In this document: positions 1 to 64,000 of the stretch, one piece after another
Layout: each line of letters starts with the position of its first letter
How positions within the stretch are numbered: the stretch's first letter is position 1
Assembly: GCF_002847305.1 (NCBI RefSeq)
Contig: NZ_CP025408.1
Location: forward strand, 2,191,001-2,255,000
Length of the DNA: 64,000 nucleotides
Source of the DNA: Paracoccus tegillarcae
GTDB lineage: Bacteria; Pseudomonadota; Alphaproteobacteria; Rhodobacterales; Rhodobacteraceae
Direction of reading: 5' to 3'
Made by a program: the position numbers and the translations under genes
The notes under the pieces: generated by a model
Database searches by the model: none
Told to the model about the DNA's origin: nothing
Seen by the model: the letters and a program-made list of their open reading frames with translations, nothing else

Positions 1-5
1 AACCG

Positions 6-31
6 CGGTGCATTTTTGCACCGAAGTTTTT
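6..31 (+). terminator. Hairpin with T-run at the window edge
   Basis: A perfect 7-bp stem (CGGTGCA at 6-12, TGCACCG at 17-23) closes a TTTT loop and is followed by AAG and five T residues. This fits a rho-independent terminator of a gene lying before the window, but that gene is not visible, so the role is inferred. Confidence 0.55.
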
Positions 32-104
32 CGGGGGCCGCAGCTTGCGGGTGCCCTGCGCCATCCATATATTGCACGATCTGCAAATTCGTAAGGTTTG
101 AGCC

Positions 105-1361
105 ATGTCCGTGCAAGACGATACCGGCGCACTTCACTCTGTTGGTGCGACAGGCGGTCCGCCGCGTGATCGCTTGCTTGCTGACCCGCGCGCCTGGGGG
201 CTGATGCTGGCGGCGATGCTGACCATCATGTCAAACGCCACCATCACCCCGGCGCTGCCGGGACTGCAGGCGATGTTTGGCGACAATCCCAATGCCGAGC
301 TGCTGACCCGGTTGCTGATCACCGCGCCCTCGCTGTTGGTGGCCATCGTCGCACCCTTTGCGGGCGTGGTGGTCGACCGTCTGGGACGGCGGCCGCCCTT
401 GTTCACCGGCTTGATCGTCTACGCCATCGCCGGGACGGCGGGGCTGTATCTGGCCTCGCTCGAGGCGATCCTGGCCAGCCGTCTGGCGCTGGGTCTGGGC
501 GTCGCCGCGATCATGACCGCGCAGGCGGCGCTGATCGGCGATTATTTCGACGGTCCCGCACGCGGGCGGCTGATGGGCTATCAGATCGCCGCGACAAATC
601 TGGGCGGGCTGGTCTTTGTGATGACGGCGGGCGTGCTGGCCGCGCATGATCCGCGTCTGCCCTTTGCCATCTATGCGCTGTCTCTGGTGATGATCCCGTT
701 CCTGTGGCGCGTCCTGCCCGAACCCGTGGCCCTGTCTGCGGGCGACCGTGCCGCCGTCGCCGATCCCGGCGAGCCGGGCTGGCCGATGACGGTGGCGATC
801 ATGGCGGCCGCGCCGGGGCTGACCTTTGTCATCTTCTACGCCGTGCCGACGCAATTGCCCTATCACCTGGCCGAGATTGGCCTGGCCGATCCGCGCCAGA
901 CCGGCGAGGTCATGGGCACGATGATGATGGCGGCGGCGGTGATGGCGGTGGCCTCGGGCTATCTGCGCCCGATCCTGGGCCGGATCGGCATGCCGGTCAT
1001 CGGTTATCTGTCGCTGACAACCGGCTTTATCCTGCTGGCAATGGCGCAGGGTCTGGGGATGGCGATGGCCGGAACCGCGCTGACCGGCGCCGGGCTGGGG
1101 CTGGTCATCCCGACCTTTATCACCACGGCGCTCAATGCCGCGCCCGCGCATCGGCGGGGTCTGGTCTCGGGTCTGGTCACTTCGGCCTTCTTTCTGGGCC
1201 AGTTTCTGTCGCCGCTTGCCATGCAGCCGCTGATCGTTCACTGGGGCTATGCAACGGCCTTTGGCATCGGTGCTGCCGGCTTTGCGCTGCTGGCGCTGCT
1301 GCTGATCCTGGCGCTACGCAACCGCGCGGCGCCAGTGGACAACCCCGCGGGGGCGCACTAG
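105..1361 (+). CDS. MFS transporter, drug-efflux type
   Basis: Inner-membrane secondary transporter of the major facilitator superfamily, probably a proton-driven exporter. The 418-residue length and about 12 hydrophobic segments fit the family. The loop after the second segment carries an MFS motif A-like stretch (GVVVDRLGRRP, about residues 86-96). A soluble N-terminus of about 30 residues precedes the first helix. The ATG at 105 follows a TAAGG ribosome-binding site. It is followed after 30 bp by an ABC exporter pair on the same strand, so the three may form an efflux cluster. Substrate cannot be read from sequence; sugar or amino-acid export is possible. Confidence 0.88.
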   Translation: MSVQDDTGALHSVGATGGPPRDRLLADPRAWGLMLAAMLTIMSNATITPALPGLQAMFGDNPNAELLTRLLITAPSLLVAIVAPFAGVVVDRLGRRPPLFTGLIVYAIAGTAGLYLASLEAILASRLALGLGVAAIMTAQAALIGDYFDGPARGRLMGYQIAATNLGGLVFVMTAGVLAAHDPRLPFAIYALSLVMIPFLWRVLPEPVALSAGDRAAVADPGEPGWPMTVAIMAAAPGLTFVIFYAVPTQLPYHLAEIGLADPRQTGEVMGTMMMAAAVMAVASGYLRPILGRIGMPVIGYLSLTTGFILLAMAQGLGMAMAGTALTGAGLGLVIPTFITTALNAAPAHRRGLVSGLVTSAFFLGQFLSPLAMQPLIVHWGYATAFGIGAAGFALLALLLILALRNRAAPVDNPAGAH

Positions 1362-1391
1362 CGTCACCGCGCAATAACGAGGAGTCGCGAC

Positions 1392-2321
1392 ATGACCAAC
1401 GCGATCATCGAAATCGATCACATTTCGAAAGAATATGACAGCGGCACCAAGGCGCTGAACGAAGTCAGCCTGACCATCGAACAGGGCGAGATCCTGGCGC
1501 TGCTGGGCCCGAACGGCGCCGGCAAGACGACGCTGATCTCGATCATCTGCGGGCTGGTTGTGCCAACCGGCGGCAGGATTCTGGTCGGCGGACACGATAT
1601 CCGCACCGACTGGCGCCCGGCCCGTGAACTGATCGGGCTGGTGCCACAGGAAATCGCGCTCGATCTGTTCGAGACGGTCGAGAATTGCGTGAAATTCTCG
1701 CGCGGGCTTTACGGCAAGGGGCCCGATCCCGCCTATGTCGAACAGTTGCTGCGCAGCCTGACGCTGTGGGAAAAGAAAGACGCCCAGATCCGCGAATTGT
1801 CGGGCGGCATGAAACGCCGGGTGCTGATCGCCAAGGCGCTGGCGCATCAGCCGCGCGTGCTGTTTCTGGACGAACCGACCGCCGGTGTCGACGTCACCCT
1901 GCGGCGCGAGATGTGGCAGGTCGTGCGCAAGCTGCGCGAAAGCGGCGTGACCATCATCCTGACGACGCATTATCTGGAAGAGGCCGAAGAGATGGCCGAC
2001 CGGATCGGCGTCATCAGCAAGGGCGAATTGCTGCTGGTGCGGCCCAAGGCCGAGCTGATGCAGGAATTCTCGCGCAAGACGCTGGTGATCGAACTGGATC
2101 AGCCGCTGCAAAGCCTGCCCGCGGGGCTTGAGGGCCGCGAGTTGACGCTGGCCGATGACGGGCAAAGCATCGTTTTCGAATATTCGACCGCCAGTGGCCG
2201 CAGCGGCATCGGCCGCCTGCTGGCCGATCTGTCCGGCGCCGGCATCGCCGTGCGCGACGTGTCGACCAAGCAATCCAATCTGGAGGATATCTTTCTGGAT
2301 CTGGTGGAGGAAAAAGCATGA
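1392..2321 (+). CDS. ABC-2 type transporter ATP-binding protein
   Basis: Cytoplasmic ATPase that powers the permease encoded directly downstream. At 309 residues it has one ABC domain: Walker [10 protein letters not shown] at 39-47, signature LSGGM at 136-140, Walker B VLFLDEP at 156-162, and the switch histidine in [11 protein letters not shown]. The C-terminal 80 residues form the extension usual in drug or polysaccharide ABC-2 exporters (YadG and DrrA-like proteins). A good site, GAGG, lies ahead of the ATG. Its stop overlaps the permease start by 4 bp (ATGA), indicating translational coupling. Exported substrate is unknown. Confidence 0.92.
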
Positions 2322-3079
2322 ACTGGCAATCCGTCCAGGCGATCTTCAACAAAGAGATGATGCGCTTTTTCCGGACCCTGACACAGTCGATCGCCTCGCC
2401 GGTGATTTCGACAACGCTCTATTTCGTCGTCTTCGGCGCGGCCATCGGCAGCCGCATCCAGGCCGTCGAGGGCATCCAGTACGGCGCCTTCATCGTGCCC
2501 GGCCTGATGATGCTGACGGTGTTGCAGCAATCGGTCTCCAATGCCAGTTTCGGGATCTATTTTCCGAAATTCTCGGGCACGATCTACGAGATACTCGTCG
2601 CGCCGACCGGCTGGATCGAGGTTGTTCTGGGCTTTGTCGGTGCGGCGGCGGTCAAGGCGATCTTCGTGGCCCTGCTGATCCTCGCGACCAGCTTTTTCTT
2701 TGTCGACATGACCATCATGCACCCGTTCTGGATGCTGGCATTTCTGGTCTTTACCGCCGTGGCATTTTCGCTGCTGGGCTTTATCATCGGGCTTTGGGCC
2801 AAGAATTTCGAGCAGTTGCAGATCATCCCGATGATGGTCATCACGCCGCTCGTCTTTCTGGGCGGCGCCTTCTACTCGGCCAGCATGTTGCCGCCCTTCT
2901 GGGAGGCGGTGGCGAAACTGAACCCGGTGCTCTACCTGATCTCGGGCTTCCGCTGGGCGTTTTTCGGGCTGGCCGATGTGCCGGTGGGCGTGTCGCTGGT
3001 GGCGGTGGCGATCATGATCATCGCGCTTCTGGTGGCCATCCGCCTGATCTTCCTGACCGGCTGGCGTTTGCGCGAATAG
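2318..3079 (+). CDS. ABC-2 type transporter permease
   Basis: Membrane subunit of the exporter, 253 residues with about six hydrophobic segments and the ABC-2 layout (YadH-like): a short amphipathic N-terminus ([19 protein letters not shown]), then paired helices, with the family's conserved region near [16 protein letters not shown] in the second half. It starts within the stop codon of the ATPase gene, so the two are one transcription unit and presumably assemble as a dimer of each subunit. Substrate unknown; drug, lipid or polysaccharide export are all seen in the family. Confidence 0.9.
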
Positions 3080-3134
3080 GTGCGCGCCGCCACACCTTAG
3101 GGTGGACAAGGTCACGGGACCGTGAGAACCTTGA

Positions 3135-3148
3135 TTGATAAAAATCAA
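3135..3148. promoter_or_regulatory. FNR/ANR-type box (TTGAT-N4-ATCAA)
   Basis: TTGATAAAAATCAA is a perfect palindromic match to the FNR-family consensus, bound in Paracoccus relatives by FnrP or NNR-type regulators. Its centre lies only about 22 bp before the ATG at 3164. That is too close for a class II activator site (-41.5) unless transcription starts inside the gene, so repression, or a role for an overlapping promoter, is more likely. Confidence 0.7.
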
Positions 3149-3163
3149 AGTGAGGGACTAACC

Positions 3164-3673
3164 ATGGGCTCAAAAGTTCTTTGGATTATCATCGGGGTGC
3201 TGTCGATCATCGCGGGTATCTTCGCCTTGGCGAACCCGCTGGCGGCAACCCTGACAGCCACGCTGATTGCGGGCTGGGGCTTCCTGATCGTCGGCGTTCT
3301 GCAGATTGTCGCCGTTTTCCAGGCCGAGGGCTGGGGCGGGCGCATCTGGGCCGGCGTGCTGGCCGCTGCGTTCATTCTGGTCGGTATCCAGCTACTCGGT
3401 AACCCGCTGGAAGGCACGATTTCCCTGACCGTTGCCGTCGGCATCCTGTTCATGATCACCGGCATCGCCCGGATCATCATGTCCTTCTCGCTTCAGCGCG
3501 GAGGCGGGTTCTGGCTGGTTCTGCTCAGCGGCGTCCTGGCGGTTATCCTGTCGCTCATGATCTTCTCGAACTTCCCGCAATCGGCAGCAGTGATGCTGGG
3601 CGTCATGCTGGCGGTCGAACTGATCTCGAACGGCGTCGCGATGATCGTCCTCGGCTCGACCGCGAGGAAATAA
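3164..3673 (+). CDS. HdeD/DUF308 family membrane protein
   Basis: Small inner-membrane protein of 169 residues with six predicted transmembrane segments arranged as three pairs, typical of the HdeD/DUF308 family (acid-resistance membrane protein HdeD in E. coli; the biochemical function is not known). The ATG at 3164 is preceded by GAGGGA and was preferred to a GTG 42 bases upstream because the protein then starts [11 protein letters not shown], directly at the first helix as in relatives. The perfect FNR box just upstream suggests oxygen- or nitric-oxide-linked control. It converges on the gene at 3687 with only 13 bp between the stops. Confidence 0.85.
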
Positions 3674-3686
3674 CGGCCGCTCGACG

Positions 3687-4136
3687 TCAACCATCGTTGG
3701 ACCAGCAGAACTTGATCTGCGGGTCCAACTTCTTGTACTGCGCCGCCGACATGGTGTGCATCTGCAGCGAATATTGCCATTCCGCATACCAGCGCCGGCG
3801 TATCTCACCCCGATAATGCTGCCCCATCAGATCGCCGACAATCGGTGGGATGAAACTGGTCCCCTTGACGCGCGGCGCGTGAAACCCGACCCGCGCCTGC
3901 GGACCGATGCAGGCATTCGGCAGGGTCAGGTACAGGGTGCAGGCCGACCGGCAGTACCCCCTGATCCGCACCAGCTTGCCAGAGCTTTGCAACTGGTTCC
4001 GCCGCGCGATGGCCTGCAACACATTGCCGCCGGAATCGTTGACGATATCAATGACCTCGCGCGCCGCGGCAGGGCCGGGCGGCAGGCTGAACAACGACAG
4101 GCCAAGGACAATCGGGATAAGCGCATGTCTGATCAT
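3687..4136 (-). CDS. Secreted ClpP-like fold protein, unknown function
   Basis: A 149-residue protein with a signal peptide ([15 protein letters not shown]... up to about residue 26). The mature part resembles periplasmic ClpP/crotonase-fold proteins: a GGNVLQAI segment, then a glycine-free [11 protein letters not shown] turn with the candidate nucleophile serine between two cysteines, then VGFHAPR with a candidate histidine. In true ClpP proteases serine and histidine sit in comparable places, but here no third residue can be assigned and activity is uncertain. Two extra cysteines (near CIGP and the C-terminal CWSNDG) suggest disulfides. The ATG at 4136 was chosen over an upstream one at 4178 because it begins the signal peptide. 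Confidence 0.65.
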
Positions 4137-4298
4137 GGCCCCACATTGCGACAGCCACCCCGCAAGGAAAACCCACATTGCCGCGAGATGAGCGAGAGCA
4201 GATCACCCGCCCGCGCGCCCGATCACGACTGCGTAGCCCTGCCGCGACTGGCAAAAAAGCGGTTCCCACTTTTTCACGCAATGCTCTATAGGGCAGGG

Positions 4299-5663
4299 AT
4301 GATCCAGAATCCGCCCAATCTGCGCCCCGATCTTGCCCGCGCCCATATCCCCGAAACGCGGCGCGACGGCCAGCCGACCATCGGCATGGTCAGCCTTGGC
4401 TGTCCCAAGGCGCTGGTCGACAGCGAACGCATCCTGACCCGCCTGCGCGCCGAGGGCTACGCGATCAGCCCCGACTATTCCGGCGCCGATGCGGTGATCG
4501 TGAACACCTGCGGCTTTCTGGACAGCGCCAAGGCGGAATCGCTGCAGGCCATCGGCGAGGCCCTGCAGGAAAACGGCAAGGTGATCGTGACCGGCTGCCT
4601 TGGCGCCGAGCCCGACTATATCACCGGCGCCCATCCCAAGGTGCTGGCGGTGACGGGCCCGCACCAATACGAACAGGTGCTCGACGCCGTGCACGGTGCC
4701 GTGCCGCCCAGCCCCGATCCCTTCATCGACCTGCTGCCCGCATCCGGCGTCACCCTGACGCCCCGGCATTACAGCTATCTCAAGATCTCCGAGGGCTGTA
4801 ACCACAAATGCAAATTCTGCATCATCCCCGATATGCGCGGCCGCCTGGTCAGCCGCCCCGCCCATGCGGTGATCCGAGAGGCCGAAAAGCTGGTCGAGGC
4901 CGGGGTCAGGGAACTGCTGGTCATCTCGCAGGACACCTCGGCCTACGGGCTTGACCGCAAGTTCGAAACCGAACGCGGCCACCGCTCGCATATCGTCGAT
5001 CTCGCCCGCGATCTGGGCGGTCTGGGCGCATGGGTGCGGCTGCACTATGTCTACCCCTATCCCTATGTGCGCGACCTGATCCCGCTGATGGCCGATGGGC
5101 TGGTGCTGCCCTATCTGGACATCCCGTTCCAGCACGCCCACCCCGACACGCTGAAACGCATGGCGCGCCCCGCCGCAGGGGCCAAAACGCTGGACGAGAT
5201 CGCCGCATGGCGCGCGGTCTGCCCCGACATCACCCTGCGCTCGACCTTCATCGTCGGCTATCCCGGCGAGACCGAGGCAGAGTTCCAGACCCTGCTCGAC
5301 TGGATGGACGAGGCGCAACTGGACCGCGTCGGCGCCTTCCAATACGAAAACGTCGCCGGCGCGCGCGCCAACGCGCTGCCCGACCATGTGCCGGCTGACG
5401 TCAAACAGGACCGCTTTGACCGCTTCATGCAAAAGGCGCAGGCAATCTCCGAGGCCAGACTGGCCGCCAGGGTCGGACGCCGCATCGAGGTGATCGTGGA
5501 CGAGGTCGACGCCGACGGCGCCACCTGCCGCACCAAGGCCGACGCCCCCGAAATCGACGGCAACCTGTTCATCGACGAAGGCTTCGAGGCCCTGACCCCC
5601 GGCGACATCGTCGAGGTCACGGTAGACGAGGCCGGCGAATACGACCTCTGGGGCCGCCTCTAG
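4299..5663 (+). CDS. rimO: Ribosomal protein uS12 methylthiotransferase RimO
   Basis: Radical SAM enzyme that adds a methylthio group to an aspartate of ribosomal protein uS12. The 454-residue chain has the MTTase N-terminal domain with its three cluster cysteines (C35 in [10 protein letters not shown]71 in NTCGFLD, C100 in TGCLG), the radical-SAM motif C167-x3-C171-x2-C174 in [10 protein letters not shown], and a C-terminal TRAM domain ending in [18 protein letters not shown] is characteristic of RimO rather than MiaB. The ATG at 4299 was selected because family members begin shortly before this motif; an in-frame ATG at 4281 is possible. The reading frame stays open upstream to 3756, but that part overlaps the opposite-strand gene and is not conserved in style. 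Confidence 0.95.
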
Positions 5664-5922
5664 CCCGCCCCATGACATCGGCGATCACCACGAACGACCC
5701 AACGCCCCGGCCGCGATCAACGCCCGCCTTCCCAAGTCTGCTTTTGAGGGCTTGGTGCCCAACACGGCGCCCGCGCATTCGCAAGTGCAGCAGCACGACG
5801 CCGAGCAATGACGGCCCTCTGCAGACGCTGGCGCGTAGCAACTCCGCTGCAACGCAGCACATCGGTGGAGGCCATTTTCTGCTAAGCTGAAACCAGGGTG
5901 AAGATAGAAACTGCGGTTTGTG
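5664..5922. other. Spacer between rimO and the AT-rich islet
   Basis: No convincing gene. Base composition is host-like up to about 5860 and then falls, marking the left edge of the islet that carries the cyclase/protease pair. An open minus-strand frame of 82 codons covers most of it, but it is cysteine-rich, has no recognisable family and no good start, so it may be a remnant at the junction. I found no direct repeat matching the right flank. Confidence 0.5.
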
Positions 5923-6999
5923 TCATTCCGCACTTGTTTCTTCTTCCCCTTCTAAAGGTCTAAGCGAGGCATCCTCGAAGTCCAGACATTCTGGGGATAA
6001 TGTGTCTTCATCGCCATTATTGCCTCCGTCGATTTCCGTTTTCTTCTCACCTTCAAGGTGTTTGGAAATAATCTCTCTGTGCTCGGAATAGCTTTCGGGA
6101 AAACCAACTTCGTTGGCGTTGCTATCAGCTTTTAACATTATTTCGTCTGTCCCAACCACTTTACAATAAGCGGCTAGGTATGATGAAACCTTGGCTGGGT
6201 TGGGGGACTCATCTTCTCGAAGCACTTCCCGCTCAAGCTGCTTTGCATCCCGTGTCGGAAGGAGGTCCATCGTGTCTATGAACAATAACGGATAGGGCTC
6301 ATTCTTGTTTACGCCCTTTAAAACCATGGGGCGCTCCATGCGAACTTGGTATCCGAAGCTCAGATCTGGACCATCAGTTGCGAGGAGGCGCGCCAATTGA
6401 ACGCTTAGCACAAACCTGTCCGGCTGCGCCTTATCTGCCACTCGAAATCCTGTATCTATCGCCTTGCCAAGGAAATCGAATTCGAATGGTTTCTCATCTG
6501 CCGAACGCTCTAGCGCCTCAGATGCAGGTAGTAGTTCTGGGCCGCCATGGCCTGTCCTTAGTTGTACAGTGCGATTAGGTTCAGGAAAGGCCGCCAGCCA
6601 GCCTGCACCTTTAACGTTCAATTCAACGTCTTGATCTTTAAGAGCTTTGCGATAATGGTATAAGGTTTTCACGAATGCATGGAGCGCGACAGCACATGAC
6701 TTTTTATTCGTAACGCGTCCGCAGAAAACAAGCTCGTCACCGACGGCCTTCCAAAGCTGCGGACACGTATCCGCACCTACGCTAGCATTCTTTTGCTGCT
6801 GAAACTCATGTGCAAATAAGCTTGGGAAATCGGAGTAGAAACTCTGGAATACAGTCACCCAACTTGGCGTTGCCCCAGCCTTTCTGGCCTCACCCTCTTT
6901 AGAATTCTTGAACGCAGTAGACCCGCTAAGGTCTACGGACAAAAACAAGCGTATGCGGTAGTCTGCAGCTTCGAATCTTAGCGTTTCAAGTTCGGGCAT
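5923..6999 (-). CDS. Class III nucleotide cyclase-like protein
   Basis: A 358-residue cytoplasmic protein not matched to a named family, but with the class III nucleotidyl cyclase pattern over residues 15-205. Metal-binding aspartates are D23 in SVDLSGSTAF and D88 in WKAVGDEL; K84 sits where the base-contacting lysine lies in adenylyl cyclases. DFLGKAIDTGFR (175-186) aligns with the D-x-x-G-x-x-V-N-x-x-x-R block: D175 and R186 are kept, while the transition-state asparagine is D182. After about 245 the chain is unassigned and ends in a strongly acidic tail (about 315-358). The start overlaps the upstream metalloprotease gene by 14 bp, so they are co-translated. G+C is far below neighbours: I counted 26 of 60 bases at 6061-6120 against 44 of 60 at 9001-9060. 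It may make a cyclic nucleotide signal; a Pycsar-like defence role is a hypothesis only. Confidence 0.7.
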   Translation of the reverse strand: MPELETLRFEAADYRIRLFLSVDLSGSTAFKNSKEGEARKAGATPSWVTVFQSFYSDFPSLFAHEFQQQKNASVGADTCPQLWKAVGDELVFCGRVTNKKSCAVALHAFVKTLYHYRKALKDQDVELNVKGAGWLAAFPEPNRTVQLRTGHGGPELLPASEALERSADEKPFEFDFLGKAIDTGFRVADKAQPDRFVLSVQLARLLATDGPDLSFGYQVRMERPMVLKGVNKNEPYPLLFIDTMDLLPTRDAKQLEREVLREDESPNPAKVSSYLAAYCKVVGTDEIMLKADSNANEVGFPESYSEHREIISKHLEGEKKTEIDGGNNGDEDTLSPECLDFEDASLRPLEGEEETSAE

Positions 7000-7546
7000 G
7001 TATTCCCAACGTCTTTGCCCTCACCTCAACCGCTGCCTGTGTGACACCAAACGTCTCGCTGGCGACGCCGTTATGATACGCATTAAAAAAATCTTCCTTT
7101 GGCATGAGGAAGGCAGATGCAAACCAGTTTGCCTCCCATTCACACCTAACCAGAGTTCTGTCGCTCTCATCAACCCAGCGTGTGGCGCGCATACCATTCC
7201 CTGCGTGAGCCTTTTTCACCCTTGGCCAGTGCAGCAAAAGATGTCCTAGTTCATGCGCAACTGTGAAATTATCGCGAAGCGCTCCTGTTTCAGACGAAAG
7301 ATGAATGACAAAGGACCCATCAGGCTCCACTAAGATGGCATCGGTCTGATCATCGTCGAACATCCCAATGTATTCGATTTTGCCACGATTCCGGGACACA
7401 AGCTTGGGTAAGTCGAAACCGCTGGTGAGACCGACTTTCGCTCTTAGATTTTCTGCAAAAGCCCAAACATTAGATTTGCTTGCTTGTGAAGGGATGGGGG
7501 GCAGATGCTCATACTCATGTGTTTTGCTCTGCGCACCAGGCATCAT
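6986..7546 (-). CDS. ImmA/IrrE family metallo-endopeptidase
   Basis: Zinc protease-like protein of 186 residues. The HExxH motif is VAHELGHLLLHW with H98, E99 and H102; the usual downstream glutamate is in CEWEANWFASAFLMP (E138). ImmA of ICEBs1 and IrrE of Deinococcus cleave DNA-binding repressors; members also occur as toxins or defence components. No helix-turn-helix is fused here and no repressor gene is adjacent, which is unusual because the target is often encoded next door. It is the first gene of a two-gene unit with the cyclase-like gene (14-bp overlap). The start has AGGAG 8 bases before the ATG; a second ATG follows immediately. AT-rich like its partner. Confidence 0.85.
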   Translation of the reverse strand: MMPGAQSKTHEYEHLPPIPSQASKSNVWAFAENLRAKVGLTSGFDLPKLVSRNRGKIEYIGMFDDDQTDAILVEPDGSFVIHLSSETGALRDNFTVAHELGHLLLHWPRVKKAHAGNGMRATRWVDESDRTLVRCEWEANWFASAFLMPKEDFFNAYHNGVASETFGVTQAAVEVRAKTLGIHART

Positions 7547-7576
7547 GTAGGCTGCTCCTGTACAACGCGGAAAACG

Positions 7577-7605
7577 TTCATACTATGTTCTTGCGTGTCT
7601 GTCAA
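7577..7605 (-). promoter_or_regulatory. Sigma70-type promoter for the protease/cyclase pair
   Basis: Reading the minus strand, a perfect -35 hexamer TTGACA (7600-7605) is separated by exactly 17 bases from TATGAA (7577-7582), a four-of-six -10 match. It lies about 31 bases before the ATG of the metalloprotease gene, with AGGAG between. A housekeeping-type promoter fits constitutive expression. Confidence 0.65.
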
Positions 7606-7773
7606 TCCATCTGGAAAATCTCACACCTTCTACCTGATATGGCAAGCAGTTCTTTGCAAATTTGGTTCTTCATTTGCAGTCAGGGTGGCCGAGACCCAAA
7701 TGCGCGTTTTTGCTAATGAATGCCTTCGGTTCCTACCTGCAGCGAAGTTCCGCTTCCGCCCTGCTGTCCTGAT

Positions 7774-7813
7774 GCTGCGCTGACAAGATCAGGGCTGCGC
7801 TGACAAGATCAGG
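7774..7813. repeat. Perfect 20-bp tandem duplication
   Basis: The unit GCTGCGCTGACAAGATCAGG occurs twice with no spacer (7774-7793, 7794-7813). Each contains the small palindrome CTGA-N5-TCAG, and a reversed CCTGAT lies at 7768-7773, so the sites could be operator-like. It sits where base composition returns to host values, so it could also be a scar of insertion. Confidence 0.85.
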
Positions 7814-7881
7814 AATGATGCACTCACCGCGAACGCTGGCTCCGTCCCGATAACCGCCCCGCGCTGCAACACCACCGTTCT

Positions 7882-7903
7882 CAGCCTGTGTACAGCCTGT
7901 GTA
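7882..7903. repeat. 11-bp tandem duplication
   Basis: CAGCCTGTGTA is repeated twice head to tail (7882-7892, 7893-7903). It is probably replication slippage in the fdhD leader; no function is evident. Confidence 0.8.
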
Positions 7904-8078
7904 CGCGCTGTGCGCATCCGGTGCACGCTCTGTGAGGCCTGAAACCCGGCGTTTTATGGCTTTCCCGGCGCACCCGCCAAACACCGCCCCGCCGCGCACC
8001 GAACCGCCGCTGTTGCGCAACACCCCGGCCCGTGAACGCCCCTTGCAGCCCCCTCGTGCAAAGGTCAGACTGCGGCCC

Positions 8079-8960
8079 ATGATCCGTCCTCTGCCGCCCC
8101 TTCCGATCCTGCCCGACCCCGACGCGCCGAGCCTGACGCGCGCCGTCGCCGGCATCGACCAGACGGGTGCGGCCGTCGATCTGCGCGTGGTCGAGGAACG
8201 CCCCCTGACCATCTGGCTGAACGGGCGCGAGATCGTCACCGCCATGACCATCGGCGACCATCCCGACTATCTGGCGCTGGGCTTTTTGCGCAATCAGGGC
8301 ATGCTGCGCGATGGGGAAACCGTCACCGGCGTCGACTATGATGAGGAAACCGAAGCCGTCATCATTCGCACCGCCAACCCCACCGATTACGAGGACAAGC
8401 TGGCGCGCAAGACGCGCACCTCGGGCTGCGCCGTGGGCACCGTCTTTGGCGACATGATGGAGGGCATCGCCGGTCTGCAATTGCCGCCGGCAGAGGTTCG
8501 CACCAGCTGGCTTTACGCCCTTGCGCGGCAGATCAACACGCTGCCCTCGCTGTATCTGGCCGCCGGCGCGATCCACGGCACGGTGCTGTGCGAACAGGAC
8601 CGCGCGCTGGTCTATATGGAGGATGTCGGCCGCCACAACGCCGTCGACAAGATCGCAGGTTTCATGTTCAGCCACGGCGTCAGCGGCGCCGACAAGATCC
8701 TCTACACAACGGGCCGGCTGACCAGCGAAATGGTCATCAAATGCGCGCAAATGGGCATTCCTGTGCTGGCCTCGCGCTCGGGCTTTACCGGCTGGGGCGT
8801 AGAGATCGCGCAGCAGGTCGGGCTGACCCTGATCGGGCGGATGCGCGGGCAGCGGTTCACCTGTCTCTCGGGCGCCGAACGGCTGCTTTTCGATGCGGAT
8901 CCGGGCGCCGTCGCTGATGAGGATCGCCGCCACCGCCGCAAGGGCGCGGGCGATGACTGA
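8079..8960 (+). CDS. fdhD: Formate dehydrogenase accessory sulfurtransferase FdhD
   Basis: Carries sulfur from the cysteine desulfurase to the molybdenum cofactor of formate dehydrogenase. The 293-residue chain shows the family landmarks: an N-terminal strand region, the central cysteine loop, DVGRHNAVDK and TTGRLTSEMV. The cysteine loop reads TSGCAVGT (C117, G120): the usual second cysteine of the C-x2-C pair is glycine. The ATG at 8079 is the first start giving normal family length; an AAAGG lies 14 bases upstream, so initiation may be weak. It overlaps mobA by 8 bp and heads a four-gene molybdenum cofactor unit. No formate dehydrogenase gene is in the window. Confidence 0.92.
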   Translation: MIRPLPPLPILPDPDAPSLTRAVAGIDQTGAAVDLRVVEERPLTIWLNGREIVTAMTIGDHPDYLALGFLRNQGMLRDGETVTGVDYDEETEAVIIRTANPTDYEDKLARKTRTSGCAVGTVFGDMMEGIAGLQLPPAEVRTSWLYALARQINTLPSLYLAAGAIHGTVLCEQDRALVYMEDVGRHNAVDKIAGFMFSHGVSGADKILYTTGRLTSEMVIKCAQMGIPVLASRSGFTGWGVEIAQQVGLTLIGRMRGQRFTCLSGAERLLFDADPGAVADEDRRHRRKGAGDD

Positions 8961-9561
8961 TCTGCCGGGCGTGATCCTTGCGGGTGGCCGTGCGACCCGG
9001 ATGGGCGGCGGCGACAAGGGGCTGCGGATGATCGGCGGCCAGAGCCTGCTGACCCGCGTGATAGCCCGGATGTCGGCACAATGCGCCCCACTGGCACTGA
9101 ACGCCAATGGCGATCCGGCACGATTTGCCGCGCTGGATTTGCCGGTGCTGCCCGACAGCATCGACGGCTATGCCGGACCGCTGGCCGGTGTTCTGGCGGG
9201 GCTCGATTGGGCGGCGGGGCAAGGCGCTGCGGCCATCGTCACCGCCGCCGCCGACACGCCTTTCTTTCCCGATGACCTTGCAACGCGGCTGAAGGACGCC
9301 GCCGGGCCGTCGGGTCTGGCGCTGGCCGCCAGCCCCGATGCCGAGGGCGTGGTCCGGCGTCACCCGACCTTTGGTCTGTGGCCCGTCGCGCTGCGTGACG
9401 ATCTGCGCAGCGCCTTGCAGGGCGGTTTGCGCAAGATCGTGATCTGGACCGAGGCGCATGGCGCAGGCCAGGCCGTCTGGCCCTCCGATCCGTTCGATCC
9501 GTTCTTCAACGTCAACACGCCCGAGGATATCACCACGGCGGAAGGTCTGACCACGGCATGA
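8953..9561 (+). CDS. mobA: Molybdenum cofactor guanylyltransferase MobA
   Basis: Transfers GMP from GTP to molybdopterin to form the guanine dinucleotide cofactor used by DMSO-reductase-family enzymes such as formate dehydrogenase. It is 202 residues, the usual length, and has the nucleotidyltransferase signature VILAGGRATRMGGGDKGL near the N-terminus, followed by the AADTPFFP loop with the metal-binding aspartate. The start overlaps the end of fdhD (ATGACTGA), and its own end overlaps mobB by 4 bp. A CTP-using MocA paralogue is less likely given the fdhD and mobB context. Confidence 0.93.
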   Translation: MTDLPGVILAGGRATRMGGGDKGLRMIGGQSLLTRVIARMSAQCAPLALNANGDPARFAALDLPVLPDSIDGYAGPLAGVLAGLDWAAGQGAAAIVTAAADTPFFPDDLATRLKDAAGPSGLALAASPDAEGVVRRHPTFGLWPVALRDDLRSALQGGLRKIVIWTEAHGAGQAVWPSDPFDPFFNVNTPEDITTAEGLTTA

Positions 9562-10052
9562 AGGTATTCGGCGTCACCGGGCAGAAGAATTCCGGCAAGA
9601 CCGGCCTGACAGGTCGCCTTATCCACGAATTCCGTGCCCGCGGCCTGTCCGTCAGCGCCATCAAGCATGCCCATTGCCACGCCGATATCGACCACGAGGG
9701 CACCGACAGTTTTCACCTGCGCGCGCAGGGGGCGGGGCAGGTGATCCTGTCGACCCCGGCGCGTTGGGCGCTGATGACCGAACTGCACGCGGCGGCAGAG
9801 CCGATGCTGGGTGATCTGATCGCGCAACTGACCCCTTGCGATCTGGTGCTGATCGAAGGCTACAAGACCGCGCCACATCCCAAGATCGAATGCCACCGCC
9901 CAGAAACCGGCCGTCCCTTGCTGGGCGCGGGCTTTCATATCGTCGCGGTTGCCTCGACCGGGCAGCCGCAAACCGATCTGCCGCTGCTGGATCATGACAA
10001 CACCAGCGCGGTCGCCGATTTTGTCTGGACCCACGCAGCGGAGGTCGCATGA
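9558..10052 (+). CDS. mobB: Molybdopterin-guanine dinucleotide biosynthesis adaptor MobB
   Basis: P-loop GTP-binding protein that assists MobA. The 164 residues begin with VFGVTGQKNSGKTGLTGRLI, containing the Walker A loop, and continue with the MobB-typical SAIKHAHC and IDHEGTDSFH segments and LVLIEGYKTAPHPKIE. It overlaps mobA upstream and moeA downstream by 4 bp each, so the set is translationally coupled. Confidence 0.94.
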   Translation: MKVFGVTGQKNSGKTGLTGRLIHEFRARGLSVSAIKHAHCHADIDHEGTDSFHLRAQGAGQVILSTPARWALMTELHAAAEPMLGDLIAQLTPCDLVLIEGYKTAPHPKIECHRPETGRPLLGAGFHIVAVASTGQPQTDLPLLDHDNTSAVADFVWTHAAEVA

Positions 10053-11281
10053 GCGAAACCAGAAAATCCTCGATGCCGCCGGGTGTCGACTGGCTGCCCG
10101 TCGATGAGGCGCAGGCAAGGCTGCGCGCCGCGCTGACGCCGCTGACGGCGGTGCAGACCGTGGCGCCTGCGGATGCCGTAGGGCGGGTGCTGGCGGCAGA
10201 TGCGGTGTCGCGGCGTGCCAATCCCCCGCGCGCCAATTCGGCGGTGGACGGGTTCGGGTTTGCCCATGCAGATGCCGCAGCCGAGATGCCTCTGGCGCAG
10301 GGCCGCGCGGCCGCCGGGCAGCCCTTTGACGGCGCGCTGCCACAGGGTCATGCGGTGCGCATCCTGACCGGCGCCATCCTGCCCGAGGGTGTCGACACGG
10401 TCGTCTTGCAAGAGGAAAGCCATGTCACCGGCGATCGCGTGCGCTTTGACCGGATGCCAAAGCCCGGCGCGAACACGCGCGAGGCTGGCGAGGATCTGCC
10501 AGAGGGTGCCGTGGCGCTGCAGGCTGCCCGGCGGCTGACGTCTGCGGATATCGCGCTGGCCTCGGCGCTTGGGATTGCCGAATTGATGGTACGGCCCCGC
10601 TTGCGTGTGGGGGTGCTGTCGACCGGGGATGAGATCATCGCCAGCCCCGATCAGCCTGCCAAGCCGCATCAGATCTGGGACGCCAACCGCCCCATGCTGC
10701 TGGCTTTGGCGCGTGGCTGGGCCGCCGAGGCGGTCGATCTGGGCCATGCGCCCGACGATCCGGCCGCCATCGCGGCTGCATTGGACCGGGGCGCGGCGGG
10801 CTGCGATCTGATCCTGACCTCGGGCGGAGCCTCCGCCGGCGATGAGGATCACGTCAGCCGCTTGCTTGGCGAACGCGGCGATCTGACCGCCTGGCGCATC
10901 GCGATGAAGCCGGGTCGTCCGCTGGCGCTGGCCTTTTGGAATGGAACCCCGGTGATCGGTCTGCCCGGTAATCCGGTCGCCGCACTCGTCTGTGCGTTGA
11001 TCTTTGCCCGGCCCGCCGCCGGCCTGATCGCGGGCGAGGGCTGGCGCGCGCCGCTGGCCTTTACCGTGCCGGCGGGCTTTGCGAAATCCAAGCGCCCCGG
11101 CAGGCGCGAATATCTGCGCGCACGTCTGAACGCAGACGGCGCAGCCGAGGTGTTCGAATCCGAAGGGTCTGGCCGGATCAGCGGCCTGTCCTGGGCCGAT
11201 GGCCTGGTCGAACTGCCCGACGGCGCGCTAGAGGTCGCACCCGGGACGCCGCTGCGCTATCTTCCGTTTCAAAGCTTTTGA
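10049..11281 (+). CDS. moeA: Molybdopterin molybdenumtransferase MoeA
   Basis: Inserts molybdate into adenylated molybdopterin. The 410-residue chain has the MoeA layout: NSAVDGFGFA-type N-terminal segment, LTGAILPEGVDTVV, the cofactor-binding STGDEI and LTSGGASAGDEDHV motifs, then KPGRPLALAFW and GLPGNPVA, and a C-terminal beta domain. Ending the fdhD-mobA-mobB-moeA unit, it could supply both a formate dehydrogenase elsewhere and the molybdenum hydroxylase at 54.9-58.6 kb. Confidence 0.95.
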   Translation: MSETRKSSMPPGVDWLPVDEAQARLRAALTPLTAVQTVAPADAVGRVLAADAVSRRANPPRANSAVDGFGFAHADAAAEMPLAQGRAAAGQPFDGALPQGHAVRILTGAILPEGVDTVVLQEESHVTGDRVRFDRMPKPGANTREAGEDLPEGAVALQAARRLTSADIALASALGIAELMVRPRLRVGVLSTGDEIIASPDQPAKPHQIWDANRPMLLALARGWAAEAVDLGHAPDDPAAIAAALDRGAAGCDLILTSGGASAGDEDHVSRLLGERGDLTAWRIAMKPGRPLALAFWNGTPVIGLPGNPVAALVCALIFARPAAGLIAGEGWRAPLAFTVPAGFAKSKRPGRREYLRARLNADGAAEVFESEGSGRISGLSWADGLVELPDGALEVAPGTPLRYLPFQSF

Positions 11282-11306
11282 CGATCGCAACCTATAGGAT
11301 CAAACC

Positions 11307-11873
11307 ATGCGACATGTTCTGATTTCTGCGCTTTTCGCCGTCACGCTGCCATTGGCCGTTTCTGCGCAAGAGGCGCCCGATACCAGCACGCCCAGCCTGA
11401 CCGCCTCGACCACCGCGACCGAAGTCACCAATGGGCAGGCCTTTGGCGACTGGACTGTCCGCTGCGAGGCCCTGGGCGTGAACCGCACCCGCTGCATGCT
11501 GAGCCAGACCATCACCGTCCGCGACAGCGGCGCGCTGCTGGCCGATCTGCTGGCCTTCTGGACCGAGGACGAACGCCAGATCATGATCGCGCAGGCGCCG
11601 GTCGGGGTGCACCTGCCCTCGGGTTTCGTTCTGCAGGCAGAGGGCGCGCCCGAGGAAGAGCGGATGGAATTCGTCTGGCAGGCCTGCAACGGCCAGATCT
11701 GCGAGGCGGCTGCCCTGCCCGAACAGGCTGACATTGATCGCCTGACAGCGGCCGAGCGTGTGCTGGCTGGATATCGTCCTTCTGCGGGCAGCGAACCGAC
11801 GGTCTTTCCGATCTCGACTGATGGGCTGGTCGAGGGGCTGGCGGCGCTGAAACCGGCGGCGGCTGCCGAATAG
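11307..11873 (+). CDS. Invasion-associated locus B (IalB) family protein
   Basis: Periplasmic protein of 188 residues with a signal peptide (about 1-21, cleavage near SAQE). The mature part shows the IalB pattern: GDWTVRCE near the start, a paired-cysteine RCMLSQTI segment, VGVHLPSGFVLQ, and the WQACNGQICEA disulfide motif. IalB was named in Bartonella for erythrocyte invasion, but free-living alphaproteobacteria carry several copies of unknown role. It lies 25 bp after moeA and 99 bp before the transporter operon; a functional link to either is not evident. Confidence 0.82.
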   Translation: MRHVLISALFAVTLPLAVSAQEAPDTSTPSLTASTTATEVTNGQAFGDWTVRCEALGVNRTRCMLSQTITVRDSGALLADLLAFWTEDERQIMIAQAPVGVHLPSGFVLQAEGAPEEERMEFVWQACNGQICEAAALPEQADIDRLTAAERVLAGYRPSAGSEPTVFPISTDGLVEGLAALKPAAAAE

Positions 11874-11972
11874 GGTTTGATGGGGGTTGCCAAACGCCCC
11901 CATCTTCCACAACCTGCACGATATGAAGCCGGGCGGCGACCCGGACGTTCCAACCAAACAGGGAGCTTTAAG

Positions 11973-13571
11973 ATGAACAAGGTGCTGAACACGCGCGCGA
12001 TTTTGCTGGCCTCGGCGCTGGCGATTGCGCCGGCTGCTTATGCGGAAACGCCTGCCGATGCGCTGGTCGTGGCCGCGACCATCGACGACATCATTTCACT
12101 GGACCCGGCGCAGGCCTTTGAATTTTCGGGAAATGACGTCAACAACAACACCTATGACCGCCTGGTCGATTTTGACCCGACCGATCTGGATGCGGGCTTT
12201 CAGCCCAGCCTGGCCGAAAGCTGGGAAGTCAGCGAAGACGGCATGTCGATCACCTTCACCATGCGCGAAGGCGTGACCTTCCACTCCGGCAACCCGGTCC
12301 GCGCCGAGGACGCCGCATGGTCGCTGCAACGTGCGGTCAAGCTGGACAAGACACCGTCCTTTATCCTGACCCAGTTCGGCTTTACCCCCGATAACGTCGA
12401 AGAAAAGATCGTGGCCGACGGCAATATGCTGACGCTGCATCTGGACGCGCCCTATGCGCAATCCTTCGTGCTGAACTGCCTGACCGCAAACATCGCCAGC
12501 GTTGTCGACAAAGAACTGGTCATGCAGAACGTGGACGGCGAAGATCTGGGCAACGCCTGGCTGTCGACCAATGACGCCGGCTCGGGCGCTTATGTGCTGG
12601 CTGCCTGGCGCGCCAATGAGGTGGTGCAACTGACCGCCTATGAAGATTACTTTCAGGGCGCACCGGCGATGAAACGGGTCATCATCCAGAACGTGTCGGA
12701 ATCCAGCGCGCAGCGTTTGCAGCTGGAACAGGGTGATATCGACGTTGCCCGCGCATTGTCGCCCACCGATGCCGAGGCGATCTCGGGCGGTGAGGGCGTC
12801 CATATCGAGGATCAGCCGCGCGGTCGTATTCTGTATATGGGCCTGAACCAGAAGGACGAACTTCTGTCGAACCCCGCCGTGATCGAGGCGATGAAATATC
12901 TGGTCAACTATGACGGCATTGCAGACAGCTTCCTCAAGGGGCAATTCGTGCCGCATCAGTCGTTCCTGCCCAAAGGCTATCTGGGTGCGCTGGACGAGAT
13001 GCCGTGGACCTATGACGTAGAAAAAGCCAAGCAGATCCTTGCTGATGGCGGCGTCGAAGGCGGCGAGATCACCACCCGTGTCCGCGATCTGCGCGAATAT
13101 ACCGACGTGGCACAGGCGCTGCAGGCTTCGATGGCCGAGGCTGGCCTGACGCTGAACATCGAACAGATGACCGGCGCGCAGGTTCTGGACGCATATCGCG
13201 CCCGTGAAGTGCCGATCTTCCTGGGTGAATGGGGCCCGGATTATTCCGACCCGAACACCAATGCCGCGACCTTCGCCTATAACCCGGACAATGCCGACGA
13301 GGCGAATGCCACCGGTCTGCTGGCATGGCGCAACGCCTACGAGGTCCCGGCCGAGATGAACGAGGCCACGCTGGCTGCGACCCAGGAACAGGACAGCGAT
13401 GCTCGTGCGACGATGTATCAGGATATCCAGCGCCAGTATCAGGCCGAGGCTCCGATCATCCCGCTGTTCCAGCGGATCGAGCCCACGGGCCTGCGCGATG
13501 GCGTGAACAACTGGCAATCGGGCGGTTCGGTCACTTCGGTGATCTACCGCGCTGTCACCAAGGGCGAGTAA
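11973..13571 (+). CDS. ABC transporter substrate-binding protein, peptide/nickel type
   Basis: Periplasmic solute receptor of family 5 (DppA/OppA-like), 532 residues. A signal peptide ends near AAYAETP at about residue 26. Family marks include the LVVAATIDDIISLDPAQAFE start, YDRLVDFDP, LAESWEVSEDGMSITFTMREGV and a C-terminal REVPIFLGEWGPDYSDPNT lid segment. The ATG at 11973 has GGGAGC upstream and begins the signal peptide. It heads an operon with two permeases and two ATPases. The solute cannot be specified; oligopeptides, dipeptides and glutathione are all family substrates. Confidence 0.92.
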   Translation: MNKVLNTRAILLASALAIAPAAYAETPADALVVAATIDDIISLDPAQAFEFSGNDVNNNTYDRLVDFDPTDLDAGFQPSLAESWEVSEDGMSITFTMREGVTFHSGNPVRAEDAAWSLQRAVKLDKTPSFILTQFGFTPDNVEEKIVADGNMLTLHLDAPYAQSFVLNCLTANIASVVDKELVMQNVDGEDLGNAWLSTNDAGSGAYVLAAWRANEVVQLTAYEDYFQGAPAMKRVIIQNVSESSAQRLQLEQGDIDVARALSPTDAEAISGGEGVHIEDQPRGRILYMGLNQKDELLSNPAVIEAMKYLVNYDGIADSFLKGQFVPHQSFLPKGYLGALDEMPWTYDVEKAKQILADGGVEGGEITTRVRDLREYTDVAQALQASMAEAGLTLNIEQMTGAQVLDAYRAREVPIFLGEWGPDYSDPNTNAATFAYNPDNADEANATGLLAWRNAYEVPAEMNEATLAATQEQDSDARATMYQDIQRQYQAEAPIIPLFQRIEPTGLRDGVNNWQSGGSVTSVIYRAVTKGE

Positions 13572-13574
13572 ACC

Positions 13575-14675
13575 TTGGCCACGACCGATCTTGAAACGGA
13601 CGGGGGGCGGGGCAACACGCCGCCCCCCGATCCGACGCCCGCAGATCACCGAAACGCTGCCCGCCGCCGGCGCGCCAAGCGGATCGGCGGCGTCTTTCTG
13701 TCTTTGGCTCTGACCCTGCTGGGGCTGTTGCTGGTCACCTTCCTGATCGGACGGGTCATGCCCATCGACCCGGTGCTGAAGGTTGTGGGCGACCGCGCCA
13801 CTCAGGCCCAATATGACGCGGCTTATCAGGCCATGGGCCTTGATCAACCGCTCTACATTCAGTTCATCGGCTATATCGGTGACGTTCTGACCGGTAATTT
13901 CGGCCGGTCGATTTCCACCGGGCAGTTGGTGATCGACGACATCAAGCGCGTCTTTCCCGCGACGTTCGAGCTGGCGACGCTTGGCACCCTGATCGGGGTG
14001 CTGATCGGCGTGCCTCTGGGCGTGATCGCCGCCGCCAATCGCGGGGGGATCATTGATCAGGTCGCCCGCGTGGTGGCGCTGGTCGGCTATTCGATGCCGA
14101 TCTTCTGGCTGGGCCTGATGGGCCTGCTGATCTTTTACGGCATGCTTGGCTGGGTCGGCGGACCCGGGCGACAAGGCATCATGTATGACGGCATGGTCCC
14201 CGAAGTGACCAGTCTCTTGCTCATCGACAGCCTGATCGCGGGCGATTGGGCCGCGTTCAAGGACGCGTTCAGTCACATCATCCTGCCGGCGAGCCTGTTG
14301 GGTTATTTCAGCCTCGCCTATATCAGCCGCATGACCCGCAGCTTCATGCTGGAACAGCTTTCGGCGGAATATATCACCACGGCCCGCGTCAAGGGCATGT
14401 CCGAACGTGCGGTCATCTGGCGCCATGCCTTCCGAAATATCTCGATCCCTCTGGTCACGGTCATCGCGCTCAGCTTTGGCTCGCTGCTGGAAGGGTCGGT
14501 CCTGACCGAGATCATCTTCTCCTGGCCCGGCCTTGGCCAATACGTCACCAAGGCGCTGCTGGCGGGTGACATGAACGCCGTTCTTGGCGGCACCGTTGTC
14601 ATCGGCGTCTGCTTCATCGGCCTGAACCTTCTCAGCGATCTTCTGTATCGCGTGCTTGATCCGAGGTCGAAATGA
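13575..14675 (+). CDS. ABC transporter permease, DppB/OppB type
   Basis: First membrane subunit of the importer, 366 residues with about six helices. The inner-membrane permease loop with EYITTARVKGMSERAVIWRHAF holds the EAA motif that docks the ATPases. Translation appears to start at TTG (13575), four bases after the stop of the receptor gene and behind AAGGGCGAG: the first in-frame ATG lies beyond helix 1, which would remove a required segment. The N-terminus before helix 1 is about 40 residues and very polar. Its stop overlaps the next gene by 4 bp. Confidence 0.9.
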   Translation: MATTDLETDGGRGNTPPPDPTPADHRNAARRRRAKRIGGVFLSLALTLLGLLLVTFLIGRVMPIDPVLKVVGDRATQAQYDAAYQAMGLDQPLYIQFIGYIGDVLTGNFGRSISTGQLVIDDIKRVFPATFELATLGTLIGVLIGVPLGVIAAANRGGIIDQVARVVALVGYSMPIFWLGLMGLLIFYGMLGWVGGPGRQGIMYDGMVPEVTSLLLIDSLIAGDWAAFKDAFSHIILPASLLGYFSLAYISRMTRSFMLEQLSAEYITTARVKGMSERAVIWRHAFRNISIPLVTVIALSFGSLLEGSVLTEIIFSWPGLGQYVTKALLAGDMNAVLGGTVVIGVCFIGLNLLSDLLYRVLDPRSK

Positions 14676-15592
14676 GTGATGCGACCCCGCAAATGACCCG
14701 CCGTGAATGGCTGCTGTCGGATGCCCCGCAAACCCGGCGTCAGGCGCGTCTTGGCGCGTTCTATCAAGGCTGGCTGACCTTTCGGTCGAACAAACTGGCG
14801 ATGTTTGGACTGGTGATCCTGATCCTGCTGCTGGGCATGGCGCTGTTTGCACCCTGGCTGCCGCTGCAAAGCCCGTTCAGCCAGGACCTTGCCAGCCGGC
14901 TGCAACCGCCATCCTCAGAGCATTGGCTGGGCACGGATCATCTGGGTCGCGATATCATGTCGCGGATCGTACACGGCTCGCGCATCACGCTGTTCATCGT
15001 TGGCACCGTGGCCCTGATCGCACCGATCATCGGATTGTTCATCGGCACGGTCGCAGGCTTTGCCGGTGGCTGGGTCGATCAGGTGCTGATGCGCATCACC
15101 GACATCTTTCTGGCCTTCCCCAAGCTGATCCTGGCGCTGGCCTTTGTCGCGGCTCTGGGCGCAAGCATCGGCAACGCCGTGCTGGCACTGGCACTGACGG
15201 CCTGGCCGCCCTATGCCCGCCTGGCGCGTGCCGAAACGCTGACCATCCGACATGCAGATTTCATCGCCGCTGCCCGGCTGCAGGGCGCGGGACCGCTGCG
15301 CCTGCTGATCGGGCATGTCTGGCCGCTCTGCATCAGCTCGATGATCGTGCGGGTCGCGCTGGATATGGCGGGGATCATCCTCTCGGCCGCCGGCCTTGGC
15401 TTTCTGGGCCTCGGCGCGCAGCCGCCCATGCCCGAATGGGGCGCGATGATTTCCGACGGACGTACCTATATCCTCGATTTCTGGTGGGTCGCTGCCATGC
15501 CCGGCCTTGCGATCTTTATCGTGTCGCTGGCCTTCAACCTGCTGGGCGACGGTCTGCGCGATGTGCTGGACCCGAAAGGGGCCAAGGAATGA
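14672..15592 (+). CDS. ABC transporter permease, DppC/OppC type
   Basis: Second membrane subunit, 306 residues. It has the N-terminal OppC cytoplasmic stretch and helix (KLAMFGLVILILLLGMALF), the LGTDHLGRDIMSRIVHGSR signature of this subunit, and the EAA loop YARLARAETLTIRHADFIAAARLQGAG split over the ATPase-contact helix. Start and end overlap the adjacent genes by 4 bp, so the membrane and ATPase subunits are made in step. Confidence 0.93.
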   Translation: MSDATPQMTRREWLLSDAPQTRRQARLGAFYQGWLTFRSNKLAMFGLVILILLLGMALFAPWLPLQSPFSQDLASRLQPPSSEHWLGTDHLGRDIMSRIVHGSRITLFIVGTVALIAPIIGLFIGTVAGFAGGWVDQVLMRITDIFLAFPKLILALAFVAALGASIGNAVLALALTAWPPYARLARAETLTIRHADFIAAARLQGAGPLRLLIGHVWPLCISSMIVRVALDMAGIILSAAGLGFLGLGAQPPMPEWGAMISDGRTYILDFWWVAAMPGLAIFIVSLAFNLLGDGLRDVLDPKGAKE

Positions 15593-16473
15593 CCGAACCC
15601 CTGCTCTCTGTCAAAGACCTGCGCGTCGCCTTTCCCACCCGTCAGGGCGTGTTCGAGGCCGTGCGCGGCGTCAGTTTCGACCTTGGCCGCGAACGACTGG
15701 GCGTTGTCGGCGAATCCGGCAGCGGCAAATCCATGACCGGCCGCGCCATTCTTGGCCTTGTCCGCCCGCCGGGCAAGGTGACGGCCGAGCGTATGACATT
15801 GCACGGTCAGTCGATCCTGAACCTGCCCGAACGCCCGATGCGCAAGATCCGCGGCAGCAAGATCAGCATGGTCATGCAGGACCCCAAGTTCAGCCTCAAT
15901 CCGGTGATGACCATCGGCGACCAGATCGTCGAATCCTATCGGCTACATGCTGGTGGTCCCAAGGATCAGAGCCGCGAGAAGGCACTGGAAATGCTGCATG
16001 CGGTCCAGATCCGCGATCCGGAACGCGTGATGAATGCCTATCCGCACGAGGTCTCGGGCGGCATGGGTCAGCGCATCATGATCGCCATGATGCTCGCGCC
16101 GGATCCGGAAATCCTGATCGCGGATGAACCGACCAGCGCGCTGGACGTCTCGGTGCGCACCGAGGTTCTCAACATCATGGACCGGCTGGTGAAAGATCGC
16201 GGCATGGGCCTGATCTTCATCAGCCACGACCTGAACCTGGTCGCGCAATTCTGCGACCGCGTGCTGATCATGTATGCCGGTCGCATTGTCGAAACGCTGG
16301 CCGCCAAGGATCTGCACGACGCGCGCCATCCCTATACCCGCGGCCTGCTCAACAGCCTGCCGCGCCTCGATCACCCGGTCGAGCGTCTGTCGGTCCTGAA
16401 ACGTCAGGATGAATGGCGCGAGGGGTCGCTGGTGGACGAGAGCATGGAAACCGAATTTCCGGGGGGCCTCTGA
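15589..16473 (+). CDS. ABC transporter ATP-binding protein, DppD/OppD type
   Basis: First ATPase of the importer, 294 residues. Walker A is [11 protein letters not shown], the signature is EVSGGMGQRIMIA and Walker [13 protein letters not shown]. The C-terminus has the oligopeptide-transporter extension (HPYTRGLLNSLPRL), although it is shorter than in OppD and lacks the cysteines that bind an iron-sulfur cluster in many DppD proteins. The start ATG at 15589 overlaps the stop of the permease gene. Another, larger frame runs upstream but belongs to no product. Confidence 0.93.
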   Translation: MTEPLLSVKDLRVAFPTRQGVFEAVRGVSFDLGRERLGVVGESGSGKSMTGRAILGLVRPPGKVTAERMTLHGQSILNLPERPMRKIRGSKISMVMQDPKFSLNPVMTIGDQIVESYRLHAGGPKDQSREKALEMLHAVQIRDPERVMNAYPHEVSGGMGQRIMIAMMLAPDPEILIADEPTSALDVSVRTEVLNIMDRLVKDRGMGLIFISHDLNLVAQFCDRVLIMYAGRIVETLAAKDLHDARHPYTRGLLNSLPRLDHPVERLSVLKRQDEWREGSLVDESMETEFPGGL

Positions 16474-16483
16474 CCCGTGGCGT

Positions 16484-16535
16484 TTCTTCTTCATACAAAT
16501 ATCCTCCGGGGGGTGCGGGGGGAAGAATTCCCCCC
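16484..16535 (+). repeat. Post-stop intergenic repeat, copy A
   Basis: Ten bases after the stop of the DppD-type gene, the sequence runs TTCTTCTTCATACAAATATC, then CTCCGGGGGGTGC, then an 8-bp hairpin (GGGGGGAA, loop GAA, TTCCCCCC). The same block recurs after the arginase gene at 38247-38295, in the same orientation to its upstream gene. It looks like a dispersed terminator-like or RNA-processing element; here it could lower expression of the last ATPase gene. Confidence 0.75.
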
Positions 16536-16553
16536 GTTTGCAAGGATGCGCTT

Positions 16554-17306
16554 ATGCTGAACATCGACGATCTGAACGTCTGGTTCGGCTTTCCCCCCGA
16601 CCGCGTCGATGCGGTACAAAACGCGACATTCAGCGTGGCAGCAGGCGAGAGCTTTGGCCTTGTCGGCGAATCCGGCAGTGGCAAATCCACCATCCTGCGC
16701 GCCATCGCAGGCCTGATCGACACGTGGTCTGGCAAGGTCGAGGTCGCCGACCAGCGTGTCGAGGGCCGCAAGCGCGACCGCGCCTTTCACAAGACCGTCC
16801 AGATGGTCTTTCAGGATCCCTATGCCAGCCTGCATCCGCGTCATTCCGTCGACCGGGTGCTGTCGGAAACGCTGAAACTGCAGGGCATGGACGATATCGA
16901 CAACCGCATCTCTCGCCTTCTCGAGGATGTCGGTCTGGGCCGGGGCTTTCGGTTCCGCTATCCCCACCAGCTGTCGGGTGGGCAGCGCCAGCGAGTTGCA
17001 ATCGCGCGTGCCCTTGCTGCCGAACCGCGGTTGCTGCTGCTGGACGAGCCCACCAGTGCGCTGGATGTCAGCGTGCAGGCCGAGATCCTGAACCTCTTGA
17101 CCGATTTGCGGGCAGAGCACGGGTTGACCTATGTGATGGTCAGCCACGATCTGGCGGTCGTCGGCCATATGTGTGACCGTTTGGCGGTGATGCGCGGCGG
17201 CCGGATCGAAGAGGTCATGACCGTCGGTCAGCTGCGCGATGGCGGCGCCACGCAGGACTATACCCGCCACCTGATCGCGGCCAGCGCCGGGTATGAGCGG
17301 GCCTGA
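16554..17306 (+). CDS. ABC transporter ATP-binding protein, DppF/OppF type
   Basis: Second ATPase of the importer, 250 residues, shorter than typical OppF (about 320) because the C-terminal extension is nearly absent. Walker [11 protein letters not shown], signature [13 protein letters not shown] and Walker [17 protein letters not shown] are intact. It is separated from the rest of the operon by an 80-bp spacer that carries a GC-rich hairpin repeat, so its level may be set apart from that of the other subunits. The ATG at 16554 was chosen because it directly precedes the first ABC strand ([12 protein letters not shown]). Confidence 0.92.
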
Positions 17307-17331
17307 TTGAAATCCAAGACAAAGGAATAGC

Positions 17332-18390
17332 ATGCAGCGAGTGAAACTGGGCGGCAGCGATGTCGAGGTCAGCGAAATCTGCCTTGGCACCATGACCTTC
17401 GGCCGCCAGACCGAGGAAGCCGATGCCCATGCCCAGATGGACGCGGCATTGGGGGCCGGCATCACCTTTCTTGATTGCGCCGAGATGTACCCGGTGAACC
17501 CGATCCGGCGCGAGACCATCGGCGATTCCGAACGTGTCATCGGCAGTTGGCTGGCCCGCACCGGCAATCGCGATCAGGTCGAGATCGCAACCAAGATCAC
17601 CGGACCCAGCCAGGTCGCAAATAATATGACACCCTTCGACAGTGCCGCGATCACGCGTTGTATCGATGCCTCACTGCAGCGCCTCCAGACCGACCGCATA
17701 GACCTGTATCAACTGCACTGGCCGGTGCGCGGATCCTATGCGTTCCGGCAGAACTGGACCTATGACCCTTCGGGACAGAACCGCCAGCAGACGCTGGATC
17801 ACATGCACGATGTGCTGGACGGGCTGGCGGCGGCGGTCAAGGCGGGCAAGATCCGTTCGGCCGGCCTGTCGAATGAAAGCGCCTGGGGTCTGACCCGCTG
17901 GATCGACATTGCGGATGACACCGCCGCGCCGCGCATGGCTGCAATCCAGAACGAATATTCGCTGCTCTACCGTCTCTATGACACCGATCTGGCCGAGGTC
18001 GCGGTGAACGAGGATGTCACGCTGCTGGCCTATTCGCCGCTGGCGGCGGGGCTGCTGACCGGGAAATATCAGGATGGTGCGGTGCCCGAGGACAGCCGGG
18101 CCGCAATCGACAAGGCTACGGGCGGCGTGGGCAATCTGGGCGGACGCAAGACCGAGCGTGCCCTCGATGCGGTTGCGGCCTATCTGAAACTGGCCCGGGA
18201 ACATGGCTGGGACCCGGTTCACATGGCCGTCGCATGGCAGCTGACCCGGCCCTTTAAGGTGGTCCCCATCATCGGTGCGACCAGCACCGCGCAACTTGAG
18301 CATCTGCTGCCCGGTCTGGATCGGCGGCTGGACAAGGATCTGGCCAAGGCGATCGACCGGCTGCACAAGGCCCATCCCTTGCCCTATTGA
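17332..18390 (+). CDS. Aldo/keto reductase, Tas-like
   Basis: Cytoplasmic NADP(H)-dependent reductase of the aldo/keto reductase superfamily, 352 residues. The catalytic set is visible: D and Y in FLDCAEMYPVNP, K in EIATKITGP and H in LYQLHWP. The insert with ETIGDSERVIGSWLA and the sequence KLGGSDVEVSEICLGTMTFG resemble E. coli Tas. It follows the transporter operon by 25 bp and may be transcribed with it, but no shared pathway is apparent. Physiological substrate unknown. Confidence 0.9.
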   Translation: MQRVKLGGSDVEVSEICLGTMTFGRQTEEADAHAQMDAALGAGITFLDCAEMYPVNPIRRETIGDSERVIGSWLARTGNRDQVEIATKITGPSQVANNMTPFDSAAITRCIDASLQRLQTDRIDLYQLHWPVRGSYAFRQNWTYDPSGQNRQQTLDHMHDVLDGLAAAVKAGKIRSAGLSNESAWGLTRWIDIADDTAAPRMAAIQNEYSLLYRLYDTDLAEVAVNEDVTLLAYSPLAAGLLTGKYQDGAVPEDSRAAIDKATGGVGNLGGRKTERALDAVAAYLKLAREHGWDPVHMAVAWQLTRPFKVVPIIGATSTAQLEHLLPGLDRRLDKDLAKAIDRLHKAHPLPY

Positions 18391-18492
18391 CGCGCAGCCA
18401 CCGCCCTGCCGGGCGGCTCGGGTGGTGGCTATTGATGTCACCCGACAGACGACTATCTTGTAGAGGTCGAAAGATAGACAGGGGGCCATCGC

Positions 18493-19434
18493 ATGGCAGG
18501 TGATCCATACGCAGCACTGGGTGTGGCCAAGACGGCCAGCGATGCCGACATCAAGAAGGCCTATCGCAAGATCGCCAAGACCGATCATCCGGACCTGAAC
18601 CCCGATCCCGCTGCCGCCGACCGTTTCAAGGCCGCCGCTGCCGCCTATGATCTGCTGAAAGATCCCGAACAGCGCCGCCGCTTTGACGCGGGCGAGATCG
18701 ACGAGGGCGGCCAGGAACGCCCGCAGCACCGCTATTACCGCGAACATGCCGAGGCGGCCGGCAACCCCTATCAGCAGGATTACGGCTTTCAGGGCGACCC
18801 AGACCTGTCCAGTGTCTTCGAGGACCTGTTCGGCCACCGCGCTCAGGGGCAGGGCGGCTACCGCGCCCGTCGGCCCGGCGGTGGTGGCGGCGAGGCTGAT
18901 TTCAGCATGCGCGGACAGGATCACCGCTTTCAGCTCGAAGTGGATTTCATGACCGCCGCCACGGGTGGCAAGACCCGCATCACCTTGCCCGACGGCGGTG
19001 ATCTTGAGGTCTCGATCCCCAGGGGTGCGCATGATGGGCAGACCATCCGGCTCAAGGGCAAGGGTGGCCCCGGCTATGGCAAGGGCGGGCCGGGCGATGC
19101 CTATCTGACGCTCGGCATCGGTCAGCACCCGGACTTTCAACGCGACGGAAACGATATTTTCGTCACCCTGCCGATTTCCATCGACGAGGCCGTGTTGGGC
19201 GGCAAGGTCGCGGTGCCGACCATCGACGGGACGGTAAACCTGACCATCCCGAAGGGCGCAACCACGGGGCAAAAGCTGCGTCTGCGCGGGCGCGGCGTGG
19301 ATGGTGGCGACCAGCAGGTCGAGTTGAAGGTGGTCATGCCGCCCAGACCCGATGACGAGTTGACGGCCTTTATGGAAAGCTGGCGCAAGACGCATGGCTA
19401 TGACCCGCGCGCCAAGATGAAAACAGGAGCGTAA
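18493..19434 (+). CDS. cbpA: DnaJ-family co-chaperone, CbpA-like
   Basis: J-domain protein of 313 residues that stimulates DnaK. The J domain covers about residues 1-70 with the HPD motif in KTDHPDLNPD. A glycine-rich linker follows, then two DnaJ C-terminal beta domains (from about 135). The cysteine zinc-finger repeats of DnaJ are absent, which marks the CbpA (curved-DNA-binding) subtype. The next gene, one base away from its stop, encodes the matching modulator CbpM, which supports the assignment. Confidence 0.9.
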   Translation: MAGDPYAALGVAKTASDADIKKAYRKIAKTDHPDLNPDPAAADRFKAAAAAYDLLKDPEQRRRFDAGEIDEGGQERPQHRYYREHAEAAGNPYQQDYGFQGDPDLSSVFEDLFGHRAQGQGGYRARRPGGGGGEADFSMRGQDHRFQLEVDFMTAATGGKTRITLPDGGDLEVSIPRGAHDGQTIRLKGKGGPGYGKGGPGDAYLTLGIGQHPDFQRDGNDIFVTLPISIDEAVLGGKVAVPTIDGTVNLTIPKGATTGQKLRLRGRGVDGGDQQVELKVVMPPRPDDELTAFMESWRKTHGYDPRAKMKTGA

Positions 19435-19435
19435 G

Positions 19436-19774
19436 ATGAGATTTCGCACCTATACCGAAGCCGAAACGATCGACGCCATCGATGAGTTGACGGGCGAGCG
19501 ACTGGTGACCTTTATCCGCGCCCGCATCGTCCAGCCCGTCGAAAGCGAAGCCGGCCACATCTACCGAGAGGCCGATCTGGCACGGCTGCAATTGCTGTGT
19601 GATCTGTGCGAGACCTATGAACTGCCCGAAGACTCGCTGAGCATGGTCATGTCGCTGGTTGACCAGTTGAACAGCATGCGCGGCGACATGCGCGCGCTGA
19701 TGCAGGCGGTTGCCACCGAACCCGACGAGGTGCGCACCCGCATCCACACGGTGATCCGGCAAACGCGGCTCTGA
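19436..19774 (+). CDS. cbpM: Chaperone modulator CbpM-like protein
   Basis: Small (112-residue) helical MerR-like protein that in E. coli binds the J domain of CbpA and blocks its action. The chain has the family features: a central segment IYREADLARLQLLCDLCETYELPEDSLSMVMSLVDQLN, followed by a C-terminal helix. It starts one base after the cbpA stop, so the two are co-expressed at fixed ratio. Recognition rests on length, context and these motifs. Confidence 0.8.
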   Translation: MRFRTYTEAETIDAIDELTGERLVTFIRARIVQPVESEAGHIYREADLARLQLLCDLCETYELPEDSLSMVMSLVDQLNSMRGDMRALMQAVATEPDEVRTRIHTVIRQTRL

Positions 19775-19904
19775 CCGGGCGCGTATGGCGGCGCGCCAGC
19801 GGTATTCCGCCACCTACGTCGATGTCATTCGCCAACTGTTTTCCTACTGCGTTTTATAGGCGGCATTGCCGTCTAAAAAAATTCAGATGAAAAGGAATTC
19901 AGCC

Positions 19905-22046
19905 ATGCGTTTGCCCCTCCCTTCAGCCTGCACCTTGTCCATTGTGGCATCCTGTGTCTGTGCGCAGGCTTGGGCAGACCCTGTGTTCAATCGCCTTGCC
20001 AGCTTTCCAACCGATCAGAATCTTGGTGAGGGTGCTGACGGCGATCAGCCGGCCAGCCCCGACAGCATGGCCCGCACCGATGACGGCGCCACTTTGGTCT
20101 ATTCCGACAGCCGCCGCGACCTGGTTGGTTTGATCGATATTGCCAACCCTGCCGCCCCGCGCCCGGCAGGCCAGATCGCGACCGAGGGTGCGCCCGTCGC
20201 GGTGACGGTGATCGGCAGCACAGGGTATGTCGCCGCTGACCTGACGCAGGACGATGAGCCTGCCGCAGGCGTGCTGCACAGCGTCGATCTGGCTGGACAG
20301 ACCGTGATCGATAGCTGCGATCTGGCCGGTCAGCCCGCATCGCTGGCCAGCCGCGCGGACGGCGGGCAGTTGGCCGTGGCGCTGGCGGGCTATGGCGGTG
20401 ATACGGGCGGCGCTGTGGTGGCCATTCCGCTGACCGGTGACAGGCTTGATTGCGGCGGGCTGACCCGGATCGAACTGGCCGATCTGAACGCCGATTTCGG
20501 TGTGCCCAGCCATATCGCCTATGGCCCCGAGGGAGAGCTGGCCGTTTCATTGCAAGCTGAAAACCACGTCGTGATCCTGGGCGCCGATGGCGCGGTCGAG
20601 ACGCATTTTTCGGCAGGAACGGTTGATCTGGCCGGCGTGGATATTGTCGAGGACGATGTCATCGACCCCACCGGCAGCCTTGACGCCGTTCAGCGAGAAC
20701 CGGATGCAATCGCGTGGCTGGACGCCAGCCATCTGGTGACCGCCAATGGCGGCAGTCGCGGGTTCACCATCTGGGGACGCGATGGGAGGATTGTGTATGA
20801 CAGTGGCAACCTGCTTGAACAGGAATTGATCAAGATCGGGCACTATCCCGAGCGGCGCAGCGAAAACAGCGGTGGCCAGCCCGAGACGGTGCTGACGGCC
20901 AGCTTTGACGGCGTGCCGACGATCTTTATCGCCGCCGAGCGCGGCAATGCGGTCTTCGTCTTTGACGCGTCGGACCCAAGCGCGCCCAAGCTGCTGCAGA
21001 CATTGCCCTCGGGGATCGAGCCCGAGGCGCTGGTTGCGATCCCGGAGCGCGGGCTGCTGGCCAGCGTAAATTCCGGTGACATGGTCGAGGATGGCGGCGC
21101 ACGAACGCATGTGATGCTGTATGCCCGGCAAGAGGGCACGCCGATCTATCCCACCATCACATCCGCCGGCAGTGACCCCTTGATCCCCTGGGGTACGCTG
21201 TCGGCGCTGACCCCGGACCCGGCTGATCCGACCGTGCTTTACTCTGTCAGCGACGGCTTTTACGGGGCAGCACCGGCGATCTTTACAATTGACGCCGCGC
21301 AGTCACCGGCGCGCATCACTGCTCGACATATCGTCACCCGCGACGGCAAAGCCGCCGAAATGCTGGATCTGGAGGGGATTGTGTCGGACGGGCAGGGCGG
21401 GTTCTGGCTGGTCTCTGAGGGCGCGCGGGGGGACGATATGCCCCACGCCATTCTGCAGGTGGATGGTGACGGGGCCATTATTCGCGAGATCTCGTTGCCG
21501 GCCGAACTTGAGGACAATGACAAGCGCTTTGGGCTGGAAGGGATCGAACTGTTGGACGGCAGGCTATGGTTGGCGATTCAGCGTGAATGGGATGACGATC
21601 CCGACGGGCTGGTCAAGCTGGTGCAACTGGACCCCGAGACGGAAAGCTGGGCGGTTGTCCATTATCCTATCGAAGCCAGCGAAGGCTGGGTGGGTCTGTC
21701 CGATCTGGCCGTGCATGACGGCGCGCTTTACGTGCTGGAACGCGATAACCTGCTTGGCGATGCAGCCACTGTTAAGCAGATCACCCGCGTCGATCTGGAG
21801 GGCGTGGAGCCTGCCGCGCCGGGTGCTGAATTGCCGGTGGTTGGCAAGACGGTGGTCCGCGATCTGATCCCGGATCTGCGCGCGCAGGGTGGATATATTC
21901 TGGACAAGGTAGAAGGGCTGGCGATCGTGCCTGAGGGGCAAGTCTGGATGGTTACCGACAATGACGGGGTCAATAACAGCTCGGGCGAGACGATCTTCTG
22001 GTCCAGCAATCTGGCCGATGACGCGCCCCGAACTGCTGCCCCTTAG
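19905..22046 (+). CDS. Secreted esterase-like/phytase-like beta-propeller protein
   Basis: A 713-residue exported protein. A signal peptide (about 1-24, ending CAQAWAD) precedes an N-terminal beta-propeller-like half with repeats such as AVTVIGSTGYVAADL and EALVAIPERGLLASVNSGDM, and a C-terminal half with the esterase-like phytase domain pattern (LSALTPDPADPTVLYSVSDGFY, LDLEGIVSDGQGGFWLVSEGARG, FGLEGIELLDGRLWLAIQ). Such proteins are calcium-rich and often linked to phosphate scavenging, but the reaction here is unproven. The ATG at 19905 follows AAAGGA; an ATG at 19887 would add six residues. It converges on the DUF1289 gene. Confidence 0.8.
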   Translation: MRLPLPSACTLSIVASCVCAQAWADPVFNRLASFPTDQNLGEGADGDQPASPDSMARTDDGATLVYSDSRRDLVGLIDIANPAAPRPAGQIATEGAPVAVTVIGSTGYVAADLTQDDEPAAGVLHSVDLAGQTVIDSCDLAGQPASLASRADGGQLAVALAGYGGDTGGAVVAIPLTGDRLDCGGLTRIELADLNADFGVPSHIAYGPEGELAVSLQAENHVVILGADGAVETHFSAGTVDLAGVDIVEDDVIDPTGSLDAVQREPDAIAWLDASHLVTANGGSRGFTIWGRDGRIVYDSGNLLEQELIKIGHYPERRSENSGGQPETVLTASFDGVPTIFIAAERGNAVFVFDASDPSAPKLLQTLPSGIEPEALVAIPERGLLASVNSGDMVEDGGARTHVMLYARQEGTPIYPTITSAGSDPLIPWGTLSALTPDPADPTVLYSVSDGFYGAAPAIFTIDAAQSPARITARHIVTRDGKAAEMLDLEGIVSDGQGGFWLVSEGARGDDMPHAILQVDGDGAIIREISLPAELEDNDKRFGLEGIELLDGRLWLAIQREWDDDPDGLVKLVQLDPETESWAVVHYPIEASEGWVGLSDLAVHDGALYVLERDNLLGDAATVKQITRVDLEGVEPAAPGAELPVVGKTVVRDLIPDLRAQGGYILDKVEGLAIVPEGQVWMVTDNDGVNNSSGETIFWSSNLADDAPRTAAP

Positions 22047-22056
22047 GGTTTGGGTC

Positions 22057-22290
22057 TCAGCCTTGTCGCCCCGCGCGGCCGCCGCGGCGCTTTTTCAGGC
22101 GCGGCTTGCGCTCGGGCAGTTCGTCCAGCACAGCCTGCCGCGCCGCTGCTGTCATGCCCGCCCATCCGGCGATCTCTGACAACGTGCGATAGCAACCCAC
22201 GCAGATCCCCTCTTGCGGATGCATGACGCAGATATTCACGCAGGGGCTTTGCGGTTCCATGCGGGTCCAGACAGGGATGGCCTCGTTCAT
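22057..22290 (-). CDS. DUF1289 domain-containing protein
   Basis: A small protein of 77 residues with the DUF1289 pattern: SPCVNICVMHPQEGICVGCYRTLSEIAGW, in which four cysteines probably hold a metal, and a very basic tail (RKPRLKKRRGGRAGRQG) that could touch nucleic acid. Function is unknown. The ATG at 22290 is chosen because the conserved block follows at once; the frame remains open to 22410 but overlaps no family sequence. It converges with the phytase-like gene, whose stop is only 10 bp away. Confidence 0.8.
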   Translation of the reverse strand: MNEAIPVWTRMEPQSPCVNICVMHPQEGICVGCYRTLSEIAGWAGMTAAARQAVLDELPERKPRLKKRRGGRAGRQG

Positions 22291-22416
22291 ATCCGGCACT
22301 TTATGCACCAGAACTTGCGATGCAAGGCGGCTGGCGCGCTTTGTGTGAAATCCGCGCTCTGGTCTGATCGCTTGCCGGAAATCCCAGAATGCCGGCGGCT
22401 TCGCCCACAAGAAATG

Positions 22417-22448
22417 GACAGGCCCTGTGGTTTCCCACAGGGCCTGTC
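22417..22448 (-). terminator. Hairpin terminator downstream of mcl1
   Basis: A perfect 14-bp stem (GACAGGCCCTGTGG at 22417-22430, its complement at 22435-22448) with a four-base loop. On the minus strand it is followed by CATTTCTT, which serves as a short U-tract. It lies 56 bases after the mcl1 stop. Confidence 0.75.
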
Positions 22449-22504
22449 GCTCCTCCCTCGATTGGGCGCTGCACCTCCCCGTGTCGCGCCCCGAGGTATT
22501 CTTT

Positions 22505-23461
22505 TCAGCCGTCGATCAGTTCGGCCTGACGCACGATCACTTCGGCCTGCTTGATCGAGGCGATATCGACCAGACGGCCCTTGTAGACCGTCGCGCCAGC
22601 GCCGGATTTCCTGGCCTCTTCCATCGCCGCCAGAATTTCGCGCGCCTCTGTGACCGCCGCGTCACTGGGGGAAAAGACTTCGTTGGCCAATGCGATCTGG
22701 CTGGGATGGATGGCCCATTTGCCGACCATGCCAAGCGTTGCCGAGCGCATCGCCTGTGCGCGATAGCCATCGGGATCACTGAAATCACCAAAGGGGCCAT
22801 CGACCGGCAGCACGCCATGGGTGCGACATGCCGCGACGATCTTGGCATGCGCCCAGTGCCACGGGTCGGGCCAGTATTTCTGGCCTTCGCGAATCATGTA
22901 ATAGTTTTCCTGCGTGCCACCGATGCCGGTCGTAGCCATGCCCATCGAGGCGGCAAAGTCGGCTGCGCCCAGACTGATGGCCTGCATCCGGGGCGATGCG
23001 GCGGCGATTTCCTCGACATGACAGATGCCGGCGGCGGTTTCGATGATCGCCTCGAAGGCAATGGGTTTCGCGCGCCCCTTGGCCTTTTCAATGGCCGTCA
23101 CGACAGCATCGACGGCATAAATATCCGAGGCATTGCCGGCCTTGGGGATCATGATCTGGTCCAGCCGATCGGACGCCTGCTCCAGCAGATCAACGACATC
23201 GCGCACCCAGAACGGCGTGTCCAATCCGTTGATGCGGACCGAAAGGGTCTTGTCGCCCCAATCCACATCGCGAATCGCCTGAATGGTCTGACGCCGCGCG
23301 GCTTCCTTGTCGTCGGGCGCCACGGAATCTTCGAGGTCGATATTGATGACATCGGCATCCGACTTGGCCATCTTCTCGAACAGCGCGGTGCGGGATCCGG
23401 GCCCGAACAGCTGACAACGGTTCAGGCGGGCTACGGGCAACGGCTGGGTACGAAAGCTCAC
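22505..23461 (-). CDS. mcl1: L-malyl-CoA/beta-methylmalyl-CoA lyase Mcl1
   Basis: CitE-family lyase that splits (S)-malyl-CoA to acetyl-CoA and glyoxylate and beta-methylmalyl-CoA to propionyl-CoA and glyoxylate, a step of the ethylmalonyl-CoA pathway for acetate assimilation. The 318-residue chain matches the Rhodobacter enzyme in length and in landmarks: NRCQLFGPGSR, DVINIDLEDSVAPDDK, SVRINGLDTPFW, SLGAADFAASMG and the C-terminal VDIASIKQAEVIVRQAE. The start is GTG at 23461 (VSFRTQP aligns with MSFR in Rhodobacter), with AGGAT 9 bases upstream; the longer TTG-start frame contains that site. It is divergent from the epimerase gene. Confidence 0.94.
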   Translation of the reverse strand: MSFRTQPLPVARLNRCQLFGPGSRTALFEKMAKSDADVINIDLEDSVAPDDKEAARRQTIQAIRDVDWGDKTLSVRINGLDTPFWVRDVVDLLEQASDRLDQIMIPKAGNASDIYAVDAVVTAIEKAKGRAKPIAFEAIIETAAGICHVEEIAAASPRMQAISLGAADFAASMGMATTGIGGTQENYYMIREGQKYWPDPWHWAHAKIVAACRTHGVLPVDGPFGDFSDPDGYRAQAMRSATLGMVGKWAIHPSQIALANEVFSPSDAAVTEAREILAAMEEARKSGAGATVYKGRLVDIASIKQAEVIVRQAELIDG

Positions 23462-23566
23462 GTGTGGTCGATCCTGCAAAAGCTGTTAATGTCGAAGTTG
23501 TTATTGGATTGCTGGGAATGCATCAAGTCAGTAATGGTTAAATGAATTTCCGGCGAAGGATCAAGG

Positions 23567-24550
23567 ATGGCGCCAACAGGTCCGCTGATTGTCAATATTC
23601 ACCGGCGACGGTTTTCGTTCGGCCGGGATTTCAAACTGGGCAAGCTGACGCGGCTGCATGTCGACGCCATTGAGGTGACACTGACACGCAAGGGTCTGAC
23701 GGGACGGGGCGAATGTGTTCCCAATCCCCGCTATGGCGAGTCGCTGGACAGCGTCACCAATCAGATCGAACAACTGCCCATGGAATTCGACCGCGAGCGG
23801 TTGCCGGCGCTGTTGCGCCCCGGTCCCGCGCGCAACGCGGTTGACTGCGCCTTGTGGGATCTGGAGGCAAAGCAGCAAGGGATGCGCGTCTGGCAATTGG
23901 CCGGTCTGCCGCAGCCCAAGCCGCTGGAGACGATCATCACCCTGTCGATCGATAACCGCGCGCGTCTGGTGGAAGACATTCGCCGCTTCAGCAATCATCG
24001 GGTGATGAAGTTCCGGATATCGTCATCGGATGATCTGGCATTGGTCCCTCTGGTGCGCGAGATCGCGCCAAATTCCCGCATCATTCTGGATGTAGGCGAG
24101 TGCTGGACGGTTGACGAATACATCCGCTACACGCCCAAGTTGCGGCAGCAGGGCGTCGTCATGATCGAGCAGCCGGTCCCCGTCATTCAGGATGCGGCCC
24201 TGGCCGAAATCGAGCATCCGATCCCGATCTGCGCCGATGAAAGCTGCCATGACATGGCGGTGCTGCCGCGCCTCAAGGGGCGCTATGATGCCATCAATAT
24301 CAAGCTGGACAAGGCCGGCGGGCTGACCCACGCGCTGGCATTGCGCGACGCGGCGCAGGGGGCCGGCATGAAGGTGATGGTCGGCAGCATGATCTCGTCT
24401 TCGCTGGCGATGGCACCTGCGATGCTGGTGGCGCAGGGGGTCAATTACGTTGATCTCGATGGCCCGCTTTTGCTGGCCGAGGATCGTCCCGGTGGTCTGC
24501 ATTACGACGGCAGTTGGGTGCATCCATCGCGGAACGAATTCTGGGGTTAG
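23567..24550 (+). CDS. Enolase-superfamily racemase/epimerase, DgcA-like
   Basis: Member of the muconate lactonizing enzyme group, 327 residues, resembling dipeptide epimerases and the N-acetyl-D-glutamate racemase DgcA (GRGECVPNPRYGESLDSV). Metal ligands fit D175 (LDVGECW), E201 (MIEQP) and D224 (CADES); the second-strand base fits K246 (NIKLDKAGG). The usual K-x-K on the first face is K148-F-R150, so the catalytic second lysine is arginine. The usual DgcA partner DgcN is not adjacent; a D-amino-acid transaminase gene follows after 62 bp, which favours D-amino-acid metabolism. The ATG at 23567 is preceded by AAGGATCAAGG. Exact substrate unresolved. Confidence 0.78.
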   Translation: MAPTGPLIVNIHRRRFSFGRDFKLGKLTRLHVDAIEVTLTRKGLTGRGECVPNPRYGESLDSVTNQIEQLPMEFDRERLPALLRPGPARNAVDCALWDLEAKQQGMRVWQLAGLPQPKPLETIITLSIDNRARLVEDIRRFSNHRVMKFRISSSDDLALVPLVREIAPNSRIILDVGECWTVDEYIRYTPKLRQQGVVMIEQPVPVIQDAALAEIEHPIPICADESCHDMAVLPRLKGRYDAINIKLDKAGGLTHALALRDAAQGAGMKVMVGSMISSSLAMAPAMLVAQGVNYVDLDGPLLLAEDRPGGLHYDGSWVHPSRNEFWG

Positions 24551-24612
24551 CCGTCGCGCTTGACGTTTTCCGCGTCGAACGCGAAACACCCATCAAAGCA
24601 TCGGAGAACGCC

Positions 24613-25473
24613 ATGAGCCGCATCGTCTATGTCAACGAAGATTACCTGCCCGAGGAAGAGGCCAGGGTTTCCGTCTTTGACCGCGGTTTCGTGATGGCCG
24701 ATGGCGTCTACGAGGTGGTCAGCGTGCTGGACGGCAAGCTGATTGATTTCGATGGCCATCAGGCACGGCTCAAGCGCTCGTTAGAGGCGTTGCAGATACG
24801 CAATCCACTTTCGGATGAGGACTATCTGGCCGCCATGCGCAAGCTGGTCGAGGACAACGACATCACCGATGGCACGATCTATCTGCAGGTCACGCGCGGC
24901 AATCCCGGCGATCGCGATTTCGCCTTCCCGCCCGAGGATACGCAGCCGACCGTGGTGATGTTCACCCAATCCAAGCCGGGCATGGCAGACAGCCCCGCGG
25001 CGAAAACCGGCTGGAAGATCATCACCACCGAGGATCAGCGGTGGGCGCGGCGTGACATCAAGACCGTGCAGCTTCTGTTTCCCAGCCTCGCCAAGATGGA
25101 GGCCAAGGCCAAGGGTGCCGACGATGCCTGGTTGGTCGAGGATGGCAAGGTGACCGAAGGCACCAGCAACAACGCCTATATCGTCAAGAACGGCACGATC
25201 ATCACGCGAGAGTTGTCCAGCGACATTCTGCACGGGATTACCCGCGCTGCCGTTCTGCGCTTTGCCCGCGAAGCCCAGATGAAGGTCGAGGAACGCAGCT
25301 TTACCGTGGCCGAGGCGCAGGACGCGGACGAGGCCTTCGTGACCTCGGCCTCGGCCTTTGTCATGCCGATCGTGGCCATCGACGGCGCGCAGATCGGCGA
25401 TGGAAAGGTTGGATCGGTCGCACGACGCCTGCGCGAGATCTATCTGGACGAAAGCCGCAAGGCCGCGATCTAG
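24613..25473 (+). CDS. D-amino-acid transaminase
   Basis: PLP enzyme of fold type IV (286 residues) that interconverts D-amino acids and 2-oxo acids, usually D-alanine with 2-oxoglutarate. VSVFDRGFVMADGVYEVV is characteristic of this branch; the PLP lysine is in RRDIKTVQLLF; VTEGTSNNAYIV binds the cofactor phosphate. The start follows GGAGAACGCC. Branched-chain aminotransferase and aminodeoxychorismate lyase share the fold, but the N-terminal motif favours the D-specific enzyme. It is probably co-transcribed with the DgcA-like gene and supplies or degrades D-amino acids. Confidence 0.88.
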   Translation: MSRIVYVNEDYLPEEEARVSVFDRGFVMADGVYEVVSVLDGKLIDFDGHQARLKRSLEALQIRNPLSDEDYLAAMRKLVEDNDITDGTIYLQVTRGNPGDRDFAFPPEDTQPTVVMFTQSKPGMADSPAAKTGWKIITTEDQRWARRDIKTVQLLFPSLAKMEAKAKGADDAWLVEDGKVTEGTSNNAYIVKNGTIITRELSSDILHGITRAAVLRFAREAQMKVEERSFTVAEAQDADEAFVTSASAFVMPIVAIDGAQIGDGKVGSVARRLREIYLDESRKAAI

Positions 25474-25484
25474 GTGCGGGTCGA

Positions 25485-26360
25485 ATGACAACCGAACGCG
25501 AAACCGACTGGAACGCGCCGGGCAAGCCGCGCAAGCCGACGATCCTCGGGATCGGCGCGCAAAAGGCCGGCACCACATGGTTGTCGCAGATGCTGTCCCA
25601 GCATCCCAAGGTCTGGACGCCGCCCTTCAAAGAGGTGCAGTTGTTCAGTCACCGCTTTGTCGAAGAGCATCGCCAATGGCTGCCCTGGCATTTCCGCAGG
25701 GCTCGCCAGAACATCGAAAAGCGTTGGGCCGCGCGTGGCGAGCCGATGCCGCAGGGTCTGACCGACTATCTTGACGATATCACGGCCGAGCCGATGTTCA
25801 CCGATGATTGGTACAAGCGCATCTTTGCCCCCGCCCCGCGCGGAAATGAGACGCTGGATATCAGCCCCGAATACTCCACCATTCCAGACGAAGGCGTCGA
25901 TTTCGTACGCGATTTCCTGCCGCGCACGCGCTTTATCTATCTGATCCGACAGCCGGTTGACCGGGTCATTTCGCAGATGAAGATGCATATGACGCGCAAG
26001 AAGCAGAACCCGCGCACCGCACAGCCGTGGCTGGATCTGCTGGATGACCCGGCGCTGTATAATCGCGGCAACTACGCAGAATATGTGCCGCGCTGGCAGT
26101 CCCGCTTTGGCCCCGACCGGCTGCTGATCCTGCCTTTTGGTCGCATAGCCACCGATCCGGCAGGGTTGCTGGCCGAGATCGAGACGTTTCTGGATTTGCC
26201 GCCGTTTGAGTATGTGGGGCTGCACCGCAAGGTCTTTGCTGCGCCTGAGGAATTGAGTGCTCCCGGTGAAGTCCGCGACATTCTGCGCGAGCGTCTGAAA
26301 TCGCAATTCGATTTCCTCGAAGCCAACTTGCCGGCCGAGTTCTGCAAGCAGCTGCGCTGA
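25485..26360 (+). CDS. Sulfotransferase family protein
   Basis: PAPS-dependent sulfotransferase-like protein of 291 residues. The 5'-phosphosulfate loop is IGAQKAGTTWLSQML near residue 25, and the 3'-phosphate site resembles IYLIRQPVDRVISQ, as in the heparan-type group. The acceptor, perhaps a lipid or an extracellular glycan, cannot be told from sequence. It begins 11 bp after the transaminase gene and may share its transcript without an obvious metabolic link. Confidence 0.8.
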   Translation: MTTERETDWNAPGKPRKPTILGIGAQKAGTTWLSQMLSQHPKVWTPPFKEVQLFSHRFVEEHRQWLPWHFRRARQNIEKRWAARGEPMPQGLTDYLDDITAEPMFTDDWYKRIFAPAPRGNETLDISPEYSTIPDEGVDFVRDFLPRTRFIYLIRQPVDRVISQMKMHMTRKKQNPRTAQPWLDLLDDPALYNRGNYAEYVPRWQSRFGPDRLLILPFGRIATDPAGLLAEIETFLDLPPFEYVGLHRKVFAAPEELSAPGEVRDILRERLKSQFDFLEANLPAEFCKQLR

Positions 26361-26489
26361 CGGCGCCAGGATCGCCATAATCGACGCCAGCCTGCCGCTA
26401 TCCGCCTGCCGCAGGGAATCTCGGCAACGCGGCTTCAACTTGCTCGCCTGATCCCCTAAATAGCCAGCAGCTTATGCAGGAGATTCCCG

Positions 26490-28145
<1,656 letters not shown>

Positions 28146-28169
28146 CGCGGACCTTCTGCGCTATAGCGG

Positions 28170-28196
28170 GCGGGGCGGGCGTTCTGCCCGTCCCGC
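28170..28196. terminator. GC-rich hairpin between ettA and the repeat-protein gene
   Basis: An 11-bp stem (GCGGGGCGGGC at 28170-28180, GCCCGTCCCGC at 28186-28196, one G-T pair) lies between two converging genes, 24 bp after the ettA stop. No clear T-run follows on either side, so it is a probable bidirectional or assisted terminator. Confidence 0.5.
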
Positions 28197-28221
28197 ACCG
28201 AAGTTTCGTCGACGTGACGCC

Positions 28222-28773
28222 TTACGAATTGCGGTTCACGTGGTTCAGGTAAAAGTTCTCTTTTTCACGATTGTTGTCGCGACGAGCAGCGTCGATCTGG
28301 TTCAGTTCCACCAGCGTATAGCGGCCGGCATCCAGACCCAGCTTGGCGGCAACCTGCGCCTCTGCAGGGGTGACGGCTGCGGCGGTCGACGCGCTTTGGC
28401 GGTTCTCGTGGTTCAGGTAGAACGCTTCTTTTTCACGGTCATTGTCACGACGAGCGATGTCGATCAGGTCCAGTTCGGCCTGAGTATAGCGGCTGGCATC
28501 CAGGCCCAGTTTCGCGGCCAGTAGCGTCTCGGCAGGCGTGACGGCGGCGGCGCTTTGGACGCCGGTGCGATTTTCGCGGGTCACATAGTAGTTCACGGCT
28601 TCACGGTCATTGTCCCGTTTTGCGTCACGCAACAGCGCAAGCTCGGCCAGCGAATAATCGGCAGCATTGACGCCAACGCCGGCGGCGAATTGTGCCTTGC
28701 CCGGGGTGACATCGGCAAGAGCGGCAGTGGCGGATGCGGCGAATGCGGCAGCGATAAGAATAGCACTTTTCAT
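28222..28773 (-). CDS. Periplasmic protein with three 56-residue repeats
   Basis: An exported protein of 183 residues without a recognised family. After a signal peptide (about 1-20, ending TAALAD) it is made of three imperfect copies starting at V22, V78 and V134, a period of exactly 56 residues. Each copy has VTP, an LGLDAxRYT-like turn, a KRDNDRE-type charged stretch and an aromatic NHENR-type end. Units 2 and 3 are more alike than either is to unit 1, suggesting recent duplication. Charged, aromatic-rich repeats suggest a binding or structural role in the envelope. The ATG at 28773 begins the signal peptide. Confidence 0.75.
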   Translation of the reverse strand: MKSAILIAAAFAASATAALADVTPGKAQFAAGVGVNAADYSLAELALLRDAKRDNDREAVNYYVTRENRTGVQSAAAVTPAETLLAAKLGLDASRYTQAELDLIDIARRDNDREKEAFYLNHENRQSASTAAAVTPAEAQVAAKLGLDAGRYTLVELNQIDAARRDNNREKENFYLNHVNRNS

Positions 28774-29167
28774 AATTTGTCTCTTTCTTGGTTGGCAGGG
28801 CGACGTGCCCCGTCCTGCCGATCGAATTGGTACGACCAGCCCATAGCCGCCACTGCGGCGCGGTCGCACGCTGTGTTCGGTTTTTTGGAACGTAACGAAT
28901 CCCGAAATGGCACCCGGTCAGAAGAACGGGGTTTCCGGCCTGCAATTGCTGACTGCCGGGAAGGCGCAAGTTTGGCCGATATCTGCGCATCGCAGACGGA
29001 AGGTGGCCTTCCTACTTTATTGTGAAGGCCAACTCATGTTGCGCCAAGGGCTGGAAGGGGCGGCGGAATTTGCATTGATCAAGCCTGACAAGCGCTTCAG
29101 CGTTCCCCTGGAACGCACAAAGCGGCCCCGCAGGACCGCTTTGCTGTTTGTTGCGATGACCGTTCGA
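28774..29167. other. 394-bp spacer upstream of the repeat-protein gene
   Basis: No coding gene is supported. It holds the leader of the repeat-protein gene, whose minus-strand reading ends in AAAGAGACAAATTATG (a weak GAGA ribosome site), and near its right end the hairpin at 29118-29143 behind the Omp gene. The remaining bases show no repeats or RNA genes that I can recognise. Confidence 0.5.
29118..29143 (-). terminator. Hairpin downstream of the Omp-like gene
   Basis: An 11-bp stem with one mismatch (CAAAGCGGCCC at 29118-29128 and GGACCGCTTTG at 29133-29143) lies 24 bases after the Omp gene stop. On the minus strand the stem ends CTTTG without a long T-run, so termination is likely but unproven. 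Confidence 0.5.
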
Positions 29168-29764
29168 TCAGAAGTGGAACGAACCGCGCAGTTGCACCAG
29201 ATCGCCTTCCAGATCTTGGCCGTCGACACCATCGACGTCGTCGAAATCTGCGCGCGAGTATTCGGCGCCCAGTGAGAAACGATCGGTGACCTTGAAATCG
29301 GCGCCGATGCCGTAGGTGATGCCGGTCTCCGAGAAATCGCCCGCATCATCATCGGTCGAGATATGCGCCGCGCCCAGGGTGACATAAGGCAGGAAACGAC
29401 CCATGTCGTAACCGGCGCGGCCACGCAGGCGGGTCAGGTCGGCCTTGCCGCCAATATCCAGATCGACCTTGTTATAATCGATTTCGCCACCCAGGACGAA
29501 CTTGCCGAAGTCACGGTTGTAGCCGCCATGCAGGCCCCAGGCATCCAGATCGGTTTCCAGATCGGGTCCGCTGTCACTAACCTCGTCGATACCACCCTGG
29601 CCATATTGCAGACCCGCATAGAAACCCGTCCAATCCGAAGGGTCGGCGACGATCACGGGCGGGGCGACGGTGACAGGTTGCTCGACCACCGGCGCGACAT
29701 AGCCACCGGCAAATGCCGTGCCAGCAAAAAGGCTTGCCGCGACGCTTGCAAATACGAACTTCAT
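29168..29764 (-). CDS. Outer membrane beta-barrel protein, Omp25/OmpA-like
   Basis: An eight-strand barrel type porin or surface protein of 198 residues with a signal peptide (about 1-19, TAFAGG) and a proline-valine rich linker, then WTGFYAGLQYGQG, the usual first strand of alphaproteobacterial Omp25/31-like proteins. Alternating strands end in the terminal phenylalanine (LRGSFHF) recognised by BamA. Relatives are abundant structural surface proteins, sometimes called heme-binding. GGAG lies 7 bases before the ATG. No peptidoglycan-binding OmpA C-terminal domain is present. Confidence 0.85.
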   Translation of the reverse strand: MKFVFASVAASLFAGTAFAGGYVAPVVEQPVTVAPPVIVADPSDWTGFYAGLQYGQGGIDEVSDSGPDLETDLDAWGLHGGYNRDFGKFVLGGEIDYNKVDLDIGGKADLTRLRGRAGYDMGRFLPYVTLGAAHISTDDDAGDFSETGITYGIGADFKVTDRFSLGAEYSRADFDDVDGVDGQDLEGDLVQLRGSFHF

Positions 29765-29990
29765 TGAAATGCTCCATTATTGACTTGCTGCAAGAACCTA
29801 GGCAGCGGTTGCGCGGCTGGACAGGGGGCACGAGGCCAGACCCGCGCGGCCAGTGTCCCGGATGCAACCAGCCAGTCGTGAAATGTCGTGAAGTCGCGCG
29901 CAGCAGGGCTCGGTGTGGCGTCAAAGCAGACGCGTCGAAACGCAATCAGCGATCCGGTTCATCGGAAAAAATTAGCCTATCATACCGATA

Positions 29991-30194
29991 TTACGAGGTC
30001 ACAGCCTTGGAGCTTGAACAGCCCGAGCCGCGGACCGGCCTCACGGTTTCGGGTGTGGTCGGGGCATCAGCGTCCGTTGCCTCGGGCACCGGCAGTATAA
30101 TCGTGGGTTCGGTGGTGGTAGTTTCAGCCTCTTGCGCGAATGCGGGCATGGCCAACAGCAGCGCGGCAAAGACGGCGGAAATGCGGCGTGGCAT
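29991..30194 (-). CDS. Small exported protein of unknown function
   Basis: A 67-residue protein with a clear signal peptide (PRRISAVFAALLLAMPAFAQE) and a short acidic, threonine/proline-rich mature part that ends in a cluster near CSSS. The only sign that it is expressed is a strong AAGGAGACTGCC site directly before its ATG, which is not chance-like. No homologue can be named. It lies between the Omp and DsbA-like genes, so an envelope role is plausible. Confidence 0.6.
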   Translation of the reverse strand: MPRRISAVFAALLLAMPAFAQEAETTTTEPTIILPVPEATDADAPTTPETVRPVRGSGCSSSKAVTS

Positions 30195-30367
30195 GGCAGT
30201 CTCCTTGAGTTGCAGTGCGTGGCCATCATGCGGCAGAATCGGCGAATCGCCAAATCACGCTTGGGTCGGTTGCTGAACCTCGCAGGCCTCAGCCCACCCG
30301 ATCGTGACTGTCCCTGTTGCGCTTGGACCCTTAGACTTGCCTGAAATCCAATCTCAAAAGGATCGCC

Positions 30368-30994
30368 ATGCCCACCCGTCGCATTGTTCTCGCCGGCACT
30401 GCCGCCTTTGCCGCAACATCCGCATTCGGTCAGTCTGCCGACCGTCCCAACCCGATGCCCGACGAATTGCGCAAAGCGTTGGAGCGTGACGCAAACGCGC
30501 CCGTTCTGGGCAATCCGGCGGGCAATATCACCCTGACCGAGTTCTTCGACTATAACTGCCAGTTCTGTCGCGTCATGATCGGAACGGTGCAGAAACTGAT
30601 CTCATCGGATCCCGATCTGCGCGTGGTCTATCGCGAATGGCCGGTCTTTGGAGAGGGCTCTGAATTTGCAGCGCGTGCCTCTCTGGCGTCGCTGCGGCAG
30701 GAAAAATACTGGCAGTTTCATGCCGGTCTGATGGGGATGAAGGATCGCGCGGTCGAGGCCAGTGTCCTGCGTGTCGCGCGTCAGGTCGGGCTGGACATGG
30801 CCCGGCTGCGCACCGATATGGACCGCGCCGAGACCACCGATCATATCGCTCAGTCCAACCAGTTGGCAGAGCATATGGGGCTGATGGGAACCCCCAGTTT
30901 CATCGCCGGCGACGAGGGCGTCTTTGGCCGGATGTCGCTGCAAGAGATGCAGGATCTGGTCGCCCGCGCACGTCGTACCATGGGCGTGACCTAG
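30368..30994 (+). CDS. DsbA family thiol-disulfide oxidoreductase
   Basis: Exported thioredoxin-fold protein of 208 residues. The signal region carries TRRIVLAGTAAFAATSAFG, twin-arginine-like but short. The active site is C64-Q-F-C67 in YNCQFCR and the cis-proline loop is GTPSF near residue 178. Helical insert and the sequence REWPVFGEGSEFAARASL are those of DsbA/BdbD or DsbG-like bacterial proteins related to ScsC. It probably oxidises or isomerises disulfides in periplasmic proteins, of which the neighbouring genes encode several. Confidence 0.86.
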   Translation: MPTRRIVLAGTAAFAATSAFGQSADRPNPMPDELRKALERDANAPVLGNPAGNITLTEFFDYNCQFCRVMIGTVQKLISSDPDLRVVYREWPVFGEGSEFAARASLASLRQEKYWQFHAGLMGMKDRAVEASVLRVARQVGLDMARLRTDMDRAETTDHIAQSNQLAEHMGLMGTPSFIAGDEGVFGRMSLQEMQDLVARARRTMGVT

Positions 30995-31073
30995 TCTGCA
31001 GTGGCCAGAGGTTGGGTAAGACCGCTCCATCGGCTGGCCACCGCGATCTACCGGACGCCGATGGGGCGGTCAG

Positions 31074-31108
31074 GGCCTTGGCAATTCGCTGAAGAGCCAA
31101 GGCCTTTT
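31074..31108 (+). terminator. Rho-independent terminator after the DsbA-like gene
   Basis: A perfect 9-bp stem GGCCTTGGC/GCCAAGGCC (31074-31082, 31096-31104) is followed by TTTT at 31105-31108. A second, GC-rich hairpin (31021-31034 with 31057-31070) lies just upstream, so termination may be two-step. Confidence 0.75.
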
Positions 31109-31170
31109 ATGGCGCGGGTATCGTTCGGTCAGGTCCGAGAGGCGGACATCCGGCGAGACCTGGGAATGAT

Positions 31171-33057
31171 CTAGGCGACCCACTCCCAAGGGCGGGTGAA
31201 CTCGCCCAGCTTGGCCTTTACGCTTGCCTCATCCACCTCGCCCTTACGCGCAAGGCGTGCGACCAGACCACGCTTTTTATCTTCGACGACCTCCGCGACA
31301 GAGGCGCCGGTCCCTTCAAGCGCCTGATCATAGACGCGCTTGATCGCCATGCGGCGCAGGTCGGGCTTGAAGATCTTGCCCACCGCTGTCTTTGGCAGTT
31401 CATCAAGAATTTCGATATATTTCGGCATGGCCGCGCGTTCGTGGACATGGGACTTGGCATGTTCCATCAACTCATCAACCGTCACCGTCGCGCCTTCGGT
31501 CAGTTCGACATAGGCGCAGGGCAGTTCGCCCGCGAAGGCGTCGGGCTGGCCGATGGCACCGGCAAAGGACACTTGCGGATGGGACAGCAGCCCGTCCTCG
31601 ATCTCGGCGGGGTCGATATTATGACCGCCACGAATGATCAGATCCTTGGCGCGGCCAGTAATCCACAGATAGCCATCGGGGTCGATCCGGCCCAGATCGC
31701 CCGTACGCAGATAGTTGTCCTCGGCAAAGAGCTTATGGTTCTTGTCGGCCTCGGTATAGGTCGATCCGGGAAAGACGCCGGGATTGGCTACGCAGATCTC
31801 GCCGACCTCATCGGTGCCGCATTCATGCATATTGCCGGTGTCGTCATGATTGAGGATGCGGATGTGGGTATAGGGCAGCGGTATCCCGACCGATCCCACC
31901 TTTTTCATGCCGTCGACCGGGTTGCACGACACAAGGCAGGTGCATTCCGTCAGGCCATAGCCTTCGGCGATCTCGACGCCGGTGGCTTGCTTGAAGCGGT
32001 TATACAACTCGATCGGCAGCGGTGCAGATCCCGAAATCGCGGTCCGCAGGGTCGAGACATCCGCGTTGACCGGGCGTTGCATCAGCGCCGCGATGGCGGT
32101 GGGCACGGTGATCAGGAAAGTCACCTGCCAGCGTTCGATCAGCTTCCAGAAATTGTCAAAGACCCCATCGCCCCGATACCCGGCAGGCGTCGGCATCACG
32201 ACATGCGCCCCTGAGGCGACGCAGGACATCAGGATCGGATAGGCAGCGAAGACGTGGAACATTGGCAGCGGGCAGATCAGCACGTCCGTTTCATCGAACA
32301 GCAGCTTGCCGCCCAGCCAGCCGTTATAGATCATGCCGGAATATTTGTGCTGCGCGACCTTGGGTGTGCCGGTGGTGCCGCCGGTATGGAAATAGGCGGC
32401 GACGCGATCCTGCTGGGGGTCGTCGAAATCCAGATGGTCGTGGTTCTTGGCGCTGGTTGCGGCCTCGAAATCCAGGACCTTTGCGTGGTGCTTGGTAGTG
32501 ACCTTGGGGCGCAGCAGCGGTACAATGAATTTCTTCAGGCCGGTCAGATGACGGTTCAGGTCGACCTCGATCACATGCGTGACGCCGGGCGCCATCGCCA
32601 CTGCCTCGGCGGCCTTTTGTGCGACGTCGGTCTTGGGAAAGGCTTTCAGCGTCACCAGAACCTTGGCCCCGGTTTCGCGCAGAATGCCTGCGATCTGCTC
32701 GGCGTCCAGAAGGGGGTTGATCGGGTTCACGATGCCAGCGGTGGCACCGGCCAGCAGAACGACAGGGGTTTCGATGCTGTTGGGCAGCAGATAGGCGACC
32801 GTATCGCTCGGCCCGATGCCGATGCTGCGAAACAGGTTGGCGGTTTCGGTCACGCGCTTATGCAGTTCGGTCCAGCTGAGCGTGGTGGCATGATCGCGTT
32901 CGCCGGCCAGCAACTGAAAGGACAGAGCGGGCCGGTTCGGGAACCGCTCGGCCGTCTGAGTCAATAGTTTGTAAATCGTCTGCGGCAGATCACGACTGGC
33001 GTAATCCATCTCGGCTTCGACCCGGTTGCGATCCTCTATGCTGCCAAAACGGCCCAT
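31171..33057 (-). CDS. Acyl-CoA synthetase (AMP-forming)
   Basis: Adenylate-forming ligase of 628 residues that activates a carboxylic acid to its CoA thioester. The P-loop is HTGGTTGTPKVAQHK; the A5 motif is EGYGLTECTCL; the hinge and CoA region follow YLRTGDLGRIDPDGYLWITGRAKDLIIRGGHNIDPAEIE; the catalytic lysine is in PKTAVGKIFKPDLR. The long N-terminal domain and the C-terminal extension (KGEVDEASVKAKLGEF) fit fatty- or aryl-acid ligases, but the acyl substrate is not predictable. It stands alone, with no beta-oxidation neighbours. Confidence 0.88.
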   Translation of the reverse strand: MGRFGSIEDRNRVEAEMDYASRDLPQTIYKLLTQTAERFPNRPALSFQLLAGERDHATTLSWTELHKRVTETANLFRSIGIGPSDTVAYLLPNSIETPVVLLAGATAGIVNPINPLLDAEQIAGILRETGAKVLVTLKAFPKTDVAQKAAEAVAMAPGVTHVIEVDLNRHLTGLKKFIVPLLRPKVTTKHHAKVLDFEAATSAKNHDHLDFDDPQQDRVAAYFHTGGTTGTPKVAQHKYSGMIYNGWLGGKLLFDETDVLICPLPMFHVFAAYPILMSCVASGAHVVMPTPAGYRGDGVFDNFWKLIERWQVTFLITVPTAIAALMQRPVNADVSTLRTAISGSAPLPIELYNRFKQATGVEIAEGYGLTECTCLVSCNPVDGMKKVGSVGIPLPYTHIRILNHDDTGNMHECGTDEVGEICVANPGVFPGSTYTEADKNHKLFAEDNYLRTGDLGRIDPDGYLWITGRAKDLIIRGGHNIDPAEIEDGLLSHPQVSFAGAIGQPDAFAGELPCAYVELTEGATVTVDELMEHAKSHVHERAAMPKYIEILDELPKTAVGKIFKPDLRRMAIKRVYDQALEGTGASVAEVVEDKKRGLVARLARKGEVDEASVKAKLGEFTRPWEWVA

Positions 33058-33209
33058 GCATGCCCCCTCCCTTCATGCTTGTTGATCCCGGCTGTCTCCT
33101 GCCATGCCGAGTTTGGCAAAGAATGGTTCATAATGCATGAAGAGGGCAAGGGTGCAGCCCCCGCCCTCCATCGTGCAACGCTGCGTCAGTGACGCAAAGT
33201 CAAGCAGGC

Positions 33210-33725
33210 TCAGGCCTGCTGCGGGATGCGCAGAACCTGACCGGGATAGATCTTGTCAGGGTCGCTGAGCATCGGGCGATTTGCCTCGAAGATGGCGTGA
33301 TAGTCATTGGCATTGCCAAGATATTTCTTGGCGATGGCCGACAGGTTTTCGCCCTGCGCCACGGTGTGAAAGACGGGTTTCGCCCCGGATTTCGCCTGCG
33401 CCTCGCCTGCGGGCGCCGCGTCTTCGGGCAGATCGGCTTCGACATGGGCGATGCCTTTGATGTTGCCGACGGCCAGGATCAGTTTTTCCATGGTTTCGCG
33501 GTCGGCGCCCTTGGATTCGACGATCACCGTGTCGCCGCGCAGGCGCAGATGTACCTGGCTGCCGTCCAGACCAAGGCGCTTGACCTCGGCTTGCAGCGCC
33601 TCGACCTTGCGGTTGGTTTCCGCGTCATGCTTTTGCTCATCAGGCTGCGGCTGCGCCTCGGAGGCCTCGGCCTCTGAACCCAAGAGCGACTTGCCAGCGT
33701 CCTTAACGAAATCCCACAATGCCAT
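33210..33725 (-). CDS. kbp: Potassium-binding protein Kbp (BON + LysM)
   Basis: A 171-residue cytoplasmic protein with an N-terminal ALWDFVKDAGKSL helix, a BON domain (about 55-105, with ILAVGNIKGIAHVEADL) and a C-terminal LysM domain (TVAQGENLSAIAKKYLGNANDYHAIFEANRPMLSDPDKIYPGQVLRIPQ). This order and the sequence closely match E. coli Kbp (YgaU), which senses potassium and is induced by osmotic stress. The ATG at 33725 has AAAGGAC upstream; a longer frame to 33854 is not conserved. A proline/glutamate-rich linker sits between helix and BON domain. Confidence 0.92.
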   Translation of the reverse strand: MALWDFVKDAGKSLLGSEAEASEAQPQPDEQKHDAETNRKVEALQAEVKRLGLDGSQVHLRLRGDTVIVESKGADRETMEKLILAVGNIKGIAHVEADLPEDAAPAGEAQAKSGAKPVFHTVAQGENLSAIAKKYLGNANDYHAIFEANRPMLSDPDKIYPGQVLRIPQQA

Positions 33726-33883
33726 GAATTGTCCTTTCATATTCATGTTCAAACGCGAAACGCCTCGCTTGGCAGCGAAGTTCCGCCGGAAAGGCTGATC
33801 ATTAAATTGCTTGGCAAATCCAGCTTGGTAAGCCCGCGAAACTGAACTAGTCATTTCAGGCTAGAAAGAGGGGCGAGGTATAC

Positions 33884-34426
33884 ATGCAAAAGCTGGGCTT
33901 GATCGGTGTTGCGATGATCATGGCGGGGTGCGCCGGCGGTCAGGATGATGTCGTCCGTTCGGGCAGCAGCAGCAAATATCCCGATGTTCAGGCGACAGCC
34001 CCGGGTGCGGCGCAATGCGTCGGCACCAGTGCGGCTGAGAACGCGGCAGCGGCAAGGGCCACCAACGCGGCACGGCGGACGGCAGGGCTGGCCAGTGTTT
34101 CGCCCAATCCGACGCTTGCCGAGGCGGCTGCGGCACATGCCTGCGACATGGCGCGGCGTGGGTTGATGGCGCATCACGGCAGCAAGACCTCGGGGCCGGC
34201 GCAGCGCGTGAAATCGCTTGGCTATGCGCCGATGCTGACGGCAGAGAATATCGCGGCGGGGCCCTTCAGCCTGAACCGTGTCCTGAACGAATGGAACGCC
34301 TCCAGCGGGCATCGGGACAACATCCATATCCCACAGGTCAGCGAGGTCGGGATTGGCCGGGCCATCGGTTCGGACGGCAAGACAGCGTTCTGGGCTGCGG
34401 TCTATTCTGCACCCAAGGCGCGCTGA
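33884..34426 (+). CDS. CAP-domain (SCP/PR1) lipoprotein
   Basis: A 180-residue protein with a lipoprotein signal: VAMIMAGC gives a lipobox with Cys at residue 16, so it is lipid-anchored to the outer or inner membrane. The CAP domain is recognised by NAARRTAGLASVSPNPTLAEAAAAHACDMARRGLMAHHGS, and by the ENIAAG and WNASSGHRDNIHIPQVSEVGIGRA motifs with its conserved His and Glu. Bacterial CAP proteins are envelope or secreted proteins of unclear role. Its 3' end overlaps that of the convergent ABC exporter gene by 25 bp. Confidence 0.85.
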   Translation: MQKLGLIGVAMIMAGCAGGQDDVVRSGSSSKYPDVQATAPGAAQCVGTSAAENAAAARATNAARRTAGLASVSPNPTLAEAAAAHACDMARRGLMAHHGSKTSGPAQRVKSLGYAPMLTAENIAAGPFSLNRVLNEWNASSGHRDNIHIPQVSEVGIGRAIGSDGKTAFWAAVYSAPKAR

Positions 34427-36210
34427 GCAACCTCTGGCGCGGCGGTGAATTGCATCCGGGCCAAACGGGCATAAAGCCCATCCTGCGCGATCAGTTCGTC
34501 ATGCCGTCCTTGTGCAACGATACGGCCGTGATCGAAAACCACCGTGCGGTCGGCATTCTTCACCGTGGCCAATCGATGCGCGATGACGATCGTCGTCCGA
34601 CCCTGGGACAATGTCTCGATGGCCTTTTGCACTGCCGCCTCGGATTCGGCGTCCAGCGCACTCGTCGCCTCGTCCAGCAGCAGGATCGGTGCGTCGCGCA
34701 GGATGGCGCGGGCGATGGCGATCCTCTGGCGCTGGCCGCCTGACAACATCACGCCGCGTTCGCCCAACTGGCTGTCAAAGCCATCGGGCAAAGCGGCGAT
34801 GAAATCATGGGCATTGGCGGCGCGCGCGGCGGCCTCGACCTGAGCATCGCTGGCATCGGCGCGACCAAAGCGGATATTGTCACGGGCCGAGGCTGCAAAA
34901 ATGACCGGGTCTTGCGGGACAAGGGCGATGGCCTGACGGAAATCAGTGCGCGCCATGTCACGCAGGTCAATGCCGTCCAGCGTGACCCGTCCCTGATCAG
35001 GGTCCCAGAACCGTTGGATCAACTGGATCACAGTGGTCTTGCCGGCACCCGAGGGGCCAACCAGCGCCACGGTCTCTCCGGGTGTGATGGTCAGGCTGAT
35101 ATCCTCAAGCGCGGAAACATCGGGCCGCGAGGGATAGCGGAATGTCACATGGTCAAAGTCGATCTGGCCCTGAACTGGGCGCGGCAGCGGGACAGGCTGG
35201 GCAGGGTCGCGGATATTGTCCTCGGCTGTCAGCAGTTCGGTCAGACGTTCGGTCGCACCGGCTGCGCGCTGCAACTCGCCCCAGATTTCCGACAAAGCGC
35301 CCGTCGAACTGGCAACCAGGATCGCGTAGATCACGAATTGCACCAGCTCGCCCGCCGTCATGATGTCCATGCGCACATCACGCGCACCGACCCAGAGCAC
35401 CCCCAGAACGCCGGTAAAGATCAGAAAGATCACAATTGTTGTCATCACTGCACGCGTGCGAACACGCGCCAGCGCCGTGCCATAGGACCGTTCGGTCACA
35501 TGGTCGAATTCAAAGATGCTTCGGGCCTCGTTGGTATAGGCCTGCACGGTTTGCGCGGCCAACAGGTTCTCGGACGCCGCGGCAGAGGAGGCCGCGATCC
35601 AGTCCTGATTTTCGCGCGACAGTTTGCGCAGCCGGCGTCCCAACACGACGATGGGCACGATGATGGCCGGCACGATCAGCAGCACAAGCCCGGTCAGTTT
35701 GACGGATGTCACCGCCAGCATGATCAGGCCGCCGGCGAGAATCATCATGTTGCGCAAGGCGATCGAGACGGACGAGCCGACGACCGACTGGATCAGCGTG
35801 GTGTCGGTGGTGATGCGCGACAAAACCTCGCCGGTCATCAGACGTTCGAAAAAGCGCGGGCTGAGCGTGATGACACGGGCAAAGACGGCCACGCGGATAT
35901 CCGCGACGACGCGCTCGCCCAGACGTGTGACCAGAAAATAGCGTAGACCGGTGCCCAGGGCCAACAGCGCGACGATCAGGATAGCGGCGCCGAAATACTG
36001 ATCCAGCAACGCCGCGCCTTCGCCAAAGCCGTCCACCACACGCCGCGCCGCCAGGGGCATGATCAGGCTGATGCCGGCGGTCAGAACCAGCGCAGCCATC
36101 GCAAGCCCGACCTGAATGCGATAGGGGCGCAAAAAGGGCCACAAGGCGTTCAGGGCGCCGACCCGCTTGGTCACAGGTCGGTCTTCGATGATCCGTGTCG
36201 CGCGTGCCAT
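34402..36210 (-). CDS. ABC exporter, fused permease-ATPase (ABCB type)
   Basis: A half-transporter that works as a homodimer, 602 residues. The membrane domain (about 35-305) has six helices; the ATPase domain follows with Walker A LVGPSGAGKTT, Q-loop WDPDQG, signature [16 protein letters not shown] and Walker B ILLLDEATSALD, with H in IVIAHRLAT. The sequence resembles the MsbA/BmrA-like ABCB group (lipids or drugs). The ATG at 36210 is the first likely start; the frame continues upstream but overlaps the MTAN gene. It ends inside the CAP gene, tail to tail. Confidence 0.88.
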   Translation of the reverse strand: MARATRIIEDRPVTKRVGALNALWPFLRPYRIQVGLAMAALVLTAGISLIMPLAARRVVDGFGEGAALLDQYFGAAILIVALLALGTGLRYFLVTRLGERVVADIRVAVFARVITLSPRFFERLMTGEVLSRITTDTTLIQSVVGSSVSIALRNMMILAGGLIMLAVTSVKLTGLVLLIVPAIIVPIVVLGRRLRKLSRENQDWIAASSAAASENLLAAQTVQAYTNEARSIFEFDHVTERSYGTALARVRTRAVMTTIVIFLIFTGVLGVLWVGARDVRMDIMTAGELVQFVIYAILVASSTGALSEIWGELQRAAGATERLTELLTAEDNIRDPAQPVPLPRPVQGQIDFDHVTFRYPSRPDVSALEDISLTITPGETVALVGPSGAGKTTVIQLIQRFWDPDQGRVTLDGIDLRDMARTDFRQAIALVPQDPVIFAASARDNIRFGRADASDAQVEAAARAANAHDFIAALPDGFDSQLGERGVMLSGGQRQRIAIARAILRDAPILLLDEATSALDAESEAAVQKAIETLSQGRTTIVIAHRLATVKNADRTVVFDHGRIVAQGRHDELIAQDGLYARLARMQFTAAPEVAQRALGAE

Positions 36211-36271
36211 TCGGCCCCTTTCTGGATGCTGTGATGGCTTTAGGCGGCGATGCGCAGAGGGGCAAGCGGTC

Positions 36272-36880
36272 CTATGGCCGCAGTTGCCCATTGCTAAGCG
36301 CCTGTTCCAGCAAATCGACCGCATTGGCGAGCTTTTCGTCGATGATATGCAGGTACTGCGTCCAGTCGCGTAAATCGCTGAGCGCCCGATCGCCGTCCGA
36401 GACACCCCGCAGCCCGATCAGCGGGATGCCGGCACGCATGGCCGCGCGCAGATGGGCATAGGTCTCCATATCGACCATGTCTTCGGCGATCGTCTGGTAG
36501 GCATTGCCGTGAACGATATTGCCGCCGGTCGACAGGGATGCCTGGGGCATGCCGTCGATCTGATGCGGCAGGTCGATCCGGGCGGGCAGGTCCAGAAACG
36601 GGGTGAGGCCGCGCTCAAACCCCAGTGGGCTTGCATCCATGTCACGATAGGCGACGCTGGCAATCTGATAGACCTCGGCCTGTTTCAGCCGGTCCGATCC
36701 GGCAGAGCCAAGCGACACGATCAGATCGGGCCTCTCAGTCATGCGCGCCAGGGCCATGGCCAGCGAGACCGCACCCTCGACCGGGCCGACGCCGGTGATC
36801 AGTGGCGTAAAACGCTGGCGCAGATGAGGGCCGTATTCGGCGTCGGCAGCCATGACGAACAACACCCTGTGGCCCGCCAT
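36272..36880 (-). CDS. MTA/SAH nucleosidase-type protein
   Basis: Phosphorylase/nucleosidase-family protein of 202 residues, most like 5'-methylthioadenosine/S-adenosylhomocysteine nucleosidase, which recycles adenine and methylthioribose. Visible marks: HRVLFVMAADAEYG at the start, ITGVGPVEG, VSLGSAGS, then VDMETYAHLRAAMRAGIPLIGLRGVSDGD, where the E of DMET and the D of SDG bind the ribose and adenine. The start is probably ATG 36880, with GAG upstream; 36904 would overlap the glycosylase gene's stop. Other nucleosidases of the fold are possible. Confidence 0.72.
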   Translation of the reverse strand: MAGHRVLFVMAADAEYGPHLRQRFTPLITGVGPVEGAVSLAMALARMTERPDLIVSLGSAGSDRLKQAEVYQIASVAYRDMDASPLGFERGLTPFLDLPARIDLPHQIDGMPQASLSTGGNIVHGNAYQTIAEDMVDMETYAHLRAAMRAGIPLIGLRGVSDGDRALSDLRDWTQYLHIIDEKLANAVDLLEQALSNGQLRP

Positions 36881-36891
36881 TTGTTCGCACT

Positions 36892-38088
36892 CTAGTCGTT
36901 CCATCGCTGCCATCCGGTTTCATAATCCACACGGTCACACTGGGCAAATCTGGCCAGCCGCGCCAGTTGCGCCTCGATCCGGGCCAGCCGGTGTTTTGCC
37001 GGGCGGATGCCGGGCTCTAGCCACAGCGCGCTGACGACCAGGGTGCCCTCGGCCCGTTTGGCGCGGGCGTCAACCCTGCCGATCAGCCGGTCATCTTCGA
37101 GAATGGGAAAGACGTAATAGCCGAACTTGCGCTTCGCCTCGGGAACAAAGACCTCGATGCGATAGTGAAAACCGAACAGCCGCTCGGTTCGCTTGCGATC
37201 GCGCAGCGCCGGATCAAAGGGCGACAGAATGCGGATCCCGCGCGTCGCTGCATCGGCGCGAGGCTCAAGCCCCGGCCGGGCCAGAGAACGGCGGGTCGTG
37301 CCATCGGCGGATGCGATCTGGATCGGTTCCAGTTCGCCGCGGGCAAGCGCTGCCTTGACCCATGCCGCAGCCTCGTCAGGCTTGATGCGGCCCCAGAATG
37401 CGGCCAACTCGCTATGGGTGGCAAAGCCTAGCCGGTCCAGTGCCGCATTCGTGGCCCAGTCCATCGCGCGGGCATCAGTCATCGTGTCGCATGGGGGCAA
37501 GACGCGGTGCGTCAGGTCGTATAGCTTGGCAAAGCCATCGCGCCGGGTCACGGCAAGCTGCCCGGTCTGCCACAGGAATTCCAGCGCGGCCTTGGAGGGG
37601 TTCCAGTCCCACCAGCCGCCACTGCTGCGCTGTTCGTCCGGTCCGACATCGGTGCTGCCGGCGGGGCCGTGTTCGCGGATATGGGCAATGACCTGATCCA
37701 GCCGCGCTTCGAATTCCGGCCCATGCCAGGCCAGATATCGGGCGCGCAGCGAGGGCGCGTGGCGGTCGATTCTCCAGCGCCAATGCGGCAGAAACTCGGT
37801 CGGAATGACGGCGGCGTCATGGGTCCAGTGTTCAAAGAGGCTGCGGTCACGGTCGACCATCCGGCGCATCACCTGCGGGCGATAGGAGCGACGGCGCGAC
37901 CACAGGATCATGTCATGGGCGCGGGCGACGGTGTTGATGCTGTCGACCTGAACGAAACCGAGGCGATTGATCAGCGCCAGCAGATCTGCGCGCGTGGACG
38001 GGCCGGTTGGCGGCTCTGCCAGCGCATGCCGATCAAGGAAAATCTGGCGCGCCGTGGGGTTGTCAATCAGCCGTTGCATCGCGTCCAT
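36892..38088 (-). CDS. YcaQ-type winged-helix DNA glycosylase (COG3214)
   Basis: A 398-residue protein of the HTH_42/AlkZ-YcaQ family. E. coli YcaQ unhooks interstrand crosslinks; the catalytic Q-x-D motif is present as Q47-V-D49 in FVQVDSINTVARAH. Further marks are LFEHWTHDAAVIP (YcaQ has a matching YWAHEACFMP), GPAGSTDVG, GGWWDWNPSKAALEFLW and the C-terminal FHYRIEVFVPEAKRKFGYYVFPIL. Its ATG is one base after the 3' end of the tRNA gene, so its ribosome site would be inside the tRNA; an internal ATG at 38079 is also possible. The stop overlaps the start region of the MTAN gene. Confidence 0.85.
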   Translation of the reverse strand: MDAMQRLIDNPTARQIFLDRHALAEPPTGPSTRADLLALINRLGFVQVDSINTVARAHDMILWSRRRSYRPQVMRRMVDRDRSLFEHWTHDAAVIPTEFLPHWRWRIDRHAPSLRARYLAWHGPEFEARLDQVIAHIREHGPAGSTDVGPDEQRSSGGWWDWNPSKAALEFLWQTGQLAVTRRDGFAKLYDLTHRVLPPCDTMTDARAMDWATNAALDRLGFATHSELAAFWGRIKPDEAAAWVKAALARGELEPIQIASADGTTRRSLARPGLEPRADAATRGIRILSPFDPALRDRKRTERLFGFHYRIEVFVPEAKRKFGYYVFPILEDDRLIGRVDARAKRAEGTLVVSALWLEPGIRPAKHRLARIEAQLARLARFAQCDRVDYETGWQRWND

Positions 38089-38089
38089 C

Positions 38090-38175
38090 TGGTGCGGGCC
38101 GCGGGACTCGAACCCGCACGGGCTTGCGCCCCAGGGATTTTAAGTCCCATGCGTCTACCATTCCGCCACGCCCGC
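38090..38175 (-). tRNA. tRNA-Leu (anticodon UAA)
   Basis: Read on the minus strand, 86 bases fold as a type II tRNA: acceptor GCGGGCG, D arm with GGTAGACGC, anticodon loop CTTAAAA giving UAA, a long variable arm, T arm GCGGG-TTCGAGT-CCCGC and an encoded CCA at the 3' end. The acceptor base pair 7-66 is a G-G mismatch. UAA reads UUA/UUG codons, which are rare in such GC-rich DNA. Confidence 0.95.
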
Positions 38176-38246
38176 GTCGGGGTTTGGCTAGCCCGTGACG
38201 CCGCCGGTGGCAAGGTCAAGGCTGTAGATTTTGCGTCCCGCGACGG

Positions 38247-38295
38247 GCGGGGGGCCAGCCCCCCGCACCCCCCGGGATATTTGCATGAAGAAGAA
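38247..38295 (-). repeat. Post-stop intergenic repeat, copy B
   Basis: Read on the minus strand directly after the arginase TGA: TTCTTCTTCATGCAAATATC, then a GGGGGGTGC run, then a perfect 8-bp hairpin (GCGGGGGG at 38247-38254 with CCCCCCGC at 38259-38266). It matches copy A (16484-16535) almost base for base in its first 20 bases and has the same place, just behind a stop codon. Confidence 0.75.
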
Positions 38296-39216
38296 TCAGT
38301 AGCTGCGGGTTGGGCGGTCAAAGACCTTGCGGCCCATGAGGCTGCCGACGAGGTCGACCATCAGCTTGGCCGTGCGCCCGCGTTCGTCGAGGAAGGGGTT
38401 CAGCTCGACGAGATCGAGCGATGTGACGAGGCCGGATTCGTGCAGCAGCTCCATTACCAGATGTGCTTCGCGGAAGGTGGCGCCGCCGGGAACCGTGGTG
38501 CCGACTGCGGGGGCGATGGCCGGGTCGAGGAAATCGACATCGAGGCTGACATGCAGCAGGCCATTTGCGGCGCTGACGCGGTCGAGAAAGTCGCGCAGCG
38601 GTGCGACGATGCCCTGTTCGTCCAGCACGCGCATGTCATTCACGGTGATCTCGGTTTCCTGCATTGCCGCGTGCTCGGCCGGGTCGACGCTGCGGATGCC
38701 GAACATGCAGATGTTCTCGCCGGGGATCGGGGCGGGGAAGGGCGGGAACGGATCAAAGCCCGGGCGACCGGCGGCATAGGCCATTGGCGTGCCGTGGAGA
38801 TTGCCGGAGGTGGTGGTCGCCACCGTGTGGAAATCGCTATGGGCGTCAAGCCAGATGACGAATTGAGGCCGCCCGACGCGGGTTGCGTGGGACGCGACGC
38901 CGGCCACTGTGCCTAGGGCAAGCGAGTGATCGCCACCCATGAAGATCGGCATGCCATCGGGCAGGGCGTCCTGGGCTGCCTGCGACAGTGCCTTGGTCCA
39001 GGCGATGGTTTCGGGCAGGTGATGGACCGCCGGATTGTCACAGGTGTCGTCCGCCAAGGGCAGAAGGGTGACGTCGCCGCGATCTTCGGCGGTGTGACCG
39101 AGCGCTGTCAGCGTTCCAGCGAGGCCCGCCGTGCGGTAGGCCGCGGGGCCCATCAGGCAGCCGGGGCGTCTTTGGCCTTCGTCGACGGGCGCGCCGATCA
39201 GGATGCAATGGGTCAT
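38296..39216 (-). CDS. Arginase
   Basis: Manganese enzyme splitting arginine to ornithine and urea, 306 residues. Metal and active-site motifs are intact: IFMGGDHSLALG (H97), IWLDAHSDFHT (D124, H126, D128) and HVSLDVDFLDPAIAP, with LDLVELNPFLDERGRTA closing the fold. Agmatinase and formimidoylglutamase are relatives; the arginine-type ELNP and the order of motifs favour arginase. GAGGAC precedes the ATG at 39216. Only 10 bp separate it from metG upstream on the same strand, so the two are probably co-transcribed; it is followed by the post-stop repeat. Confidence 0.9.
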   Translation of the reverse strand: MTHCILIGAPVDEGQRRPGCLMGPAAYRTAGLAGTLTALGHTAEDRGDVTLLPLADDTCDNPAVHHLPETIAWTKALSQAAQDALPDGMPIFMGGDHSLALGTVAGVASHATRVGRPQFVIWLDAHSDFHTVATTTSGNLHGTPMAYAAGRPGFDPFPPFPAPIPGENICMFGIRSVDPAEHAAMQETEITVNDMRVLDEQGIVAPLRDFLDRVSAANGLLHVSLDVDFLDPAIAPAVGTTVPGGATFREAHLVMELLHESGLVTSLDLVELNPFLDERGRTAKLMVDLVGSLMGRKVFDRPTRSY

Positions 39217-39226
39217 CGGGTCCTCG

Positions 39227-40933
39227 TTAGCTGCGCGTGCCGTTGAAGCGTTCTTCCCATTCGGCGCGCTGGTCGTCGGTGATCTTGGCGAAGAGATTGT
39301 CGGGTGTGGTAAAGGCATGACCCGGCGGCAAGGTGGTCAGCGCCTGTTGGACGTCGTCGGGCCACGTATCGTCGGCGTTCATTGCGTTGGCCATGGCCTT
39401 GGCGCTGAAGGGGATGAAAGGGGACGACAGCACGGCGTAGAGGCGGATCAGGTTCAACCCCAGCCGCACCTGCATCGCGGCCTTTTCCGGTTCGGTCTTG
39501 AACGTGGCCCAGGGCGCCGCGTTTTGCAGATATTCGTTGCCCAGCACCCAGATTGCGCGCAGTTCGGCGGCGGATTTGCGCACCTCCATCGCCTGCATAT
39601 GGCCCTCATAGGCGCGGATGCGGGCCGTCATTGCGCCGATCAGCGCCGTTTCTGCCGGTCCGTATTCGCCGCCCTCGGGCACCGTTTCACCGAATTTGGA
39701 TCGGCAGAACTTGGTGATGCGGCTGACGAAATTGCCCAGCACATCGGCCAGATCCTTGTTCACGGATTGCTGGAAGTTATCCCATGTGAATTCGCTGTCG
39801 CCGGATTCGGGGGCGTGGCTGAGCAACCACCAGCGCCAGTAATCCGCCGGCAGGATTTCCAACGCGTCATCCATGAACACGCCGCGACCCTGGCTGGTGC
39901 TGAACTGCCCGCCATCATAGGTCAGGTAGTTGAAGGATTTGATGTAATCGACCAGCTTCCAGGGTTCGTCCGAGCCGATGATCGTGGCCGGGAAAGACAG
40001 GGTGTGGAAGGGCACGTTATCCTTGCCCATGAACTGGGTATAGGTCACGTCGCCCGCGCCCTTGTCGGTCCGCCACCAGCTTTCCCAGTCACCGCCATTG
40101 CTGTCAGCCCATTCGGCGGTAGCGCCGATATATTCGATGGGCGCGTCGAACCAGACATAGAAGACCTTGCCCTCCATCCCCGGCCAGTCCTGATCGCCGC
40201 GCTTGACCGGCACGCCCCAGTCGAGATCGCGGGTGATGCCACGGTCCTGCAGGCCATCACCGTCGTTCAGCCATTTTTTCGCGATCGAGGTGGTCAGGAT
40301 CGGCCAGTCGTTCTTGCCGTCGATCCACGTGGCGATGTCACCCTTTAGCGTGGACTGGCGCAGGTACAGGTGTTTTGTCTCGCGCACTTCGAGGTTGGTG
40401 CTGCCGCTGATGGCGCTGCGCGGGTCGATCAGATCGGTTGGATCCAACTGCTTGGTGCAGTTCTCGCATTGATCGCCACGGGCGCGGTCATAACCGCAAT
40501 TCGGGCAGGTGCCCTCGATATAGCGGTCGGGCAGAAAGCGGCCATCGTCGATGGAATAGACCTGCCGCTCGCTGACTTCGCGGATCAGGTCATTATCGGC
40601 AAGGCGGCCTGCGAAATGCTGCGTCAGAGCGCGGTTCTGATCGCTGGACGACCGCCCGTAGTGATCGAATGACAGACCAAAGCCGCGCGCCAGTTCCGAC
40701 TGGACGCCGTGCATGCGTGCACAATATTCGGCCACTGGCTCTCCCGTCCTGGCGGCGGCAAGCTCGGCCGGGGTGCCATGTTCGTCGGTGGCGCAGATGA
40801 ACATCACCTCGTGGCCGCGTGCGCGCAGGTAGCGCGCAAACAGATCCGCCGGCAATTGCGAGCCGACGAGATTGCCCAGATGCTTGATGCCGTTGATGTA
40901 GGGCAGGGCAGAGGTAATGAGGTGGCGGGCCAT
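39227..40933 (-). CDS. metG: Methionyl-tRNA synthetase
   Basis: Class I aminoacyl-tRNA synthetase that charges tRNA-Met, 568 residues. The HIGH-like signature is in [14 protein letters not shown], the zinc-binding four cysteines are in [17 protein letters not shown], and an anticodon-binding helical domain follows (about 400-540). The KMSKS-like loop reads QFSTS within [15 protein letters not shown], so both lysines of the canonical motif are absent. No C-terminal dimerisation domain is present. The ATG at 40933 opens the Rossmann domain; upstream codons to 41152 are non-conserved. Confidence 0.95.
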
Positions 40934-41145
40934 TTGCGTGCGTCCTTTGTGTCCGCGCCTGTCTAGCCGCGATGTGGGGCGAATTAAAGGCTGCCGGTGA
41001 GGCTTTGTCCTGCGATCCCGAAGGCGGCACAAACACGAGGCGTCGCCCCGAGTTTTGACATCCGGATTTGCGCTGGCCTTGTGCAGCGGTGAGGCGTCGT
41101 TATCATCGGCCGTACACGGGTGAACGGTAGGATTGGGGTGAAGCC

Positions 41146-42075
41146 ATGGCAAATCATGGAGGGTCGTCCAAGGTCGTTTATACTGCGCTTGCAGGCAATC
41201 TTGCCATTGCGGTCACCAAATATGCGGCGGCCTTTTATTCCGGTTCTTCCTCGATGTTGTCCGAGGCCATCCATTCGACGGTGGACACCGGCAACGAGCT
41301 TTTGCTGCTCTACGGGATGAAGCGATCCAAGAGGCCGGACGATCCGCGCTATCCTCTGGGCAACGGGCGCGAGATCTATTTCTGGTCCTTCATCGTGGCG
41401 CTGATGATCTTTGCGATGGGGGCGGCTGTTTCGACCTATCAGGGCGTGCTGCATATCCTGACCCCGGAAGAGGCCACGAACCACACGATCACCTATATCG
41501 TTCTGGGTCTGTCCTTTGTGTTCGAGTTCATCACCTGGCGTGTGGCGCTGCGCAACCTGCGGGCCGACAATCCCGGCCTGCCTGCCCTCAAGGCGGCCAG
41601 ACGGTCCAAGGACCCCGCGACGTTCACGGTCTTGCTGGAGGATTCAGCGGCGCTTGTGGGGCTGATCCTGGCCTTCGTCTTTATCCTTATTGCTCAGGCA
41701 ACCGGAGATGCGCGGTGGGATGGCGTCGGGTCGATCTGTATCGGGCTGGTGCTGGCGGCGACGTCTTTCTTTCTCGCACGGGAATCGAAATCCCTGCTGA
41801 TGGGCGAAAGGGCGCTGCCCGAAACGGAACAGGAGCTACGCAATCTGATCGGTGCCGTGGACAAGGTCGAGGGCGTTCAGGGGATCCAGACCCTGCAACT
41901 TGGTCCCGAAGAGGTGCTGCTGTTCGCCCGGGTCGATTTTCAGGACCAGTTGGACACCGTCCAGATCGCAGAGGCCATCGACCGCATCGAGCGGCTGGTG
42001 AAAGAAAATGATCCGCAGGTCAGCAAAGTCGTGATCGAGCCGGCCTCTGCTTTGCCGCATTCCGCAACAGGCTGA
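41146..42075 (+). CDS. Cation diffusion facilitator family transporter
   Basis: Inner-membrane divalent-cation efflux protein (309 residues), with about six helices and a C-terminal cytoplasmic domain. The metal-site helices carry [21 protein letters not shown] (H and D as in CDF) and [14 protein letters not shown] (D in place of the second site). The loop [26 protein letters not shown] resembles the ZNT9-like group. Metal is likely zinc, manganese or iron. It is divergent from metG, from which a 212-bp spacer separates it. Confidence 0.85.
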
Positions 42076-42102
42076 GGCGCCGTTTGCGGGACAACTGCCC
42101 GC

Positions 42103-42810
42103 TCAGGGCTTTTGCCATTCCATCAGGTGAAAAAATGGCACCCGCTTACACCGCTCGACCTTGTCCGGATCGCCGCCTGTGGGGGCCGGTTCCTCGAAAT
42201 GCGTCAGCCGCAGGCCAGCATTCAGCAGCAATTCCATATAGCGGCCAAAGGGGCGGTGCCAGTTGCGGATGTGGATCTCGCCCCAACTGACCCATTCGGC
42301 GCGCTCATCGAGATAGTTGTCCAGCGCGAAATACTTTGACCCATCCTCGCGCCTGCGCCAGCCGCCGGCGGTGTTGAAGCTGTTCAGATTGGCGACCAGC
42401 AGCGTGCCGCCCGGGCGCAGGACGCGCGCGATTTCGGTGGTCGCGGCGTCGATGCCGTCAATGTCGATCAGCGTCAGATAGGCGACCGCCAGATCAAAGC
42501 TGTCGGCGTCAAAGGGCAGCGCCTCGGCACTGGCGTCCAGATACAGCCCGGCAGGATCGCGCGCCTCGGCGGTCTGGCGCAGTTCCTTCGTGGGTTCGAT
42601 CCCGGTGACCTTGATGTCCTCGGCTGCCAGCATCCGGCAAAAGCGCCCCTCGCCGCAGCCGATATCCAGCGCGTTCTGAAACCCGCGTCCGCGGATGCGG
42701 GCCATCATCGGATCGTCCAGCACGTGCAGGCGTGAGAAATCGCCATGCTCGCCCATATCGGCAATCCAGCCGCGAGCAGAGGCCTCCCATCCGTTATCGG
42801 GGTTGTTCAT
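42103..42810 (-). CDS. SAM-dependent methyltransferase, class I
   Basis: A 235-residue methyltransferase-like protein. The SAM site is ALDIGCGEGRFCRMLAAE, followed by acidic GIEPTKE and the catalytic-area DLAVAYLTLIDIDG; ARVLRPGGTLLVAN is motif II/III. UbiE- and Methyltransf_11-like proteins have the same form; target not predictable. The start at 42810 has GAGGTG upstream. It lies tail to tail with the CDF gene, whose stop is 27 bp away. Confidence 0.8.
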   Translation of the reverse strand: MNNPDNGWEASARGWIADMGEHGDFSRLHVLDDPMMARIRGRGFQNALDIGCGEGRFCRMLAAEDIKVTGIEPTKELRQTAEARDPAGLYLDASAEALPFDADSFDLAVAYLTLIDIDGIDAATTEIARVLRPGGTLLVANLNSFNTAGGWRRREDGSKYFALDNYLDERAEWVSWGEIHIRNWHRPFGRYMELLLNAGLRLTHFEEPAPTGGDPDKVERCKRVPFFHLMEWQKP

Positions 42811-42993
42811 CTGGCACCTCGTCGGCCCGATCGGGGCATACAATCTGGTGGCTTATAGGGCTTTCGATGCAGATATGACAGCGCTGCTGTCGCAATCGCG
42901 GGCTGATCGGGCAGGGCGCGGCACTGCGTGCTTTACCTTGGCCGGTTTCACCACTAACGGGTCGGCTGTAGTTTTCATCAGGGCAGTTTCACC

Positions 42994-44040
42994 ATGCAAT
43001 CGCGCGTTACCCATCAGGTCCGTTTCACGGGCGATGCCAGGACCTATTTCGGCATCTGGATCGTCAACCTTCTGCTGTCGATCGTCACGCTCGGGATCTA
43101 TTCGGCCTGGGCCAAGGTGCGCACCGCGCGCTATTTTTCGCAGAACACGCTGATAGACGAGCGCCGCTTTGATTATCATGCGACGGGCCGGCAAATCCTG
43201 ATCGGGCGGATCATCGTGATCCTGGGGATCATTGTTCTCTCCATTCCGCTGCTCAACTTTGTGGCAATCCTTGCGCTGTTGTTCGCGCTGCCCTGGCTGT
43301 TGAACCGCTCGCTTGCGTTCAATGCGCGGATGACCAGCTTTTCCGGACTGCGTTTCGGCTTTGACGGTCGCTACGGCCGGTCTTTTCTGGTGTTCATGCT
43401 GTATCCGTTCCTGGCGGCCCTGACGCTGTTTCTGGCCTATCCGTTCGCGGTACGGGCCAAGCATCGCTATGTCGTCGGCGCCCATCGCTTTGGGACCGCA
43501 CGTTTCGGTTTCGATGGCCCGATCGGGCCGTTCTACAAGGCGATGCTGTACGCCATTCTCTGGTCGGTAGGGATCATCATCGTGGGCTTCTTTGCCCTTG
43601 GCGGGATGACGCTGTTGCAAGATTTGTTCCTGACGGTGCAATACGGTGTCGAACCGCCGTCTTCCATGTTTATCCGCATGATGCTGATGTATGTGCTGCT
43701 GATCGTTGCCATCCTGCCCGGCGCCTTCATCTATCAGGCCTACCTGCGCAATACCGTCTATTCGAACATGTCGCTGGAAGGCGGTCATCGCTTTGTCTCG
43801 ACCGTCTCGCCGATGCAGTTGATGTGGATCGCCCTGTCCAATGCGGTTGTCACCGTGCTGACGCTGGCGCTGATGTATCCATGGGCCCGAATTCGGATGG
43901 CGCGCTATATGGCCGCCTCGACCAAGATGATCGCGGCCGGTCCGCTGGACGACTTTATCGGTCGCGAAGAAAGCCGGGTAACTGCAATCGGTGACGCCTA
44001 TACCGATATCGAAGGCATCGATCTTGGCCTGGCGATCTGA
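42994..44040 (+). CDS. DUF898 family membrane protein (YjgN-like)
   Basis: An integral membrane protein of 348 residues with about eight helices and the DUF898 hallmark at its start: RFTGDARTYFGIWIVNLLLSIVTLGIYSAWAKVRTARYF; a similar segment comes in the middle (FDGPIGPFYKAMLYAILWSVG) and near the end (TLALMYPWARIRMARYM). The three repeats are the family pattern; function unknown. The downstream M48 gene begins within its last codons, suggesting the two proteins act together in envelope quality control (inference). Confidence 0.85.
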   Translation: MQSRVTHQVRFTGDARTYFGIWIVNLLLSIVTLGIYSAWAKVRTARYFSQNTLIDERRFDYHATGRQILIGRIIVILGIIVLSIPLLNFVAILALLFALPWLLNRSLAFNARMTSFSGLRFGFDGRYGRSFLVFMLYPFLAALTLFLAYPFAVRAKHRYVVGAHRFGTARFGFDGPIGPFYKAMLYAILWSVGIIIVGFFALGGMTLLQDLFLTVQYGVEPPSSMFIRMMLMYVLLIVAILPGAFIYQAYLRNTVYSNMSLEGGHRFVSTVSPMQLMWIALSNAVVTVLTLALMYPWARIRMARYMAASTKMIAAGPLDDFIGREESRVTAIGDAYTDIEGIDLGLAI

Positions 44041-45058
44041 GACCGAAGGCCGCGCCGCAGGCTCTGCCTTTGCGGCGCGCAGCTCTTGTAAGATCCCTGC
44101 GCAATTGGTCTGGCAGGGGCGCATCGCGCGCTTGCTGGATGCGCAAGGGGTGACGCTGATTCTGGGCGAGGTTGGCCAGATAGATCATATGCCCGGCGGT
44201 CCGGCGCAGGTGCATCTGCCCGATGGCTGGCAGTTCGAGGCCACGCGCGCCGCCGATCTGGACAGCCTGACCGCGCCGCGTCCCGGCGCAGGGCTGAGCA
44301 GGCTGGAGGCGTTTCATCCACGTCTGGTCGCCTTCATCAGCGCCTGTCTGATTGCGGCTTTCGTGGTCTGGCGTTGGGGGCTGGATCTGATCGTTGCAAT
44401 CGCGATGGCGGTGACCCCAGAGCCGCCGGTGCGGGCGATGGACAGCAGCAATATGGTGCTGATCAATCGCCTGATGGCCGATGAGAGCCAGATACCCGCG
44501 GACCGTCAGGCCCAGGTGCAGGCGATCTTCGAGGGGCTGATCGCCGAGGCCCCGGCGGCGCCCTGGGGCGAATACCGCCTGTTGTTTCGCGACATGCCAG
44601 AGGTCGGGCCGAACGCCTTTGCCATGCCGGCGGGCACGATCCTGGTGACCGATCAACTGTTGCAGGATTTTCCGGATGACGACGTCATCGCCGGCGTGCT
44701 GGGGCATGAACTGGCCCATGTCCATGGACGCCATGTGCTGCGCCAACTTTATCGTGCTGGCAGCAGCTATCTGCTGATCACCCTGATCGTTGGTGATCCG
44801 GGTCCGTTCCTGCAGGACATGCTGCGAGAGGGCAACGCGCTGATGTCGCTGTCCTATTCACGCGATCAGGAAGGTCAGGCCGACCGGCTTGGCATCGCGA
44901 CGGCAGAGGCTGCGGGTTATGATGGCGCCGCGCTGGCCACCTTTTTCGAGACGCTGCAACAGGGCGAAGGCGATGGCGGCCCCGAATGGTTCTCGACCCA
45001 TCCCGGCATGGAGGATCGCGTGCGCCAGATCCGCGAGGTGGCAGGGCCTCGCGATTGA
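44024..45058 (+). CDS. M48 family membrane metalloprotease
   Basis: Zinc endopeptidase of about 344 residues. HExxH is VLGHELAHVHGRHV and the third ligand glutamate lies in YSRDQEGQADRLG; a PEWFSTHPGMEDRVRQI segment closes the domain as in HtpX/LoiP-type proteases. An N-terminal domain of about 90 residues (DGWQFEATRAADLD) precedes one transmembrane helix (LVAFISACLIAAFVVWRWGL). The start is uncertain: TTG at 44024, behind GAAGG, overlaps the DUF898 gene by 17 bp; GTG at 43991 would overlap by 50. Probable role: removal of damaged envelope proteins. Confidence 0.82.
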   Translation: MAWRSETEGRAAGSAFAARSSCKIPAQLVWQGRIARLLDAQGVTLILGEVGQIDHMPGGPAQVHLPDGWQFEATRAADLDSLTAPRPGAGLSRLEAFHPRLVAFISACLIAAFVVWRWGLDLIVAIAMAVTPEPPVRAMDSSNMVLINRLMADESQIPADRQAQVQAIFEGLIAEAPAAPWGEYRLLFRDMPEVGPNAFAMPAGTILVTDQLLQDFPDDDVIAGVLGHELAHVHGRHVLRQLYRAGSSYLLITLIVGDPGPFLQDMLREGNALMSLSYSRDQEGQADRLGIATAEAAGYDGAALATFFETLQQGEGDGGPEWFSTHPGMEDRVRQIREVAGPRD

Positions 45059-45112
45059 GACCGTGGCGCATGGGGGCTTGCTGTTGTTCCGGCCTGCGGG
45101 CAGCCTGCCAGC

Positions 45113-46078
45113 ATGATACCCGAATCCCTTGTGACATTTGCTGGCAGCTTTCTGGATCGCGCCGACCGGTTGCGCAGTGACGCCGGTTGGATCGCGGCGG
45201 CGCTGGCGGACCCGGCCAGCCGCGTCTCACCCTTCTGGCGCGGCAAGCCGCTGTTCGATCTGACCGAGGGCGGGCCTCGCCTGGCCTGGTTGTCCACCAC
45301 CGAACCACTGATCGCGGATTGCCCCGAGCCGATGGTGTTCATGGGGCTGGACGATGACGGCACGGCGCATTTCGCAGCCGATGTGTCCTATATTGCGCCG
45401 CCCGATGAAAGCCCGGCGGAATTCGTCGACCGCCGCACGCTGGATCTGTCGCAGACCCGCAAGTTCATCGACCTGCGCGCCAGCATGGGCGACATCGACC
45501 ACCGTGATGCGGGCATTGCGGCGGCGGCCAAGGGCATCTTTGAATGGCGGCTGACGCATGGGTTCTGCGCCAATTGCGGCGCGCAGAACGTCGTGACCCA
45601 TGCCGGCTGGCGGTTTGACTGTCCGTCCTGCGGGCGTCAGCATTTCCCGCGCACCGATCCGGTTGTCATCATGCTTGTGCTGGATGGCGACCGTGTGCTG
45701 ATGGGGCGCAATGCCAACTGGGACCCAAAGATGTATTCGCTGCTGGCCGGCTTTATGGAGCCGGGCGAAACCATCGAAGAGGCCGTGCGCCGCGAGGTTG
45801 TCGAAGAGGCGGGATTGATCGTGGGCGAAGTGCGCTATGTCACCTCGCAGCCCTGGCCCTTTCCCGCATCGCTGATGATCGGCTGCTCGGGACGGGCTGA
45901 GACGACCGAGATCACCATCGACCCGGCAGAGTTGGAGAATGCAATCTGGGTCCCCAAATCCGAGATCGCCGAGGCGCTGGAGGGACGGCATGACCACATC
46001 GCGCCCGCGCGCAAGGGCGCGGTGGCACAGGTGATCCTGCGGGCCTGGGTTGACGGTCTGGTCGCCGGTTTCGACTAA
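45113..46078 (+). CDS. nudC: NADH pyrophosphatase NudC
   Basis: Nudix hydrolase of 321 residues that splits NADH and removes NAD caps from RNA. A zinc ribbon is present (CANCGAQNVVTHAGWRFDCPSCG), followed by the Nudix box GFMEPGETIEEAVRREVVEEAG and the NudC-specific SQPWPFPASLM. The N-terminal domain is poorly conserved, as in relatives. It is 54 bp after the M48 gene on the same strand. Confidence 0.95.
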   Translation: MIPESLVTFAGSFLDRADRLRSDAGWIAAALADPASRVSPFWRGKPLFDLTEGGPRLAWLSTTEPLIADCPEPMVFMGLDDDGTAHFAADVSYIAPPDESPAEFVDRRTLDLSQTRKFIDLRASMGDIDHRDAGIAAAAKGIFEWRLTHGFCANCGAQNVVTHAGWRFDCPSCGRQHFPRTDPVVIMLVLDGDRVLMGRNANWDPKMYSLLAGFMEPGETIEEAVRREVVEEAGLIVGEVRYVTSQPWPFPASLMIGCSGRAETTEITIDPAELENAIWVPKSEIAEALEGRHDHIAPARKGAVAQVILRAWVDGLVAGFD

Positions 46079-46091
46079 GCGTCCGCGCGGC

Positions 46092-46853
46092 CTAGCGCCA
46101 TTCCTCGCGTCGCGCGACCGCGTTGCGGCGCAGCATGGCGGTGTCCAGATCGACCGCGATAAAGACCGCGCCTGCCTCGGCTGCCTCGCGCAAGAATTCC
46201 TGATCGGCGGACAGGATGCCGGCGGGCATGCCCAGATCAGTCAGCCGACGGATCGCGTCGAGGATCGTGGCCTTGACCTCTGGGTGGCTGGCATTGCCCA
46301 GATGTCCCATCGACGCCGCCATGTCCGCCGGACCGATGAACACGCCATCCAGCCCCTCGATTTTCGCGATCTCGTCCAGATGCTCGGTCGCCTCGACCGT
46401 TTCGACCTGCACCAGCACGCAGATTTCCTCATGCGCGCGGACGGTATAGTCCTTGACCGCACCAAAGCCACTGGCACGCGACAGGCCCGAAACACCCCGA
46501 ATGCCATGCGGCGGATAGCGCGTGGCGGCGACCGCGGCGCGGGCTTCGTCCGCGTTCTGAACAAAGGGGATCAGCAGCGTTTGCGCGCCGCCATCCAGCA
46601 GGCGCTTGATATCGACCACATCATTCCAGCCGGGGCGCACAATGGCCGTGACCGGATAGGGGGCAGCCGCACGCAGCAGCGGAATGACCTCGGTCGAATC
46701 CATCGGGGTGTGTTCCGCATCCAACAAGATCCAGTCATAGCCGCAATTCGACAGCAACTCGACATTGGCCGGATCGGGGATCGAAACCCAGATACCGATC
46801 TGGCGCTGCCGGGCGTTCAGCGCGGCTTTGAAGGCGTTCTTGGGCAGGTCCAT
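46092..46853 (-). CDS. HpcH/HpaI aldolase family protein
   Basis: Class II aldolase (253 residues) that cleaves or forms 2-oxo-4-hydroxy acids with pyruvate. Substrate and metal motifs: GIWVSIPDPANVELLSNCGYDWILLDAEHTPMD, VETVEATEHLDEIAKIEGLDGVFIGPADMAASMG (metal-binding E and D), and VAVDLDTAMLRRN. It is not the paralogous malyl-CoA lyase, which has a different loop. Donor aldehyde unknown (garL- and hpaI-like). The ATG at 46853 follows AAGGAC; the frame extends upstream without conservation. The next gene upstream on the strand encodes an oxidoreductase often found with sugar-acid catabolism. Confidence 0.88.
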   Translation of the reverse strand: MDLPKNAFKAALNARQRQIGIWVSIPDPANVELLSNCGYDWILLDAEHTPMDSTEVIPLLRAAAPYPVTAIVRPGWNDVVDIKRLLDGGAQTLLIPFVQNADEARAAVAATRYPPHGIRGVSGLSRASGFGAVKDYTVRAHEEICVLVQVETVEATEHLDEIAKIEGLDGVFIGPADMAASMGHLGNASHPEVKATILDAIRRLTDLGMPAGILSADQEFLREAAEAGAVFIAVDLDTAMLRRNAVARREEWR

Positions 46854-46953
46854 GATGCTGTCCTTGGCTGAGCGAAAGAATGCAGGCGCATTTGGTATAC
46901 AATATGTGCCCGGATCGTCAGATAGTGCAAGGCGTCTGACGGCGGGCTGCGCG

Positions 46954-47997
46954 TTAAGTCGCGAGGCTGACCCGTTCACCGGTTGCAGCAGCGCGCTTGA
47001 TCGCATCGACCAGTATCATCGCGGCCAGCCCGTCTTCGCCGCTGACCAGAGGGGCCTGTTCGCCTCGGACGACCCGACCAAATTGGGCCAACTGACGCGG
47101 CAGCGGGTCGCCGTGCTCGACGGGCAGGTGGGTGGCGCTGATCGGTTCCCACCAGCCGCGCTGGTCGGGATTGGCCCACAGCGTCAGGCTGGGCAGGGCC
47201 AGCGATGCCTGCGTGCCTGCAATCCAGTAACAATCCTGTCCGGTGACGGGATAGGCCGGGTTTTCGCCGGCGGTCAATTCCCAACTCAAGGGGGCGGTGA
47301 CGGTGTCACTCACCGCCATCGTTCCAAGTGCGCCACAGGCAAATTGCAACAGCACGTTTGCCGTATCCTCGACCTCGTTGCCGCGATTGGCGTTCGATTC
47401 CATCGCTTGGACTTGCGTAACCGGCCCTGCCAGATGCAGCATCAGGTCGATATCGTGGATCAGGTTCAGATAAACCGGACCCGCACCTTTGCGCCGCCGC
47501 CAGTCGACGTCGAAATATGTGTCGGGCTTTGACAGCCAGGCGCTGACATGGACCGAGACGATACGCCCCAGCCTGCCATCCGTGATCAGTTGCTTTGCCT
47601 GTTCGACCAGCGGGTTGTGGCGGCGGTGGTGGCCTGTCGCCAGAGCGACCCCTGCGCGCTGTGCGGCCACGACCATGCGGCGCGCGGCTGCCAGATCGCT
47701 GGCCAGTGGCTTTTCGACCAACACCGGCAGGCCGGCCGCGATCGCGGCCAGTGCGCCCTCTTCGTGCAACTGATTGGGCGTGGCGAGGATGATACCGTCG
47801 ATCCCGCCCGCTGCAATCATGTCGTCGAGGCCCGCATGCCATGGCACATCGAAATCCGCGGCAATCTGGGCGGAATTGGGATCGGGGTCTGCAATGCCGG
47901 CCAGCACGACACCGGGCGCGGACAACATCGCCTGGCCGTGGCGGCGACCGATCAGCCCTGCACCGACCACGGCCAGCCGGCTTGTCTTGCCCGCCAC
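46954..47997 (-). CDS. Gfo/Idh/MocA family oxidoreductase
   Basis: NAD(P)-dependent dehydrogenase of 347 residues. The N-terminal Rossmann signature is VVGAGLIGRRHGQAM, and the Gfo/Idh motif EKPLASDLAAAR contains the catalytic-area lysine. The C-terminal half holds the GAGPVYLNLIHDIDLMLHLAG segment with histidine as in inositol and sugar dehydrogenases. Substrate probably a cyclitol or sugar. It stands between aroQ and the HpaI-type aldolase; the three share a strand, with gaps of 4 bp to aroQ and 100 bp to the aldolase, so an operon for sugar-acid or quinate-type metabolism is possible. Confidence 0.87.
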   Translation of the reverse strand: MAGKTSRLAVVGAGLIGRRHGQAMLSAPGVVLAGIADPDPNSAQIAADFDVPWHAGLDDMIAAGGIDGIILATPNQLHEEGALAAIAAGLPVLVEKPLASDLAAARRMVVAAQRAGVALATGHHRRHNPLVEQAKQLITDGRLGRIVSVHVSAWLSKPDTYFDVDWRRRKGAGPVYLNLIHDIDLMLHLAGPVTQVQAMESNANRGNEVEDTANVLLQFACGALGTMAVSDTVTAPLSWELTAGENPAYPVTGQDCYWIAGTQASLALPSLTLWANPDQRGWWEPISATHLPVEHGDPLPRQLAQFGRVVRGEQAPLVSGEDGLAAMILVDAIKRAAATGERVSLAT

Positions 47998-48001
47998 GGC
48001 C

Positions 48002-48436
48002 CTAGCCTTGGGTCAGTTGAACGATCCGACGGGTGGCGGCGGCATAGCCTTCGATCCCAAGCCCCGCGATCACGCCATCGGCGCGCAGCGAGACATAGGA
48101 GTGGTGGCGAAAGGCCTCGCGTTTGTGAACCTGACTGATATGGACCTCGATCACGGGGCCTTCGAATGTGTTCAGCGCATCAAGCACCGCAACCGAAGTA
48201 TGGGTCAGCGCGGCGGGGTTGATGACGATGCCTGCGGCCTCTTCGCGCGCCTCGTGGATCCAGTCGATGATCTGGCCTTCGTAGTTCGATTGCAGCAGGC
48301 GGATGCCGTGACCCTCGCCTGCCGCATCGCGGCACAGGCGTTCGACATCCTCCAGCGTGTCATGGCCGTAGATTTCGGGCTGGCGCTTGCCCAGCAGATT
48401 CAGGTTCGGCCCGTTGAGCACATAGATTGTTTTCAT
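48002..48436 (-). CDS. aroQ: 3-dehydroquinate dehydratase, type II
   Basis: Dodecameric enzyme (144 residues) of the shikimate pathway. Motifs: [21 protein letters not shown] with the active-loop arginine and catalytic tyrosine, [32 protein letters not shown], and [18 protein letters not shown]. The loop has Q where most family members have E after the arginine. Only 4 bp lie between its stop and the oxidoreductase gene start; quinate catabolism is therefore also conceivable. Confidence 0.94.
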
Positions 48437-48544
48437 GGTCTTTCCTCGGATCGGCCCTTTGCACGTTACTAACGCGGGTTTCGCGGTCAGCGAAAGCGGG
48501 ATTTTCTGTCAGCCGGGCCGCGTCGCCTGTTGCGGGCCGTTGCC

Positions 48545-50056
48545 CTATTTGTCGGTGAACATCCCCGCATGTTCACTGCGCAGGGCGGCTTTCTGCACTT
48601 TGCCCATGGTGTTGCGCGGCAACTCATCCACGACGATCACCCGCTTGGGCTGTTTGAACTTTGCCAGCTTGTCCGACAGCCCCGCGATGATCGCATCTGC
48701 GTCCAGATCGGCCCCTTTTTCACGCGCGATCACTGCGACCACGCCCTCGCCGAAATCAGGATGGGGCAGGCCGATGACGGAGCTTTCCAGCACGCCGGGC
48801 AGATCGTCGATGACCTCTTCGACCTCTTTGGGATAGACGTTGAACCCACCCGTGATGATCAGATCCTTGCCGCGCCCGACGATGGTGACATAGCCGCCCG
48901 CGTCGATCTGGCCCAGATCGCCGGTGATGAACCAGCCATCCGGGCCCAGTTCCTCGGCGGTCTTGTCGGGCATCTGCCAATAGCCCTGAAAGACGTTGCG
49001 TCCGCGCACCTCGATGGTGCCGATCTCGCCCTGAGACACCTCGCTCCCATCGGCCATGATCCGCAATTCGACACCGGGCAGGGCAAAGCCCACCGTGCCT
49101 GCGCGACGTTCGCCGTCATAGGGGTTCGAGGTGTTCATGTTGGTTTCTGTCATCCCATACCGTTCAAGGATGCGCTGGCCTGTGCGGTCCTCAAAGGCGC
49201 GGTGGGTCTCGGCCAGCAGCGGCGCACTGCCAGAGGTGAACAGCCGCATGTGACCGGCAAGTTCGCGGGTAAAGCCGGGCTGATCCAGCAACCGGGTGTA
49301 GAAGGTCGGAACGCCCATCATGCTGGTCGCGCGGGGCAGAAACTCCATCGCCTGCACGGCGTCGAATTTCGGCAACCAGATCATCGCGCCGCCTGCCAGC
49401 AAGATCACATTGCTGGCCACGAACAGCCCGTGTGTGTGAAAGATCGGCAGCGCGTGCAGCAGCACATCATCCTGGTCAAAGCGCCAGTAATCCGCCAGCA
49501 CCTGCGCGTTGCTGAGCAGATTGTCATGGCTCAGCATCGCGCCCTTGGACCGCCCCGTCGTCCCCGAGGTGTAAAGGATCGCCGCCAGATCGTCGGGGCC
49601 GCGGTCTACCGGGGTCTGATCGTCGGGCAGGGCCTTTGCTGCCTCCATCAGGCTGCCATCACCATTGTCCGCCAGCGTCATCAGCGTGGCGAGGCTGTCG
49701 CCCATAAAGGCCTGTCGCTGTCCCTCGCGGCCTGGATCGCAGACGACAAGCGCGGGCTGTGCGTCACCGATGAAGTAGGCGACCTCAGCGGGGGTATAGG
49801 CGGTATTCAGCGGCAGAAAGACAGCACCGGCGCGCGCGCAGGCCAGATACAAGGCCAGCGCCTCGGGCGATTTCTCGACCTGCACTGCCACACGGTCGCC
49901 GGGTTTCACACCCTGCGCTGTCAGCAGGTTCGCCAACTGCGCCGACAGCCTGTCGATCTGATCATAGCTCAGCGTCGCGCCATCGGGCAGGATCAGAAAG
50001 GTCCGGTCCGATCCCTGATGCGGACCCATCAGCGCGTCAAACAGGGGGTTGGTCAT
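48545..50056 (-). CDS. matB: Malonyl-CoA synthetase (MatB-type)
   Basis: Adenylate-forming ligase (503 residues) converting malonate to malonyl-CoA. Motifs: P-loop LYTSGTTGRSKGAMLSH, the MatB-typical SMMGVPTFYTRLL, RLFTSGSAPLLAETH and ERYGMTETNMNTSNPYDGERRAGTVG, WFITGDLGQID, and the catalytic lysine in RNTMGKVQKAAL. The final position in an operon behind a TRAP transporter supports malonate uptake and activation. No malonyl-CoA decarboxylase gene is in the window, so product may go to fatty acids or polyketides. Methylmalonate is an alternative substrate of the family. Confidence 0.88.
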   Translation of the reverse strand: MTNPLFDALMGPHQGSDRTFLILPDGATLSYDQIDRLSAQLANLLTAQGVKPGDRVAVQVEKSPEALALYLACARAGAVFLPLNTAYTPAEVAYFIGDAQPALVVCDPGREGQRQAFMGDSLATLMTLADNGDGSLMEAAKALPDDQTPVDRGPDDLAAILYTSGTTGRSKGAMLSHDNLLSNAQVLADYWRFDQDDVLLHALPIFHTHGLFVASNVILLAGGAMIWLPKFDAVQAMEFLPRATSMMGVPTFYTRLLDQPGFTRELAGHMRLFTSGSAPLLAETHRAFEDRTGQRILERYGMTETNMNTSNPYDGERRAGTVGFALPGVELRIMADGSEVSQGEIGTIEVRGRNVFQGYWQMPDKTAEELGPDGWFITGDLGQIDAGGYVTIVGRGKDLIITGGFNVYPKEVEEVIDDLPGVLESSVIGLPHPDFGEGVVAVIAREKGADLDADAIIAGLSDKLAKFKQPKRVIVVDELPRNTMGKVQKAALRSEHAGMFTDK

Positions 50057-50087
50057 GGCAGGCCCTTTTCACATGCGGTGCGGATAC

Positions 50088-51413
50088 TCACCTGGCAGGC
50101 CCCATCACAAGATCGGGCAGGCCGGTGGCAATCTGCGGAAAGATCGACAGGATCAGAATGCCCAGCACCATCATGCCGACAAAGGGCAGCGACCCCATCA
50201 GGATATCACGCAGGGAAATGCGCGGCGCGATCGAATTGATGACATAAAGATTCAGCCCGACCGGCGGCGTGATCAGCCCGATCTCCATATTGATGGTCAG
50301 GATCACGGCGAACCAATAGGGGTCAAAACCATGCGCATCCAGAATGGGCATCAGGATCGGCGCTGTCATCAGGATGATGGCGACGGGCGGCAGGAAGAAG
50401 CCGGCAAACAGCAGAAAGATGTTGATGATCCCCATCAGCACCCACCGGTTGACCTCCAGCCCGGCGATCCAACCGGCAAGGGTCTGGGTGATGAACAGCG
50501 ATGACAGGGCAAAGGCGAACAGTTCCGCCGCGCCGATGATCAGCATGATCATCACCGCCTCACGAATGGTGTCGCGAAAGATCGTGGCAAGGGGGCGGAC
50601 GCTCCACATCTTGTAGATCACCGCGACCAGCAGGATGCAGATCAGCGCGCCCGCGCCGGCGGCCTCGGAGGGCGTGGCAACGCCGCCATACAGCACGAAC
50701 AGGATTGCCGCGACGATCATCAGAAAGGGCAGAACGCGGGGCAGGTTTTCCAACCTCTCGGCCAGGGAATAGCGGCGCGTCAGATCCGACAGGCCGATGC
50801 CCCGGCGCCAGCAATCGAAGAGCGCCCAGATCATGAACAGCACGGTCAGCAGCAGCCCCGGCAGCAGTCCCGCCAGAAACAGCCGGCCGATGCTGGTCTC
50901 GGTCGAGATGCCATAAACGATCATCGTGACCGAGGGCGGGATCAGGATGCCAAGCGTTCCGCCCGCCGCAATCGAGCCCGCGGCCAGACTGTCGGGATAG
51001 CCGCGCTTGGTCATTTCGGGGATGCCCATCTTGCCGATGGCGGCGCAGGTGGCCGGGCTGCTGCCCGACAGTGCGGCAAACAGCGCGCAGGCCCCGATAT
51101 TGGACATGACCATGCCGCCGGGAACCCGGTAGAGCCAGCGGTCCAGCGCCTCGTACAGATCCTTGCCTGCGGGGCTGGATGCGATGGCCGCGCCCATCAG
51201 GATGAACATGGGGATCGAGACGAGGCCGAAATTGGCAAGCCCGACCCAAAAGGTCTCGGCCACGCCGTCCAATGCGAACCAGCCCTCGGACAGGACCAGC
51301 GCGACGATGGCGACAGTGCCAAGCGAAAATGCGATGGGGGTGCCGACAGCCAGCAGGGCCATCAGCGCGACGAGAACCGTGAAACCGGCCATTGCGGGGG
51401 ACATGTCAGGCAC
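50088..51413 (-). CDS. dctM: TRAP transporter large permease (DctM)
   Basis: Twelve-helix transport subunit of a sodium-driven TRAP importer, 441 residues. It shows the DctM/YiaN layout: GTPIAFSLG, GSSPATCAAIGKMGIPEMTKRGY, GILIPPSVTMIVYG, FFLPPVAIILMTAPILMPI and GLITPPVGLNLYVI, which form the substrate and sodium paths. It overlaps the small permease gene by 8 bp and precedes matB by 31 bp on the same strand. Substrate inferred as malonate or a related dicarboxylate from that neighbour. Confidence 0.92.
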   Translation of the reverse strand: MPDMSPAMAGFTVLVALMALLAVGTPIAFSLGTVAIVALVLSEGWFALDGVAETFWVGLANFGLVSIPMFILMGAAIASSPAGKDLYEALDRWLYRVPGGMVMSNIGACALFAALSGSSPATCAAIGKMGIPEMTKRGYPDSLAAGSIAAGGTLGILIPPSVTMIVYGISTETSIGRLFLAGLLPGLLLTVLFMIWALFDCWRRGIGLSDLTRRYSLAERLENLPRVLPFLMIVAAILFVLYGGVATPSEAAGAGALICILLVAVIYKMWSVRPLATIFRDTIREAVMIMLIIGAAELFAFALSSLFITQTLAGWIAGLEVNRWVLMGIINIFLLFAGFFLPPVAIILMTAPILMPILDAHGFDPYWFAVILTINMEIGLITPPVGLNLYVINSIAPRISLRDILMGSLPFVGMMVLGILILSIFPQIATGLPDLVMGPAR

Positions 51414-51915
51414 CCCCTTGTGTCGTGGGGGTCAGTTCCGGGCGCAGCGCCAGTACGATATCGGCCAACAACTGCGCCAGCATCAGCGCCATGGCAATGG
51501 GCAGTGGCCAGAAGGGTATCCACAAGGGCAGGGCCCAGACCGTATCGGTCGTCCAGCCGCCATGAACGGCCTCGGCCAGAAACCGAAAGCCGGACCACGC
51601 CATTGCGCCCACAAAGATCAGCGAGGCGATGGCGGCGATCAAGTTGAACACCCGCCGCCAGCCATCGCCGACCGCCTGCACCAGCACATCGACGCCCACA
51701 TGCCCGCGCAGCGCCAGCACATAGGGCGAACCCAGCATCATTGCAGCCGTGGTCGAATAGATCACGTATTCCGTCTGCCAGATGGTCGATCCGTTCATCA
51801 CATAGCGGATCATCACCATTTGCGTGACGACGATCACCGCCGATGCCAGCAGCGCCATGGCAAGCCAGCCACAGAGCCGCGCGGCCCAGCCCAGAATGTT
51901 CAGATAGGCCCTCAT
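51406..51915 (-). CDS. dctQ: TRAP transporter small permease (DctQ)
   Basis: Four-helix membrane subunit (169 residues) that links receptor and large permease. Features: MIRYVMNGSTIWQTEYVIYSTTAAMMLGSPYVLALRGHVGVDVLV is the family pattern, followed by two more helices. The start at 51915 has AGGACGAGGG upstream. Overlap with dctM at the other end indicates coupled translation. Confidence 0.9.
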   Translation of the reverse strand: MRAYLNILGWAARLCGWLAMALLASAVIVVTQMVMIRYVMNGSTIWQTEYVIYSTTAAMMLGSPYVLALRGHVGVDVLVQAVGDGWRRVFNLIAAIASLIFVGAMAWSGFRFLAEAVHGGWTTDTVWALPLWIPFWPLPIAMALMLAQLLADIVLALRPELTPTTQGGA

Positions 51916-51979
51916 ATCCCTCGTCCTTTCAGACGATGCCGGCGGGTTCATCCCGCCGGTCGGTTTTGCGTGATGCGCC

Positions 51980-52966
51980 TTATTCGACAGCCAGAGCCTG
52001 GTCGATCAGCTCTTGCCCGCCTTCTACATCCTCGGCGAATTTTTTGTAGGATGTCTCTTGCGCGATCGCCAGCCAGGCATCGTAGTTTTCGGGGGTCATG
52101 CTGACCACCTCGACGCCGGCTTCCTCGAATGCCTCGACCATCTTGCTGTCCAGACCGGCGGCCTGTTCGGCAAACCAGGCCTCGGCCTTTTGACCCGCAT
52201 CCATCAGCGCCTGCTGCTGTTCCGGTTCGAGCCGGTCATAGACAGTTCGGGACATCAGGATCGGTTCATACATGAACCACAGCGCGTTTTCGCCGGGCGC
52301 TGTCAGGCAGGTGGCCTGTTCGAACAGCCGGTAGCTTACCATCGAGCCGGATGACGTATTGGCCGCATCCAGCACGCCGGTCTGCATCCCGGTATAGATC
52401 TCGGATGATGGCATCGACGAGATCGAGGCCCCCGCACCGACCAGCATCTGCTCGAATGCGGGGCCAGCCGCGCGGGTCACCTGACCAGAGATGCTGTCGG
52501 GCGCAGCAATGCAGTTCTCTTTGCTGACAAAGCCACCTGCCAGCCAGGCATCCGACAGAACGATGATGTCGTTCTCCTCGATCAGCGCATGGATCGCCTC
52601 CATGAACGGGCTGTCGTTCAGCCGGGCCGCGCGTTCATGGTTGCGCACCAGCCCCGGCATCAGCGTCGCGCTGAATTGCGGCACCCGACCGGATGCGTAA
52701 TCCAACGGGAACGAGCTGATATCCAACTGACCCCGCGTCAGGGCACTCCATTGATCGCGTGCCTTGTAAAGCGATTCACCGGGATAAACCCGGATTTCCA
52801 GCCCCACATCCGCGGCGCCGACCTCGCTGGCGATCATCTGCACCATCTCGTCGCGCGCATCACCCTTGCCGCCCGGAAACTGGTGACTGGCCTTCAGCGT
52901 CTGCGATTGCGCGGCCATCGGAACAGCCAGCATCAAGGCCGAAGCGGCCCAAATCATTTTCTGCAT
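51980..52966 (-). CDS. dctP: TRAP transporter substrate-binding protein (DctP)
   Basis: Periplasmic receptor (328 residues) of the TRAP system. A signal peptide (about 1-22, AAQSQT) is followed by TLKASHQFPGGKGDARDEM, typical of DctP-family proteins; the arginine that usually contacts the carboxylate is expected in the GQVTRAAGPAFEQML region. The AAGGGAGGGAAG ribosome site is strong. It heads the P-Q-M-matB order, similar to the MatPQM malonate system described in rhizobia. Dicarboxylate or other acids remain possible. Confidence 0.9.
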   Translation of the reverse strand: MQKMIWAASALMLAVPMAAQSQTLKASHQFPGGKGDARDEMVQMIASEVGAADVGLEIRVYPGESLYKARDQWSALTRGQLDISSFPLDYASGRVPQFSATLMPGLVRNHERAARLNDSPFMEAIHALIEENDIIVLSDAWLAGGFVSKENCIAAPDSISGQVTRAAGPAFEQMLVGAGASISSMPSSEIYTGMQTGVLDAANTSSGSMVSYRLFEQATCLTAPGENALWFMYEPILMSRTVYDRLEPEQQQALMDAGQKAEAWFAEQAAGLDSKMVEAFEEAGVEVVSMTPENYDAWLAIAQETSYKKFAEDVEGGQELIDQALAVE

Positions 52967-53114
52967 TCTTCCCTCCCTTTGGCTGAGAGGGGGCTGATCG
53001 CCGTTTGCGCAACGCCGACAATGACCGCCTCCCTGCACGGTCACTGTGACGAAGATACAACTTTCGCGCAAGACTTCGGCGAAGAGGTCGCCCGAGGCCG
53101 GCGGTGCGGGACGA

Positions 53115-54017
53115 TCAGTAGTCGATCTGCCCTGATCCATCCGTTCCGGCGCGCGGATATTCGGTCACGATCTTCCAGACCAGATCCTGCATCCACGCAG
53201 CCTGTTCGGGGTCGGGTCCGCCTTTTGCGGGCACACCTGCGGGCAGGCCATGAGGGTCGCGGTTGAAGATGACAGCGAAATGGGCCAGCGCAATCAGATA
53301 GTTGCCCAGATCGTTGGTGTGAATGTCATCTGCGTAGAGCTGGCTGTATTCCGTCAGACCCGGCGCGGTGCCCGCCTCGATCGCGTCATAGACTGCCGCC
53401 ATGATCAGCGTTCCAGGGATCATCTTCATCACCGGTGATCCGTCGGGGCGGTTTTCGTTCACATGGTCAAGAATCTGTTCCCACATGACCATTTCCCGGT
53501 CCAGCCGCTCACGCACCGGTACCAGTCCGTCGGTGTCTTTATAGGGGTTTTCGTAGTCGGGGCCGCTGTCGATGACGACCCAGCTTGCGTAGAGAATGCT
53601 GGCCGCGCCCTTGCCGTCATTGCCGTATTTCCACGCCTGCTCGAACCATTGCAGCGCGAACTTGGGCGAGTCGTGAGCGGTTAGCGTGCCGGACAGCGCC
53701 ACTCTTTCGGTATTCACCATCAGATCGAACTTGGCCATTTCTTCGGGCTGGCGCAGGTCCGGTTCGGCCGGGTGGTTCCAGCGCCATTCCATCGGGCTGC
53801 CGGGAATGGTCGATTTGACCAAAGTGCCGCCGCGCCCGCCGGCCGCGTTGATCATCGTGCTCAATGGTCCCATGATGCCATCCGTCAGGCTATGCCCGGA
53901 TTCGACGATGCGCAGTTTCGGCAGTGGCTCTTGCGCCAATGCCGTGAACGGCGCTGCAACCTGCATCAGGCCGAACGCCAGCGCCGCGCCCATAACCTGT
54001 CGACGAGAAAAAAGCAT
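53115..54017 (-). CDS. Secreted SGNH-like hydrolase, putative
   Basis: A 300-residue protein with a twin-arginine-like signal (MLFSRRQVMGAALAFG). The mature start reads VESGHSLTDGI, a variant of the SGNH block I (S43), and near the C-terminus ADDIHTNDLGNYL gives D230-x-x-H233, the catalytic pair of the family. Blocks II and III (Gly, Asn) are not clear, so enzymatic activity is uncertain. It sits 148 bp upstream of the TRAP receptor gene on the same strand but separated by its own leader. The GGAG site lies 9 bases before ATG 54017. Confidence 0.55.
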   Translation of the reverse strand: MLFSRRQVMGAALAFGLMQVAAPFTALAQEPLPKLRIVESGHSLTDGIMGPLSTMINAAGGRGGTLVKSTIPGSPMEWRWNHPAEPDLRQPEEMAKFDLMVNTERVALSGTLTAHDSPKFALQWFEQAWKYGNDGKGAASILYASWVVIDSGPDYENPYKDTDGLVPVRERLDREMVMWEQILDHVNENRPDGSPVMKMIPGTLIMAAVYDAIEAGTAPGLTEYSQLYADDIHTNDLGNYLIALAHFAVIFNRDPHGLPAGVPAKGGPDPEQAAWMQDLVWKIVTEYPRAGTDGSGQIDY

Positions 54018-54112
54018 GATGGTCACTCCGGATTAGCAATGAAATTCGACGCAAGTTTAGATGGCCAGGCCTGGTGGGGCAATGACTTGAAACTGAACGA
54101 AAAATTTCAGCT

Positions 54113-54982
54113 TCAGGTTGATCTGGAGCTATTTCCGAGCGTTTTTTCGCGGCGTTTCAGGAAATGGTCCAGGTCCGAAACCTGCGATTTGTCGCTCGCC
54201 TCGTCATCAGCCAGCATCTGGTAAAACCGGGCAAGCCCTTGCCAAATCTGCGATTCCGGGCGCTCCGGTGTCAGGAACGCGGCGATCTGGTCCATCTCAT
54301 CGACCCACCGATAGGCCTTGCCATACATATCGGGCAGCGTCTGTTCGGATCGGGTCAAAAGCTGCGACTGGCTACGGGACAATTCCGCGTGAAGCACCTC
54401 GCCGATCCCGGCGCGCTCGGCGGCAAGCAGCATCGCCGAGGTCAAACCGGTGATGCCTTTGGTCATCGCGCCATAGCACATTTTCACGGCCGATGCCGCG
54501 CCAATGCCGCCGTCGATCACCTTGGTTTTCAAACCGTGCTTGACCATCAGGCTCGCGGCATCTGTCGCGTTGCCCGACAGATAGATCAATGGCCCGCCCG
54601 TGCTGTCGGCCCGTGGTGGCGCGCCGATAATGCCGCCATCGACGAAATCCGCATGCCCCGCCACGATATCCGCGATCTCGCGGCTGCGGTCGGGGCTGAT
54701 GGCGTTCAGATCGGCATAGATCGGGCGATGGCCGCCGGGCAGGGCGGCGATGATCTGCCCGGCGGTTGTGACCGCGATCGCGGGTGGCACCACCGACAGG
54801 ATCAGATCGGCGCGGGCCAGTTCGTTCAGGCTGGCAGGCCGCATTCCCGCCTGTTCCGCGCGGTGCCGCGTCGCCTCGCTGCGGCCTTCGGTCATGGTCA
54901 GCACAGTTGCACCGTGGGCCGCCAGCACACAGCCCAGCCCTGCGCCCATGGCGCCTGCGGCGGGCAGTGCGATCACGGTCAT
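54113..54982 (-). CDS. NAD(P)-dependent oxidoreductase, 6PGDH/3-HIBDH-like
   Basis: A 289-residue protein of the beta-hydroxyacid dehydrogenase group. The Rossmann fold starts MTVIALPAAGAMGAGLGCVLAAHGATVLT; GGIIGAPPRADSTGGPLIYLSG resembles the substrate-phosphate site; the catalytic lysine would be in SAVKMCYGAMTKGITGL, and the C-terminal helical domain is of the DUF1932 kind. Its ATG overlaps the stop of the hydroxylase large subunit by 4 bp (ATGA), placing it in the same operon, perhaps acting on the product of that enzyme. Substrate unknown. Confidence 0.75.
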   Translation of the reverse strand: MTVIALPAAGAMGAGLGCVLAAHGATVLTMTEGRSEATRHRAEQAGMRPASLNELARADLILSVVPPAIAVTTAGQIIAALPGGHRPIYADLNAISPDRSREIADIVAGHADFVDGGIIGAPPRADSTGGPLIYLSGNATDAASLMVKHGLKTKVIDGGIGAASAVKMCYGAMTKGITGLTSAMLLAAERAGIGEVLHAELSRSQSQLLTRSEQTLPDMYGKAYRWVDEMDQIAAFLTPERPESQIWQGLARFYQMLADDEASDKSQVSDLDHFLKRREKTLGNSSRST

Positions 54983-57099
54983 TGCGCTGTCTCGGCGGCC
55001 ATCAGCAACTTGTCGGGCGTGAACGGCATCTCGCGCAACCGGATCCCGGTGGCGTTGAAGATCGCATTGCCGATTGCCGCAGGCACGCCGACGATACCGA
55101 TCTCGCCGATGCCCTTGGCACCAGTCGGGCCGAACCATTCGTCGAACTCGTCGATCCAGATCGCGTCGAGTTTGCCAATATCGGCATGCGCGGCGATGTG
55201 ATAACCGGCGAAATCGGCGTTCACCACGTTGCCATAGCGCGGGTCGATCACGCTTTCCTCGTGCAGCGCGGCGGAAATGCCCATCGTCATGCCGCCGATC
55301 ATCTGCGAACGCGCGGTCACCGGGTTGACGATGCGCCCCGCTGCGTAGGCCCCCAGCATCCGGGGCACGCGGACCTCTCCGGTCACGGTATTCACCCGCG
55401 CCTCGGCGAAATGGGCGCCGTAGGCATGCATCGAATAATCCTTGTAGCCTTTTGGCGGTCGGCTGGTGGCGACCACATGTGCGCCCTCTTTGGGCGTATC
55501 GCCGTGCTTGTCGCGGAACTTGTTCGCGGCCTTGATGATCGCGCCGCCCCAACTGTAGGTCCCGGCGCTGCCACCGGCCAGCCAGGCCAGTGCCAGCCCG
55601 CTTTGACCGATCTCAAGCTTGATCTGATCCATCGGCACGGCCAGTGCGTCAGCGGCGATCTGCGTCAGCGCGGTCCAGGCGCCGGTGCCTATATCGCTGG
55701 CGCCCAGTTGCACGACATAGCGGCCATCAAGAAAGCGCACGCGGCAGCGCGAGGGCAGCATGTAGACATGGGGAAAGGTGGCGCCGGCCATGCCCAGACC
55801 GATCAGCCATTCGCCCTCGCGCCGTGTGCGGGGCGCCGCTGGACGGTCCGCCCAGCCAAAGGCGGCCGCGCCTTCGTTCAGGCAGGCGACCAGATTGCGG
55901 GTGCTGAAAGGCTTGTCGTTATCGGGATTCACCTTGGGCTCGTTGCGCAAGCGCAGCTCGATCGGGTCCAGCCCGCAGTCATGCGCCAACTCGTCCATCG
56001 CCGTTTCCAGCGCAAAGGCGCCGGTGAATTCACCCGGCCCGCGCATGAAGATGCCGGGCGAAATATCCAGCATCTGGCGGTGATAAACGGTGTCGCAGGC
56101 GGGTGCCGCATACATCATCCGGGCGCCGCCGCCGGATGCATCGATATAGGATTTCAGCCGCGAATCCGGGGCGGTGATGTGATGTTCGATCCCCAAAAGC
56201 TGGCCTTCGGCATCGGCGGCCAGACGCATCCGGTTATGGCTTGCGGGACGATAGCCGGTGGTCGCGAACATCTGATGGCGCGTCATCGCGTATTTCACCG
56301 CGCGTCCACGCAGCGCCTTTGCCGCCAGGCAGGTCAGCACGACATGGGCATGTGGCAGGCCCTTGCCGCCGAAACCGCCGCCGGTATAGGGCGAGATGAC
56401 CTCGAACTGGGTCGGCAGCAGCCCCAGCAGGGGCGGCAGCAGCGCCTGTGCGGTCAGCACGCCCTGATTGGCGTCCCATATCGTCAGTCGTTTCTTGTTG
56501 CCGTCGGACCCGCCCCCGTCGCGCCACAGCGCGATCAGGGCATGCGGTTCCAACGGATTGTGGAAATGCGCGGGGTGGCTGTAGGTCTGATCGACCTGAT
56601 GAGCGGCCTGCGACCAGGCCGCCTGCATATCGCCGCGACGATGTTCACCCGGCTCGCCACCGACCTTCTTGGGGATTTCCAGATCATTGGCATCGGGGCG
56701 GAATTCGACATCAAAGGGCCGCGCGTCGCAGGTCACGCGCACCAGAGCCGCCGCCTGCCGCGCCGTCTGGGCATCTTCGGCCACCACCGCGCCGATGAAC
56801 TGGCCATGATGGGCGATCTTTGGCGATTGCAGCACCTTGAGCGCGGCGTCCGTGCCAATCCACAGCCGCGATGCGTTTTCATGCGTCAGAACCAGCAAGA
56901 CGCCGGGCAGCGCATTGGCCGCGCTGGCATCGATGGCCGTGATTTCGCCCTTGGCGATGGGCGCGGTGATCGGCCACAAATAGGCCGGGTTTTCCTGAGG
57001 GTGTTCAAAGGCATAGGGCGCCGTGCCACTGACCTTGAGCGGGCCGTCGATGCGGCGGCGCGGGGCGCCGATATTCTGTGGATCATTGGGGCGCATCAT
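54979..57099 (-). CDS. Molybdenum hydroxylase large subunit, PaoC/YagR-type
   Basis: Catalytic subunit (706 residues) of a xanthine oxidase-family aldehyde oxidoreductase. The cofactor and substrate motifs are visible: TGGGFGGKGL, GGSAGTYSWGGAIIKAA, RVPRMLGAYAAGRIVNP, QMIGGMTMGISAALHEES and, near the end, GAKGIGEIGIVG with the catalytic glutamate. Two 4-bp overlaps link it to the FAD subunit and the dehydrogenase gene. Related PaoC in E. coli oxidises aromatic aldehydes with molybdopterin cytosine dinucleotide; xanthine is less likely. A PaoD-like maturation protein is not encoded nearby. Confidence 0.88.
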   Translation of the reverse strand: MMRPNDPQNIGAPRRRIDGPLKVSGTAPYAFEHPQENPAYLWPITAPIAKGEITAIDASAANALPGVLLVLTHENASRLWIGTDAALKVLQSPKIAHHGQFIGAVVAEDAQTARQAAALVRVTCDARPFDVEFRPDANDLEIPKKVGGEPGEHRRGDMQAAWSQAAHQVDQTYSHPAHFHNPLEPHALIALWRDGGGSDGNKKRLTIWDANQGVLTAQALLPPLLGLLPTQFEVISPYTGGGFGGKGLPHAHVVLTCLAAKALRGRAVKYAMTRHQMFATTGYRPASHNRMRLAADAEGQLLGIEHHITAPDSRLKSYIDASGGGARMMYAAPACDTVYHRQMLDISPGIFMRGPGEFTGAFALETAMDELAHDCGLDPIELRLRNEPKVNPDNDKPFSTRNLVACLNEGAAAFGWADRPAAPRTRREGEWLIGLGMAGATFPHVYMLPSRCRVRFLDGRYVVQLGASDIGTGAWTALTQIAADALAVPMDQIKLEIGQSGLALAWLAGGSAGTYSWGGAIIKAANKFRDKHGDTPKEGAHVVATSRPPKGYKDYSMHAYGAHFAEARVNTVTGEVRVPRMLGAYAAGRIVNPVTARSQMIGGMTMGISAALHEESVIDPRYGNVVNADFAGYHIAAHADIGKLDAIWIDEFDEWFGPTGAKGIGEIGIVGVPAAIGNAIFNATGIRLREMPFTPDKLLMAAETAQ

Positions 57100-58091
57100 G
57101 ACCGGTCCTCCGCTGGCAGTCCGGCCAGATCGGCCAGAACCGCAGTGATCGCGTTGCGCAGCATCGGCACCTTATAGGCATTGTCGTGGCCGGTTTGCGC
57201 ATTGGCCAGTTCGGCCTCGGCGGCGGCGCGGAAGCTCTGATAGGTGGCAGGCTTGCCGCGCAGTGCCACCTCGGCGTTGCTGGCGCGATGGGGGCGATGC
57301 GACACGCCGCCGAGCGCCAGCCGAACGTCGGTGACAGTGCCGCCCTGCACCTCCAGTGCCGCTGCGACCGAGACCAGTGCAAAGGCATAGGACGCGCGGT
57401 CCCTGATCTTGCGATAGCGCGAGGTCGCCGCGACAGGCGATGCCGGCAACTCGACGGCGATGATCAACTCATCCGCAGCAAGGTTGGTGTCGCGGCTTGG
57501 CGTGTCACCGGCGGGGCGGTGGAAATCGGCAAAGGGAATGCGCCGCTCGCCGTCCGGGCCTTGCACGATCACCACCGTATCCAGCGCGGCCAGTGGCACG
57601 CAAAGATCCGAAGGATGCGCGGCGACGCATTCGCCCTCCGTGTCGAAAATGGCATTGTAGCGGCCGAAACCGTCGCGCGCCGGACAACCGCTGCCCGGTT
57701 CGCGCTTGTTGCAGGGCGTCGTCAGGTCCTGGAAATAGACGCAGCGCACCCGCTGCATGAGGTTGCCCCCGGTCGAGGCCATGTTGCGCAACTGACCGGA
57801 TGCACCCGACAACAGCGCCTGCGCCACAAACGGATAACGCTGCCGGATCGCCGGATGCGCGGCCAGATCGCTGTTGCGGACCATCGCACCGATGCGCAAA
57901 CCGCCATCGGCTGTTTCGTCGATGTCGGTCAGCGGCAGGCGGTTTATGTCAACGATCTGTGCAGGCCGGGCGATGCCCAGCTTGAGGTGATCGACCAGAT
58001 TGGTGCCGCCCGCCAGAAACGCCCCGTCCGCGCGCAACTGGGCAATGGCGTCGGCGGTATCTGCGGCTCGGCTGTAATCAAAGGGCGTCAT
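57096..58091 (-). CDS. Molybdenum hydroxylase FAD-binding subunit, PaoB/YagS-type
   Basis: FAD-binding subunit (331 residues) that passes electrons from the iron-sulfur subunit. It has the family signature GAFLAGGTNLVDHLKLG, which binds FAD, and the cluster-like LMQRVRCVYFQDLTTPCNKREPGSGC: three or more cysteines that in PaoB hold an extra 4Fe-4S cluster. Overlaps of 4 bp with both neighbours fix the order 2Fe-2S, FAD, Mo. The start at 58091 gives family length. Confidence 0.88.
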   Translation of the reverse strand: MTPFDYSRAADTADAIAQLRADGAFLAGGTNLVDHLKLGIARPAQIVDINRLPLTDIDETADGGLRIGAMVRNSDLAAHPAIRQRYPFVAQALLSGASGQLRNMASTGGNLMQRVRCVYFQDLTTPCNKREPGSGCPARDGFGRYNAIFDTEGECVAAHPSDLCVPLAALDTVVIVQGPDGERRIPFADFHRPAGDTPSRDTNLAADELIIAVELPASPVAATSRYRKIRDRASYAFALVSVAAALEVQGGTVTDVRLALGGVSHRPHRASNAEVALRGKPATYQSFRAAAEAELANAQTGHDNAYKVPMLRNAITAVLADLAGLPAEDRS

Positions 58092-58603
58092 ACCGGGTCC
58101 CCTTCGGCGGTTTCGCGGATTGCCGTCAGGATATTGGCATAGGCGCCGCAGCGGCACAGGTTACCTGACATGCGCTCTCGGATCTCATCATCGCTGAGCG
58201 TTGGTGCCGTATTGATATCGGGTGTGACGTGACTGGGCATGCCTTGCGCAAACTCGCGCAGCATTCCGACGGCGGAACAGATCTGTCCCGGCGTGCAATA
58301 GCCGCATTGCAGCCCGTCATGGTCGATGAACGCCTGCTGCATCGGGTGCAGATCGCCCGGCTGGCCCAGACCACCCGCCGTCACCACATCGGCCCCGTCA
58401 TGTGACACCGCAAGGCACAGGCAGGACAGCACACGCTGGCCATCCAGCAATACCGTGCAGGCCCCGCACTGGCCGTGATCGCAGCCCTTCTTGGCAGAGA
58501 AATTGTCCAGACGGTCGCGCAAGGTATCCAGCAATGTCTCGCGTGGGTCCAAAGCCAGCTCGACAGCCTCGCCATCGATCGTCAGCCGGGTGGGAATTGA
58601 CAT
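58088..58603 (-). CDS. Molybdenum hydroxylase 2Fe-2S subunit, PaoA/YagT-type
   Basis: Iron-sulfur subunit (171 residues), first gene of the operon. The plant-type cluster cysteines are in KKGCDHGQCGACTVLLDG, and the second cluster is in QCGYCTPGQICSAVGM and MSGNLCRCGAY. No twin-arginine leader is evident, unlike periplasmic PaoA, so this enzyme is probably cytoplasmic. GGAGA lies ahead of ATG 58603. The tadA gene upstream is on the same strand, 25 bp away. Confidence 0.9.
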   Translation of the reverse strand: MSIPTRLTIDGEAVELALDPRETLLDTLRDRLDNFSAKKGCDHGQCGACTVLLDGQRVLSCLCLAVSHDGADVVTAGGLGQPGDLHPMQQAFIDHDGLQCGYCTPGQICSAVGMLREFAQGMPSHVTPDINTAPTLSDDEIRERMSGNLCRCGAYANILTAIRETAEGDPV

Positions 58604-58628
58604 GGGATGGTCTCCTTCCTGCGCCGGG

Positions 58629-59081
58629 TTAACGCCGGGCGGCAAAGAAATGTTGCAGCAACTCGCGCGATTTCTGCGCAGAGATACCGTCATAGACCTG
58701 TGGCTTGTGGTGGCATTGCGGGTGATCAAAGACGCGCGCGCCATGCGCCACGCCGCCCATTCGGGGGTCATCGGCGCCGTAATACAGCAACTCGATCCGC
58801 GCGGCCGAGATGGCGGCGGCGCACATCGGGCAGGGCTCGAGTGTCACCCAAAGGGCATGGCCGGGCAGCCGCTGCGACCGCGCGGCGGCGCAGGCAGCGC
58901 GGATCACCTGGATCTCGGCATGCGCGGTCGGGTCGCTTAGCTGAAGCGTGCGATTGCCGTCGGCGGCGACAACCTGGCCCTGCGGATCAATCAGTACCGC
59001 GCCCACCGGCACCTCGCCGCGCAGGGCGGCGGCTTGGGCCTGTTCCAGAGCCAGATCCATATGCGAGTGAAAAGGGCGCAT
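58629..59081 (-). CDS. tadA: tRNA(adenine34) deaminase TadA
   Basis: Zinc deaminase converting A34 of tRNA-Arg(ACG) to inosine, 150 residues. Active site HAE is at H54-A-E56 (DPTAHAEIQVI) and the zinc cysteines are C84 and C87 in LEPCPMCAAAI. AARIELLYYGADDPRMG and the C-terminal helix complete the fold. Two starts are possible (59081 and 59060); neither has a clear Shine-Dalgarno site, so 59081 is chosen on family length. Confidence 0.93.
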   Translation of the reverse strand: MRPFHSHMDLALEQAQAAALRGEVPVGAVLIDPQGQVVAADGNRTLQLSDPTAHAEIQVIRAACAAARSQRLPGHALWVTLEPCPMCAAAISAARIELLYYGADDPRMGGVAHGARVFDHPQCHHKPQVYDGISAQKSRELLQHFFAARR

Positions 59082-59217
59082 GATTGGGTTGTGGCTGCTG
59101 CGGTTCGATCAGGCAAGCCCCGTGACAGGTCACGTCGATTTGCCTTTCCTTTGCAGTGCCCGGTGCGTAGAAGCCTCGCTTTACCAACCGCCGCAGTGAT
59201 GCGCAGGAGATATCGCC

Positions 59218-60747
59218 ATGACCGACGCCCCCAATCCCGACAAGCCAACCGAAGCCGACCGCATCGCCAAGGTGATCGCCCGTGCGGGCCTTGCCAGCCG
59301 ACGCGAGGCCGAGCGCATGATCGTCGAAGGACGTGTCTCGGTGAATGGCGAAAAGATCGCCTCGCCCGCGCTGGACGTCCTGCCCACCGACAAGGTCGAG
59401 GTTGACGGCAAGGCGCTTGAGGCACCTCAAGAGACGCGGTTGTGGATCTATTACAAGCCCGTCGGTCTGGTGACGTCGGATTCGGATGAAAAGGGCCGCC
59501 AGACGGTCTTTGATGCGCTGCCTCGCGATTTGCCGCGCGTCATGTCCATCGGCCGGCTGGACCTGAATTCCGAAGGTCTGCTGCTGCTGACCAATGATGG
59601 CGAGTTGAAGCGCCGGCTGGAACTGCCCGCGACCGGCTGGCTGCGCCGCTACCGGGTCCGGGTGAATGGCAAGCCCACCGACCTGACCTTTGATCCGCTG
59701 CGTCGCGGGATCACCATCGACGACGAGGACTTCCAGCCGATGGAGGTCCGTCTGGACAGCCAGCAGGGCGCGAATGCCTGGCTGACCGTCGGCATCCGCG
59801 AGGGCCGCAACCGCGAGATCCGGCGTGCCATGACCCATATCGGCTTGCAGGTGAACCGGCTGATCCGCATCGGCTACGGTCCCTTCAAACTGACCGGCCT
59901 CGAGGAAAACGAGGTTCGCGAGATCAAGCGTCGCACCCTGCGCGATCAGTTGGGCGGGCTGTTGACCGGCGAGACCGAGGACAAGCCCCGCGATTTTCGC
60001 GAGCGCGGTGCCGATCAGGACCGGCCACGCCGCCGCGACGACGATGATCGCCGGCCCCGGCGCGACGACGGCCCGCGCAAACCGCGCTTTGACAAGGGCG
60101 ATGGCGCTGATCGCAAACCCTATGCCCGCCGCGATGACGATGGCGCCGGACGACCGCAGCGTGACCGTGGTGACGGGCCGCGCAAGCCGCGTTTCGATAA
60201 GGGTGATGGCGGTGCCAAGCCCTTCCGCAGCCGCGATGACGGCCCGCGTAAACCGCGCTTTGACAAGGGCGACAGCGCCGACCGCAAACCCTATGCCCGC
60301 CGCGATGAGGATGGCGCCGGGCGTCCGCAGCGTGATCGTGGTGACGGGCCGCGCAAACCGCGCTTTGACAAGGGCGACAGCGCAGATCGTAGGCCCTATG
60401 CCCGCCGCGATGGCGAAGGTGAGGCCCGCCGTGACGGTGCCAAGCCTTACGGCAATCGCGATGGCGGCAAACCTTATGGCAGCCGTGACGGCGGCAAGCC
60501 GTCTGGCAGCCGCGATGGTGGCAAGACCTACGGGAACCGCGAAGTTGGAAAATCCAACGGGTCGCGCGATGGGGCCAAGCCCGGCCCGCGCCGTGATGGC
60601 GGCAAGCCCGGCGGCTTTGCGGGTCGCGATGATGCCAAGAAATCCTACGGCCCGCGCAAGGATAGCCGCCCGGGACATCAGGGTAAGCCGGGGCAGAGCC
60701 GCGGCCCCCGGCCCGGTGGCGGCAAGCCGCGTTCACCGCGCGGCTGA
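59218..60747 (+). CDS. rluB: 23S rRNA pseudouridine synthase, RluB-type, with long tail
   Basis: S4-linked RsuA/RluB-family synthase. Residues 1-70 form the S4 RNA-binding domain (ASRREAERMIVEGRVSVNG), 75-245 the catalytic domain with IGRLDLNSEGLLLLTNDGEL (catalytic aspartate) and the GRNREIRRAM loop. The enzyme part resembles normal RluB (about 290 residues), but a tail of about 260 residues follows, nearly all Arg, Lys, Asp, Gly and Pro in 36-residue repeats. Such charge-rich tails bind RNA and are likely disordered. The ATG has AGGAGATATCGCC upstream. Confidence 0.93.
   Translation: MTDAPNPDKPTEADRIAKVIARAGLASRREAERMIVEGRVSVNGEKIASPALDVLPTDKVEVDGKALEAPQETRLWIYYKPVGLVTSDSDEKGRQTVFDALPRDLPRVMSIGRLDLNSEGLLLLTNDGELKRRLELPATGWLRRYRVRVNGKPTDLTFDPLRRGITIDDEDFQPMEVRLDSQQGANAWLTVGIREGRNREIRRAMTHIGLQVNRLIRIGYGPFKLTGLEENEVREIKRRTLRDQLGGLLTGETEDKPRDFRERGADQDRPRRRDDDDRRPRRDDGPRKPRFDKGDGADRKPYARRDDDGAGRPQRDRGDGPRKPRFDKGDGGAKPFRSRDDGPRKPRFDKGDSADRKPYARRDEDGAGRPQRDRGDGPRKPRFDKGDSADRRPYARRDGEGEARRDGAKPYGNRDGGKPYGSRDGGKPSGSRDGGKTYGNREVGKSNGSRDGAKPGPRRDGGKPGGFAGRDDAKKSYGPRKDSRPGHQGKPGQSRGPRPGGGKPRSPRG
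60064..60420 (+). repeat. Tandem repeats in the rluB tail
   Basis: Two full copies of a unit coding DDGPRKPRFDKGD...GAGRPQRDRG (36 residues, 108 bp) alternate with shorter or partial units. Bases as well as residues are repeated, so copy number may vary between strains. They are within coding sequence and are not CRISPR units. Confidence 0.8.
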
Positions 60748-60753
60748 CCGGCC

Positions 60754-60930
60754 TTATTTGGTCAGGATCAGCTTGCCTGCGCGGGTGATGCGCAGCTGAT
60801 AGACCTGTTCACCCAGAACGATCAGAGCCTGATTGCCACCGGCAGTCAGGCTCTCTGCGTCATGGGCCGGCAGGTTGCTGAGCAAGGTCGCGCCGGCGCG
60901 CGAAAAATCGGCAGGGTTTATGGCTGTCAT
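60754..60930 (-). CDS. hemP: Hemin uptake protein HemP
   Basis: A small protein of 58 residues found by reading the minus strand of this spacer. It ends with QVYQLRITRAGKLILTK, the hallmark of the HemP family, preceded by HDAESLTAGGNQALIVLGE, also typical. HemP genes sit near heme receptors and are iron-regulated; it may act as an activator of heme uptake gene expression. Its stop lies 6 bp past the rluB stop on the other strand. The upstream 100 bases are AT-rich and suited to a regulated promoter; no textbook Fur box was identified. No heme receptor is in the window. Confidence 0.85.
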   Translation of the reverse strand: MTAINPADFSRAGATLLSNLPAHDAESLTAGGNQALIVLGEQVYQLRITRAGKLILTK

Positions 60931-61038
60931 CGGATCTGTCCTTTGTCTCGTTCTTCCTTGATTTCAAATCTGACAAGAATAGTCGGATAAGTCAAAGTAA
61001 AAGACTCGGGAATCTATGAGGCTTCGGTTTTTTGCCGA

Positions 61039-61950
61039 TTAGCCCTCCGAAAGGCAGTCCGCGATGGTATCACCCATTTGCTGTAACAGCGCCGGGTATA
61101 GCTGCGCACCCATTTCCTGCCCGGCGCCCGACGGGTCCAGCGTGTCGCCGACGCGAATATCGGTGCCGTCAATCAGCGAATCGATCAGGCCGGGATCGTG
61201 GCCGATCTCTGGAAAGGCGCAGCGGACCGATTCTGCCTTGATCTCATCGCGAATGGCCGACAGGCGGGCGGCCGACGGCGACGAGGCATCGCCAAGTGCC
61301 ACCGCAACGGCCGGTTCAAGACCAAAGCGATCGGTAAAATAGCCATAGGCATCGTGAAAAACCAGGAAATGCGCGTCCGCTACCGGTGCCAATTGCGCGC
61401 TCACCTGTTGGATGACCTGATCCAGTTGCCCGGCCCCATCAGCGGCGTTCTGGGCATAGGTCGCGGCGTTGCCAGGATCGGCAGTCGACAGCGCCTCGGC
61501 GATGACGGTCAGCCAGAGCTTGCCGTTTTCCGGATCAAGCCACGCATGCGGATCGACGCCGCTGTGATCATGATCGTGGTCGTGGTCGCCTTCATGCCCG
61601 TGCGCGTCAGCATTGAAATCGCGTCTGTGGGTGTCGGACTGGGCGAGCAGCAAGAGTGAGGTGCCGCTGGCCAATGCTGCCGCAGACCGTTCCAGCCAGG
61701 GCGTCAGTTCAGGGCCGATCCAGACCAGCAGGCCCGCATCCTGCAGCGCCGCCGCGTCTGAAGGGCGCAGTTGATGGTGGTGGGCATTGCCGCCGGTAGG
61801 CAGCAGCACCTGAACCGTTCCCAGATCGCCCAGGACCTGTTGGACCAACGCGCCTGTTGCAGGAATGTCGGCGATGACGCTGGGGGTCTCGGCCAGGGCG
61901 GGCAGAGCGGTCAAGGCAGCGAGGGCGGGCAGAGCGGTCAGAATGCGCAT
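61039..61950 (-). CDS. znuA: Zinc ABC transporter substrate-binding protein ZnuA
   Basis: Periplasmic zinc receptor, 303 residues. After the signal peptide (about 1-20) come the metal ligands: H in GGNAHHHQLRPSD, the segment VDPHAWLDPENGKLW, H in LVFHDAYGYF and the acidic PEIGHDPGL. A loop at about 117-135 is very rich in His and Asp, as in gammaproteobacterial ZnuA, and captures zinc. It is divergent from zur, with 89 bp between and two Zur-like boxes. Confidence 0.95.
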   Translation of the reverse strand: MRILTALPALAALTALPALAETPSVIADIPATGALVQQVLGDLGTVQVLLPTGGNAHHHQLRPSDAAALQDAGLLVWIGPELTPWLERSAAALASGTSLLLLAQSDTHRRDFNADAHGHEGDHDHDHDHSGVDPHAWLDPENGKLWLTVIAEALSTADPGNAATYAQNAADGAGQLDQVIQQVSAQLAPVADAHFLVFHDAYGYFTDRFGLEPAVAVALGDASSPSAARLSAIRDEIKAESVRCAFPEIGHDPGLIDSLIDGTDIRVGDTLDPSGAGQEMGAQLYPALLQQMGDTIADCLSEG

Positions 61951-61998
61951 GGGGTCCCTTCAGAATCGCAATCGGGTTGAACAGCGACAGCAATTGGA

Positions 61999-62013
61999 TG
62001 TAATAGAGTAACA
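61999..62013. promoter_or_regulatory. Zur-like operator box 1
   Basis: TGTAATAGAGTAACA is an imperfect palindrome with TGT-N9-ACA ends, in the spacer between znuA and zur. It shares 11 of 15 bases with box 2, spaced 27 bp centre to centre. Position supports zinc repression of both divergent units; the binding itself is inferred. Confidence 0.55.
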
Positions 62014-62025
62014 AGTCAACAGATA

Positions 62026-62040
62026 TGTTATAAAATCACA
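62026..62040. promoter_or_regulatory. Zur-like operator box 2
   Basis: TGTTATAAAATCACA overlaps the first base of the zur start codon. The TGTTATA half matches the known Zur box of proteobacteria (TGTTATAwTATAACA). With box 1 it could block transcription of zur-znuCB and znuA. Confidence 0.6.
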
Positions 62041-62549
62041 TGAACTCGGATCACCTTCCTGACGATACCGCGACGGCCTTCGCCCCGCACGATCACGGCG
62101 CCTGCCGCGATCAGGCGTTGCAGGCCGCTGCCGAACTGGCCGATCAACAGGGCGTGCGCCTGACGCCCGTGCGGCGGCGCACGCTGGAGATCCTGCTGGA
62201 ATCGCACAGAGCGCTTGGCGCCTATGACGTGCTGGAGCGTCTGTCGGCAGAGGGCTTCGGCAGTCAGCCACCCGTCGCCTATCGGGCGTTGGATTTTCTG
62301 GTGCAGAACGGGCTGGCGCATCGGGTGCAGCGATTGAATGCCTTTGCCGCCTGCCTGACCCCGGGCCACCTGCATGCGCCCGCCTTTCTGATCTGCCGTA
62401 CGTGCAACAAGGTGGCCGAGGCCGATGCGCCCGCAATTCGCGCTGCCCTGGGCGATGCAGCCCGGGCATCCGGCTTTGCCGTCGAGCGGATGACCGTCGA
62501 GGCGCTGGGCCTGTGCGACAGTTGCGCCGGTGTCGAGGTGTCCGCTTGA
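62040..62549 (+). CDS. zur: Zinc uptake regulator Zur (Fur family)
   Basis: Zinc-sensing repressor of 169 residues. The winged-helix segment is LTPVRRRTLEILLESHRALGAYDVLERLS, followed by PPVAYRALDFLVQNGLAHRVQRLNAF, the wing and recognition helix. The structural zinc cysteines are C119-x2-C122 (CRTCN) and C159-x2-C162 (CDSC). It differs from Fur by the short acidic hinge and its location with znuCB. The stop TGA overlaps the znuC TTG start. Confidence 0.93.
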   Translation: MNSDHLPDDTATAFAPHDHGACRDQALQAAAELADQQGVRLTPVRRRTLEILLESHRALGAYDVLERLSAEGFGSQPPVAYRALDFLVQNGLAHRVQRLNAFAACLTPGHLHAPAFLICRTCNKVAEADAPAIRAALGDAARASGFAVERMTVEALGLCDSCAGVEVSA

Positions 62550-63301
62550 CCGCGTTGCTGCAAGCCGAAAAGCTGACCATTCATCGACCCGGCACCGCCG
62601 ATCCGGTGCTGCATGATGTGGATTTCCGCATTGATCCGGGCGAGATCGTCACCGTTGTCGGGCCGAATGGTTCGGGCAAGTCCTCGCTGGTGCGGGCGCT
62701 GCTGGGGCATATGCCGCTGGCATCGGGTTCGGTGCGGCGGCAACCGGGGCTGCGCATCGGCTATGTGCCGCAGCGCGTTCACATCGACAGCGCCATGCCG
62801 ATGACCGTCCGGCGCTTTTTGTCACTGCCGCGCAAGGTCAGCGATGCAAAGGCCGCAGATATGCTGCGTGAGGTCGGTGTCGAAGGCGTCGAACGACGTC
62901 AGATCACCCAGCTGTCCGGCGGGCAGTTCCAGCGCGTTCTGCTGGCGCGCGCGCTGCTGCACGATCCGGAATTGCTGGTGCTGGACGAGCCGACGCAGGG
63001 GCTGGACCAGCCGGGTATCGTCGGCTTTTACAAGCTGATCGAACAGATCCGCCGCCAGACAGGCGCGGCCATCCTGCTTGTCAGCCACGATCTGCTGGTG
63101 GTCATGCGCGCATCGGATCGGGTTCTCTGTCTGAACGGCCATATCTGCTGCGAGGGCACGCCCGAACATGTCAGCGTTGCGCCCGAATACCGTGCCCTCT
63201 TCGGTGCGGACGCCGAGGGCACGCTGGCGCTGTATCGTCATCATCATGACCATGACCATGACCACGATCATGGTCCCGCGCAGGATCACCATCATGCTTG
63301 A
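62546..63301 (+). CDS. znuC: Zinc ABC transporter ATPase ZnuC
   Basis: ATPase of the zinc importer, 251 residues. Walker A GPNGSGKSSLVRALLG, signature QLSGGQFQRVLLARAL, Walker B LLVLDEPTQGLDQPG; SVAPEYRALFG is near the end. The start is TTG 62546, overlapping the zur stop. The last 23 residues form a His/Asp-rich tail (RHHHDHDHDHDHG) unlike the usual cytosolic ATPase and may buffer zinc or sense it. Confidence 0.93.
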   Translation: MTALLQAEKLTIHRPGTADPVLHDVDFRIDPGEIVTVVGPNGSGKSSLVRALLGHMPLASGSVRRQPGLRIGYVPQRVHIDSAMPMTVRRFLSLPRKVSDAKAADMLREVGVEGVERRQITQLSGGQFQRVLLARALLHDPELLVLDEPTQGLDQPGIVGFYKLIEQIRRQTGAAILLVSHDLLVVMRASDRVLCLNGHICCEGTPEHVSVAPEYRALFGADAEGTLALYRHHHDHDHDHDHGPAQDHHHA

Positions 63302-64000
63302 CGATTTCATGGTCCGCGCGGCGCTGGCCGGACTTGGGCTGGCGCTGGCCGCAGGCCCTCTTGGTTGTTTCGTGGTCTGGCGGCGAATGGCCTATTTCGG
63401 CGATTCGATTGCCCATGCCGCGATCCTCGGCGTCGCGATGAGCTTTGCGTTTGGGGTGTCGATCTATGCGGGCACGCTGGCGGTTGCGCTGGCCATGGCA
63501 CTGACGGTCTCGTCGCTGGTCGGGCGCGGACACGCGATGGATACGCTGCTGGGGGTGGCGGCGCATTCCGCGCTGGCGCTGGGGCTGGTGGCCGCCAGTT
63601 TCGTGCCCGGGCTGCGGGTTGATCTGACGGCCTTTCTGTTTGGCGATATTCTGGCCGTGGGGCGGATGGATCTTTTGTGGATCTGGGGGGGTGCGCTGGC
63701 GGTTCTGGGCCTGCTGATCTGGCGCTGGCAGCCGCTGGTCAGCGCGACGGTGAACGAAGAACTGGCAATGGCCGCGGGAATCGATACGCGGCTAGAGCGA
63801 CTGATTCTGGCAGCGGCTCTGGCCGTGGTTGTGGCGGTCTCGATAAGGATTGTCGGTGCTTTGCTGATCTCTGCCATGCTCATCATACCGGCGGCAGCGG
63901 CGCGCGGCTGGTCGCGCACACCAGAGCAAATGGCCGCAATCGCAACGGGGCTGGCGGCTATTTCAGTCGCGATAGGGTTGTGGTCCAGCCTGAGGCTGGA
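63294..64000 (+). CDS. znuB: Zinc ABC transporter permease ZnuB (partial, runs off window)
   Basis: First 235 residues of the zinc permease; the stop is outside. It starts at ATG 63294, overlapping the znuC end by 8 bp (ATGCTTGA). The sequence LAGLGLALAAGPLGCFVVWRRMAYFGDSIAHAAILGVA is the ABC-3 family hallmark, and hydrophobic segments recur throughout (FVPGLRVDLTAFLFGDILAV; RIVGALLISAMLIIPAAAAR). Its open frame to the edge shows no frameshift. Confidence 0.93.
   Translation, partial: MLDDFMVRAALAGLGLALAAGPLGCFVVWRRMAYFGDSIAHAAILGVAMSFAFGVSIYAGTLAVALAMALTVSSLVGRGHAMDTLLGVAAHSALALGLVAASFVPGLRVDLTAFLFGDILAVGRMDLLWIWGGALAVLGLLIWRWQPLVSATVNEELAMAAGIDTRLERLILAAALAVVVAVSIRIVGALLISAMLIIPAAAARGWSRTPEQMAAIATGLAAISVAIGLWSSLRL

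Follow-up and report, generated by a model that had tools for sequence, protein, structure and literature searches.

In IrrE and CapP the protease is fused to a sensor domain. The pair of adjacent genes analysed here likewise encodes an ImmA-type protease, but it lacks the sensor of IrrE/PprI and any linked repressor of the DdrO type or, as for ImmA of ICEBs1, of the ImmR type. In the case of CapP/CapH, where an ImmA-type protease is found with an HTH repressor of defence loci, the difference is that no CapH-type HTH gene is adjacent to this pair. Instead, the partner of the protease is a predicted class III nucleotide cyclase. The partners of COG2856 named in the available part of Makarova et al. 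2009 (PMC2701414) are Xre, PIN, and RelE, and no nucleotide cyclase is named there. Xre-COG2856 toxin-antitoxin pairs have an adjacent or fused Xre HTH, of which there is none in this unit. Nucleotide cyclases are found in two-gene units in the Pycsar systems, where the cyclase PycC is accompanied by a PycTM or PycTIR effector that carries cyclic-nucleotide-binding and killing domains.

Locus and base composition

The protease gene (6986..7546, minus strand, 186 aa) and the cyclase gene (5923..6999, minus strand, 358 aa) overlap by 14 bp (6986..6999, minus strand). According to the list of open reading frames in the window, which is the whole 64,000-nucleotide stretch of DNA that was analysed, they are the only genes between rimO, which ends at 5663, and fdhD, which starts at about 8079 and is followed by mobA, mobB, and moeA; these flanking genes were named by reading their translations, without a family search. 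These coordinates bear out the earlier note, which had described two genes with a 14 bp overlap standing alone between rimO and the molybdenum genes. The two genes are likely to be translationally coupled across the overlap, and in homologous loci too the frames often overlap or stand only a few bases apart.

The 1624 bp unit has a G+C content of 49.5%, against a mean of 62.6% (sd 2.7) for sliding windows of equal size across the whole window, and is close to the minimum of 49.3% found there. Third-position G+C is also low, 0.47 in the cyclase and 0.49 in the protease, against 0.86 in rimO and 0.83 in fdhD. The earlier note had reported the low G+C relative to the flanks from counts of 26 of 60 (6061-6120) and 44 of 60 (9001-9060), which were exact on recount. 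Together, the composition of the unit and its third positions, when set against those of the flanking genes, would suggest that the pair is of foreign origin.

Between the pair and fdhD, 5' of the pair, there is a perfect tandem repeat with a 20 bp unit (7774..7813, no strand), close to the point at which G+C regains its normal level, and it is possible that this repeat is an insertion scar. A comparison with the loci of 23 relatives, made to place the insertion site, did not find fdhD in the approximately 1.5 kb that follows rimO there; rimO was the one part to align, and no empty site could be defined. Half-sites resembling TGTGYAC are clustered at 7880-7940 of the window, upstream of fdhD, with a similar cluster 5' of the pair at a single locus that appears under both handles, L002 and L009. 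A 63 bp match (76%) is also present upstream of the pair in this locus. No RNA family was found at the gathering threshold, and promoter-like and terminator-like sites are not in excess over shuffled sequence.

The protease gene

The first gene encodes a minimal M78 zinc protease of the ImmA type, which matches PF06114 (1.9e-14, 54 bits against a cut-off of 22) and carries the zinc motif HELGH at residues 98-102 (7241..7255, minus strand). H98, E99, and H102 are each present in 62 of the 64 aligned protease rows. By structure comparison, the predicted fold is that of the IrrE/CapP peptidase domain, the alignment covering chain residues 6-186 of CapP and 11-170 of IrrE. As the protein stops at residue 186, and it is residues 6-186 of the 278-residue CapP chain that align, the protease has no C-terminal sensor domain. 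CapP has 291 aa in 7t5t, against 186 aa here, where the protein ends after the peptidase part and the neighbouring gene is the cyclase. The host genome encodes three M78 proteins in total.

The assignment to the ImmA/IrrE type, without a fused or adjacent repressor, agrees with what had been read from the sequence before. Neither the open reading frames of the window nor the domain search revealed an HTH repressor, fused or adjacent, or an Xre HTH at the pair. The partner of the cyclase is a single-domain protease and the unit has no further gene. Domain and profile searches recognised no cyclic-nucleotide-binding domain in either protein, and no effector with such a domain is adjacent to the pair, as had also been claimed.

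The cyclase gene

The class III cyclase homology domain spans residues 11 to 245, approximately, of the 358 aa protein, and is followed by C-terminal helices and an acidic tail. Residue conservation was assessed over 77 cyclase sequences, those of 76 loci and the window, two of which are without the N-terminal part. Asp23 (6931..6933, minus strand), at the position of the first metal ligand, is Asp in all 75 sequences that have a letter there. The motif WKxxGDE, with the codons of Lys84 to Asp88 at 6736..6750 (minus strand), runs from the position of the base-recognising Lys to that of the second metal ligand; among the 75 sequences with a letter there, Lys84 is present in 74, with Arg in the other, and Asp88 in all. 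The codons for Asp175, Asp182, and Arg186, spaced by 7 and 4, are at 6442..6477 (minus strand). Asp175 is present in 71 of the 77 cyclases (Glu in 6), while Asp182 and Arg186 are present in every one. These residues are kept across Alphaproteobacteria, other Pseudomonadota, Actinomycetota, Verrucomicrobiota, Leptospira, and phages, so that the nucleotide cyclase residues noticed earlier are real and conserved in the alignment.

The spacing of Asp175, Asp182, and Arg186 is that of Asp1018, Asn1025, and Arg1029 of mammalian adenylyl cyclase. Lys84 and Asp175 look like the base-recognising pair of the adenine type, and this makes ATP the first guess for the substrate, as judged from these residues. 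The active site is near-complete, but at position 182 all 77 cyclases have Asp where the canonical class III enzymes have the transition-state Asn, which makes cyclase activity uncertain. Phe185, which is also invariant in these cyclases, is not standard for class III, and with two such departures the product is hard to predict with confidence.

In the structure model the protein is predicted to have the class III cyclase homology fold, with both metal-binding Asp residues present, and the C-terminal end is of low confidence. Within the acidic tail (window 5926-6015) a short L-x-P-L is common to the rhodobacteral relatives and absent from the distant ones. It is possible that this is a docking or a cleavage site.

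Searches with the sequence of the window cyclase gave no match at E≤1 in Pfam, PADLOC, NCBIfam, or PDB sequences, and no known family was found for the gene by sequence. A profile of the cyclase family against PDB matched Rv1900c (1ybt, 0.002) and a designed protein (0.21). Across 91 cyclase members the only PADLOC match was to the candidate-defence model PDC-M02A, in 2 members (0.0038). In a viral fold library there were five matches at E≤0.001, to proteins of the giant-virus type. There is no Pycsar entry among the 50 VIA rows listed, which carries no weight on the question of kinship. The host genome has three PF00027 cNMP-binding proteins, all far from the pair, and no match to the class III model PF00211.

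Pairing of the two genes

One genome per species was scanned for the first sample, giving 72 loci that encode the cyclase. Three of these (L008, L010, L057) have no room upstream of the cyclase and were set aside. In 64 of the remaining 69 loci the cyclase is immediately preceded, on its own strand, by an M78-like gene. This number includes L058, despite its broken cyclase frame and gap of 269 bases, and most of the M78-like genes overlap the longest cyclase frame or lie within a few bases of it. The HExxH motif is present in 62 of the 64 adjacent partners. The two without it, in L073 (5502-6026) and L074 (9351-9947), are diverged, but a profile from which they had been excluded still detects them, at 1.2e-4 and 6.6e-8; each retains the C-terminal part of the M78 protein.

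The five cyclase loci that have no M78 neighbour (L041, L043, L044, L045, L049) have neighbouring genes in common and are on contigs named Caulobacteraceae, Phenylobacterium, or just Alphaproteobacteria or Proteobacteria. In these, the stand-alone cyclase follows a transporter of the POT type, as read from the translation. It is possible that the stand-alone cyclase has been domesticated in contigs of the Caulobacteraceae/Phenylobacterium kind.

The second sample of 397 genomes of the phylum yielded 20 genomes with matches, the window's own among them, and 22 stretches were drawn from the others, the weak match G547 being left out. The HExxH protease is directly upstream of the cyclase in 18 of the 22; the four exceptions are two loci of one genome (L147, L157), one at a contig end (L159), and one that is partial (L164). 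Two of the stretches (L144, L154) duplicate loci of the first sample exactly, and 16 of 20 are paired when these are removed. Those that remain are 25–64% identical to their nearest relative in the first sample. The recurrence of the pairing, in 64 of 69 and 18 of 22 loci, is far beyond chance, and the co-occurrence of homologues proposed in the earlier note is thereby upheld.

Relatives of the protease scoring above 200 bits are present in 3 of 395 genomes of the family, which are the same three that have a full-length cyclase, the next best score being 95 bits, with scoring limited to 8 first-look candidates in each genome. The pairwise distances for the protease and for the cyclase correlate over 65 pairs (Pearson 0.85), a value not reached in any of 2000 permutations; this set excluded truncated loci, those in which no protease adjoins the cyclase, and L073 and L074. 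This correlation is compatible with co-inheritance of the pair or with a common species history.

There is no fusion of the protease and the cyclase among the loci read. An upstream frame of 1126 aa in L054 was considered as a fusion, but its sole match is to M78, at its end, and it is best seen as a shadow frame that continues into the protease gene. A Pfam scan of ten relatives over their whole length found a C-terminal XRE-type HTH in the Aquabacter cyclase alone (L011:9986-11353), and a C-terminal NUDIX domain in the cyclase at L163:1335-2804, where the adjoining protease has HELGH.

Distribution and carriage on mobile elements

Within the genus the pair is present in 2 of 37 genomes, including the window's own, and within the family the cyclase is present in 4 of 395, one of these being a fragment at a contig end. 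Relatives are found in Alphaproteobacteria, other Pseudomonadota, Actinomycetota (mycobacteria, Gordonia, Arthrobacter, and Microbacterium), Verrucomicrobiota, and others. Cyclase matches are present in seven plasmid records, with Leptospira, Mycolicibacterium, Tistrella, and Sphingomonas represented, and in seven phage records, with LE1, phiC2, and phiCD27 among them. Of the seven phage and plasmid stretches opened, six have both genes side by side, and the seventh, from Tistrella, is unannotated. The first gene is M78 by profile in L075 to L078 and by annotation in L077, L078, L080, and L081. Two pattern scans of viral contigs gave no confirmed relatives.

In phiCD27 and phiC2 the pair is located between the endolysin and the integrase, and in phiC2 there is an annotated AbiF homologue between the endolysin and the holin. 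On the Mycolicibacterium plasmid (L078:1343-5192) an operon with a Mov34/MPN gene is near the pair, with a second ImmA/IrrE gene immediately upstream of the operon, which may, as a guess, be a ubiquitin-like conjugation system.

Defence genes in the neighbourhood

For 29 loci, the genes lying up to 5 kb from the pair were compared with those of 29 control stretches from elsewhere on the same contigs. There were 287 genes listed near the pair and 304 in the controls, and the scan covered 277 of each. It excluded L060 and its control L141 entirely, the last gene of L034, and 15 control genes of the first half, mostly at the ends of stretches, that were removed by hand; proteins above 700 aa were shortened to 700 aa. 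At a best E≤1e-50, a threshold picked after the lists had been inspected, there are 12 PADLOC names near the pair and 2 in the controls (Fisher p 0.012). Two of the 12, DpdF and C3a206, seem to be generic matches to a helicase and a hydrolase, and p is 0.037 when they are dropped. Near the pair the names are a type IIG enzyme, BovA, PDC-S05, PDC-S02, PDC-S23, GajA, GajB, DpdF, a type II methyltransferase, C3a206, MzaA, and PDC-S14, and in the controls ShosA and SoFic. PsyrT and RTasHel are the same proteins as DpdF and GajB, and were not counted. The counts are of names rather than proteins, DpdF, GajA, GajB, and MzaA having been traced to their proteins, and because one PADLOC list covers 25 of 57 families, weaker matches are not evenly countable.

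The first half of the loci alone gave 6 names against 1 in an older count, which is not significant (p 0.12). In Arthrobacter the Gabija genes GajA and GajB are directly upstream of the pair (L070:6037-9188). Among the first 25 of 133 families, from half of the loci, the neighbours of the pair are largely metabolic, which speaks against a typical dense defence island. Because of the unusual codon usage of the pair, the gene caller overlooked one or other of its two genes in 14 of 30 loci, and foreign neighbours have perhaps been under-counted; open reading frames in gaps were added to both the near-pair and the control sets. The enrichment that the earlier note proposed to test is present as a modest excess in the full set, and is absent at significance from the first half alone.

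Function of the pair

The reading preferred here, with a probability of about 0.4, is that the pair is a horizontally spread two-protein signalling module in which the cyclase gates the ImmA-type protease. The cyclase would be the sensor and signal subunit of the protease. It would sense a cue, probably infection or other stress from mobile elements, and make or bind a nucleotide, while the protease, having no C-terminal sensor domain of its own, would be physically paired with the cyclase and gated by it. Once activated, the protease would cut a target whose gene lies elsewhere, either a host regulator or a phage protein, and this would lead to dormancy, death, or a changed gene programme. 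The order of the overlapping genes, protease then cyclase, mirrors the order of the protease and sensor domains in IrrE and CapP.

The partners that have lost HExxH in L073 and L074, together with the five loci that have the cyclase only, suggest that the cyclase is the constant part of a physical partnership, and in those lineages the protease cannot be the output. They complicate the signal-activated protease of the earlier note, which stands as one of several possible directions of control. They also keep alive a rather unlikely reading that makes the cyclase the effector, with the M78 protein as its regulator, holding it or trimming it, for example at the variable acidic C-terminal tail, until a cue frees the cyclase and a flood of cyclic nucleotide acts through cyclic-nucleotide-binding proteins of the host. 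The three PF00027 proteins of the host, away from the pair, would fit such a role, as would a genome with nothing matching PF00211, and the end of the cyclase is both of low confidence in the model and the site of the XRE HTH (L011) or NUDIX (L163) domain in relatives. Against this, HExxH in 62 of 64 adjacent partners means that protease activity is under selection, and ImmA-type proteases cleave HTH repressors, according to the available part of PMC2701414, an HTH within the unit having been seen once.

That cleavage of repressors is also the precedent, from the same part of PMC2701414, for a further reading, which is doubtful and less probable than the last, in which the pair is a regulator of mobile elements rather than a defence. 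The protease would inactivate the repressor of an element or prophage, as ImmA does for ICEBs1, and the cyclase would report the energy or nucleotide state of the host, and so time induction. In LE1 the annotation of the protease gene reads transcriptional regulator, "immunity region protein in prophage", with a gene noted as CI repressor about 1.7 kb away, and in phiC2 two genes annotated as putative transcriptional regulators start some 1.9 kb upstream. In the window, however, no repressor, integrase, or other element gene adjoins the pair, and the module holding it in phiC2 and phiCD27 is termed lysogenic conversion in the part of a review available (PMC4009436). Two overlapping genes with a patchy and plasmid-borne distribution might also be thought of as a nucleotide-gated stabilisation module resembling a toxin-antitoxin, with one protein toxic and the other restraining it. 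The Leptospira plasmid copy is directly before genes annotated as DUF433 and DUF5615 PIN-like, the Mycolicibacterium copy is about 4.7 kb from an Xre/MbcA-RES pair, and COG2856 is listed as a candidate toxin with Xre partners in the available part of PMC2701414. Against this reading, which is highly improbable, there is no adjacent Xre antitoxin in the window, and two proteins with conserved catalytic sites are unusual for toxin-antitoxin pairs.

Conflict with phages and mobile elements is favoured over housekeeping for this pair, given its patchy spread and its carriage by phages and plasmids, and its role is perhaps defence against viruses. These observations, with the modest excess of defence families nearby, lend indirect support to the defence role that had been put forward. 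More tentative than gating itself is the wider proposal that the pair represents a so far undescribed signalling system, mobile and widespread, with direct control of an ImmA-type protease by a class III cyclase, or of the cyclase by the protease; this would be a proteolytic arm of cyclic-mononucleotide immunity, with a separate cyclase replacing the fused sensor of IrrE and CapP. Signalling in such a system may even be inhibitory, in that the nucleotide would keep the protease inactive for as long as no phage enzyme removes it.

Comparison with known systems

The earlier interpretation had likened the pair to Pycsar, and the likeness is that of a nucleotide cyclase in a mobile two-gene unit. 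The partner in the window is a protease with no recognised cNMP-binding domain, unlike the Pycsar effectors. No Pycsar model was matched at E≤0.01 in PADLOC by the 91 cyclase members, although a distant kinship is compatible with absence from the model library. The residues for UTP or CTP given in the available part of PMC11224242 differ from the adenine-type Lys and Asp of the window cyclase, although one UTP enzyme in that part also has a Lys in its pocket. The analogy is therefore weak, and of the interpretation as a whole it is the co-occurrence, the predicted fold, and the lack of a known cyclase family that held, with defence supported indirectly.

The class III cyclases Ma1120, Rv1900c, CyaB, and mammalian AC differ from the window cyclase, which has no Pfam sequence match, has Asp182 in place of their conserved Asn, and has in addition a C-terminal helical extension and a partner protease.

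The pair itself was known earlier as unnamed ORFs. LE1 ORF2/ORF1, phiC2 p42/p41, and phiCD27 orf38/orf37 are all members, in which the cyclase-like gene comes after an M78 gene, entered as DUF955 for phiC2, and the phiC2 record notes the similarity to LE1 ORF1 and ORF2. In the part of PMC4009436 available, a DUF955 enzyme is described beside a CDS of low similarity to TcdB in the lysogenic conversion module of phiC2 and phiCD27, and no cyclase is named. In the literature searched, CC-licensed papers in PMC, there is no paper describing the pair as a protease-cyclase system.

If the gating proposed here is true, it would give a testable function to genes of the well-known phages LE1, phiC2, and phiCD27, and to a cyclase family without a match in Pfam. 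It would also provide a protease output for bacterial cyclic-nucleotide signalling and a new mode of control for the ImmA/IrrE proteases, joining two families hitherto studied separately, the repressor-cutting proteases of stress responses and the class III cyclases that are best known from cAMP signalling and Pycsar.
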